IMG/VR virus record: IMGVR_UViG_3300034407_002242
Location: 1-35,723 of that record
DNA: 35,723 nucleotides
Strand: one strand, 5' to 3'
From: a virus
Both the position numbers and the translations under genes were made by a program. Numbering within the stretch: the first letter of the stretch is position 1; every line of letters starts with the position of its first letter. Below, piece by piece: positions 1-35,723 of this stretch. The notes below the pieces were generated by a model. It was not told where the DNA came from, did no database searches, and saw only the letters and a program-made list of their open reading frames with translations.

Positions 1-22
1 CACGGAACTTTATTTCTCTCAT
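1..22 (-). CDS. possible 5' end of the next gene, cut by the window edge
   Basis: A minus-strand ATG lies at 20-22, a few bases after the stop of the preceding gene, with a GAGG-like ribosome site about nine bases upstream. Only about seven codons are inside the window, so no function can be given. The tight spacing fits the gene packing of this operon. It may be a chance ATG. Confidence 0.3.
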
Positions 23-27
23 ATTAA

Positions 28-336
28 TTAACCTCTATGTTGACCATAATGTTGTACTGTTGTTGGGAATGCATCAGGCCATTCTGATCCTGACCACACG
101 ATTTCACAGAACTGTCGTTCGGCGCCCATCCACACATCAACATGGTCAGCGAACAACGACGATATTTCAATTTGAATACGACGGTTAGCGATGCGACTAA
201 GCTCACGAAGCGCAGCACAACTTTCACCATCATTAACTGCGACGAACTGGTTCAACTTTTCGTTCAACTTCAACTTCACATTAACCGCACCAAGTTTACC
301 CGGCACACGAACAATCAAACACGTTGGGTGTGTCAT
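28..336 (-). CDS. hypothetical phage protein, 102 aa
   Basis: I do not recognise this protein. It is a soluble-looking 102-residue product, basic in the first half, with no membrane segment and no motif I can name. The start at 336 has a GGAG ribosome site eight bases upstream. The gene has its own promoter (384-412), overlapping the 3' end of the TetR-like gene, so it can be expressed apart from the long operon behind it. Codon use resembles its neighbours. It is the last complete gene of the early minus-strand block. Confidence 0.7.
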   Translation of the reverse strand: MTHPTCLIVRVPGKLGAVNVKLKLNEKLNQFVAVNDGESCAALRELSRIANRRIQIEISSLFADHVDVWMGAERQFCEIVWSGSEWPDAFPTTVQHYGQHRG

Positions 337-383
337 CAGCGTTACTCCAAGTTAATTGGCACCGGACTTGATGCCATGGGTTT

Positions 384-412
384 AATGTATACCTTAGTGA
401 CGGTGGTGTCAA
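384..412 (-). promoter_or_regulatory. sigma70-like promoter with TGAC-N6-GTCA operator
   Basis: On the minus strand TTGACA (407-412), a 17-base spacer and TACATT (384-389) form a promoter pointing at the 28-336 gene. The perfect dyad TGAC-N6-GTCA occupies 398-411 and overlaps the -35 box. The same dyad recurs in nine other gene-start regions. It lies across the stop codon of the TetR-like gene (409-411). Confidence 0.7.
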
Positions 413-753
413 TCAGTTTGATTCATTAACCACGAAAAAGCGGATTCTTTTACAACAGCAGGTGCATTCATTGCCGCTGGTTCACGTTGTTGGATGCCAC
501 TTGATACGATGTCGAACATGCACGACTCATCAGAACCCTTTTCAATTTCGATGATGGCGTGACGGATAACCGAACGGCGTAACTTGGTCATGGTGGAATA
601 AATGCGGTTAACCTGACCAGTTGCAACACCCGCTTGTTCAGCGATACCGTCGCGAGTGATTGAGTTGTAACCCGTCGCACGTGCAATTTCGATGGCTGCG
701 ATAAGGATTTGTTCAGCACGCACATCGTGCGTAAGGCGTTGACGTTGTTTCAT
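409..753 (-). CDS. TetR-like HTH regulator, short form (114 aa)
   Basis: Residues about 12-60 read as a TetR-type N-terminal DNA-binding domain: a first helix (ILIAAIEIARATGYNSIT) followed by the helix-turn-helix DGIAEQAGVATGQVNRIYST. Normal TetR proteins have about 200 residues with a ligand and dimerisation domain. Here only about 55 residues follow the HTH, so any dimer interface must be reduced. The start at 753 has an AAGGG ribosome site seven bases upstream. The gene has its own promoter (790-818) with one perfect and one near-perfect TGAC-N6-GTCA dyad, which fits autoregulation. It is the best candidate in the window for the protein that reads this dyad. That link is inference. Confidence 0.65.
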   Translation of the reverse strand: MKQRQRLTHDVRAEQILIAAIEIARATGYNSITRDGIAEQAGVATGQVNRIYSTMTKLRRSVIRHAIIEIEKGSDESCMFDIVSSGIQQREPAAMNAPAVVKESAFSWLMNQTD

Positions 754-776
754 AGTGTTCCCTTAATAATAAATTT

Positions 777-818
777 TGACTACACGGTCATACTATCCGT
801 TAGCGACTCACTCGTCAA
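777..818 (-). promoter_or_regulatory. promoter of the TetR-like gene with double operator
   Basis: On the minus strand TTGACG (813-818), 17 bases and TAGTAT (790-795) point at the gene starting at 753. A perfect TGAC-N6-GTCA dyad covers the -10/+1 region (777-790). A second dyad with one mismatch (CGAC-N6-GTCA, 804-817) covers the -35 box. Two sites in front of a repressor-like gene are a common arrangement for self-repression. The sites lie in the 3' end of the 780-977 gene and just beyond it. Confidence 0.65.
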
Positions 819-977
819 TAACAATCGACGCCCATTACCCGCATCATAACCAACCGCGTCACCCGCTGACCACATCGGTTCACCTAGCCACACCGATGGG
901 TCACTGTCACACTCGAACGATTCCACAACGGGTGTGATACTGGTGTTGTTGTATACGGTCAACCACCATCGGGTCAT
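780..977 (-). CDS. hypothetical protein, 65 aa
   Basis: A short protein rich in Trp, Asp and Ser that I do not recognise. Its ATG overlaps the stop codon of the VRR-NUC gene by four bases (ATGA), so it is probably translated by coupling. Its own ribosome site is weak. The last codons contain the promoter of the TetR-like gene, so this 3' end carries both coding and regulatory information. No membrane segment or metal-binding motif is visible. Confidence 0.6.
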   Translation of the reverse strand: MTRWWLTVYNNTSITPVVESFECDSDPSVWLGEPMWSAGDAVGYDAGNGRRLLLTSESLTDSMTV

Positions 978-1447
978 AACGTACCAACCCCATTTGCAAA
1001 TGACGCATCACCACCCATGGACAGAACCCACATGAGATACCGTAGTTGTGCTACTTCACGATCAGTACCTCGCCACTTCCAATCACCCGCCTTAACTTCA
1101 CGGGCGACGAATTGACCTACATGTGAACCAACCATGGATTGTGTGATCAACAACTTTCGGATGCCAATCAAATCGGATGACTTGAACCGAGTGTTAACCG
1201 ATTTCGATTCGTTATCTAGACCGTATCGTATCAGCCGTCCACGTTCGTCTTTACATGCCCCCACGTTATTACGCGACAGTTTCACCCCGTTGAGTGATGC
1301 TTCAAGGCGCACATTATTTTGGACAGCAGCTTCACTTTGTCCAGATATAGACACGGATAACTCTGGCACCGTCACCATATCAATCAAGTCAGCGAGTGCC
1401 GCTTGCGACACCCCATGCTTCACCGCCCACTGTGTTAGTTCGTTCAT
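974..1447 (-). CDS. VRR-NUC domain nuclease (PD-(D/E)XK fold)
   Basis: The second half matches the VRR-NUC (virus-type replication-repair nuclease) pattern: an RNNVGACKDERGRLIRYGL block, then a lysine-rich DLIGIRK segment, then GQFVAREVKAGDWKW carrying the catalytic E-x-K, then REVAQLRYL and a GGDASFANG tail. In phages such small nucleases are thought to be resolvases or repair nucleases acting on branched DNA. I choose the ATG at 1447, not the longer frame to 1498, because GGGGA lies eight bases before it and it overlaps the methyltransferase stop as ATGA. The product is about 157 residues with a helical N-terminal extension that could contact DNA or a partner. The family call is firm; the substrate is inferred. 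Confidence 0.8.
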   Translation of the reverse strand: MNELTQWAVKHGVSQAALADLIDMVTVPELSVSISGQSEAAVQNNVRLEASLNGVKLSRNNVGACKDERGRLIRYGLDNESKSVNTRFKSSDLIGIRKLLITQSMVGSHVGQFVAREVKAGDWKWRGTDREVAQLRYLMWVLSMGGDASFANGVGTL

Positions 1448-2361
1448 AATATCCCCGCAACATGTAACATTAATCGAATACCAACCCACTGGATACACGG
1501 CACAGCCTTACTGTTACCGATGGCTTTATACCGTGGCCCATCACAAGCAGGTTTCCCACGGTGTGGTACATCAGTGTGACCATCTGGGAACCCTTGTTGT
1601 CTCTCATTTTCTAACGGCATTAAATGACTGGGCCTGCCGTCTTTATCAACAATATAAGTTTCTCTATCATCGAGAGAGCCCGCCCCTCTGGCTGTAAGAC
1701 AAACAGACACGGGCGTTTCTCTTGCCGGTATACCATCCCTGCGCACGCCTTCGGACTCAAATAATACTTTGGTGGGATCGAATCCTTCTCGAGCACTTGC
1801 GACAACAAACACACGCTTGCGTCGTTGGGCCAAGCCGAAATATTGGGCATCGATGACCCTCCACGCGACTGCTCTTTGGGGTCCAAACACACAACCAGCG
1901 TTTGTCCATCGTTTCCCTGACGGCTGCAATTCACACCCCGATCCACTGAGTTCTCCCAAGAAACACCCGAAAGCGTTGTCTTTGGTACTGAGGACACCTG
2001 GGACGTTTTCCCACACACAAATGGCTGGTTCATCTCGTTGCTCGTCGATTGCATTTAATAAATCCACATACGTTAATGTTAATTGACCACGGTCATCATC
2101 AAGTGACCCACGTTGACCGGCGACACTGAATGCCTGACAGGGTGTACCCCCGACCAATACTTCAGGGGCTTCAATTAACCCCATTCGTATCGCTGTCGGC
2201 AACATGGTCATATCACCCAAGTTCGGCACGTCAGGCCAATGGTGTTTCAGTACAGAACATGGGAAGGGTTCTATCTCACTGAACCAAGCCGCCGTCATCC
2301 CTAACGGCTCCCACGCTACTGATGCGGATTCAATTCCGCTACACACTGAACCGTATCTCAT
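1444..2361 (-). CDS. DNA (cytosine-5-)-methyltransferase
   Basis: This enzyme transfers methyl groups from S-adenosylmethionine to cytosine in DNA. Motif I is YGSVCSGIESASVAW at the N-terminus. Motif IV is GGTPCQAFSVAG with catalytic Cys at about residue 75. ENV (118-120) is motif VI, QRRKRVF (179-185) motif VIII, ERQQGFPDGHT motif IX and GNSKAVP (282-288) motif X. At 305 residues it is compact, with a short target-recognition region between motifs VIII and IX. No restriction endonuclease is next to it, so it looks like an orphan phage methylase that protects phage DNA from host restriction or marks it. It overlaps the helicase upstream and the VRR-NUC gene downstream by four bases each. The recognition sequence cannot be read from the protein. 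Confidence 0.92.
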   Translation of the reverse strand: MRYGSVCSGIESASVAWEPLGMTAAWFSEIEPFPCSVLKHHWPDVPNLGDMTMLPTAIRMGLIEAPEVLVGGTPCQAFSVAGQRGSLDDDRGQLTLTYVDLLNAIDEQRDEPAICVWENVPGVLSTKDNAFGCFLGELSGSGCELQPSGKRWTNAGCVFGPQRAVAWRVIDAQYFGLAQRRKRVFVVASAREGFDPTKVLFESEGVRRDGIPARETPVSVCLTARGAGSLDDRETYIVDKDGRPSHLMPLENERQQGFPDGHTDVPHRGKPACDGPRYKAIGNSKAVPCIQWVGIRLMLHVAGIL

Positions 2362-4109
2362 AATATTCCACTCGTGTTAATCATCACGCGTTCGGCGAGT
2401 GCCAACGCTTCGTCACTGTATAATGACATAGCCGTCAACCAATCACAACTGAATGTCAAATAGAAGATACGGAACAGTTCCGAATCGGTACGACCTGCTG
2501 AACGGTGACACCCAGCCCAATAGGCCATAATTTCACGCAGGCCATCTTGAGCAGACTTACGGGCATCATGTTTGATGGCGAACTTCTTGGTGTGTCCTAA
2601 GATGCCGATGGTCGGACAACCTTTCGCGACAAGCTCTGCCCGGTAATCATTAACCGCTTCGTGAGTATCACGACTAGTCTCCGCCGCTTGGCCGCGCATT
2701 GCTTCAAGTGTCGCTTGGTCGAGTTCATACAAATCCCCGTCAACAAATTCAAGTGATGTACGTTCAGCAGGTTCAGGAATAGGCGTGCCACAGAATGGAC
2801 ATGCTTTCATGTACCGCTCGTAGACTGCAAAACAATTTTCGTTATGGCACGTTCGAACCGGTGTTGCATCGTTATCGCTGGTGGATCGTTTCTCCCTTCT
2901 ATCAAGTGACCATTCACGCGGTGCATCAGGTAACCGATGACGCTCAACATTGCCCGCATGGTCGCAGTAAATGCCGAACTTCTTACCTTCCATCAATCGC
3001 AACATACGACCAAACCGTTGTACGTATCGACCGTATGATTGGGTCGGGTACGCATCCTGTACGACTTCCAATACTGGGATGTCAGTCCCTTCATCGAACA
3101 GAGCAACGTTGATTAACACCAACAGTTCACGACGGGCGAACTTGCGAATGGCCGAACCACGGACATCATCGGGTGTATTACCGTTCAATGACTTGGCGGG
3201 TATCCCCTGGTTGATGAACTGTGCTTCCAACTTCTCAGCATCGGCCACACTCGGAACGAAAACGACTGACAACTTACCGTTGAATTTCTGCATGTACACA
3301 CGAACCACGTCACCGACAACTTGCGACTTACCATCGTTGACAATCAGTGATGAATTAGACACTGCTGCCTTCACGTCATGCTCGTTGAATTCACCGGTTG
3401 CCTTACTGACCTTCACCTGCGACATGTCGATGTTGGACGGTGGCGCGAATATGCGGTATTCAGTCAAGTACCCGTCATTGATCAAGTCACGCATGGTCGG
3501 ACCAACAACCATGGCGTCCATCAACCCATCGTGGTGACGACCTAAACCAGCTCCGTCTGCTCGGCACGGTGTAGCCGTCACACCCAACCCTTTGGCGTTC
3601 GGGAACATGTCCGCTGCTTTACCCCACTTGTTAGCCTTGAGAACATGATGCGCTTCATCTTGTACCCATAACGTCACAGTCGGTAACCAGCTGGCAAGCT
3701 CAACCCCACGACGGACTAATGTGTCAACACCCGCAACCGCACAACGTGCCGATGGATCAACCCAGTTCATACCTACCTCAACCATATGAAGTGATACGAT
3801 AAGGCGGATCACTTTCTTTGGTCCGATGATGCGGTGACGGATACCGTTACGTGCCAATGCTAGTGATATTTGACTGACCAACTCCTGACGGTGGGCAATG
3901 GCACACACTGCACCTTCATGGTCATGTATGATTTTGGCGAACAGGACAGTTTTACCTGCGCCGGTGGGAAGGACTGCCAACACATTACGGTGACCGCACG
4001 ACCATTCGGCATATATCGCCTGCTCCACATCAACCTGATACGGTCGAAGCGTAATGACATTAACAGCACGACTGACAGCCGTCGCCACCTGAGAAGCAAT
4101 CATGTTCAT
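2358..4109 (-). CDS. superfamily 2 DEAD/DEAH-box helicase with C-terminal zinc finger
   Basis: An ATP-dependent nucleic-acid helicase of the type III restriction/UvsW-like group. Walker A is LPTGAGKT (47-54), the DEAH box is at 151-154, TATP at 178-181 and motif VI QRFGRMLR at 364-371. Four cysteines (421, 426, 437, 440) form a likely zinc ribbon after the helicase core, followed by a helical C-terminal part. In phages such enzymes remodel replication and recombination intermediates; that role is by family. The start at 4109 overlaps the upstream stop as ATGA; a second in-frame ATG is two codons later. It is the first large gene of the early minus-strand operon and is cotranscribed with the methyltransferase and VRR-NUC nuclease. 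Confidence 0.9.
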   Translation of the reverse strand: MNMIASQVATAVSRAVNVITLRPYQVDVEQAIYAEWSCGHRNVLAVLPTGAGKTVLFAKIIHDHEGAVCAIAHRQELVSQISLALARNGIRHRIIGPKKVIRLIVSLHMVEVGMNWVDPSARCAVAGVDTLVRRGVELASWLPTVTLWVQDEAHHVLKANKWGKAADMFPNAKGLGVTATPCRADGAGLGRHHDGLMDAMVVGPTMRDLINDGYLTEYRIFAPPSNIDMSQVKVSKATGEFNEHDVKAAVSNSSLIVNDGKSQVVGDVVRVYMQKFNGKLSVVFVPSVADAEKLEAQFINQGIPAKSLNGNTPDDVRGSAIRKFARRELLVLINVALFDEGTDIPVLEVVQDAYPTQSYGRYVQRFGRMLRLMEGKKFGIYCDHAGNVERHRLPDAPREWSLDRREKRSTSDNDATPVRTCHNENCFAVYERYMKACPFCGTPIPEPAERTSLEFVDGDLYELDQATLEAMRGQAAETSRDTHEAVNDYRAELVAKGCPTIGILGHTKKFAIKHDARKSAQDGLREIMAYWAGCHRSAGRTDSELFRIFYLTFSCDWLTAMSLYSDEALALAERVMINTSGIL

Positions 4110-4306
4110 TTAAACACCTGTTCGTACATGAACGACATCAATTCTGAGATGGATACATGAACCACTTCGACGTTTCCTTCTACCCACCCATTAACGATAA
4201 TTACTTCCCATCCATGTTCACCATCCACTGCACATGGGTTTATTTTATGTACTGCAACGCATTCTTCTTGCTTACTGTCCAAATACGCCTTAATTAACTT
4301 TTCCAT
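4106..4306 (-). CDS. hypothetical small protein, first gene of the early minus operon
   Basis: About 66 residues, unrecognised, with a helical start (EKLIKAYLDSKQEE) and a beta-rich middle. The frame opens at 4321, but AAGGG lies between that ATG and a pair of ATGs at 4309 and 4306. I therefore prefer 4306, which leaves seven bases after the ribosome site. Its stop overlaps the helicase start by four bases. It is the promoter-proximal gene of the operon, about 40 bases from the divergent promoter region. Confidence 0.6.
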   Translation of the reverse strand: MEKLIKAYLDSKQEECVAVHKINPCAVDGEHGWEVIIVNGWVEGNVEVVHVSISELMSFMYEQVFK

Positions 4307-4326
4307 CATGTATCCCTTCATTACTG

Positions 4327-4412
4327 TTGATTTTTATTAACGCTATCATTATAGTGACGCTGTTGTCAAATTGAAATTAAGTGTTGACACGACCGTCACG
4401 AACGATTAATAT
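4327..4412. promoter_or_regulatory. divergent early promoter region with two TGAC-N6-GTCA operators
   Basis: Plus strand: TTGACA (4384-4389), 17 bases, TAATAT (4407-4412) is a near-ideal sigma70 promoter for the replication operon. A second plus-strand candidate is TTGATT (4327-4332), 17 bases, TATAGT (4350-4355). Minus strand: a TATAAT and a TTGACA occur in the same interval and can serve the helicase operon. Perfect dyads lie at 4355-4368 and 4385-4398, thirty bases apart, or about three helical turns. One protein could thus control both early operons at once. Confidence 0.75.
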
Positions 4413-4444
4413 CAGTCTCACATTCAACAAGGAACGAAAAACAA

Positions 4445-5506
4445 ATGACCAGTATCAAATTAGAACTACCAGCAAACGACCCAATCGCACTAAACGCGTT
4501 CAGCAAAGCGTTTAGCATCATGGCAACCGAACACGGCCATGTATCTGCACCATCGGCAACGGTTGAAGTGTCTATGGATTCACTTAAACCTCAATACGAC
4601 ATTAAGCAAGATTTACCGACTGCTGAAATCAACACAACACCCGTTCAATATGAATCGTTCGTGATGAAGGGCGAACCAGAATCAACCCCTATTGAAACTG
4701 AAGTTGAACCGACACACGCTTATTACTGGGTACATGCTGAGAGTGAATCATGTGGTTACGTATCAACATGGAACGAACTCACCGCGATGACGACGGCAGA
4801 CCCATTGGTCGAAGTTATTAATAAAGATGAATATGACGAGTTGGCAGCTAAGGGTTGGGATTGCGCAGGTAAAGCAGCAGTCGTCACACCACCCATCACA
4901 GTCACACCACCAGCAACGGGTGTAACGTTAGACACAGCGGGTGTAACGTTAGACACAGCGGGTTTACCTTGGGACAAACGAATCCATGCTCGCACCAAGA
5001 CGGTCAACGTTGACGGTTCGTGGAAACTACAACGTAAACCACAGGCTCAACCAAGTAAGGAAGCATGGGAAGCATACATCGACGGGGTGAAAGCAGAATT
5101 GATCGCAGCGATGGGAGGTACGGTTGTTGCTGCTCCTGTGACACCACCACCTGTGGTTGCTGCGCCTGTGACACCACCACCTGTGGTTGCTGCTCCAACT
5201 GAAGCGGCTGTCGCGTTCACTGCGCCACCAGTTGTCGAAGCGCCTGTGGTGGCTGCCCCAAAGCCGATTGTAGAGACTGTGACGGCTCCGGTTTCTTCTA
5301 CCAGCTCGACGACTGCCCCTGTCACTGCACACACGTTCGCTGAGTTGATGAAGTTGGTGACGAGTAACAACACGAAAATCACCGTACCGCAAGTGACAGA
5401 GATTTGTCAGATACACGGGATTCAGGCGTTACCATTGTTAGCGTCTGCACGTCCTGACATGATCCCAACCATTTATGCTGAAGTGGAGAGTGTGATCAAT
5501 GGCTAA
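4445..5506 (+). CDS. LPWD-motif phage protein with proline/alanine-rich linkers
   Basis: A 353-residue protein starting the replication operon. The recognisable piece is GLPWDKRIHARTKTVNVDGS at about residues 177-196, followed by WKLQRKP. This 'LPWD-RIH' signature is found in phage proteins encoded next to DUF2800 and DUF2815 genes. Before and after it are low-complexity segments, including tandem VTPPPVVAAP units (about 228-250), which should be flexible linkers. A helical C-terminal domain of about 60 residues follows. It may be a modular adaptor for the replication or recombination complex; this is inference from position only. Its stop codon overlaps the start of the DUF2800 gene by eight bases. 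No ATPase or nuclease motif is present. Confidence 0.75.
   Translation: MTSIKLELPANDPIALNAFSKAFSIMATEHGHVSAPSATVEVSMDSLKPQYDIKQDLPTAEINTTPVQYESFVMKGEPESTPIETEVEPTHAYYWVHAESESCGYVSTWNELTAMTTADPLVEVINKDEYDELAAKGWDCAGKAAVVTPPITVTPPATGVTLDTAGVTLDTAGLPWDKRIHARTKTVNVDGSWKLQRKPQAQPSKEAWEAYIDGVKAELIAAMGGTVVAAPVTPPPVVAAPVTPPPVVAAPTEAAVAFTAPPVVEAPVVAAPKPIVETVTAPVSSTSSTTAPVTAHTFAELMKLVTSNNTKITVPQVTEICQIHGIQALPLLASARPDMIPTIYAEVESVING
4918..4959 (+). repeat. two perfect 21-bp tandem copies inside the LPWD gene
   Basis: A 21-base unit beginning GGGTGTAACG occurs twice in a row (4918-4938 and 4939-4959). It encodes two copies of the heptapeptide GVTLDTA just before the LPWD motif. Being in frame and identical, it looks like a recent slippage duplication in a linker. 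Confidence 0.9.
5129..5188 (+). repeat. two near-identical 30-bp tandem copies coding a Pro/Val/Ala linker
   Basis: A 30-base unit encoding the decapeptide VTPPPVVAAP in permuted form is repeated directly, with only a T/G difference between copies. It is in frame, so the linker length can change by whole units without breaking the protein. Confidence 0.85.
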
Positions 5507-6665
5507 AACCACACCGTCAAACGCTGGTGTGTGGATGAATTGTAACGGGTCTGTGATGATGCAGACCCTGTTCCCTTCACTACCAGGCGAGAGAAGTGAA
5601 TCAGCGGAAGAAGGCAAAGCGTTCCATGCTGTCGCGGCTCATATCATTAGCACATTCGTGACACCGAACACTGACACACCGTTGTCATCTGATTTGGTCG
5701 GCACATTGTCCGAAAATGGCGTGTTGATCACTGACGAAATGTATCAGGCAGCGGTGGATTACACGACTGATGTGTTCAAATATGCCAACCGTCACGGATG
5801 TATGCGTGATGTCAAAATCGAGCAACACGTATCACTCGATATGATTTATCCAGGTATGTACGGTTACATTGACGCTCACGTATACAACCCACTCGCACTT
5901 GAATTGGTCGTATGGGAAGCAAAGTACGGTCACGGTATTGTTGATGCGTTCGAGAATTGGCAGCTGTTATGTTATGTCGAAGGACTGCTCGAACATTACC
6001 GTATCGACGGTGTAACCGACCAAATGTTGACGGTTCGTATGCGAGTGGTTCAGCCTCGTGCGTATCATAGCGATGGTCCGTGTCGTGAGTGGTCATGTAA
6101 AGCGTCTGAATTACGCGGATACATGAACAAGTTGAAGACGAACGCCGAACTGTCCAACGATGCAGACGCGAAGTGCAAAAGTGGTTTGTGGTGTAAGAAC
6201 TGTTCGGGCCGTATCGGGTGTGAAACGCTACAACGTAACGTGTATTCAGCGATTGATTACAGTGGTGCGGCAACCAGTGTCACACCACTGACCGGCCATA
6301 GCCTATCGACTGAGCTGTCCATCTTACGTCGGGCCAGTAAGTTGATTGAAGCACGGTTAACAGGCCTTGAAGAACAGGCGTTGGGTGAAATTAAATCCGG
6401 TACGTTATTACCTGGCTTCGCAGCGAAACAGGGTTACGGTCGTAAACGTTGGCAACGTGACATCAGTCAAGATGAAGTGATCATGATGGGTGATTTAATG
6501 GGTGTTGACCTGCGTAAACCCCGTGAATTAGATACACCCGCGAAATGTTTAAATAAAGGTGTTGACGAGTCCGTCATCGAAATGTATAGTGAAACTCCAA
6601 TGACGGCATTGAAGCTCGTAACCGACAACGGTACGAAAGCCCGTCAAGTGTTTAAATCTAAATAA
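5499..6665 (+). CDS. DUF2800 protein, Cas4/AddB-like PD-(D/E)XK nuclease with predicted Fe-S cluster
   Basis: DUF2800 proteins are RecB/Cas4-like nucleases. Visible nuclease elements are EEGKAFH (about 37-43), YGYIDAHVY with Asp about 125, VVWEAKYG with E140 and K142, and FENWQLLCYV as the trailing QxxxY-like motif. One cysteine near the N-terminus (C15) and a C-terminal C232-x2-C235-x5-C241 set match the four-cysteine 4Fe-4S arrangement of Cas4 and AddB. An exonuclease acting with the adjacent ssDNA-binding protein and polymerase, in recombination or end processing, is the natural reading. At 388 residues it is of normal family length. The start at 5499 overlaps the upstream gene by eight bases. 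Confidence 0.85.
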   Translation: MAKTTPSNAGVWMNCNGSVMMQTLFPSLPGERSESAEEGKAFHAVAAHIISTFVTPNTDTPLSSDLVGTLSENGVLITDEMYQAAVDYTTDVFKYANRHGCMRDVKIEQHVSLDMIYPGMYGYIDAHVYNPLALELVVWEAKYGHGIVDAFENWQLLCYVEGLLEHYRIDGVTDQMLTVRMRVVQPRAYHSDGPCREWSCKASELRGYMNKLKTNAELSNDADAKCKSGLWCKNCSGRIGCETLQRNVYSAIDYSGAATSVTPLTGHSLSTELSILRRASKLIEARLTGLEEQALGEIKSGTLLPGFAAKQGYGRKRWQRDISQDEVIMMGDLMGVDLRKPRELDTPAKCLNKGVDESVIEMYSETPMTALKLVTDNGTKARQVFKSK

Positions 6666-6684
6666 ATAAATGGAGCAACAAATT

Positions 6685-7560
6685 ATGTCTACAGAAATCC
6701 TTACCCCAGTTGGTCGTTTAGTATCTGGTCACCCAATGGAGCAGAACGCTAAGACGGACAACCAGAAACAACCGAAATTCTTTGCTGATGGTCAGCCAAT
6801 GATGGAAACATATGTTGGTGTTGCAATTCCTAAAACGGGTGAAGCGGATTGGAAGCATACACCATGGGGTCAACAGCTTGTTGCTGAAGCGACAGCAGCA
6901 TGGCCGCGCGGTGAACATGGTGCACCATCGTTCGCATGGAAAATCATTGATGGTGACTCAGCTGTTCCGAACAAGAAAGGTACGCCACCTAATTCACGTG
7001 AAGGTTTCCCAGGTCATTGGGTAATCGGTGGTTCGACAATGCTTCATGTTAAATGTTTCCACGCTGGTATGTACGAAGCACACCAAGTGATCCAGAATAA
7101 AGGTGAAATCAAACGTGGTGATTACTGTCGTCTACTTATCGAAACTAAAGGTAACGGTTCAACTGACTCACCAGGTATGTACGTCAACCCAACGTTGTTT
7201 GAGCTGACACGTGCTGGTATTGAAATCATCCCAGTCGGTAATGGTCCAAGTGCAGCCGAAGCGTTCGGTGGCTCAGTAGGTCAATTACCACAAGGTGCAC
7301 TCATTGATACAGCGGTCGCTCAACCAGCGGTCGCTCAACCAGCGGCAGCAACACCACCAGTTGTACCGGCGCATGACTTGGTTCAACCAGGTATGGTTAC
7401 TCCACCGCCAGCTGTACCACCGGTTGCGACACCTCCACCGGTTGCACCTGTAGACCCACAGTATTCGTACAATGGTGTGACATATGCTAAGTCAGCACTG
7501 TTAGCAATGCCAGGATGGTCTGAAGCAATCATCGAAGCAAACTGTACATTGGTAGGTTAA
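6685..7560 (+). CDS. DUF2815 ssDNA-binding-like protein with proline-rich tail
   Basis: The first about 190 residues match the DUF2815 group, regarded as phage single-strand DNA-binding or annealing-associated proteins: an OB-fold-like stretch with WKIIDGDS and GHWVIGG. From about residue 210 a Pro/Ala/Val-rich linker with AVAQPAVAQPA repeats leads to a short C-terminal helix region YAKSALLAMPGWSEAII. That tail could be a protein-docking peptide, as in other SSBs, though it is not acidic. I choose ATG 6685, not 6670, because GGAG lies nine bases before it. It is directly downstream of the DUF2800 nuclease and is followed by a terminator. Confidence 0.8.
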   Translation: MSTEILTPVGRLVSGHPMEQNAKTDNQKQPKFFADGQPMMETYVGVAIPKTGEADWKHTPWGQQLVAEATAAWPRGEHGAPSFAWKIIDGDSAVPNKKGTPPNSREGFPGHWVIGGSTMLHVKCFHAGMYEAHQVIQNKGEIKRGDYCRLLIETKGNGSTDSPGMYVNPTLFELTRAGIEIIPVGNGPSAAEAFGGSVGQLPQGALIDTAVAQPAVAQPAAATPPVVPAHDLVQPGMVTPPPAVPPVATPPPVAPVDPQYSYNGVTYAKSALLAMPGWSEAIIEANCTLVG

Positions 7561-7581
7561 TCGCCCCATTCATCCACACAG

Positions 7582-7605
7582 GGCGACTTTATGGTCGCCT
7601 TTTTT
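7582..7605 (+). terminator. rho-independent terminator after the DUF2815 gene
   Basis: GGCGAC and GTCGCC form a six-base-pair stem around TTTATG, followed by six T residues. It would limit transcription into the polymerase part of the operon, so the polymerase genes may depend on read-through or antitermination. No strong promoter was seen between 7605 and 7620. Confidence 0.85.
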
Positions 7606-7619
7606 ATAGGTACATATTT

Positions 7620-7835
7620 ATGGATATCAAAGATATTAAATTAGGGCAAATCATCCACAGTTGGGAGCACCCATTGCGAGGTGATGCGATTAGAATTGAA
7701 CTTGTCGCTTACGATTATGTAGTAGGACGTATCATCCAATCGGTGGGCGGTATGGGGATGGTTGGAAGTCCAGTTTTATTAGACGCTTCCGAAACAGAGT
7801 ATGCGATAGATGGTCAAGAGAGTGACGACGTATGA
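7620..7835 (+). CDS. hypothetical protein, 71 aa, upstream of DNA polymerase
   Basis: A small beta-rich acidic protein that I do not recognise. Its stop overlaps the polymerase start as ATGA, so the two are translationally coupled. An AGG ribosome site lies about ten bases upstream of the ATG. The gene sits immediately after the terminator hairpin at 7582-7605. No motif can be named. Confidence 0.65.
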   Translation: MDIKDIKLGQIIHSWEHPLRGDAIRIELVAYDYVVGRIIQSVGGMGMVGSPVLLDASETEYAIDGQESDDV

Positions 7836-9976
7836 TCTATCTCAAACAGTGTGACCCAACGAATGGGTGTGGTAAGACTTACCCAGGTGACCTCGACCAG
7901 TGTCCCAAGTGTGGTACGCCTGAATCGTTCAGCTATCCAGCTGCCATCAACCCGCGTGACTATTGTTACGACGAAGAAACCTACCCGAACATATTCACAT
8001 GTTGTTTCATTCACATCGCCACAGACACACGCTGGCGGTTCGAAATATCTGACCGTATTAATCAGATGCGAGAATTCGTTGAGTTCGTGTATGCGCTCCG
8101 TGATTGCAATGCGCGCATGGTTGGCTATAACAATGTAGGGTTCGACTACCCAGTCATGCATTACATCATGATGAACCAATGGGTGGGGGCACCTGAGATT
8201 TATACCAAGGCAATGTCAATCATCCGTGGTCAGGATAAGTTCGGTCACATGATTTGGGATAACGACCGAATCGTCGAGCAGCTGGACTTGTACAAGATTT
8301 GCCACTTTGACAACGCAGCACGTGCGACGAGTCTGAAGTCACTAGAGTTCGCCATGCGCATGGATAGCGTGGAAGACTTACCCTTTGAGGTTGGGCTGAC
8401 GCTTGATGACGAACAGAAAGAAGTACTTCATACGTACAACGCACACGATGTGGTATCGACCTGTATGTTCTATGCTCGATGTCTAGACCAAATAGCATTC
8501 CGTGAAACGCTCACCAAGAAACACAACCGTAACTTCATGAATCATAACGACGCTAAAATTGGTGCCGAAATATTTATCATGAAACTCGAAGAATCGGGAA
8601 TCGAATGTTATGAGAAAGTCAAAGGTCGTCGTCAACCTCGTCAAACATTCCGACCATCCATTGATTTGAATCAAGTTGTCGCACCGTGGATTGAGTTCGA
8701 ACAACCTGAGTTCCAGCGCATCCTGAATTGGTTCAAAGCACAGACCATCACCGAAACCAAAGGTGTGTTCAAAGATGTGAACTGTTCGGTTGACGGTCTT
8801 CAATTTGATTTCGGTACGGGTGGCATCCATGCCTGTGTCAATGGTCGGATATTTGAAGCAAAAGAAAACCAAGTTATCCAGCTCCGTGACGTGGTGAGTT
8901 ATTATCCAAACCTAGCCATCAAGAACCGATACCACCCGGAACATATGGGTGATGGGTTCTGTAATATTTACGAGGACTTATTCAACCAGCGTCGTTCGTA
9001 TCCGAAAGGTACACCAGAGAACGCAGCATTAAAACTGAGCCTGAATGGTACGTACGGTAATTCGAACAACGTGTACAGTCCGTTCTACGATCCATTCTTC
9101 ACCATGCAAATCACAATCAATGGTCAGTTGCAGTTGTGCTTGTTGGCCGAAAAATTGATGAAGGCACCCTCACTAGAAATGATCCAGTTGAATACGGATG
9201 GTGTGGCGTTCATTTGTGACAAGGTAGACTTACCATATGTCGATGCGGTGTGCGCATGGTGGGAGCAAGTCACATGTCTTGAACTTGAAACCGATGATGT
9301 GTCTCGGTTCTTCTCGCGCGATGTAAACAACTACATCATGGAACATACCAACGGCAAGATTAAACGTAAAGGGGCGTATGTATCGGCGGTCAACTGGCAT
9401 CAAGACCCATCAGCATTGGTCGTTCCGAAAGCAGCTGAAGCGGCGTTGGTTCACGGGGTTGATATTCGTACGTTTATTGAGAACCACGACGATGACTTCG
9501 ACTTCATGATCCGCGCCAAGGTGCCACGCTCGAACAACCTGGTGATGCGTTATGCTGAATGGGATGTCGAAATCAAGCTACCCAATATCGCACGGTATTA
9601 TATCTCGAACACAGGCGGCTCACTCGTCAAGATAGCACCACCAACAGGCGTGGCGGGCACATGGAAACGTAAACCCCGTGTGCCTGATGCTGAGTATGAG
9701 CGTGTGATAGCTGAACTAGGAGAGGTTGACTATGTGAGTGACTGGGGTCAAGAACGATATGGTATTCCGTGTGATGTCATTGGTACACCGCACGACGAAC
9801 GCATTCACACGAAGAACAAGTCGAAGCACACGATACGTGAGATGGGTGTCAGCGTTGGGTGGAAATGTACCGAGTGTAATCATATTAAGAACTTCGACCG
9901 TTCGACGGTGAATTATGATTATTATGTGGCCGAAGCTGAAAAATTAGTTAAACCCCTATTGACGGCGGTGTCATAA
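7832..9976 (+). CDS. family B DNA polymerase with 3'-5' exonuclease
   Basis: The phage replicative polymerase, 714 residues. An N-terminal zinc ribbon has cysteines 7, 13, 24 and 27. Exonuclease motifs follow: DEET (Exo I, D47/E49), NNVGFD (Exo II, N100/D105) and YNAHD (Exo III, Y202/D206), so proofreading looks intact. Polymerase motif A is DVVSYYP (353-359), motif B KLSLNGTYG (401-409) and motif C LNTDG (453-457). Motif C carries TDG where cellular family B enzymes have DTDS, a variant I associate with a phage subgroup. Residues 150-180 (LDLYKICHFDNAARATSLKS) also fit that phage type. A CTEC pair near the C-terminus may bind metal. Probable clamp and SSB genes flank it. Confidence 0.92.
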   Translation: MIYLKQCDPTNGCGKTYPGDLDQCPKCGTPESFSYPAAINPRDYCYDEETYPNIFTCCFIHIATDTRWRFEISDRINQMREFVEFVYALRDCNARMVGYNNVGFDYPVMHYIMMNQWVGAPEIYTKAMSIIRGQDKFGHMIWDNDRIVEQLDLYKICHFDNAARATSLKSLEFAMRMDSVEDLPFEVGLTLDDEQKEVLHTYNAHDVVSTCMFYARCLDQIAFRETLTKKHNRNFMNHNDAKIGAEIFIMKLEESGIECYEKVKGRRQPRQTFRPSIDLNQVVAPWIEFEQPEFQRILNWFKAQTITETKGVFKDVNCSVDGLQFDFGTGGIHACVNGRIFEAKENQVIQLRDVVSYYPNLAIKNRYHPEHMGDGFCNIYEDLFNQRRSYPKGTPENAALKLSLNGTYGNSNNVYSPFYDPFFTMQITINGQLQLCLLAEKLMKAPSLEMIQLNTDGVAFICDKVDLPYVDAVCAWWEQVTCLELETDDVSRFFSRDVNNYIMEHTNGKIKRKGAYVSAVNWHQDPSALVVPKAAEAALVHGVDIRTFIENHDDDFDFMIRAKVPRSNNLVMRYAEWDVEIKLPNIARYYISNTGGSLVKIAPPTGVAGTWKRKPRVPDAEYERVIAELGEVDYVSDWGQERYGIPCDVIGTPHDERIHTKNKSKHTIREMGVSVGWKCTECNHIKNFDRSTVNYDYYVAEAEKLVKPLLTAVS

Positions 9977-10017
9977 TATACGATACTAACCATATCAACT
10001 ACACGGAGAGCAGTCAC

Positions 10018-10539
10018 ATGAACACATATTCAAAATTGAAAGGTCTTTTATCTGTCACCCCTAAGAATGATATCAGATACTATTTGAATGTTATTCGCGT
10101 TACATCATCGGAATTAACAACATCGAATGGTTCGTCGGCTGTAATAGTCGAACATCATACATCAGGTGTCGATAGTGAGATTTTAATATGTCGTCACGAT
10201 CTTGCCACCAAATTAAAATTATTCAAAAAGAATGATGAGTTAAACATCACAGTAAACGGTGATTCCGTTTTCTTGAATGAATATAAACTTAAAACCGTCG
10301 ATGGTCGTTACCCTGATATAAAGCGTGCATTAAAAAATAATTTCGACGATGGAAATAGAAATGGCAGTGATGAAATTGGTTTTGATATGACATTGATGTC
10401 AAAAATATCAACAGCAGTGAACATGATAAAAAGTGACCCAAAATTACCAGGTGCGAAGTACACATTTTACGGGGCATCGAACGGATGCAAAATTGAAACA
10501 GGAACCATCACGGCGTATGTAATGGCGTGCCGACTTTAA
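10018..10539 (+). CDS. miniature beta-type sliding clamp-like protein (173 aa)
   Basis: Several features recall bacterial DnaN. NDIRYYLNVIRV and a following TSNGSSAVIV strand resemble a clamp domain start. KTVDGRYPDIKR (about 91-102) matches the 'dGrYPDyrrv' turn. The protein ends AYVMACRL, close to the MPMRL end of beta clamps. DnaN has about 366 residues in three domains; this product is less than half that, so a ring would need more subunits than the DnaN dimer. The position directly after the polymerase supports a processivity role. GGAG lies in the leader that is nearly shared with the next gene. The gene is AT-richer than its neighbours. The call is inference from motifs. Confidence 0.6.
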   Translation: MNTYSKLKGLLSVTPKNDIRYYLNVIRVTSSELTTSNGSSAVIVEHHTSGVDSEILICRHDLATKLKLFKKNDELNITVNGDSVFLNEYKLKTVDGRYPDIKRALKNNFDDGNRNGSDEIGFDMTLMSKISTAVNMIKSDPKLPGAKYTFYGASNGCKIETGTITAYVMACRL

Positions 10540-10557
10540 TCATTAGGGAGCAGTCAC

Positions 10558-10941
10558 ATGACCAAAGTTAAATACACTGTCGAGCACATCGGCACCGAAA
10601 CACCCCGTCCACAGATTGCACGTAACGGTGCGTTGTTGTCCATGCAAGTGGCGGTTGCAGAACTTGAGCGTTTACACGCAGCGTTGGATTACGCACACAA
10701 TGCCATTCTTCACGAAATGGACAACGGTCGCACACCATCGCTCATTCGACTTGAACATGGCGGTCAGGGTATCGGTTTAATCGAAGATGCATTGTGCGGT
10801 ATCGATCGTCGGTACGACATTCGACCAATGTCACACAAATGTACATGTGGTGGTGAAAATATAATCTTTACCCATGACTCTGAAGGTACGTTGGAATCGG
10901 TACATTGTGGTGACTGTAGTCTTGAATGGGATGTGAGCTAA
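10558..10941 (+). CDS. hypothetical protein with C-terminal zinc ribbon
   Basis: A 127-residue protein. The middle has a long helix (residues about 28-60) and the end has a CTCGG...CGDC pattern typical of a small zinc ribbon. Fold and function are otherwise unknown. The leader GGAGCAGTCACATG is almost the same as that of the clamp-like gene, indicating equal translation control. Its stop overlaps the next ATG as TAATG. Confidence 0.7.
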   Translation: MTKVKYTVEHIGTETPRPQIARNGALLSMQVAVAELERLHAALDYAHNAILHEMDNGRTPSLIRLEHGGQGIGLIEDALCGIDRRYDIRPMSHKCTCGGENIIFTHDSEGTLESVHCGDCSLEWDVS

Positions 10942-11189
10942 TGGACGGTATGATTATTTTAGTATCGCTTGCGCTATCGTACATCGTGGTTGATGTGTTG
11001 CATGGTCGTCGTGAAGCGAAACGTAACAGGGTGATTGTGAAGCGTATCATTGGTTATCGTGAACACTTGATGGTAAGTCACCCGAACATCCACGCTAGCC
11101 AGTTAGATTACATGACGACACAGTTTGCTTTAGCGAATGAAGTGGAAGATTGGAAAGCATTGATTGAAGAATATGGGAGTGACAACTAA
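10941..11189 (+). CDS. small membrane protein, 82 aa
   Basis: An N-terminal hydrophobic segment (IILVSLALSYIVVDVL) is followed by a basic stretch (HGRREAKRNRVIVKR) and a helical cytoplasmic tail, giving a single-pass membrane anchor with the tail inside. I take ATG 10941, which overlaps the upstream stop, not the earlier in-frame ATG 10926 inside the previous gene. The next gene starts on its last base. No family recognised. Confidence 0.65.
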   Translation: MDGMIILVSLALSYIVVDVLHGRREAKRNRVIVKRIIGYREHLMVSHPNIHASQLDYMTTQFALANEVEDWKALIEEYGSDN

Positions 11190-11485
11190 TGGACAGACCG
11201 ACTCAGGCTTTACAGATGATTGCACGTGGTCGTTCGATTGACCAAGCGGCTGATGATATGAGTATTAGTCGGTCGTCGATTGAAAAGTTTTTGATGACAA
11301 TCCGTAAACGTTTGAACGCACGAAACACAGCGAATGCGATTTACATTGCGGCTAAAGCAGGTTTGATTTGTATCGCGTGTTTCAATGTTAACTTCGCAGA
11401 CGTGGACGCTCAACGTCGAAGTGTTCGACCAGCACGTCGCGACCAATATGAATCAGCATTTATAATCGAGGTAGGTGGGGGATGA
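11189..11485 (+). CDS. LuxR/GerE-type helix-turn-helix protein, 98 aa
   Basis: Residues about 5-60 look like a GerE (LuxR C-terminal) HTH: ALQMIARGRSIDQAADDM, then ISRSSIEKFLMTIRKRLNAR, then a helix ANAIYIAAKAGLI. There is no receiver or autoinducer domain, so this is a bare DNA-binding module, as in several phage regulators of middle or late transcription. It is near the end of the replication operon, so it could act on the late minus-strand promoters; that is inference. The start shares one base with the previous stop, and the stop overlaps the next ATG. Confidence 0.7.
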   Translation: MDRPTQALQMIARGRSIDQAADDMSISRSSIEKFLMTIRKRLNARNTANAIYIAAKAGLICIACFNVNFADVDAQRRSVRPARRDQYESAFIIEVGGG

Positions 11486-11724
11486 GTAAGTGTACAACAG
11501 TTAGTGTGGGTGATACTGAATTATTGATACATGAAGTAGATGGTTCATTTGTAATATCAGACCAAGGCGGATGGTTACCAGGTAGTTTCGATTCACATGA
11601 GTCAGCCATAGCTGGGTTTAAGTTCTTAGAGTCCAACCAATGGAATTTGACTGATAGATTGCGTGATATCAATGATTGTAAAAAAGGGAATCGCGCCATC
11701 ACTATTGGAGATATCACCGCTTAA
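11482..11724 (+). CDS. hypothetical protein, 80 aa
   Basis: A soluble, acidic 80-residue protein, last in the plus-strand replication operon. Its ATG overlaps the preceding stop. It contains a possible DUF-like short beta/alpha unit (ELLIHEVDGSFVISDQGGW, then a helix FDSHESAIAGFKFLES), but I cannot name a family. It ends three bases before the convergent minus-strand gene. Confidence 0.6.
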   Translation: MSKCTTVSVGDTELLIHEVDGSFVISDQGGWLPGSFDSHESAIAGFKFLESNQWNLTDRLRDINDCKKGNRAITIGDITA

Positions 11725-11727
11725 CCA

Positions 11728-12036
11728 CTACGGCAGCAGTTTCCATATTGCTGCCAACAACCCCACCACGCCAATCACTGTCGCTATTCCGCCCGACCAT
11801 TTTAATATCGTATTGTGATTCCGTTCGATGCGGGTGTCCATTTTTTCCAATCGGGTATCGGTGCGGTGTTGGTACTGGGTCAACTTCTCGTTGGTATTAA
11901 TCTGTCGTTCGGTCATTGCTGCTTGTTGGACTAGCACTTCATTGACGGATTCCAATACTCGGTCCTGTCGGTCCAATCTGTCACTAACCCGATCCAGTTC
12001 TTTCTGAACGTTAATATCGCCCATTGCGTCGCCCAT
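11728..12036 (-). CDS. coiled-coil membrane protein, XhlA-like, at the end of the lysis cassette
   Basis: A long heptad-type helix (about residues 10-75, rich in QELDRV and RLEKMDTRIERN patterns) precedes a C-terminal membrane segment (GGIATVIGVVGLLAAIWKLL). This layout resembles XhlA-type lysis accessory proteins. The frame is open to 12096, but TTAGGG lies six bases before ATG 12036, so I use that start (102 residues). An alternative ATG at 12069 would add a second hydrophobic stretch. Placement next to spanins, endolysin and holin supports a role in lysis or membrane anchoring. Confidence 0.6.
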   Translation of the reverse strand: MGDAMGDINVQKELDRVSDRLDRQDRVLESVNEVLVQQAAMTERQINTNEKLTQYQHRTDTRLEKMDTRIERNHNTILKWSGGIATVIGVVGLLAAIWKLLP

Positions 12037-12104
12037 AATAAACCCTAATAATAACGCTAGTTTACTCATTATCGAATAGTCTAGCAAACACGACAATTGC
12101 GTAT

Positions 12105-12386
12105 TTACTCATTTTTGAGCAATCGTATTACCTCTTCGTGTAATTTAGAGCACTCGTCGAACCTAGCGTTATTTTCACGTGTTGTAATTATTATAGATGA
12201 TAGCTCACCATTTTCGTACAGAACCCTCGGTTGACACTGAACCATTAACGCCGCCGGTACATCATGTTTAATATATTCAATCACTTTACTGGGTAGTGGA
12301 TTGACCGTTGTGGCCGTTGAGCAACCCAACAACATCAACGTCAAGACGCTTGCACACACTCCGTTCAACAACCTTGATGACTTCAT
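12105..12386 (-). CDS. o-spanin (Rz1-like outer-membrane lipoprotein)
   Basis: A 93-residue protein with a short basic start, a hydrophobic signal sequence and a lipobox LMLLGCS. Cysteine 22 would be lipidated and the mature protein placed in the outer membrane. It starts inside the i-spanin gene in another frame and runs past its end, the usual overlapping Rz/Rz1 arrangement. With the i-spanin it would bridge the periplasm and fuse inner and outer membranes at the last step of lysis. The mature part is longer than in lambda Rz1 and is not proline-rich. Confidence 0.8.
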   Translation of the reverse strand: MKSSRLLNGVCASVLTLMLLGCSTATTVNPLPSKVIEYIKHDVPAALMVQCQPRVLYENGELSSIIITTRENNARFDECSKLHEEVIRLLKNE

Positions 12387-12618
12387 TTGTCACGACCTCC
12401 GGCGGTCTGTTTCGTAACTGGTCAACGACGGCCAAGGCGTTATCGCGCTCGGCCTCTCGTTTCTCTACGATGTCGGTAAACTCAGACATTGACGCTGCTT
12501 GACGTTGTTGGTAATCAGCAAGCAGATCAGAACGTATTGAGTCCTGACCTGCGTTGTATGCTGTCAACCAAACCAGTGTCACCACACCAACACCAACCAC
12601 CCATTTAATCCATATCAT
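12286..12618 (-). CDS. i-spanin (Rz-like inner-membrane coiled-coil protein)
   Basis: I place the start at 12618, giving 110 residues. An N-terminal membrane anchor (IKWVVGVGVVTLVWLTAY) is followed by a charged periplasmic coiled coil through residue about 75 (YQQRQAASMSEFTDIVEK), then a short C-terminal domain. The longer open frame to 12780 only reads through the endolysin gene in another frame and is not credible. The start overlaps the endolysin stop by 14 bases. It is the partner of the overlapping lipoprotein gene. Confidence 0.8.
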   Translation of the reverse strand: MIWIKWVVGVGVVTLVWLTAYNAGQDSIRSDLLADYQQRQAASMSEFTDIVEKREAERDNALAVVDQLRNRPPEVVTNEVIKVVERSVCKRLDVDVVGLLNGHNGQSTTQ

Positions 12619-13225
12619 AACCGAACCTACGTTTATAGTGTCGCTCGATGTGGGGAACGTATCCACGGGTTTCAACTGCATGTCGTCCGGTGACAAGGTG
12701 TAAACATTCCATGATAGGCGCGTACTCGACAGGGTTACCACATTTGGCTTGTGACTTGATGAGATGGCCCGCGCCGGCATTGTAGCTGGCTAGGGCCAAT
12801 CTGATCCTGTCATGGTCAGACCGTTTACTTTTCCACGTTCGGGTCAGTTGTCGCATGTAATACGCTTGTGCCTGAATAGCGTGTCGAGCGTCACGGGGTG
12901 AAGCGCCCGAAGGCACAACACTCGCACGTTTCATATCTTCCCACGTGCCTGGCATGAACTGAGCGAGCCCCAATGCCCCGACGGGTGATACAGCATCAGG
13001 GTTTCCCGCTGACTCCTGTTGTATCTGCGCCCAACCGACACCCCAATGATACTGGGGGAGATAGCGCCGCCATGCGGCACGTATCTGTTCGTCATATTGG
13101 GTGGCGCCGTTCGTGTGCCTAGACGCCCAACATTGAGCCGGCAAGGAAACACACACCAACAACCCAACCAGCACGATAGACTGCCAGTGCCAACGGTTCT
13201 GATTTAAGGATCGGTAATTGGTCAC
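12605..13225 (-). CDS. endolysin, SLT-type lytic transglycosylase with N-terminal signal/anchor
   Basis: Residues 60-190 form a lysozyme-like SLT domain: WAQIQQESAGNPDAVSP with catalytic Glu at about 71, GALGLAQFMPGTW (83-95), then LALASYNAGAGHL. It cleaves the glycan strands of peptidoglycan. Residues about 16-35 are hydrophobic (SIVLVGLLVCVSLPA) and end near QCWAS, so the enzyme is exported or held as a signal-anchor endolysin, not released only by a holin. The start overlaps the holin-like gene by 107 bases in another frame. No other ATG would keep the signal segment. Confidence 0.88.
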   Translation of the reverse strand: MTNYRSLNQNRWHWQSIVLVGLLVCVSLPAQCWASRHTNGATQYDEQIRAAWRRYLPQYHWGVGWAQIQQESAGNPDAVSPVGALGLAQFMPGTWEDMKRASVVPSGASPRDARHAIQAQAYYMRQLTRTWKSKRSDHDRIRLALASYNAGAGHLIKSQAKCGNPVEYAPIMECLHLVTGRHAVETRGYVPHIERHYKRRFGYDMD

Positions 13226-13322
13226 GTTTGAATTTCTCCCCAGTCATCAAATCAAGAATACGCAGCGAACCGAATACGGTTACGACCGCCACAAGTAAAT
13301 AAATCAAATTAATATAAATCAT
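13119..13322 (-). CDS. holin-like small membrane protein, 67 aa
   Basis: Two hydrophobic segments, YINLIYLLVAVVTVFGSL at the N-terminus and YRAGWVVGVCFLAGSMLGV at the C-terminus, are separated by a charged loop (MTGEKFKRDQ). This fits a class II holin, or a regulator of one. A strong GGAG lies seven bases before the ATG. The 3' half overlaps the endolysin start by 107 bases, an unusually long overlap for a lysis cassette. Position as the first gene of the cassette supports the call; sequence alone is not decisive. Confidence 0.6.
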   Translation of the reverse strand: MIYINLIYLLVAVVTVFGSLRILDLMTGEKFKRDQLPILKSEPLALAVYRAGWVVGVCFLAGSMLGV

Positions 13323-13360
13323 TGTTTAGCTCCGAGTTGTACGGGTTAGCAGTGTAATAG

Positions 13361-13381
13361 AAGCCCTCACATCGAGGGCTT
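13361..13381. terminator. hairpin terminator between tail fibre and lysis genes
   Basis: AAGCCCTC and GAGGGCTT form an eight-base-pair stem with loop ACATC. On the minus strand it follows the tail-fibre stop and would separate virion from lysis transcripts, but its T-rich tail there is interrupted, so termination is probably partial. Confidence 0.7.
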
Positions 13382-13386
13382 TATTG

Positions 13387-15450
13387 TTAAACTAATGCGT
13401 ATGTTTTCCATGTTCCTGCTAAGTATATCCACCTTGGTTCAGAAGTAAAAACAACATCAGTATTAACGACCTCCTGGCCGTTTCTCCACCAAGTATCAGT
13501 TAATACTCTATCGTGTGTTAACGTTTGACACCAAGCATCATCCAACATTGTCACATCACTCGGTGAAAAGTTAGCTCTTTTAAGCGGAACACCATAAACA
13601 TATAGTTTTGTTGGCTTTAGTGTCTCTATAAAAATAAACGCAGATGCAGACTCTGGTATAACACCGCCTGATATATTAAGCTCTCCGCCCTGAAGTAACA
13701 TTAGGTTGGTTATATAGCCGCTAATTGATAATTCTTTAAGTGTCATACTTGCTGACTTACATGCGAATGCCGCCATTGAGCCAGCCCTGCTTATGTATTC
13801 ACCACCCAAGCTTATTACATCGTTGTTATCATTTGAATCTAGTATGTACTTCTCGGCATTCAATGACCATGATGTCGTTACGTAGTTAGTAACACCACCA
13901 GCAAATTGCTTACCTGCAATTGTGAAATCACAAATAAGTGCTGTTTCAATTGTGGGGAATGATGCGCTACCACCAGTTATAGATATGGTACTCATTTCTG
14001 CGTAATAAATAGGCGTATCAATGAAGTTGCAACCAACCGCCCCCATATATGTATTGAAATTAAGTGCTACGTTCGAATACGGCGCTACGGGATAAGAACC
14101 TACATTAAATCTAGTATTTGTAAATCTTACAGATGAAAAGTTTAGTCGTGACCTAAATATTTGAACGTACACAACTGATATGTTACCCCCAGAGTAAGTG
14201 TCGCACCCCACGCTACCGCCAACCATTATGCAATCTTCGGCGAATGCGTTGCCTCCAGTCATTTTAAGTATTCCGAAATCTGCACCAGTTTGAAATGATG
14301 GAAAGTTTCTATTTCTATCAACCTTTATGTCGCAATTGTAAAGCCTTGTCTTATGGTGTTGCTTTAAGTTAACAATAGAAATAAAATTACAGTCTCTAAT
14401 TGTGACTTTTTCTTTGTACACCATACCACTAGTTCCAGATGATACAGTGTCCCTCCCCGTTACAGATTCTTGTATAGAGCCCCCACCGTCGTCCTCTTCT
14501 GTCATACCCTCAAGGTAGAAGTTTTCTGTATTATAGTATTTAATATTATCTACAAAATTGGGGTCTATCGACGTTGTTGTTTTATTGTGCAGATGCCAAC
14601 CCCCTAGAATTGACACATTATCAGCATTGTTTACCACGCATATTATTGTTACGTTACCCGCCGACGAGTCGTCGAAAACAAGCTCAGGCTTACCTTTGCA
14701 CTGCACTACTTGATAGTCGTTGTCAATTTGAAACGCGGGCTTACCGAAAAACGCTGCGGGCTGAGCTGTTGACATCAAATAAGGACCACCGTTAGCGTCA
14801 ACAGTAACTATCATTGATTGTGTTAATGCTTTTCTTACAGCTGCCGCACTGTCAAGTGTTGGGTTTTTATCTGGTGCGCCATATCCCCGTATGTCACCAA
14901 GAAGTCTATAGTTAGCATTCGATTCTGTAATAAACTCATACGTATCTATATTTGTAATTACATCATAACCTCCCAACCCATTAGATGAGATGTTTGTAAT
15001 TACTTGCGCGGTTGAGTTGAAATCACCGCTCGACTTTGCAATTCTTAACTCCTCACCAGTAGACAAATTGCCAGTATCAACAAGCAACCGTGTAACACCA
15101 ATCGGTACGTTTTGCAATGCTGCTGGCGTTGCTCCTAGTGGTAGTAATGACGTTGAATTGATAGGATATCTCACACCACCAGACACTTGACTATCACCAG
15201 CGTTAATCTTCTGATTGATTGCCTGTGCGATCTGTGAATTTACAGCCGTATCGGGAACACCACTTGGTGTGATGCCCGCTTCAGACATTAACGCCTGTTT
15301 CACACCTTCGAAGTCGTTACCCCAATCTTTCTGAAGCGGTGTACCGTCGTTGGCACCGGGGGTCGATTCGTCTTTGATTGAACCGTCCACATAGTTCGCG
15401 TCAGGTGGGTTGGCTCTAGCGCCGTACTTATCTGTTACTCTAATAGCCAT
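13387..15450 (-). CDS. tail fibre/tailspike (receptor-binding) protein, 687 aa
   Basis: The N-terminal about 80 residues (starting MAIRVTDKYGARANPPDANY) look like a conserved virion-attachment domain. From about residue 190 the chain has many short beta strands with Asn, Gly and Ser turns, a single-stranded beta-helix look (for example NADNVSILGGWHLHN and VTIRDCNFISIVNLK). It probably binds or cuts host surface polysaccharide as a trimer. The final about 45 residues form a short separate tip. Base use is clearly more AT-rich than in the neighbouring baseplate genes from about residue 150 onward, suggesting that the distal part was exchanged. It follows the DUF2612 baseplate gene by three bases. 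No catalytic residues can be assigned. Confidence 0.8.
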   Translation of the reverse strand: MAIRVTDKYGARANPPDANYVDGSIKDESTPGANDGTPLQKDWGNDFEGVKQALMSEAGITPSGVPDTAVNSQIAQAINQKINAGDSQVSGGVRYPINSTSLLPLGATPAALQNVPIGVTRLLVDTGNLSTGEELRIAKSSGDFNSTAQVITNISSNGLGGYDVITNIDTYEFITESNANYRLLGDIRGYGAPDKNPTLDSAAAVRKALTQSMIVTVDANGGPYLMSTAQPAAFFGKPAFQIDNDYQVVQCKGKPELVFDDSSAGNVTIICVVNNADNVSILGGWHLHNKTTTSIDPNFVDNIKYYNTENFYLEGMTEEDDGGGSIQESVTGRDTVSSGTSGMVYKEKVTIRDCNFISIVNLKQHHKTRLYNCDIKVDRNRNFPSFQTGADFGILKMTGGNAFAEDCIMVGGSVGCDTYSGGNISVVYVQIFRSRLNFSSVRFTNTRFNVGSYPVAPYSNVALNFNTYMGAVGCNFIDTPIYYAEMSTISITGGSASFPTIETALICDFTIAGKQFAGGVTNYVTTSWSLNAEKYILDSNDNNDVISLGGEYISRAGSMAAFACKSASMTLKELSISGYITNLMLLQGGELNISGGVIPESASAFIFIETLKPTKLYVYGVPLKRANFSPSDVTMLDDAWCQTLTHDRVLTDTWWRNGQEVVNTDVVFTSEPRWIYLAGTWKTYALV

Positions 15451-15453
15451 TGT

Positions 15454-16092
15454 TTAAACTCCGAAAAATTGACCGAATTGTGCACGGGAATCACCCCAAT
15501 TATACAAACCACCAAATTGGGTGATTGCGCTTTCTTCAACATACCCTAAGAATCTCACACCTTGTGGTTTGGGTACAATTGGGAATGTATCAAGTACGAA
15601 CCGTTGGGTGGTGGTGAGTTCCGATCCGAACGACACGCTGAATGTCATGTCTTCATTATCAATCACACGTGTGTTGGGTGAATCGATGATGAAATTCAAT
15701 GCGTCCACTATACCATCTAGCGTCGCGTCACTGTTATTTTTACTTATCTTAGCCTTGAGTAACAAACGGTAAATCTCGTCACTCGCTTCAGATGAACCCG
15801 CCACGGATGGTGATGAGAACTGGATATTCTGCCCACCAAACTGGGATGTTGACTCTCCCCAATCGTGGGTATCAAACACCACTTCAGATTCGTACGACCT
15901 GTCGAGTACAACAATTCGACCGATGACGTCAAGCTGTGCCCCTGATGATGAGTCGATGTCATATGAGACACTAACCATGTCAGAAGCATCACACAATTCA
16001 TTACCCATGGTCTCAGTGATTTTGTACCACTGTACCGCTTTCGGTTTGGTGCGATACTGCGCATAAATTCTATCAGGATTCGTACACGTCAT
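15454..16092 (-). CDS. DUF2612 baseplate protein (tail protein I-like)
   Basis: A 212-residue protein of the DUF2612 group, which connects the J-like baseplate wedge to the tail fibres. Recognisable parts are the Asp-rich start GAQLDVIGRIVVLDRSYES, the helical block YRLLLKAKISKNNSDATLDG, and the C-terminal repeats TQFGGLYNWGDSRAQFGQFF, which may bind the fibre. Its start overlaps the J-like stop by four bases. Gene order gp25-J-DUF2612-fibre is the usual one. Confidence 0.85.
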   Translation of the reverse strand: MTCTNPDRIYAQYRTKPKAVQWYKITETMGNELCDASDMVSVSYDIDSSSGAQLDVIGRIVVLDRSYESEVVFDTHDWGESTSQFGGQNIQFSSPSVAGSSEASDEIYRLLLKAKISKNNSDATLDGIVDALNFIIDSPNTRVIDNEDMTFSVSFGSELTTTQRFVLDTFPIVPKPQGVRFLGYVEESAITQFGGLYNWGDSRAQFGQFFGV

Positions 16093-17291
16093 ACGACCAC
16101 CACCGTGATGTTCGCTTCAGTCCACCGTGATAGCTCGTTGAATGCGATTGGGATGTTCACCGTACCCGCTTGCAACATCAGCGATGACACATAGCTGTTA
16201 CCGTACTGACCAATGACTTGGTTAATCGGTGTGTACATGCGACTGATTGGAACGTCCTCACCGATGTCAAAACCTGATTGGTTGAATCCACATTCAGCGG
16301 CCACCAACTCACTCGTCGTGTAATCAAGGATTGCTTGTGTCACTAAGTCGTCAGCGTTGGTGGGTAGTGAACCGTCACTAGTAATGCTCACAGATACAAT
16401 CATGTCGACATATGATGGTCGGCTGAATGTAATGTCCTTTTTGTTCGACGGGTACTTGTTATATACATCAGGAACAACAACAGATGTACCAGCGGCGTAC
16501 AGTGTCACACCTGGGTTCTTTTTAATGAAAATAGATTTCGCTACGTCTTCATCAGTCCCACCATCAACAATCGGTGCAATGCTGTGTGCTGGTAAACCCG
16601 TCACAGGTTGAACCACACCTGTATCATTCTCATAAATAACAGCACGACGTACACCTTCGGTCGCCAGTATCTCACCCAACATCGAGTCGACTTGGGCATT
16701 ACCCGGACGACTCACACTGACTGCACGACGGATGCGTAACTGTGAATCTGTTTCCTCGTTCGTACCTGATGTCGCCACCGATGGGTTCGTGACAGTTTGC
16801 CATCCACCCACTGTGTCGACGATTTTAGTGATGGTGCCAATGTCAGCCTGTGTTGTACCCGAAACCACAGCGGTCGCAGCAGCCGTCACCGTACCACCTA
16901 CACCGATGGTCACATTCGCGTCGATAGTCCACTGTGTTTGGTCAACGGTTGATTCGACAATCTTACCCGCGAGGATCACTGTTCCCGCCACGCCACCAAG
17001 CGTCAACGCAACATTGGACGGCGTACCATCGCTTCGGAATGTGCCGGTTAATGCCGACACAACATTGAGTTCAACACCGCGTGATTTGTTCGGGTCTTTG
17101 GAGTTGTAAGCCGCTTGTAACGACTCGTCTAGGTTTCCGAATACTTCCGCATCATGTGCGATTTTCAAACCATCTGGGGTGGATGGGTCGAGGTTCCAGT
17201 TCGGATCGATATCGAGGTACAGTTGTTTTTCTTCGTCGAAATACTGGTTCTGTGTTTTTAGAACGTACCCTTGGTCAGTTACTTCAGCCAT
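16089..17291 (-). CDS. baseplate wedge protein J-like (Mu gp47/P2 gpJ family)
   Basis: A 400-residue baseplate J-like protein. Diagnostic stretches are LDESLQAAYNSKDPNKSRG near the N-terminus, ETDSQLRIRRAVSVSRPGN in the middle and GVRRAVIYENDT just after it. It forms the wedge with gp25 and DUF2612 around the central spike. Length and order are normal for the family. It starts next to the gp25-like stop. Nothing is missing or broken. Confidence 0.92.
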   Translation of the reverse strand: MAEVTDQGYVLKTQNQYFDEEKQLYLDIDPNWNLDPSTPDGLKIAHDAEVFGNLDESLQAAYNSKDPNKSRGVELNVVSALTGTFRSDGTPSNVALTLGGVAGTVILAGKIVESTVDQTQWTIDANVTIGVGGTVTAAATAVVSGTTQADIGTITKIVDTVGGWQTVTNPSVATSGTNEETDSQLRIRRAVSVSRPGNAQVDSMLGEILATEGVRRAVIYENDTGVVQPVTGLPAHSIAPIVDGGTDEDVAKSIFIKKNPGVTLYAAGTSVVVPDVYNKYPSNKKDITFSRPSYVDMIVSVSITSDGSLPTNADDLVTQAILDYTTSELVAAECGFNQSGFDIGEDVPISRMYTPINQVIGQYGNSYVSSLMLQAGTVNIPIAFNELSRWTEANITVVVV

Positions 17292-17648
17292 TTAAACCAC
17301 CTTTCCCACTGCGAAATCAACCTCACCATATGTCGTCAACACTTGACCTGTGACGGTATACGTACGTGTTGGTATGTCGAACTCGGTATTGAATTCAAGT
17401 ATTTGTTTTACATCTGGTGTCTGTGCAATGCGTCGTTTGATGATCGCATCTTTGCTCGACAACGTACCACCCTTCCCAAGTATCTCTTGAAACCATGGTG
17501 TACCGTCGTTAATGTCACGGAAGTATTCACCGAGGAACAATGCCAAACGTGTTTTAATGGTTTGTGCCACCTCGTCACGTTCAGTTAAAAATTGCACACC
17601 ACTCGTTACGATATCACCGGTGATGGGGTCTAACTTTCTTACTGTCAT
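17292..17648 (-). CDS. gp25-like baseplate wedge protein (GpW/gp25 lysozyme-like fold)
   Basis: A 118-residue protein with the gp25 pattern: FLTERDEVAQTIKTRLALFL, then GEYFRDINDGTPWFQEILG, then a beta-rich end. gp25 nucleates sheath assembly on the baseplate. It lies between the spike and J-like genes, as expected. The start overlaps the spike stop by four bases (ATGA). The family is clear from order and pattern. Confidence 0.88.
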   Translation of the reverse strand: MTVRKLDPITGDIVTSGVQFLTERDEVAQTIKTRLALFLGEYFRDINDGTPWFQEILGKGGTLSSKDAIIKRRIAQTPDVKQILEFNTEFDIPTRTYTVTGQVLTTYGEVDFAVGKVV

Positions 17649-18325
17649 TGTGGGCCACCTGTATTGCTCGGTCCAGTTTGAACGCCACCATGGACGTGAC
17701 CTACACCACTGATACCACCGAACGACACGTCAGTCGAACCTGTCACCTGTGGGGCACTGACTTCAACGGTTGCTGATATGGTGCCCGTGGTGGTCTGGTC
17801 ACCAGCGTGGATGATGTCACCAGTCACATTCAATGTGTCGACGGTGATGTCGGCTGTACCATCGTTTTTCAACCAAATGTATTTATCACCTTCTTTATTA
17901 CGAAGACGAATACCGTTGTTTTCAAAGTTACTGATGGCGTTCGGTTGTGAACGTAAACCTGGCAAGATGGCCGCATCACTGAAATCGTGGAATCGCATGA
18001 TAGGATTCTGAGCTGTACCACCTGTATTCACCCACCCATCAATACAACGTTGGGAGAATATGATCAGACCTTCATCACCTGGGTCGATTTGATGTTCGAC
18101 GAAATATTCAGAACCACCGAAGAACGCAACGGGGCATTCAATCAAGGGTGTGGGTTCGAACGTCTGACCATTTACATCGACACGGACAACACCAATTTGC
18201 AACTGTGCAAGCTGTGTTTCAGGGTCAAACGCGATGATGTTGCCCGGTATAGACGTGCCGACATCCTTCATCATTTCGATAAAGGAACGTTTTATTAAAT
18301 TGGTTAGCGATGCTTTCTGTGTCAT
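17645..18325 (-). CDS. baseplate central spike protein (gpV/gp45-like) with HxH tip
   Basis: An N-terminal OB-like domain (residues about 20-110, including GLIIFSQRCIDGWVNTGG) is followed by a repetitive beta-helix shaft (DGTADITVDTLNVTGDII). It ends GVGHVHGGVQTGPSNTGG, the HxH motif that coordinates iron at the tip of phage P2/phi92-type spikes. The trimer would pierce the outer membrane. I use ATG 18325; the frame is open to 18367 only through a GTG inside a promoter. ATG 18325 has no ribosome site, and a -10-like TATTAT lies seven bases before it, so the message may be leaderless. It borders the ncRNA unit. Confidence 0.85.
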   Translation of the reverse strand: MTQKASLTNLIKRSFIEMMKDVGTSIPGNIIAFDPETQLAQLQIGVVRVDVNGQTFEPTPLIECPVAFFGGSEYFVEHQIDPGDEGLIIFSQRCIDGWVNTGGTAQNPIMRFHDFSDAAILPGLRSQPNAISNFENNGIRLRNKEGDKYIWLKNDGTADITVDTLNVTGDIIHAGDQTTTGTISATVEVSAPQVTGSTDVSFGGISGVGHVHGGVQTGPSNTGGPQ

Positions 18326-18351
18326 ACCGTCAATAATAATTGAAAAAAGTA

Positions 18352-18380
18352 TTGACACCACTGTCACGAGGATATAGAGT
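18352..18380 (+). promoter_or_regulatory. promoter with TGAC-N6-GTCA operator, driving no protein gene
   Basis: TTGACA (18352-18357), 17 bases and TAGAGT (18375-18380), or TATAGA with a 15-base spacer, point rightward. The dyad TGAC-N6-GTCA covers 18353-18366, exactly as at the moron promoters. No plus-strand coding frame follows for a kilobase, so the product must be RNA. On the other strand the same bases carry a GTCAATA element before the spike gene. Confidence 0.7.
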
Positions 18381-18386
18381 TAGTGG

Positions 18387-19420
18387 TATCAAACAAGGCG
18401 ACAGGGGTGACAACCCTGTAATCAGATGAACGAGAGCCCATCCGGTGTATACGATACGGCGCGGGTGAAGAAGACTAGATGAGTATGGTAAGTCTTCACG
18501 GGTTAGCAGGTAAAACGAGGCGTCGTTCACAACACGCCTATCGTCATCAAGCTGATAAAAGTCACAGCCCTTGTTTGATACTTTATTGACATAAATATTT
18601 TAGAGAGTGGTTTTGAGATTCATGGGTACGGTTGACACGTAACGAACCGTCATAAATGTTTCGGAATTAACCGACTTGAAGGGGACGACCCATAAAGACC
18701 ACTCTCTAAAGCGAATATTTTCAGTGCTGTTTTTAACGCTTTAATAACGCTTCGGGCGATTACCGCAAATAATAAAACATACCGCAGCAACTTGCGTCAC
18801 AGCCGTTAGCATCACGTCACGATGCACCATACATTTATTCACCGTCGCCGGGCGATTCGCTACCGTCGGTATAAGGGGGTGGTCCAAGGGAGAGTCCTGC
18901 CAAAAAGTGGGCGAGAACCGTAACGTCGTGAGATGTATCACAGTTCTCTTAACATCAGTTCAATAACCGGTGCGATGGTGTAAGTCTGATATCGACAAGT
19001 TGAGTGTGTGCACACAACCGGCTCGAACATATCAACCTAGCATTTTCAACGAAAACCTGTGATTAATTTGCAATGACATTACAGCTCTATCGTTGATAGG
19101 TCATCATTGGGATGTCGCACCGGTTATTGAATTCATGAAGTATCAAGCGCGGATAGTTTGGGCACTGGCTATCTTTATAATGCGCCGTAAAAGCCGGAAC
19201 ATGTTGCCTCAATTTAAGTTTCCGTTCGACACATGCGGTGATGGTTAACGGTTAGTCAGATGGTCCTCCATCCATCGAGTTGCTTGCCACAGCAGCGAAT
19301 ATAATCACACTTCGACGCCAAATACATAGTGGTTATAAGACGCCCTAACTTGAAATGTGTAAGCCGATGTCATGTTGCAACTCATATTGGTAGCCCCGCC
19401 AATGGCGACAAAGGGGTTTC
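18387..19420 (+). ncRNA. candidate large structured noncoding RNA (about 1.03 kb)
   Basis: The stretch has no credible gene on either strand but many helices. A 13-bp helix pairs 18599-18611 with 18698-18710 and encloses ATGGGT/ACCCAT (18622/18688), ACGGTT/AACCGT (18628/18645) and TCGG/CCGA (18661/18671). A perfect 17-bp helix pairs 18959-18975 with 19115-19131 and encloses TGATAT/ATATCA (18987/19029). Local hairpins occur at 18401-18419, 18465-18499, 18518-18539, 18913-18948, 19147-19185 and 19300-19337. A C4/G4 stem-loop with T-rich tail (19392-19419) is a weak terminator candidate. The promoter at 18352 gives the strand. Size and complexity recall ornate phage RNAs such as GOLLD or ROOL; class membership is not established and the function is unknown. 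Confidence 0.75.
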
Positions 19421-19423
19421 ATT

Positions 19424-20269
19424 CTATCGAATACTCGTAATTGATGACGTCCACGTATCACCCCAACTGTCCCCCGTATGCCTCAACCTGAATATTCTGT
19501 AAATACCTTTCCCTGCGTTACCAGGTACATCCTGAAAATAAATGTTGCTGAAGTTGAAGGTGGCAAGGTCGGTTTGTACGTCAATCTGTCCACCTATACG
19601 CAGCTTCGGTGAGAGTCGAACACTTACATCACAACCGTTTTCCGTTATCTCTGGTATACCTTCCATTCCACTGAACTGCGATACGAGATATGGTGTGCCG
19701 CGACGATACGAATTGTCAGCCACAACAATCACTCGTTCGTTCTCAATCATGTATTTGAATTTATGTGATACGGACAAGTTATCGAGATACACACGCGGAT
19801 CACCCGTTAGCACCTGACCACGTGGAAACGGTGGTACATCGGCGAAGTCCTCGTCACGGATCACAATTGGATAGCCCATTGCTGATACACACGCTCTGAT
19901 GATATCAACCAGTCGAGCATCTTTACCCAACGTTTGATTGACTGTCGCTGTCTTGGGTTGCGAACCACCGCGGGCAATAATGCGGGTGATGGTGTCAGGT
20001 CCGCTTCGTTCCTTGAATACATTCTGAATCGCGCCACGGAATATGAAGTCAATCGTTTCCTCGTATCCGGCACGTAACCCCAGTATCGTTCCTTTCTTGA
20101 ATGCTTTGTTCGCCGTATCGATTGACAGGTTATAGATGGCAATATCGGCATACGTTGTCGCACCACCGAAATCAATCAAGATGTCGAACACCACTCTGAA
20201 CTGACGACCATTGACCGGAGCAATAAACGTTTCATCATTGAGCAACACTTCAAATTGTCTATTAATCAT
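19424..20269 (-). CDS. baseplate hub protein (Mu gp44/T4 gp27-like position)
   Basis: About 281 residues. The N-terminal part is beta-rich (FEVLLNDETFIAPVNGRQFR, then YADIAIYNLS), followed by LRAGYEETIDFIFRGAIQNV and a domain with LVDIIRACVSAMGYPIV. This resembles phage hub proteins that hold the spike, like the late-control D or gp44 type. The frame extends seven codons to a TTG at 20287, but ATG 20269 is more natural. The bases before it (GGGTGTCTGA) are a near copy of the end of the 20720-21013 gene, so a plus-strand cassette seems to have been inserted between two once-adjacent genes. Confidence 0.75.
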   Translation of the reverse strand: MINRQFEVLLNDETFIAPVNGRQFRVVFDILIDFGGATTYADIAIYNLSIDTANKAFKKGTILGLRAGYEETIDFIFRGAIQNVFKERSGPDTITRIIARGGSQPKTATVNQTLGKDARLVDIIRACVSAMGYPIVIRDEDFADVPPFPRGQVLTGDPRVYLDNLSVSHKFKYMIENERVIVVADNSYRRGTPYLVSQFSGMEGIPEITENGCDVSVRLSPKLRIGGQIDVQTDLATFNFSNIYFQDVPGNAGKGIYRIFRLRHTGDSWGDTWTSSITSIR

Positions 20270-20316
20270 CTTCAGACACCCACACAATCATAGTGGTGAG
20301 AGTATACGATAAACGG

Positions 20317-20357
20317 TTGCAATGGTGAACTGGTGTGATATAGTGACGGTGTTGTCA
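20317..20357 (+). promoter_or_regulatory. promoter with operator overlapping -10/+1
   Basis: TTGCAA (20317-20322), 16 bases and TATAGT (20339-20344) precede the dyad TGAC-N6-GTCA at 20344-20357, then a leader AGAAGGAATAGAA that is nearly identical to that of the 23098 gene. The dyad here covers the start site, not the -35 box. Confidence 0.65.
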
Positions 20358-20380
20358 ACTTAAATAGAAGGAATAGAATT

Positions 20381-20695
20381 ATGAGTGTAACTGAAGAGCA
20401 GGTTGAGTTTTTCAATAATATTCTTGAATGTTCAACATGGGAACCTGGGGAGTTTCAAAAAGCTATTGATATCGCTGGTGAAATAATTAAAGAGTCACAA
20501 GATAAAATAGACCGATTAACTAACAAACTAGCATCTAAAGACAGCAATAACACAGAAGAAGCAAACTTACGGGTTAAGGAGTTGGAGGGTAAACTAGCTA
20601 AGGCTATTGAAACCGCTAAGTTCTATCAAGATGCAGCTGGTGATAAACAAACATTAAAGTTCGGATATGCTCGCGTAATACAGGAGTTGAAGTAA
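20381..20695 (+). CDS. hypothetical coiled-coil moron protein, 104 aa
   Basis: A plus-strand gene inside the minus-strand baseplate block. The protein is highly charged and helical; residues about 25-85 form a probable coiled coil (IIKESQDKIDRLTNKLASK and RVKELEGKLAKAIETAKFYQ). AGAAGGA precedes the ATG. It has its own operator-bearing promoter and a hairpin after its stop, so it is an independent transcription unit, probably expressed early. It is AT-richer than its flanks. No family recognised. Confidence 0.75.
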   Translation: MSVTEEQVEFFNNILECSTWEPGEFQKAIDIAGEIIKESQDKIDRLTNKLASKDSNNTEEANLRVKELEGKLAKAIETAKFYQDAAGDKQTLKFGYARVIQELK

Positions 20696-20704
20696 ATAAG
20701 ATAC

Positions 20705-20720
20705 GCGCCCCTCGGGGCGC
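20705..20720. terminator. short GC hairpin between convergent genes
   Basis: GCGCCC, loop CTCG, GGGCGC. It follows the plus-strand coiled-coil gene and its last base is part of the stop codon of the minus-strand gene at 20720. T-runs on both sides are weak, so efficiency is uncertain. Confidence 0.55.
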
Positions 20721-21013
20721 TACTCAGACACCCATACAAGCGAGTTATTCTTACCCAAGTTATCGAGCGTTGTGTTATCACCCACGAATACCAGCTTACC
20801 AATTCCTAAACGGAACGATTCAATGATGTCACAATTTGGTTCTAACATCGCACCCGATGCCAGTGTGGTGCCTTCTTGTGAAATCGCTAACGTCCATTGA
20901 CCCGTTTGAAGATAGTCGAGTGTCATTTCTAGAAGGTTGTCACCCAACTGTACCGTGATGATTTGGTGGGAATTAACCGAACCGCCAACCAGTGGTATTT
21001 CTTGTCTGCTCAT
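20720..21013 (-). CDS. baseplate plug-like protein (Pam3 gp18 plug-domain type)
   Basis: A 97-residue beta-rich protein between the Dit-like and hub genes. The pattern HQIITVQLGDNLLEMTLDY, then TGQWTLAISQEGTTLASG, then LVFVGDNTTLDNLGKNN resembles the small plug domain that seals the hub in simple contractile baseplates. Its ATG overlaps the upstream stop by four bases. Its C-terminal codons carry the 16-base sequence duplicated before the hub gene. Confidence 0.7.
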   Translation of the reverse strand: MSRQEIPLVGGSVNSHQIITVQLGDNLLEMTLDYLQTGQWTLAISQEGTTLASGAMLEPNCDIIESFRLGIGKLVFVGDNTTLDNLGKNNSLVWVSE

Positions 21014-21654
21014 CCGAACACCCCGTCAACCAATGAATTAATAGAATCACCCACATCTTTCAATGCTTGCTCACCCTTGTCGATGAGTGCTGCGGCTTGT
21101 GACTGTTCAGGTGTGTCTTCGCGTAACTGATCTTGTTTGGGCTGACCAATCGTTAAGATAGTGTCGAGCGTTGGGAGTTCTTGAAGTTGTGCTTCGAATA
21201 TCAAACCCCCTTCGTTCTCAGCATCCTTGATGCGACGTAAATCACTGATAACCATGTTAGACAGTTGTATATCACCCGCGTCGATGTCAACGGTTTCACC
21301 CGATACCATTAGACCCAACAGGAACAACAGTGTGTCACTGGCTCGCGTGTCATTACTACCAGCAAGGAAACCAGCAGATAAACCCGCTACGGTCGATATG
21401 ACCCCACCACCGAAGTTACTCAATCCACCGGTGACGAAATCGGTCAATGCTGGACTCAATGGGTTATTACTGACCGCGCCAACCAGCGCCCAACGGAACG
21501 GTTTAATAATCCGATGGTCGGTAACACTCGCACCGGCTTCGATGGTGTATTGGGTGTATTCGACACTCGCTTCGAATGTATCTTCGAGTACAGCATCAAA
21601 TTCGAATCCACCAATGGTCGGTGATTTTCGTGTGAATAATGTGACGATTGACAT
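21010..21654 (-). CDS. baseplate/distal tail protein, Dit N-terminal-like
   Basis: A 214-residue protein just after the tape measure gene. The N-terminal 50 residues (GGFEFDAVLEDTFEASVEYT) resemble the Dit-like ring domain of phage tail proteins with DUF6046-type ends. A glycine-rich hydrophobic stretch follows (FVTGGLSNFGGGVISTVAGL) and then a second beta region. It probably forms the ring between tube and hub. It starts directly after the tape measure stop with AGGGGGC as ribosome site. Confidence 0.7.
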   Translation of the reverse strand: MSIVTLFTRKSPTIGGFEFDAVLEDTFEASVEYTQYTIEAGASVTDHRIIKPFRWALVGAVSNNPLSPALTDFVTGGLSNFGGGVISTVAGLSAGFLAGSNDTRASDTLLFLLGLMVSGETVDIDAGDIQLSNMVISDLRRIKDAENEGGLIFEAQLQELPTLDTILTIGQPKQDQLREDTPEQSQAAALIDKGEQALKDVGDSINSLVDGVFG

Positions 21655-22986
21655 TTAGCCCCCTGTCGACGTGGTGATATCTTCGAGCGCTTGCTCGTTG
21701 ATTTGGTCGGTGACTTTAATAATACGCTGGTCGATAACCTGACCATCCAACATCAGATTAACTTGGATCGGTCGTTGTGATTGTGGTCTAGGTGTTCCGC
21801 TGGTTTCACGTTGGGCGGGTGAACGTGACGAATCGAACAGTGATTTCGAACGTTGATCAGCTATTGCACCAGGTGTAACGCTACCATCAAAAAATGGTTC
21901 ACGTTCCGTTCCCTCGAATACGCCACCACGTGACAAATCGAATCCTGTTAAATCAAATATACCCTTCGTAACTTTCGCGTCAAACTCATCATAATTCGAA
22001 CCGAACGCAGCACGAAGTTGTTCGTCGGCAATGTCAGCACCCGCAACACTAACGGCTATCGCAGCACCAACGGCAGACAATCGAGCTGCCGCTGTAGCCG
22101 CCACAGCTAGACCACTGCCAATCAGCGGCACCGTTTTAGCCATGGTGGCAAGTCCGGCCAATAGCCCACCACTGGCAAGCAATGCACCTGCACCAGCAAG
22201 GGTGATAATATTCTTATCCAATGATTCGAGCGTGTCATCGATACCCATATTGATAAAGTCACGATTGACACCAATCCAATCATTCATTCCCGCTACCACA
22301 TCACTGATACGTGGTAATAGCTTCACACTAATTTTATCAGCAATACCGCCAATGTTCGTACTAAGGTCTTGCGTTTCATCATTGAACCGTGCAGCTTCAT
22401 CTGTCATCTGTGATGTGACTGGTCGTAACTGCTGTTCAGCGGCTACTAGCTTGCGTACCTCGTCCGTTCCATTTGACAATAGGCGAATGCTTGCCTCATC
22501 CAATCCGAGGGCACTAGCAGCATTGAGGCGTTGTTGTGAACTCATCTTGGCGAATTGGTCACCAAGTTTGATGTATGCCTCGGTGGCTGAATTAGCATTC
22601 GTGATCACACTCGGGTCAATACCAGCGACACCAGCACGACCAATGAACGACGCATCACCTGCGAGCAACCCGGCACGCAACCGTTCAATACCTTCGATTT
22701 GTGACATGAACGACTCGAGCGAACCACCTTCGTGTTGAAGGCTTCGACCGAGTGCTGCCACATCATTAGGGATGATGCCGAACGTTTTGGAGAACTTACC
22801 CAGTTCGTCGTTAGCGTTGGCAAAGTCGGAGGTCAGCGCCTTGATGCCGAACGCACCAGCCAACACTGCCCCCGCTTGAAGTGCTTTCGACTTGATGCCG
22901 TCGATACCACTCTCAATCTGTTTCTGACCTTTCTCGTCGTAATCGTACCCTATACCTACAATGAAGGATGTCAAAACGTTGGCCAT
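21655..22986 (-). CDS. tape measure protein
   Basis: A 443-residue protein with an N-terminal coiled region (YDEKGQKQIESGIDGIKSK), Ala/Gly-rich hydrophobic segments (about 245-300) and a position between the tail chaperones and the Dit-like gene. It sets tail length and may enter the host membrane on infection. At about 0.15 nm per residue the tail would be near 65 nm, short for a myovirus. The start has GGGAG at nine bases. Residues 40-110 (KTFGIIPNDVAALGRSLQHE) fit phage tape measure domains seen in short contractile tails. Confidence 0.85.
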   Translation of the reverse strand: MANVLTSFIVGIGYDYDEKGQKQIESGIDGIKSKALQAGAVLAGAFGIKALTSDFANANDELGKFSKTFGIIPNDVAALGRSLQHEGGSLESFMSQIEGIERLRAGLLAGDASFIGRAGVAGIDPSVITNANSATEAYIKLGDQFAKMSSQQRLNAASALGLDEASIRLLSNGTDEVRKLVAAEQQLRPVTSQMTDEAARFNDETQDLSTNIGGIADKISVKLLPRISDVVAGMNDWIGVNRDFINMGIDDTLESLDKNIITLAGAGALLASGGLLAGLATMAKTVPLIGSGLAVAATAAARLSAVGAAIAVSVAGADIADEQLRAAFGSNYDEFDAKVTKGIFDLTGFDLSRGGVFEGTEREPFFDGSVTPGAIADQRSKSLFDSSRSPAQRETSGTPRPQSQRPIQVNLMLDGQVIDQRIIKVTDQINEQALEDITTSTGG

Positions 22987-23031
22987 CGGATATTACTCCC
23001 GTTTAAATTATTAAAATAGTATACCAGCCTA

Positions 23032-23074
23032 TTGACACATGGGGAATGTTGGGGATATAGTGACGGTATGGTCA
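23032..23074 (+). promoter_or_regulatory. promoter with TGAC-N6-GTCA operator
   Basis: TTGACA (23032-23037), 18 bases, TATAGT (23056-23061), then the dyad at 23061-23074. Upstream the sequence reads CCTATTGAC, which on the minus strand is GTCAATAGG, the element before several late genes. Confidence 0.7.
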
Positions 23075-23097
23075 ACATAATGAGAAGGAATAGAAAG

Positions 23098-23673
23098 ATG
23101 GGTTGTGATATTCATTTATATAAAGAAAAGAAAGTAAATGGCGTGTGGGTAACTGCTGATGAGTTTGTCAAAGAATATAGTGATGAACCTGCAAATGTAC
23201 CGTGGGAGAAACGTTACACATATAGAGATTACGATTTATTCGGGTTTCTTTGTGAAGGTGTTAGACGTAACAACCCATATGCATTCAAACCACGAGGGAT
23301 TCCGTTTAATGTGTCCTTAGAAGTGAATACAATCTATAAAGTTTGGGGACCAGATAGTCATGGTTCCAGTTACTTGAACTTATCTGAGCTAAAAGAAGCG
23401 TGGTTGATGTTACAAGACACTACAGTGAAAGTATCAGGAATGAAGGATAGAGAGGGACTTAGAAAACTACAAGAATCAATCGATAGTGACGATGACACTA
23501 ATTGGGATTTAATATACCCATTCTGTCAAGAGTCCAGTGATACTGTAAATAATGTTGATTTCAAGTTTGATGTTCCAGCATCATTTAAATTAAGCGAACT
23601 TGAAACGATCATTTCACTGTTCAATGATGTTGATGGTGACGACCATCGGATCGTATTTTGGTTCGACAACTAA
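23098..23673 (+). CDS. MGCDIH-family phage moron protein, 191 aa
   Basis: The true start is ATG 23098 with AAGGA nine bases upstream; the frame is open further but passes through the promoter. The protein begins MGCDIHLYKEKKVNGVWV and contains RYTYRDYDLFGFLCEGVRR. This beginning is shared by a widespread phage family of unknown function that I recall only as 'MGCDIH' hypothetical proteins. The conserved Cys, Asp and His at the very start could bind a metal or form an active site; this is a guess. An independent plus-strand unit with promoter and terminator, AT-rich compared with flanking tail genes. Confidence 0.75.
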   Translation: MGCDIHLYKEKKVNGVWVTADEFVKEYSDEPANVPWEKRYTYRDYDLFGFLCEGVRRNNPYAFKPRGIPFNVSLEVNTIYKVWGPDSHGSSYLNLSELKEAWLMLQDTTVKVSGMKDREGLRKLQESIDSDDDTNWDLIYPFCQESSDTVNNVDFKFDVPASFKLSELETIISLFNDVDGDDHRIVFWFDN

Positions 23674-23693
23674 TCACATGTGACACACACTAC

Positions 23694-23717
23694 AACGCCC
23701 CAATCACGGGGCGTTTT
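23694..23717 (+). terminator. bidirectional hairpin terminator containing a minus-strand stop codon
   Basis: AACGCCCC and GGGGCGTT with loop AATCAC, followed on the plus strand by TTTTGCTTTG. The convergent minus-strand gene ends inside it: its codons for Asn-Ala-Pro and TGA are the hairpin arm and loop. The same design occurs at 26524-26542. Confidence 0.85.
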
Positions 23718-23886
23718 GCTTTGCTGCTTCCGCGGCGTCTAACATTTCCCACATCGTCACATTGAATCGTTCAACATCACAGATAGAATATGTCCCATCG
23801 TTAAGGTCTGACCATTTGCACAACGGTGGACAGACCCCTTCGATACCCACGCACGGACGCATGAAGAACCAATCGACTACTGATTC
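23704..23886 (-). CDS. T-part of the tail assembly chaperone, likely made by -1 frameshift (GT)
   Basis: This frame continues the chaperone gene in the -1 frame: ESVVDWFFMRPCVGIEGVCP then KWSDLNDGTYSICDVERFNV, ending at 23704. The RP..G.C...L.DGT..I.DV pattern resembles small phage proteins encoded next to tail chaperones. An ATG exists at 23862 but has no ribosome site, so frameshifting is more likely. The best junction is GGAAAAG (23886-23892). A run of seven T in the message (23949-23955) is a second, cleaner slippery site but would add an Arg-rich segment that looks like noise. The GT product should be a minor species needed for tail assembly around the tape measure. Confidence 0.65.
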   Translation of the reverse strand, partial: ESVVDWFFMRPCVGIEGVCPPLCKWSDLNDGTYSICDVERFNVTMWEMLDAAEAAKQNAP

Positions 23887-24278
23887 TTTTCCGCTTCCGC
23901 TGGTGGATTTTCGGTTAGACCGGCGCGGCGTTCTTCGTCCAACCAAGTAAAAAAATCACTCAGATTCACCATGATAGCTTCGGCCAACAGTGTGAAATAA
24001 TCGTTCATTCCGCCTTGGAAGTTATCAACCGTGGTCAGTGAGTCACCACCTGATTGAATACATTTCCATAGTACGATGTCGGAAATCTGATCAAGGACAG
24101 GTTCCGGCGTGGACAGTAACACACCCTTCAATAACGGTACCGTAATATCTCGACCCGCCGTACCGCTGTTCAATGCGACACGTGCTGAGATTAATGTCAT
24201 CAATGTTTTCTGTTTGATGGCCGGTGCCTGAAATAAGTTGTAATTGGTCCCGCTAACTACAATGATTGATGGTTGCAT
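23877..24278 (-). CDS. tail assembly chaperone (G-like)
   Basis: A 133-residue helical protein immediately upstream of the tape measure gene and downstream of the tube-like gene, the standard position of gpG. It contains LISARVALNSGTAGRDITVP and NDYFTLLAEAIMVNLSDFF, with a charged end. It is expected to coat the tape measure protein before tube polymerisation. The start overlaps the tube-protein stop (TAATG). Its 3' end overlaps the T frame by ribosomal frameshift. Confidence 0.75.
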   Translation of the reverse strand: MQPSIIVVSGTNYNLFQAPAIKQKTLMTLISARVALNSGTAGRDITVPLLKGVLLSTPEPVLDQISDIVLWKCIQSGGDSLTTVDNFQGGMNDYFTLLAEAIMVNLSDFFTWLDEERRAGLTENPPAEAEKNQ

Positions 24279-24691
24279 TAGATACCGCCCTTAGTTGCTG
24301 ACCATGTGTTGAACTCGATGATGTATTGGTCATCGGTAATGGTTGAGCCACCACGACCCGTTTGGCCATCGTTGACAATCACACCTTCCGTACCGATTGA
24401 ACCTTCGAGTGTGCCGATTTGAACGGTTGATAGTGTGACGGTTGCGTTCGAGTTAAACAAACCTTGCATGAACGCACTGTCCGCGCCACCTGGGTTCAAG
24501 AATAAAACAACGCGTCGACCGGGGTTGATGCGATCAAGACGAACAGCGTTACCACCTTGTCCACGGCGAAGGGTTGATTTTTGGTCAATGGGGTCGTCGG
24601 TGAACGGTGTTGCTGTTTCACCCCAGTCTGAAATGATACGACCGTTAATCGTAACTGCCCACAGGTCTGTACTGAAATTGTTAACTGCCAT
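24278..24691 (-). CDS. tail tube-like protein (DUF3277)
   Basis: A 137-residue beta-barrel type protein with TINGRIISDWGETATPFTDD and LDRINPGRRVVLFLNPGGAD, the DUF3277 pattern. In this phage group DUF3277 lies after the DUF3383 sheath and fits the inner tail tube. The ribosome site AAGGGGTGACAC precedes ATG 24691. Length and order are normal. Confidence 0.85.
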   Translation of the reverse strand: MAVNNFSTDLWAVTINGRIISDWGETATPFTDDPIDQKSTLRRGQGGNAVRLDRINPGRRVVLFLNPGGADSAFMQGLFNSNATVTLSTVQIGTLEGSIGTEGVIVNDGQTGRGGSTITDDQYIIEFNTWSATKGGI

Positions 24692-24701
24692 GTGTCACCC
24701 C

Positions 24702-25850
24702 TTAAAATACGTCGACATCAACGTTAACCATATGGATCGCACCTTTACGGAAGATACGAATACGAAGTGGTGCAGATTTACGCGCATCACGATCAGGATC
24801 GGACAAGTCGAGAATGTCTTCAGGTTTGGTCAAGATTTCATAACCCGCTGTGAACTTCTCAACACCATCGTCTGGATCGATGTAATTACGTGGACCGAGA
24901 TAATCGTTAGCGATGTATTGTTCACAAACCGATTTAGCCGCACCAATCAACAACGACTGACCAACTGGGTCTTGGCCGACTTTGGTGGTTGCGTTGGCGA
25001 TGGTGTTATACAACGTGACTTTCAAACCGTTGACGAACGCCGCCAGGTTAACCACGTCATCCATCCATTCCCCGAACGTTGAATGTGACCATGTGTTGAT
25101 CACACGACCGTTATCAACCGAACCTTGCAAGTCAACCACTGAATAGAACTGACACTTTTTGGTCGCTTGGGTCATTGCACCATATGCTGAATCACTTAAA
25201 TCTTCAGCAGCAACACCGGACAACTTTTTATATTCACCCGTGATGGTCGATTTGTTCGCTGAATAATTAACAGCTGCAAACCACTTGCACAAACTTATAC
25301 CCGCATATGGGTCGGTAGCATGTGAGAAGGTCGACGCGAAACGATAACCTGATGTTGTCAATGTTGTCGCAATATCGGCTGTAACGTTCGGATCACGAAT
25401 AGCCTCAACATTGGCAACCAACGATTGACAGTTCATGAAGTATGTTTCGTTCGAGTTATGCCAAGATGCAATATCAGGCACAGATACGGCGATGTCGTCA
25501 TAAACAGGTTTAGTGAAAAACGACCAGAACCACCACAGTACGTTTCGTACTTTGTTTAATGTGTCAGTCCAGTTGAGGTCAGCGTCAGCCGTTCCCCACA
25601 CTTTGATCTTACTCGTCGCAGGGATACCACCCAACCAACGATTAACCGCTTTGTACGTTTCGGTCGTTGATGGGAAGTCGATGGACAGTGCGGTTAATGT
25701 CGTATATTCACGATACGTGTCAACGAGAAAACCGACTGGTAATTCTGATTCAGGAGCGAATTGAATCGCTTCAGCGAAGTTAGCAAAACCCAACCCTGCT
25801 GGCGATATCCGCGTATTGATGTTGATGATATTATCGACATTATAGCTCAT
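24702..25850 (-). CDS. tail sheath protein (DUF3383)
   Basis: A 382-residue DUF3383 protein, the contractile sheath of this phage type. It begins SYNVDNIININTRISPAGLG and ends with the strand RIRIFRKGAIHMVNVDVDVF typical of handshake-forming sheath C-termini. The central part (TFSHATDPYAGISLCKWF) also fits. ATG 25850 has a strong AGGAG. A TATAAT at 25883-25888 (minus strand), nine bases after GTCAATAGG, is a likely late promoter. It is smaller than T4 gp18 but usual for DUF3383. Confidence 0.88.
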   Translation of the reverse strand: MSYNVDNIININTRISPAGLGFANFAEAIQFAPESELPVGFLVDTYREYTTLTALSIDFPSTTETYKAVNRWLGGIPATSKIKVWGTADADLNWTDTLNKVRNVLWWFWSFFTKPVYDDIAVSVPDIASWHNSNETYFMNCQSLVANVEAIRDPNVTADIATTLTTSGYRFASTFSHATDPYAGISLCKWFAAVNYSANKSTITGEYKKLSGVAAEDLSDSAYGAMTQATKKCQFYSVVDLQGSVDNGRVINTWSHSTFGEWMDDVVNLAAFVNGLKVTLYNTIANATTKVGQDPVGQSLLIGAAKSVCEQYIANDYLGPRNYIDPDDGVEKFTAGYEILTKPEDILDLSDPDRDARKSAPLRIRIFRKGAIHMVNVDVDVF

Positions 25851-25882
25851 GCCGGAATTCTCCTATGATTGCAATCACTGTC

Positions 25883-25930
25883 ATTATAAACGGTGTACCT
25901 ATTGACGCTAGTGTCATGACGGTGTATAGT
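25883..25930. promoter_or_regulatory. overlapping divergent promoters with shared operator
   Basis: Plus strand: TTGACG (25902-25907), 17 bases, TATAGT (25925-25930) for the exonuclease gene. Minus strand: GTCAATAGG (25898-25906), nine bases, TATAAT (25883-25888) for the sheath gene. The dyad TGAC-N6-GTCA (25903-25916) covers the plus -35 box and lies just upstream of the minus promoter. Confidence 0.7.
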
Positions 25931-25967
25931 GGTGGTTCATTAGTTGAACGATTGGAGTGAATGAGTA

Positions 25968-26507
25968 ATGAAACACGTAATGCTAGATATTGAAACAATG
26001 GGGAATTCATCCGAAGCGGCAATCATGTCAATTGGTGCGTGTTATTTTAATCCAGCGACGGGCGAAATCGGTGAGATATTTCACCAACAAATTAACTTAC
26101 AATCGTCTGTTGATTTTGGATTGACGATGGATGTATCGACTATTTTATGGTGGATGAAACAATCCGATGAAGCTAGAAGTAAGTTTTATGATAATCACAA
26201 ACAAGCACATATCACAACGGTATTGACTGCGTTCAGTGCATTTGTGAAACCGAATAGTCAAGTGTGGGGAAATGGTGCGACGTTTGATAACACCATTATG
26301 AAAAATGCATTTGAAAAGTGTGGTCTAGGTTGCCCGTGGAAATTCTGGAACGACCGAGATGTTCGAACCATGGTTGAACTCGGGTTAAGTGTGGGAATCG
26401 ATCCGAAACGTGACCTACCATTCGAAGGTGTTAAACACGATGCGTTAGCTGATGCAATACACCAAGCAAAATACACGTCTATGATTTGGCAACGAGTAAC
26501 CAAGTAA
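25968..26507 (+). CDS. DnaQ-like 3'-5' exonuclease (DEDDh)
   Basis: A 179-residue exonuclease in a plus-strand moron. Exo I is MLDIETMG (D7, E9), Exo II WGNGATFDN (D107) and Exo III HDALADA (H157, D162), so all DEDDh residues are present. It resembles phage exonucleases of the DexA/ExoVIII type and the DnaQ fold. Possible roles are degradation of host DNA or RNA, or DNA repair; the polymerase already has its own proofreading domain, so plain proofreading is less likely. It has an operator-bearing promoter upstream and a hairpin downstream. Confidence 0.88.
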   Translation: MKHVMLDIETMGNSSEAAIMSIGACYFNPATGEIGEIFHQQINLQSSVDFGLTMDVSTILWWMKQSDEARSKFYDNHKQAHITTVLTAFSAFVKPNSQVWGNGATFDNTIMKNAFEKCGLGCPWKFWNDRDVRTMVELGLSVGIDPKRDLPFEGVKHDALADAIHQAKYTSMIWQRVTK

Positions 26508-26523
26508 CACACCAACAAAACTA

Positions 26524-26542
26524 ACGCCCCATCACGGGGCGT
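26524..26542. terminator. bidirectional hairpin terminator containing a minus-strand stop codon
   Basis: ACGCCCC and GGGGCGT around ATCAC. The T-rich flank is on the minus side (TTAGTTTTGTT in the message). The minus-strand gene starting at 27071 ends inside the hairpin, with Asp-Ala-Pro encoded by the arm and TGA in the loop. Confidence 0.75.
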
Positions 26543-27071
26543 CTGGTGAAACTATGTTACCACTCGCTAATACTTCTGCTTTCTCGTTCTGAACTTCCCA
26601 CGCTACCTGTTCGATACTATTGATCACAACTGGGTCGGTCGTTTCGTACATCAAGAATATTGTAATCTGCGCCCTCGATTCAAAGTTGTTTGATTGCAAC
26701 GCTGTCAAGTTATTCACTGGTCCTGTGCGATTCCATCCCAACTTATTCTTAAACAGCGTGGCGGACACGTCCGGGCGTTTGTTGGACTGTTTGAGTTTAC
26801 CCGCCATGGTGCGAGTATCACCACGATAGAAATTGATACTACATTCACACATTATCTGCGCGCGCACATCCACTGTAATCGATTCTTGACCCGTCACGTT
26901 ACTTCGACGAACATTCGCTTGTCCTTGTTCAGTAATCACCTGTTGAGGCTGCACGGCTGCATATGGCCCACTTGGGGCGGGTGCGTTCGGATTAGCGAGT
27001 ATTACTTCAGGTACTCCCGTCACGGTCAGTATGATCGGACGCATGATATCGAACAGCTCATCGTTGGTCAT
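26532..27071 (-). CDS. phage neck/tail terminator-like protein (gp12 type, LIC_12616-like)
   Basis: A 179-residue protein in the position of tail terminator or neck proteins, between sheath and head-tail connector genes. Stretches such as YAAVQPQQVITEQGQANVRR and INFYRGDTRTMAGKLKQS, then a block with GPVNNLTALQSNNFESRAQI, fit the phage neck-terminator pattern. It would stop tail growth and join tail to head. The start overlaps the next gene's stop region, and the end lies in a terminator hairpin. Confidence 0.75.
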   Translation of the reverse strand: MTNDELFDIMRPIILTVTGVPEVILANPNAPAPSGPYAAVQPQQVITEQGQANVRRSNVTGQESITVDVRAQIMCECSINFYRGDTRTMAGKLKQSNKRPDVSATLFKNKLGWNRTGPVNNLTALQSNNFESRAQITIFLMYETTDPVVINSIEQVAWEVQNEKAEVLASGNIVSPDAP

Positions 27072-27436
27072 TACGAATCATCCTTACGGCTCACAATAGC
27101 TTTACAGTAATTGCGCCACGGTCGATTATCCAACATGACACATTTGAACGCACCATCCACGGTGGCGAATTCCCATGTATCGGCTTCAGCGATAGAATAT
27201 AAATCACCGTCGTTCACGTAAATCTTCCGCATGTCACCGATACGTTCCGCGCCAACTTGTAACGCTTGTATTTCTTTGTTGTTTAACGGCTGCAAGTTGA
27301 TCTTGTGTGGGCTGATGGTGATTGTACCTTCTACCCATCGGCCATCAACATACCCGCCGCCACTTTTACTTGTTCGATTTGCTGCCACCGATTGAAATGT
27401 ATCGTCAATGTGACCGCTCATATCTAACCCTGTCAT
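27071..27436 (-). CDS. head-tail connector/collar protein
   Basis: A 121-residue beta-rich protein between the gp10-like and terminator-like genes. The pattern GTITISPHKINLQPLNNKEI, then YVNDGDLYSIAEADTWEFAT resembles small phage collar proteins of this module. Start and stop overlap its neighbours (TAATG). No independent catalytic or metal motif is seen. Confidence 0.65.
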   Translation of the reverse strand: MTGLDMSGHIDDTFQSVAANRTSKSGGGYVDGRWVEGTITISPHKINLQPLNNKEIQALQVGAERIGDMRKIYVNDGDLYSIAEADTWEFATVDGAFKCVMLDNRPWRNYCKAIVSRKDDS

Positions 27437-27909
27437 TAGCCTACCCCTTCATTTGGTTTCACTGTATCAATACTGTATGTGATTGATTGCCTCAACGCGC
27501 CCGTGTCTATCAACGGGTTGGCCGAACCTTTCTTCGCTATTGTACTCGCTGCGTTTGGTGGTGTCTTTAATTCTGTCATGTACTGTTGAGTCTTAGCGAC
27601 CGCAACAACACCAATCTGATTTAACGCTCGTTCCAGGTTCTCACCTTTATCGATGGCGTTGGTGATGATCTTCAAATATTCAGCATCACCCGTTGCGACA
27701 CCAACATCCAACCATGGTCGTGCGGGGATGGTCGATGTGCCGAAATGAAGAATCGCACCGAGTTGAGCGTTCGTGATGTCATCATCTTCATGGTTGCCCG
27801 CGCCTTCGTGGATACCAACAGTGACGAATTTACCCGTTGCGAACTCTTCCAACGCTCGTCGTATCTCGTCCTGAACTGCTTGTACGTTGCTGGTGGTTAC
27901 TTTAATCAT
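27436..27909 (-). CDS. HK97 gp10-like tail/neck completion protein
   Basis: About 157 residues from ATG 27909, which has AAGGA seven bases upstream; an earlier in-frame ATG at 27933 lies inside the GGAAC repeat region and lacks a site. The sequence VTVGIHEGAGNHEDDDITNA then QLGAILHFGTSTIPARPWLD is the virion-morphogenesis/gp10 signature. GALRQSITYSI near the end is typical as well. It helps to join head and tail. The gap before it (27914-28174) is the repeat-rich noncoding region. Confidence 0.82.
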   Translation of the reverse strand: MIKVTTSNVQAVQDEIRRALEEFATGKFVTVGIHEGAGNHEDDDITNAQLGAILHFGTSTIPARPWLDVGVATGDAEYLKIITNAIDKGENLERALNQIGVVAVAKTQQYMTELKTPPNAASTIAKKGSANPLIDTGALRQSITYSIDTVKPNEGVG

Positions 27910-27913
27910 GTTT

Positions 27914-28174
27914 GTTCCTTTGTGTTCCGTCATGTTCCGAGGCGATGGAACAGACTTTCAGCTTACCAATCAAAGGGTTATGTGAGGTGTTCCAATGTTC
28001 CATTAAAATTGACCCTTACTGCCTATATATACACTGTATGTACTGTATCTATTTATTATTTTGTATGTAGAGAACGTAAAAATAAAGGAACAAAGGAACA
28101 AGTGTTATAAGTTATTGATATTGATAGTGAATACCTGTTCCGTTGTAATGGAACACTAACGGAACAACTGGAAC
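27914..28174. repeat. noncoding cluster of twelve GTTCC/GGAAC elements around an AT-rich core
   Basis: GTTCC occurs at 27914, 27924, 27934, 27989, 27997 and 28137; GGAAC at 27947, 28087, 28095, 28150, 28161 and 28170. The first three are exactly ten bases apart. Two dyads have the same form, GTTCCG-N7-TGGAAC (27934-27951 and 28137-28154). An AT-rich core (28002-28085) has TATATATA and direct TGTATGTACTGTATC-like runs. No gene is present on either strand from 27910 to 28180. It could be a replication origin, a packaging or recombination site, or an operator array; I cannot decide. Confidence 0.8.
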
Positions 28175-28180
28175 AATGTG

Positions 28181-28591
28181 CTACACAGCCCTAGCACCCA
28201 TACCGGCACGGCGTCTTAGGCGTAACCATTGTTGACCGAACGACGTACTCGCCAACCAGCTATCACCGACGGGAGCGTTACCCAACGAACCGTTATTGTT
28301 CGACACCGATTCGTCACCCACCGACTTACCCGACTGTGCCCACTTCGCACCACCTGATGTTGACGACGAACCGTTCGGATGCATTGTCGCTAGATAGTGG
28401 GCAGCATAGAGGAACATCCCACGCTGTTTAAAATTATGGCAATCGTCGAGATATGCGCCCCATCCTCGACCGCCGGTTTCGGCATCACCCTCACATAACG
28501 CAATGGTAACACTCGCATCATCCCATTCAGGGTCGGTAAATGCGGGATAACGGGTACGGAACGAAGCGATGATTTCTGGTGTGATTTCCAT
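28181..28591 (-). CDS. head-tail adaptor protein (DUF4054)
   Basis: A 136-residue DUF4054 protein: start TPEIIASFRTRYPAFTDPEW, then YAAHYLATMHPNG, a Gly/Ser-rich loop, then WLASTSFGQQWLRLRRRAG at the end. It forms the adaptor ring beneath the portal. AGGG lies seven bases before ATG 28591. The family is clear from the start and end patterns. Confidence 0.88.
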   Translation of the reverse strand: MEITPEIIASFRTRYPAFTDPEWDDASVTIALCEGDAETGGRGWGAYLDDCHNFKQRGMFLYAAHYLATMHPNGSSSTSGGAKWAQSGKSVGDESVSNNNGSLGNAPVGDSWLASTSFGQQWLRLRRRAGMGARAV

Positions 28592-28638
28592 GGTATAGCC
28601 CTCTCGTCAATTATTTGGTCAGTATACTTAGTAATCGT

Positions 28639-28667
28639 TTGACACACCCGTCACTAACCGTTAGTAT
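28639..28667 (+). promoter_or_regulatory. promoter with TGAC-N6-GTCA operator for the small-protein moron
   Basis: TTGACA (28639-28644), 17 bases, TAGTAT (28662-28667); the dyad is at 28640-28653. It precedes a run of four or five tiny plus-strand genes. Confidence 0.7.
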
Positions 28668-28697
28668 CAATACATGGTTTATCGAAGGAAGAACACC

Positions 28698-28790
28698 ATG
28701 TATGATTTCGGGAGAGGGTTGGTGATTGGTATCGGGCTATCGTTCATTTGTTGGGCGTTAGTGTCACTGACCATTGAGCTGGTGGCGTGA
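28698..28790 (+). CDS. 30-aa single-pass membrane peptide
   Basis: ATG 28698 has AAGGAAG six bases upstream. The product starts MYDFGRG and continues as one hydrophobic segment (LVIGIGLSFICWALVSLTIE), ending LVA. It is promoter-proximal in the moron. A tiny membrane protein made early might affect the envelope or exclude other phages; that is inference. Confidence 0.6.
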   Translation: MYDFGRGLVIGIGLSFICWALVSLTIELVA

Positions 28791-28791
28791 T

Positions 28792-28917
28792 ATGAATGAC
28801 GACCATAAAGTGTTGGTTGTATTCGTACTGTTGGTTCTGTCGTTCGGTTGGTTGATGTTTGACGAATACCTAGCGATGGTGATTGAAGTGTTTAAATGGA
28901 GTATTAGCGATGAATAA
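28792..28917 (+). CDS. 41-aa single-pass membrane peptide
   Basis: Starts one base after the preceding stop. After MNDDHK a hydrophobic helix follows (VLVVFVLLVLSFGWLMF), then an acidic-aromatic tail ending SISDE. The ribosome site is weak, so it may depend on coupling. It resembles the previous peptide in design but not in sequence. Confidence 0.55.
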   Translation: MNDDHKVLVVFVLLVLSFGWLMFDEYLAMVIEVFKWSISDE

Positions 28918-29051
28918 AGAACAAGCTGAATTACTGGGAGATGCTTGATACAATTAATAATTCACCTAGCAAATCTGAACTTCAAGAAATGGCGTTTTTA
29001 TTGCGCAAAAATGGTTATCAGGTCATTAACAAAAGGAATAAACGAAAATGA
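28910..29051 (+). pseudogene. small gene split by a frame change: 12-codon ORF overlapping a 36-codon ORF
   Basis: ATG 28910 opens a 12-residue frame (MNKEQAELLGDA, stop 28946-28948). A second ATG at 28941 opens 36 residues (MLDTINNSPSKSELQEMAF...). Joining the two would give one natural helical protein of about 47 residues with an acidic start and basic end. The second ATG has its GGGAG directly against it, too close for good initiation. The data fit a one- or two-base indel, a programmed shift, or coupled translation at ATGCTTGA. Confidence 0.45.
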
Positions 29052-29227
29052 ACATGAAACATTTTGAATATGCACACTTACCACCGTTCCTTCAAGAAGT
29101 AAGTAAACCTATTGGTGATCTCGCAAAGCAAATGGACGACTCACTACCTGATGGACCTGAGAAATCAGCAGGTATGCGCAAGTTACTTGAAGCTAAAGAT
29201 TGCTTAGTTCGTGCAAAGCTAGGTTAA
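29048..29227 (+). CDS. 59-aa Acb2/Tad1-hairpin-like protein (possible immune-signal sponge)
   Basis: The protein begins MNMKHFEYAHLPPFLQEVSK and continues with LPDGPEKSAGMRKLLEAKDC. This HLP...LQ...LPDGPEKSAGLRKLLEAKD layout is that of small phage helical-hairpin proteins which I associate with the Acb2/Tad1 hairpin domain. Acb2 binds and sequesters cyclic oligonucleotides of CBASS immunity and, in some cases, Thoeris signals. This one is shorter than the roughly 90-residue Acb2 proteins, so binding must be tested. AGGA lies about ten bases before the ATG, which overlaps the previous stop. It is last in the moron, before a strong terminator. Confidence 0.6.
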   Translation: MNMKHFEYAHLPPFLQEVSKPIGDLAKQMDDSLPDGPEKSAGMRKLLEAKDCLVRAKLG

Positions 29228-29242
29228 CCAACCCAACACACT

Positions 29243-29279
29243 AAGCCCACCTGACCATCACAGTCACGGTGGGCTTTTT
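29243..29279 (+). terminator. rho-independent terminator of the small-protein moron
   Basis: AAGCCCACC and GGTGGGCTT form a nine-base-pair stem, followed by TTT. It closes the plus-strand unit. The minus-strand 29282-29419 gene ends three bases beyond it, so the hairpin can serve both strands. Confidence 0.88.
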
Positions 29280-29281
29280 CG

Positions 29282-29419
29282 TTACGCTCCCGCTTCAGAC
29301 AACGCGATTGCTAGCGCTTGTTTCTTACTGGTCACTAACTCACCACTTGACGACTTGAGTGTCCCCGCTTCGAATTCCCGCATCACTTTCGCTATCTTCG
29401 CTTGGTCTGCATCGTTCAT
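29282..29419 (-). CDS. DUF6496-like small basic protein, 45 aa
   Basis: A tiny gene between moron terminator and tail-fibre-like gene. The product reads KVMREFEAGTLKSSSGELVT then SKKQALAIALSEAGA, the pattern VM-EF--G-L-S-G--V-S-KQA-AIALSEA found in small DUF6496-type proteins of phages and bacteria. The function of that group is not known. AAGG lies nine bases before the ATG. It is intact for a short member. Confidence 0.75.
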   Translation of the reverse strand: MNDADQAKIAKVMREFEAGTLKSSSGELVTSKKQALAIALSEAGA

Positions 29420-29439
29420 GATCACACCTTATGGTGTTA

Positions 29440-30303
29440 TTACGCCTCTACAAGTTCCCACAGCACACTAGATCCTGTTATCACCTCACCACCCAAAACC
29501 GTAGCTGTTGGAGATACAAAATCTATTGCGCCGCCAACAGCAGCATATGCTCGGAACCTAAGGAATTCACCACTCAACCAATCGCTAACTGCACTAACAG
29601 ATGTTTTGAATGTTTCTCCATTATTGGCAATTTCAATACTTCTTAGTGATTCCGAGTTTTGAACCCACACAACACCATCGGCACTTCTCTCCGACCACAA
29701 ATTAACCTGAGTCGTACCACCGCCAGCTTTACTAGGTTGGAAGCTGATAGTGCCAATCATGGTGGTAATATCGCGCCCGGTTTCATTTTTAACTGCCCCA
29801 TCCAATATATCAACCGCAAACCCTACCGTGTTTGGTGATAACGCTAGACCAGTAAGAAAGCTTGGAGCGTTAGGGTCAATACCTAGCGTAATAGTTGTTT
29901 CTGTCATTGCAGCGAAGTATGCTTTATCGATAATCTCTGGGTTTGAAGGGTCGGCGTTATTAACCATGCTGCCAGCGACGGTTATTACCCCAGAGTGCCA
30001 ATCCTCCCAGCCTCCCGCTAGTTTAACCTTTCTCCATTGCTTGCCGCTTGCAGTATCAAATATAATACGCGTTCCATTTGAGCCATCGAAGTTAATCGAC
30101 TTAGTCATAACACCGACTTCCGAAGTACCAGCTGGCATATCTTGAGCGCCGACAGTCCATTCTGTTACGTAATATTTACCGTAATCAACGTCGTTAACTG
30201 AGCCTGATGTGGTATCGAATATCCCACGGTCAGGCATTGTTGTTGTCGGGTCGGTGGGTGTTCCACCGCCGCCCGAACCTGGTGTATATAGTTTCCATCC
30301 CAT
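29440..30303 (-). CDS. virion fibre-like protein, 287 aa
   Basis: I choose ATG 30303 with GGGAGG seven bases upstream; the longer frame to 30366 reads into the previous gene. After MGWKLYTPGSGGGGTPTDP, a Gly-rich hinge, comes a knob-like domain (SEVGVMTKSINFDGSNGTRI, then SGKQWRKVKLAGGWEDWHS) like those in tail fibres and pyocin tails. A beta-sandwich-like end (ISFQPSKAGGGTTQVNLWSE) closes the protein. It is far from the tail-fibre gene and close to the capsid genes, so it may be a head fibre or decoration. Confidence 0.65.
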   Translation of the reverse strand: MGWKLYTPGSGGGGTPTDPTTTMPDRGIFDTTSGSVNDVDYGKYYVTEWTVGAQDMPAGTSEVGVMTKSINFDGSNGTRIIFDTASGKQWRKVKLAGGWEDWHSGVITVAGSMVNNADPSNPEIIDKAYFAAMTETTITLGIDPNAPSFLTGLALSPNTVGFAVDILDGAVKNETGRDITTMIGTISFQPSKAGGGTTQVNLWSERSADGVVWVQNSESLRSIEIANNGETFKTSVSAVSDWLSGEFLRFRAYAAVGGAIDFVSPTATVLGGEVITGSSVLWELVEA

Positions 30304-30304
30304 G

Positions 30305-30571
30305 TTATGCCTCCCGCACGTTAACCGCGCCGCCTTGAGTTGATAGTGCCCATGCGCCCGTATCACCCGTATCGTTGATTGCTTCTTCGAACGGTGGGAG
30401 CGTTTTGAATCCGTACGCGCCAGTTGGTGCGGCGGTTGATGTGTGGAGTCGTGCGTGGGATGTGACGAGGTTTTGAACGATGATTTGTGTGCCTACTGCG
30501 ATACCCGTCTCGGTATACAGATCGACCCATACGCCGCGTGGCAGCGTAACATTTGCTAATGTATCGGCCAT
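30305..30571 (-). CDS. small virion-associated protein, 88 aa
   Basis: A beta-rich 88-residue protein with the pattern GVWVDLYTETGIAVGTQIIV then NLVTSHARLHTSTAAPTGAY. It resembles small phage proteins next to head-fibre genes. It ends one base before the fibre-like start, suggesting they form one structure. Family not firmly recognised. Confidence 0.65.
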   Translation of the reverse strand: MADTLANVTLPRGVWVDLYTETGIAVGTQIIVQNLVTSHARLHTSTAAPTGAYGFKTLPPFEEAINDTGDTGAWALSTQGGAVNVREA

Positions 30572-30636
30572 TTCGATTACCTTTCGTTGAGTGTTTGCTT
30601 ATTATCCGCTTTAAAATATAGCTCAACAATTGTGTA

Positions 30637-30694
30637 ATCGCGTAAAAAAGCCCCGCACAATGGCGAGGCTGATGGTCGTTCGGGTGTTAGTGTT
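30637..30694 (-). repeat. 58-bp direct repeat, copy 1, containing a terminator
   Basis: This copy and 30960-31017 are identical except for one base. On the minus strand each contains AGCCTCGCC-loop-GCGGGGCT and six T residues, a full rho-independent terminator. This copy ends the DUF7736-like unit (30698-30895). Confidence 0.9.
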
Positions 30695-30697
30695 CGG

Positions 30698-30895
30698 TTA
30701 ATCGTCAGGTTGAAGTGATACAAAATCTTCTCTATACGCATCTTCAATTTCTTTTTGTAAGTGTGGAAGTTCACTAGTGAATACTGGACGACCTAAGCGT
30801 TTTTCTATATCAGCATGTAAGTCACTGAAATTACATATTAGCCGCATGGTGTAACCAGAAATAATAATAGCTTGGTCTTTCGTCAAATTATCCAT
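30698..30895 (-). CDS. DUF7736-like phage protein, 65 aa
   Basis: The start is ATG 30895 with GGAG nine bases upstream; the longer frame runs through the promoter. The sequence LTKDQAIIISGYTMRLICNF then SDLHADIEKRLGRPVFTSEL matches a common small phage family (DUF7736) of unknown function: LTKDQA-I-S--T---C-FSD-H---EK--GRPV-T-E. The gene is a complete transcription unit with an operator-bearing promoter and terminator, and the terminator is duplicated on either side. This looks like a cassette insertion. Confidence 0.78.
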   Translation of the reverse strand: MDNLTKDQAIIISGYTMRLICNFSDLHADIEKRLGRPVFTSELPHLQKEIEDAYREDFVSLQPDD

Positions 30896-30926
30896 CGTTA
30901 TTCGCTCCATTTGTTTAAGTGTTCTA

Positions 30927-30955
30927 ACGATACACCCTAGTGACGAACACGTCAA
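30927..30955 (-). promoter_or_regulatory. promoter with TGAC-N6-GTCA operator
   Basis: Minus strand TTGACG (30950-30955), 17 bases, TATCGT (30927-30932). The dyad is at 30941-30954. It lies between the two terminator copies, so the DUF7736-like gene is insulated from the late operon. Confidence 0.65.
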
Positions 30956-30959
30956 GCTT

Positions 30960-31017
30960 ATCGCGTAAAAAAGCCCCGCACAATGGCGAGGCTGGTGGTC
31001 GTTCGGGTGTTAGTGTT
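30960..31017 (-). repeat. 58-bp direct repeat, copy 2, terminator after the 31016-31345 gene
   Basis: Second copy of the terminator-bearing repeat; its last two bases are part of the stop codon of the 31016-31345 gene. One mismatch to copy 1. Confidence 0.9.
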
Positions 31018-31345
31018 ACGCTTCGAGTTCGTCGAGTGTAGCGATAATATCTTTCGCAGTCATCTTCGACGTGACGGTGATCCCCATCGCTTCGGCGGTT
31101 GCTTTCAATTCTTTCTTATCCATACCAGCATATGGTGAATCACTCGCTTCGTCACCGTCATCGTGTTCGATAGTGATACCTTCAGCGATGATGATGTCAC
31201 GTGATTTCAATAACGCTTGAACGAACTTACTTTTGGCTAACTTCTCAGGTACATCCATAGGTGTACCAGCTGGCATTAAGTTAATCGGTTCAGCGTCTAA
31301 TGAATTAAGTGTGATCAGACGTCGTGAGTTGTTTTGTAATAGCAT
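31016..31345 (-). CDS. head-module hypothetical protein with SAP/Rho-N-like C-terminus
   Basis: A 109-residue protein. The first half (RRLITLNSLDAEPINLMPAG, then KFVQALLKSRDIIIAEG) is like small phage proteins near capsid genes of Mu-type modules. An acidic linker leads to MDKKELKATAEAMGITVTSK, a LEM/SAP/Rho-N-like helical motif that can bind nucleic acid or protein. AAGGAAAG precedes the ATG, and a strong hairpin (31361-31396) lies just before that. The function is not known. Confidence 0.7.
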   Translation of the reverse strand: MLLQNNSRRLITLNSLDAEPINLMPAGTPMDVPEKLAKSKFVQALLKSRDIIIAEGITIEHDDGDEASDSPYAGMDKKELKATAEAMGITVTSKMTAKDIIATLDELEA

Positions 31346-31360
31346 GATGCTTTCCTTCTG

Positions 31361-31396
31361 TAGCCCGATGATGCCGCCGCCAAAGTCCTCGGGCTA
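31361..31396 (-). promoter_or_regulatory. leader hairpin just before the ribosome site of the 31016-31345 gene
   Basis: TAGCCCGA and TCGGGCTA form a perfect eight-base-pair stem with a 20-base GC-rich loop in the 5' leader. It ends four bases before AAGGAAAG. There is no T-run, so it is not a terminator. It may protect the transcript or serve as a protein-binding translational operator. Confidence 0.6.
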
Positions 31397-31425
31397 AATA
31401 AACGATGACGACGGCGTTGATGGTC

Positions 31426-31473
31426 ATTATACACATCACCCCTATTGACGACTAGTGTAGTTTTAGTTACATT
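31426..31473. promoter_or_regulatory. overlapping divergent promoters at the HNH moron
   Basis: Plus strand: TTGACG (31445-31450), 17 bases, TACATT (31468-31473) for the HNH gene. Minus strand: GTCAATAGG (31441-31449), nine bases, TATAAT (31426-31431) for the 31016 gene. The operator is degenerate here: the right half of the dyad is lost. Confidence 0.6.
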
Positions 31474-31506
31474 AGGGGTATAGAGTTTAAATACACAGGC
31501 AATTGA

Positions 31507-32340
31507 ATGAATGTTATATCTGGTAAAGAAGCGAAAGCAGCAGGATTGAAACATTACTTCACGGGTAAACCATGTAAAAACGGTCATATCTGTGAGCGAA
31601 CAGTAGTCGATTGGAAATGTGTTCAATGTGGTAGGGATAAAGCTGTCAAATTCAGAAAGAATAATCCTGAACGTAAAAAAGAAATAGATCGTATGAGTTA
31701 CGAAAAAAATAAAATTGACAGGTTAGAAAAAGCTAAAATATACCGTCGAGAAAATTCAACTCAAATTAAACAAAGTAAGTCTTCCCATTACACGAGGAAT
31801 AAAGAATCAATATCGACTAAAGCGAAGGCGTATCGTGAAGAAAATAAAGACCAGATATCCGAGCAAAAAAAAGCATATCGCAAGCAGAACAAAGAGAAAG
31901 TGAAACTAGCTAGAAGAAAATATTATCTCGCAAACAAAGATAAGATGATCGAATCAAATAAACAATGGCGACGAGATAACCCAGAAGCCTACCGTGAATA
32001 TTTCAATAACCGTCGTAGAACTGACCTTGATTTCAAATGTGCTCAACAATGCCGTGGGATGTTACAAAGAATATTAAGAATGACCGATATGGAAAAGACA
32101 TCCGACACCGTGTCGATGTTGGGTTACAACGCAAAACAATTACGGGTGCACATCGAATCACAGTTCACGGAGGGTATGTCGTGGGAGAATCATGGTAAGT
32201 GGCACATTGACCATATCGTACCAGCATCATTGATGATCAGATACGGTGTAAGAGAGCCTGAGTTGGTTAACGCTTTGGAAAACCTACAACCTCTTTGGGC
32301 TAAAGATAATCTGAAAAAAGGGAACAGATTTGTTGGGTAA
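31507..32340 (+). CDS. HNH homing endonuclease with zinc knuckle and helical repeats
   Basis: A 277-residue free-standing HNH nuclease. A CKNGH...CVQC metal site (23-41) is followed by a Lys/Arg-rich region of about six degenerate repeats of roughly 18 residues (for example KAYREENKDQISEQK and KAYRKQNKEKVKLAR), probably a DNA-reading coil. The catalytic part is KWHIDHIVPASL (HIDHI at 233-237) and ENLQPLWAKDNLKKGN. It is AT-rich, on the plus strand inside the minus-strand head block, with its own promoter. It shares its ends with the HNH protein at 35039. No ribosome site is obvious. Confidence 0.88.
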   Translation: MNVISGKEAKAAGLKHYFTGKPCKNGHICERTVVDWKCVQCGRDKAVKFRKNNPERKKEIDRMSYEKNKIDRLEKAKIYRRENSTQIKQSKSSHYTRNKESISTKAKAYREENKDQISEQKKAYRKQNKEKVKLARRKYYLANKDKMIESNKQWRRDNPEAYREYFNNRRRTDLDFKCAQQCRGMLQRILRMTDMEKTSDTVSMLGYNAKQLRVHIESQFTEGMSWENHGKWHIDHIVPASLMIRYGVREPELVNALENLQPLWAKDNLKKGNRFVG

Positions 32341-32344
32341 TAAA

Positions 32345-32367
32345 AAGGCGACCCATCAAGGTCGCCT
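32345..32367 (-). terminator. terminator of the capsid operon (minus), convergent with the HNH gene
   Basis: AGGCGACC and GGTCGCCT around CATCAA. On the minus strand it is followed by TTTTT, so it mainly ends the capsid transcript; on the plus strand it can also act after the HNH stop. Confidence 0.85.
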
Positions 32368-32386
32368 AGTTCGTATCAATTAACTG

Positions 32387-33361
32387 TTACAGGAAGTCAC
32401 GATATGCCGCACTCAACGGGTAACGCCACTCTGTCCCACCCAGCTTGAATTCAGCAGGAACCTTGATGCGAAGACCATCAGGTTGTGGAGCAAGTGAACG
32501 CCATGGTAATGGCATACGCATCGTTAAATTTTCATCATTTAATTCGTATGCTAACATTCGATTAGCATTAGCTGTACCGGCTGTCTTCAATTCGAAGTTC
32601 TGACGAACGGTTAACTCATCACCAGTAAGGTCGGTAAACAAGTTATTCTGTTTGAAGAAATTCAGAATCGTTGTATCCGTACCACTATCCATACGACGAC
32701 TACTGATGATAGCCCACTGATTAGACGGTAAGATCAGAACGTTCGGTACGTGGACTTCTGTTGATGTCTGCCAAACCTTAATCAATAGACCATTCATATC
32801 GTCAACGATTTGTTGACCTGTTGCTGTTGTCCAATCGACCAATGATGTATCGAGTGGTACGTTAGCGTTATTGAATAGACCTGTGATATTACGAGAAGCA
32901 TCACCAAAGAACGCGGTACGTTGCGCAAGTTCTTGAAATCCTCGATAAGACATACGACCCTTAGTAACATCAACAGGGATACGTAGCGCCTGTGATTTAC
33001 GTAGTTCGTCAAGTGAGTAACTGAACGCGTTACCACCGTAGAACACAGGGATAGTCGACTTAGACGCTGTAAGATCTGATTCTGGTAGGTCTTTAGCGTT
33101 CGAACCAAGGAATTTAGCCACAGTAACCGCATCATATGAGATGTACGTTACTTCGTCGACCCACTCAGGATCCGACGTATCGACCGGAATGAAATCTTGG
33201 AATACGATATTGCGGTATTTGGCTTCGTAAATTTTCGCTTCGACATTCGACAGTTGGGATACGAAGAAACCCAAACCATCATCGGTTGTAGCGATACGGT
33301 GGTCAGCATCATATTGATACGACAGACCAGTTTTCGCATCATTGACAGTAACTAAATGCAT
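32387..33361 (-). CDS. major capsid protein (DUF2184, HK97 fold)
   Basis: A 324-residue DUF2184-type major capsid protein. Useful stretches are YEAKYRNIVFQDFIPVDTSD (N-arm), then GNAFSYSLDELRKSQALRIP (spine helix), then PNVLILPSNQWAIISSRRMD, and a C-terminal beta end. It has a short N-terminus with no delta domain in the chain, in line with the separate scaffold. GGGGG lies seven bases before ATG 33361, a strong site for a highly made protein. It overlaps the stop region of the decoration gene. Confidence 0.9.
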   Translation of the reverse strand: MHLVTVNDAKTGLSYQYDADHRIATTDDGLGFFVSQLSNVEAKIYEAKYRNIVFQDFIPVDTSDPEWVDEVTYISYDAVTVAKFLGSNAKDLPESDLTASKSTIPVFYGGNAFSYSLDELRKSQALRIPVDVTKGRMSYRGFQELAQRTAFFGDASRNITGLFNNANVPLDTSLVDWTTATGQQIVDDMNGLLIKVWQTSTEVHVPNVLILPSNQWAIISSRRMDSGTDTTILNFFKQNNLFTDLTGDELTVRQNFELKTAGTANANRMLAYELNDENLTMRMPLPWRSLAPQPDGLRIKVPAEFKLGGTEWRYPLSAAYRDFL

Positions 33362-33363
33362 GA

Positions 33364-33849
33364 TTAACCCCCGATGTTTTGTGAGATTAGAACAAGTTGA
33401 CCAGCTGCACCGCCAGTCAGGAATTTAACGCCGGGTAGTAACACGCCTAACGTAGCACCCGAACCAACGATACCAGAGAAGTCACCAGGATTTGTTGCGC
33501 CAACACGAAGATAAACAGGAGCATCTTTCACCACCGTATCGAGTACCTTAACGTATACAGCACCGAATGGTACGACAGTCATGTCTTGACCTGGTACACC
33601 ACCAGCGACGTTGCCGTCTTGTTGTGCACGGTTCAGTTCGTACATTACAACACCGTTGTATTCTGCTGCTGTTGAAGCGGCTGTCGGTAGTTTCGAACCA
33701 TCTTCGCCGTCTGTTACAACACCTTTACCATACGGGATAACTGCCGTGCCTTTGTTCAGACGAGACACACCATTCCAAGGTTGCAAGGTGAAGACCATAC
33801 CAGCGTATGCAACGTTGTGGTCAATTGAATAAGTTGTTTGGACAGTCAT
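33364..33849 (-). CDS. capsid decoration/cement-like protein, 161 aa
   Basis: The start is ATG 33849 with GGGGAGG, overlapping the scaffold stop (TAATG). The beta-rich sequence DHNVAYAGMVFTLQPWNGVS then ends VKFLTGGAAGQLVLISQNIG; it resembles the structural cement proteins found between DUF2213 and DUF2184 genes. It would bind the outer capsid surface after expansion. The longer frame to 33879 reads into the scaffold end and is not needed. Confidence 0.8.
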   Translation of the reverse strand: MTVQTTYSIDHNVAYAGMVFTLQPWNGVSRLNKGTAVIPYGKGVVTDGEDGSKLPTAASTAAEYNGVVMYELNRAQQDGNVAGGVPGQDMTVVPFGAVYVKVLDTVVKDAPVYLRVGATNPGDFSGIVGSGATLGVLLPGVKFLTGGAAGQLVLISQNIGG

Positions 33850-34421
33850 TATGCGTCCTCCCCTGCTGTCTTCTTCCAAGCGTCAGTGAAGCGAGACTCG
33901 GCTTTGGTTTTAATGGTGGTCACTTTGTCAGCATTAGCGGCCGCGTCTTTGGACAATTGACGATACGAGTCTTCACCCTTCATCATTTCTTCGTCTTCAT
34001 TTTCCATTTCTTCGTCTTCTTCTTCCTTCTCCATTTCCTGGTCGAAGGCAGCTTGAACGTAAATATCAGACTTATCAGCCCAATCTGTTTTAGGGCGTTT
34101 GGTCTTGAGTGCCGCACGTTGGTTATCTACAACCACGATAGAATCACATGAGAATGACTTACCAGCGATTTTGGCACACGCCGCTTTCACTGTGGTAAGA
34201 GTAGCCAAACGTTTCGCAATGGCTGAATCGGACGACGCTTTGGTTGCTTTCGCCAGGTCTTCTTTCAGACCATCGTTCGCAGCGGTTAACTGCTCAACCT
34301 TCGTTTCTGCGTCGGTGGCACGATTTGTCAATCGGTCGAACGACTCGGCGACCACAGCTGCATTCGCAGTGTCGGACACGTCGACTGAACGACCCGAGTC
34401 TAGGGTAATCATTACAGGCAT
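33849..34421 (-). CDS. nested capsid scaffold protein (internal start in the DUF2213 gene)
   Basis: ATG 34421 (codon 185 of the long protein) has AGGAGG seven bases upstream, the strongest ribosome site in this part of the window. The product (MPVMITLDSGRSVDVSD...) lacks the protease and keeps the coiled coil and acidic tail. The layout copies lambda C/Nu3 and similar protease/scaffold pairs. A capsid needs many scaffold copies and few proteases, which this layout provides. Confidence 0.75.
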   Translation of the reverse strand: MPVMITLDSGRSVDVSDTANAAVVAESFDRLTNRATDAETKVEQLTAANDGLKEDLAKATKASSDSAIAKRLATLTTVKAACAKIAGKSFSCDSIVVVDNQRAALKTKRPKTDWADKSDIYVQAAFDQEMEKEEEDEEMENEDEEMMKGEDSYRQLSKDAAANADKVTTIKTKAESRFTDAWKKTAGEDA

Positions 34422-34973
34422 TTCGTGCCCTCCTATGGGGTTACTATCAGATAATCTAGCTTGCGCACCTGCTCTCGCAGATTCGCAAATAGCTATATGG
34501 TTTATTCGTATATCTGTCTGAATGAAATCATATGGGTCACCAGGTAATGCGTCTTTATAGACCGACGAATAACCACAGCTTAATTGTACTTTACCGGATT
34601 CGATTGCTTCAATTGCTTTCTTATCCTTGACGATAACATCGCATCGTACGAAGTCACCATCTTGAACACCTATACCACGGACGTGACCAACAGATGTCGA
34701 TTTGAATGTTTCGGAATCTACGAAAGTATCAGGGTGGTCGATCGTCACATCCACATCGGCGAAGGTATCTAATGATTCAGGACTAAACACTTCTTCAGGT
34801 GGACGGAATACTTTGACTATTCGATTCGGGTCACCATCCAACCCTAGTTCGCGAGCTAGATAGTCCTGAACGCCAGTTCGTGCCACTCTACCTGGTAACT
34901 TGAGAAACCCATTGTCTAGGTACTCCCGTTCCGTGGTGGCATAACTCACTCTGTCGTTAATGGTGATTTTCAT
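33849..34973 (-). CDS. DUF2213 prohead protease fused to scaffold
   Basis: A 374-residue protein. The N-terminal about 180 residues are the DUF2213 protease domain: TIDHPDTFVDSETFKSTSVG, then VQLSCGYSSVYKDAL, then IRINHIAICESARAGAQARL. The C-terminal half is a coiled-coil scaffold (AETKVEQLTAANDGLKEDLA) with an acidic stretch of Glu and Asp near 315-335. An internal ATG at 34421 with a perfect AGGAGG starts a nested scaffold-only protein of 190 residues. The protease would cut the scaffold during capsid maturation. The ribosome site before 34973 is weak, so the short form may be more abundant. Confidence 0.85.
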   Translation of the reverse strand: MKITINDRVSYATTEREYLDNGFLKLPGRVARTGVQDYLARELGLDGDPNRIVKVFRPPEEVFSPESLDTFADVDVTIDHPDTFVDSETFKSTSVGHVRGIGVQDGDFVRCDVIVKDKKAIEAIESGKVQLSCGYSSVYKDALPGDPYDFIQTDIRINHIAICESARAGAQARLSDSNPIGGHEMPVMITLDSGRSVDVSDTANAAVVAESFDRLTNRATDAETKVEQLTAANDGLKEDLAKATKASSDSAIAKRLATLTTVKAACAKIAGKSFSCDSIVVVDNQRAALKTKRPKTDWADKSDIYVQAAFDQEMEKEEEDEEMENEDEEMMKGEDSYRQLSKDAAANADKVTTIKTKAESRFTDAWKKTAGEDA

Positions 34974-35038
34974 ATCAGAACCGCCGTTGATTTGTTAGCG
35001 TCAGTATAACTAACGTATCAACCTCTTGCAAACAGTGA

Positions 35039-35677
35039 TTAACCGAAGCATTTGTTACTTTTCTTCAAGTTATCTTCCGCCCATAGTGGTTGCAAGTTAT
35101 CCAGTGCGTTGACAAGATTAGGTTCAGTCACCCCGTACTCAAACATTAATGAAACCGGAACGATGTGATCGATATGCCATTCACCATAATTGTCCCACGA
35201 CATCCCCTCTGTGAACAGTGATGACATGTGATCCATCAATTGGTCTCGGTCATAACCCAACATTTCATAGCTCCCACCGTGTTTCTCTCGTTTACCTTTA
35301 CGTAACACCCTCTTCAACATATTCCTAGCTGACACGGCAGCCTTGTATTCTGGTGATTCATTGTATCGTTCACGTTGTCTCTCTACGCCTAGCGAAATCA
35401 GGTGGGAGCGATTGGCTAGGTAATACTGATTCTTTTTAGCTTGTCGATCGGGTTTTGTAGCATTCAATATTGAGCATTCACAACATTGACGGTTAGCAGT
35501 GGAGCGTTCCGATCTGTGACCGTTTTTACACACCATGCCTTCATAGTATCTAGACAGTTTAAACTCCATAGCTTCGTCGTGCGAAACGTATGATGTCCCA
35601 GCAATCGATTTATCCAATCGTTTGGTGATATTCTTTTCGATGAGATTGAACCAACCACCATTATTAATCTTCCTCAT
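35039..35677 (-). CDS. HNH homing endonuclease, open toward the window edge (possibly 5' partial or fused)
   Basis: The HNH core (EWHIDHIVPVSLMFEYGVTE, then DNLQPLWAEDNLKKSN) and the CKNGH...CCEC zinc site are close copies of those in the 31507 protein, but the Lys/Arg repeat region is nearly absent (212 against 277 residues). The family-like part begins around YVSHDEAMEFK. The 30 residues before it, and the frame beyond ATG 35677 to base 35723, are open without stop and rich in Arg (RRRRMRKINN). The gene may therefore be the tail of a longer protein, for example an in-frame fusion with the upstream head gene, or it may start at 35677. No ribosome site is seen there. Confidence 0.8.
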   Translation of the reverse strand: MRKINNGGWFNLIEKNITKRLDKSIAGTSYVSHDEAMEFKLSRYYEGMVCKNGHRSERSTANRQCCECSILNATKPDRQAKKNQYYLANRSHLISLGVERQRERYNESPEYKAAVSARNMLKRVLRKGKREKHGGSYEMLGYDRDQLMDHMSSLFTEGMSWDNYGEWHIDHIVPVSLMFEYGVTEPNLVNALDNLQPLWAEDNLKKSNKCFG

Positions 35678-35723
35678 TCTGCGACGACGCTTATAATCAT
35701 CACTCTTACAGTAATTACTATTC

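Follow-up and report, generated by a model that had tools for sequence, protein, structure and literature searches.

GOLLD is a large RNA of phages and prophages that lies by tRNA genes and has a conserved and a variable part; tRNAs can lie inside it, and they occur in its linkers (PMC12286853). ROOL (Rumen-Originating, Ornate, Large) RNAs fall into the same size class, come from phages and are found in tRNA islands. The 5' and 3' regions of ROOL are described as intertwined and co-evolving (PMC12286853). In tmRNA (SsrA), the acceptor, D and T parts are tRNA-like and a long helix leading to an insert replaces the anticodon arm. Finally, phage tRNAs with altered anticodon stem-loops evade the tRNA-cleaving PARIS defence (PMC11455837). 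The open-access literature on tRNA-like and structured RNAs of phages yielded GOLLD, ROOL, Pas sRNAs and viral tRNA mimics, none of them matching. The novelty concerns the element described below as module A, taken as an RNA class; the broad kind is that of large phage RNAs of unknown function.

We analysed a virus record of 35.7 kb, the whole of which is called the window. It belongs to a CP-T1/PLPE-like myophage, a bacterial virus, whose baseplate hub protein is 59.5% identical to those of Vibrio phages CP-T1 and vB_VchM-138 and 48% identical to that of Iodobacter phage PhiPLPE. The largest ORF-free gap of the window (18329-19423, 1,095 nt; the second-largest has 247 nt) is flanked on the right by the hub gene (19424-20287, - strand) and on the left by the gene in the spike position (about 17645-18328, - strand). 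The longest ORF touching the gap has 66 codons' worth of protein (66 aa), and no frame is open in all relatives; protein coding was rejected on these grounds. Thus the gene-free kilobase noticed in a sequence-only reading of this DNA is real, and the conserved protein frame that would have spoken against an RNA was looked for and not found in the relatives. ARAGORN predicts no tRNA in the window. Two related endonuclease VII/HNH-type genes, likely homing endonucleases, lie among the structural genes elsewhere (31507-32340, + strand; 35039-35677, - strand).

The hub-spike junction measures 325 nt in CP-T1, and the two genes abut in PhiPLPE. In a further relative (locus L134, hub 52% identical), the gap contains a promoter-like sequence of the same orientation, TTGACA..TTGATAAT, antisense to the baseplate genes. 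Because the size and content of the gap vary among CP-T1, PhiPLPE and L134, the junction is an accessory insertion site. Another stretch with folding potential, including a 16-nt inverted repeat, occupies the L134 junction (6858-7575, - strand).

The left end of the gap contains the candidate promoter TTGACA-17-TAGAGT (18352-18380, + strand), overlapped by the operator-like sequence TTGACACCACTGTCA (18352-18366, + strand). Operator-like TTGACANNANTGTCA sites occur seven times in the window, with 0.43 expected and 0 of 100 shuffles reaching this number: 398-412 (-), 4355-4369 (-), 4384-4398 (+), 10388-10402 (-), 18352-18366 (+), 20344-20358 (-) and 25902-25916 (+). They partly overlap -35 boxes, and some lie at promoters of other genes (4384+ and 25902+). 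Since TTGACANNANTGTCA recurs seven times, including at such promoters, shared regulation is supported by sequence, and the sites form a candidate phage regulon. Both the regulated promoter and the coregulation with other genes proposed by the sequence-only reading are upheld at this level. The + strand showed no convincing intrinsic terminator, so the 3' end of the unit is not fixed. The gap would be a + strand transcription unit of about 1 kb that encodes no protein and runs antisense to the baseplate genes on either side; its promoter would be its own, with an operator found at other phage promoters too.

The unit contains three perfect helices. Two of them, of 13 bp (18599-18611/18698-18710) and 17 bp (18959-18975/19115-19131), had been reported before as exceeding chance, and their positions are exact; a third, also of 13 bp (18386-18398/18569-18581), had been missed. 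Helices of at least 11 bp average 0.036 per dinucleotide shuffle, none of 2000 shuffles has three of them, and one helix of at least 13 bp arises in 0.25% of the 2000. The excess over chance is thus confirmed. Folding energy gives z-scores of -3.4 (+ strand) and -4.3 (- strand). That the unit is a structured noncoding RNA seems to us nearly certain.

Module A (18386-18581, + strand) consists of a tRNA-like shell around a core and an insert. The core (18420-18548), as delineated with an alignment (A1), pair counts and a model (R1), contains the following elements in order: AATCAG (18420-18425), helix H1 with a bulged A (18425-18431/18543-18548), GAGA (18432-18435), the insert, GTAAAACG (18510-18517), the hairpin P3 AGGCGT/ACGCCT (18518-18523/18534-18539), ATY, and the closing strand H1'. 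In relatives, H1 often has the bulged A after two pairs. The window copy has everything that defines the class, that is, H1-GAGA-insert-GTAAAACG-AGGCGT/ACGCCT hairpin-ATY-H1' with covariation, and the model R1, built partly from this very copy, gives it 127 bits (E 2e-30). A weak R1 match at 32300-32377 of the window (16 bits, E 0.11) was taken as chance. The promoter direction, tRNAs on the same strand inside inserts, and G-U wobble states in A1 place module A on the + strand.

The pairing is strongly supported by covariation. In A1, which comprises 41 sequences sharing the insert type of the window, 87.2% of cells are paired, as compared with 69.7% in shuffled and 32-41% in slid alignments. 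Changes on both sides are seen in 19 of 27 pairs, the number of doubly changed cells is 188 (64.8 expected), and the covariation score is 0.451 versus 0.151 (0 of 500 shuffles). All six pairs of H1 covary, and all six pairs of the insert hairpin have changes on both sides. P3 is nearly invariant, which is neutral evidence on its pairing. Invariant columns number 36 of 145. These comparisons show module A to be a conserved class of structured RNA in which the core is fixed and the insert can be exchanged, and the class is very probably new. The sequence-only reading had proposed a large structured phage RNA; this is supported, and for the first 200 nt it is now proven by strong covariation across phages.

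The shell of the window copy is formed by an acceptor-like helix (18386-18398/18569-18581), a D-position hairpin (18401-18406/18414-18419) and a T-position hairpin (18551-18554/18565-18568), all on the + strand. The predicted minimum free energy (MFE) fold of module A has a z-score of -3.7, with 0 of 200 shuffles as good, and shows the four-way layout of the cloverleaf relatives with a longer acceptor helix. Many copies have these three elements around the core, and in many phages the core takes the position of the anticodon arm in a tRNA cloverleaf. Several copies (L037, L034, L021, L047) fold as a textbook cloverleaf in which the core replaces the anticodon arm; cloverleaf relatives carry T arms of the GGTTCGAATCC or GGTGCAAATCC type. 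Among 123 parsed copies, a set that includes near-identical lambdoid ones, acceptor complementarity is 5.52 versus 3.83 (sd 0.10) with shuffled partners, and T-position hairpins number 73 versus 14.2 expected. Nevertheless, the window copy is not a canonical tRNA: its acceptor-like helix has 13 bp, its T-position loop is not a T loop, H1 and the core stand in place of the anticodon arm, and both Rfam and ARAGORN are negative. Identity with a tRNA or tmRNA was rejected after the negative ARAGORN result. The likeness to tmRNA is one of layout only, observed in the MFE folds of the window copy and its relatives. A tag reading frame and a family match are lacking, as no frame is open in all relatives and ARAGORN and Rfam are negative; moreover, the conserved linkers are unrelated, and module A is phage-borne and optional. 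A self-splicing or tRNA intron was rejected by inspection, as excision from H1 to H1' leaves no anticodon arm and restores no tRNA.

In other phages a plain helix carries module A, or a tRNA lies within it. At four loci (L154, L159, L160, L181) the core and insert are present but the D and T hairpins are lacking; because of them we regard core and insert as the essential unit, so that the shell is dispensable and tRNA mimicry may be incidental. In five large tRNA arrays of phage contigs (L045, L065, L090, L094, L032) module A is circularly permuted, with tRNAs beside the core, and in permuted copies the conserved hairpin comes first.

The insert of the window copy (type 1, 18436-18509, + strand) contains the hairpin GAAGAC/GTCTTC (18470-18475/18492-18497). 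Its first strand, X (18436-18444), can pair with both X' (18462-18467) and X'' (18499-18507). In type-1 inserts, each complementarity is above all 300 partner shuffles (X-X' 5.38 versus 4.80, maximum 5.11; X-X'' 5.71 versus 4.67, maximum 5.04). The insert of L080, for example, contains CGAATAAA twice, both complementary to X. These may be alternative pairings, or they may divide X between them by branch migration, a possible switch. Other phages have different inserts or whole tRNAs at this position.

Module A is widespread. At least about 140 distinct core copies exist (about 142 among the loci examined), and the pattern GTAAAACGAGGCGT-N-ACGCCTAT occurs in at least 119 IMG/VR stretches and in eight stretches of bacterial contigs, namely from an Omnitrophota MAG, Enterococcus, Shouchella (two places), Dyadobacter, Gordonibacillus, a Clostridiaceae MAG and Pandoraea; these counts come from exact-pattern scans and are lower bounds. 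Carriers include P22-like, N4-like, Obolenskvirus and jumbo phages and prophages of several phyla. Neighbours were scanned at five bacterial loci. At each locus one or more of them match a phage protein family, and at three the match is to terminase or head scaffolding; as PHROGs includes families common to bacteria, these matches are supportive and not proof. Most bacterial genomes lack module A. Since R1 finds the seed genome alone among 229 genomes of one class and 106 of one family, module A is phage cargo and not a host RNA.

By BLASTN, the segment 18411-18549 matches Klebsiella phage phi1_146050 and, in part, P22-like CUS-3, E. coli prophages, Escherichia phage Jgk1 and Acinetobacter phage SR. 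These matches and those of the further blocks of the unit (see below) mostly fall where there are no credible genes; short hypothetical proteins, where annotated, are on either strand. At L002 (5656-7005), L003 (5697-6665) and L005 (2620-3186) many such proteins, in some cases on both strands, are annotated over structured RNA and are probably spurious. Matches in Pseudomonas phage Kaya (26 nt, within a tail gene) and in a Shewanella plasmid (34 nt, within lepB) were set aside as chance. At L091 (1071-1121), the Rfam mcrA RNA (RF03010) has a match 130 nt downstream of a module A copy.

Typical positions of module A are tRNA clusters and, in the lambdoid late operon, the spot between Q and S; some P22-like phages have tRNA genes at that spot (PMC8022706). 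Such positions could mean that module A acts in cis to stabilise, process or antiterminate its transcript, be it a tRNA cluster or a late leader. Indeed, it is often found on the coding strand at the start of late operons or within tRNA clusters, and it can lie inside tRNAs or enclose them. However, the window copy has its own promoter, and the first gene on the same strand starts at 20381, more than 900 nt beyond the unit, with a promoter-like sequence of its own. We consider this explanation unlikely, though it is the strongest of the alternatives.

The rest of the unit consists of further modules. Module B (18599-18803, + strand) has a closing helix (18599-18614/18695-18710) followed by a conserved block (18709-18803) that is 79% identical to Vibrio phage D79 and its relatives and also occurs in Vibrio phage 1.103.O. 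In the latter the helix is kept with a changed sequence, 4 of 11 pairs being changed on both sides. Module C (18953-19204, + strand) has a helix (18953-18975/19115-19137) and a conserved block (19129-19204) that is 80% identical to Vibrio phage K389; its hairpin (19152-19156/19169-19173, + strand) changes from GATAG/CTATC to GTCAA/TTGAC in K389, a compensatory change. Module D is the 3' motif GGTAGC-CC-GCC..GGC-GACAAAG-GGG (19389-19418, + strand). BLASTN matches 19381-19417 to Leptolyngbya phage Lbo-JY16, directly after three tRNA genes, and the motif is present in nine IMG/VR stretches, in some of which the outer pair CC/GG is replaced by CT/AG, TC/GA or CA/TG. Further occurrences of B, C and D are therefore spread over Vibrio phages, cyanobacterial phages and environmental phages; a scan of IMG/VR with the exact patterns of B and C gave no match.

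Corresponding units, antisense to structural genes, were found in Vibrio phages 1.027.O, 1.033.O, 1.103.O, K461 and PS17B.1. Those of 1.027.O and 1.103.O have a TTGACA promoter-like sequence at the left end and a hairpin with a T-run at the right end. Intact tRNAs in these units are mixed with structured modules exchanged between phages, and degenerate tRNAs are also present. The locus (L145-L149, for 1.033.O, 1.027.O, K461, 1.103.O and PS17B.1, respectively) is a hypervariable RNA/tRNA cassette upstream of the major capsid gene, with conserved ends and an interior exchanged between phages. The tRNA-Gly at L145 (1314-1388) and the tRNA-Ser at L148 (1261-1348) are annotated opposite to the ARAGORN strand, and the deposited strand seems to be in error. 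The window unit looks like a mosaic of the same kind. It is, as the separate matches indicate, a chain of modules with separate histories, each of which occurs alone in unrelated phages, and not one monolithic RNA; its transcript would fold as consecutive modules, each acquired separately. From the single promoter and the lack of an internal terminator we infer that modules A to D act in one RNA.

This bears on the relationship to GOLLD and ROOL. Rfam 15 finds nothing in 18300-19480 at gathering thresholds, with only chance matches at E up to 5; Ysr35 and sR14, seen at permissive thresholds, were dismissed as such. The GOLLD model has no match in this region at the gathering threshold or at E up to 5 and none in 20 related loci, the ROOL model has none in the region or in these loci, and the OLE model has no match. 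From the likeness to GOLLD and ROOL suggested by the sequence-only reading, size, phage origin and the association with tRNA clusters remain, whereas family membership does not, nor is the unit monolithic. The relatives of module A do lie, like GOLLD, at phage or prophage sites near tRNA genes, while the window itself has no tRNA.

The unit could still work as GOLLD and ROOL do, as an abundant late RNA whose copies assemble, with no other component, into a multimer or cage that might enclose tRNAs or ribosomes. Similar size, phage origin, tRNA-cluster context and the presence of tRNAs inside inserts, as in GOLLD linkers, point in this direction. On the other hand, no sequence or structure match to the GOLLD, ROOL or OLE models exists, module A has another conserved core and insert than GOLLD and recurs as a module of about 200 nt, and the modules of the window unit are exchanged independently, unlike the intertwined regions of ROOL. 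We therefore regard such an assembly as improbable. An antisense regulator of, or transcription roadblock for, the baseplate operon is less probable by far: the unit does lie between and antisense to the hub and spike genes, and the Vibrio units are likewise antisense to structural genes, but many phages have the modules in sense orientation beside other genes, and the modules have kept their structure. That the unit is a decayed tRNA cluster or accessory-gene graveyard without function, as the degenerate tRNAs of the Vibrio units might suggest, is hardly credible given strong covariation, invariant linkers and conserved positions across unrelated phages, and for module A it is contradicted.

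The best reading is that of a noncoding phage RNA built of modules, akin to those of tRNA clusters, which includes an undescribed RNA class. As a whole, the explanation that we favour, at slightly better than an even chance, is a + strand noncoding unit of acquired modules in which module A engages host factors that handle tRNA. A role involving tRNA factors is the likeliest because module A RNAs accompany phage tRNA genes and yet have no decoding arm. Firstly, the tRNA-like or helical shell would provide a stable platform processed by the host. Secondly, the single-stranded segments AATCAG, GAGA and GTAAAACG together with the P3 hairpin would form a binding face. Finally, module A would act in trans, engaging or titrating host factors that bind, modify or cleave tRNA, and the outcome would be help against tRNA-targeting defence or in the takeover of translation. 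The tRNA-Lys of phage T5 that acts against PARIS is analogous in having a phage-encoded tRNA shape, a changed anticodon region and a place in phage tRNA clusters. However, module A has no anticodon arm at all and cannot replace a cut tRNA; for this reason only the role of a decoy or adaptor would be open to it, and we consider such a role possible but rather unlikely.

A wider generalisation is tentative, with the chances somewhat against it. Module A may be a widespread, undescribed class in which either a plain helix or a tRNA shell that lacks the anticodon arm presents a conserved three-way-junction core and an exchangeable insert, with one insert strand having two competing partners. Its targets, reached in trans, would be the host's tRNA handling, its translation or tRNA-based defence, and in mosaic units it would be joined to other RNA modules that circulate among phages.

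What large phage RNAs do is an unsolved problem, and module A brings to it a class of at least 140 copies with many different inserts, whose structure is proven by covariation. The variety of inserts sets off the conserved part, which must be the part that matters. Copies in lambdoid phages and E. coli prophages make the function testable with ordinary laboratory phages. Annotation centred on proteins misses such RNAs or fills them with false ORFs. Phage tRNA clusters and late-operon spots are trading places for structured RNAs, and mosaic units, if real, would be the RNA counterpart of accessory-gene cassettes.
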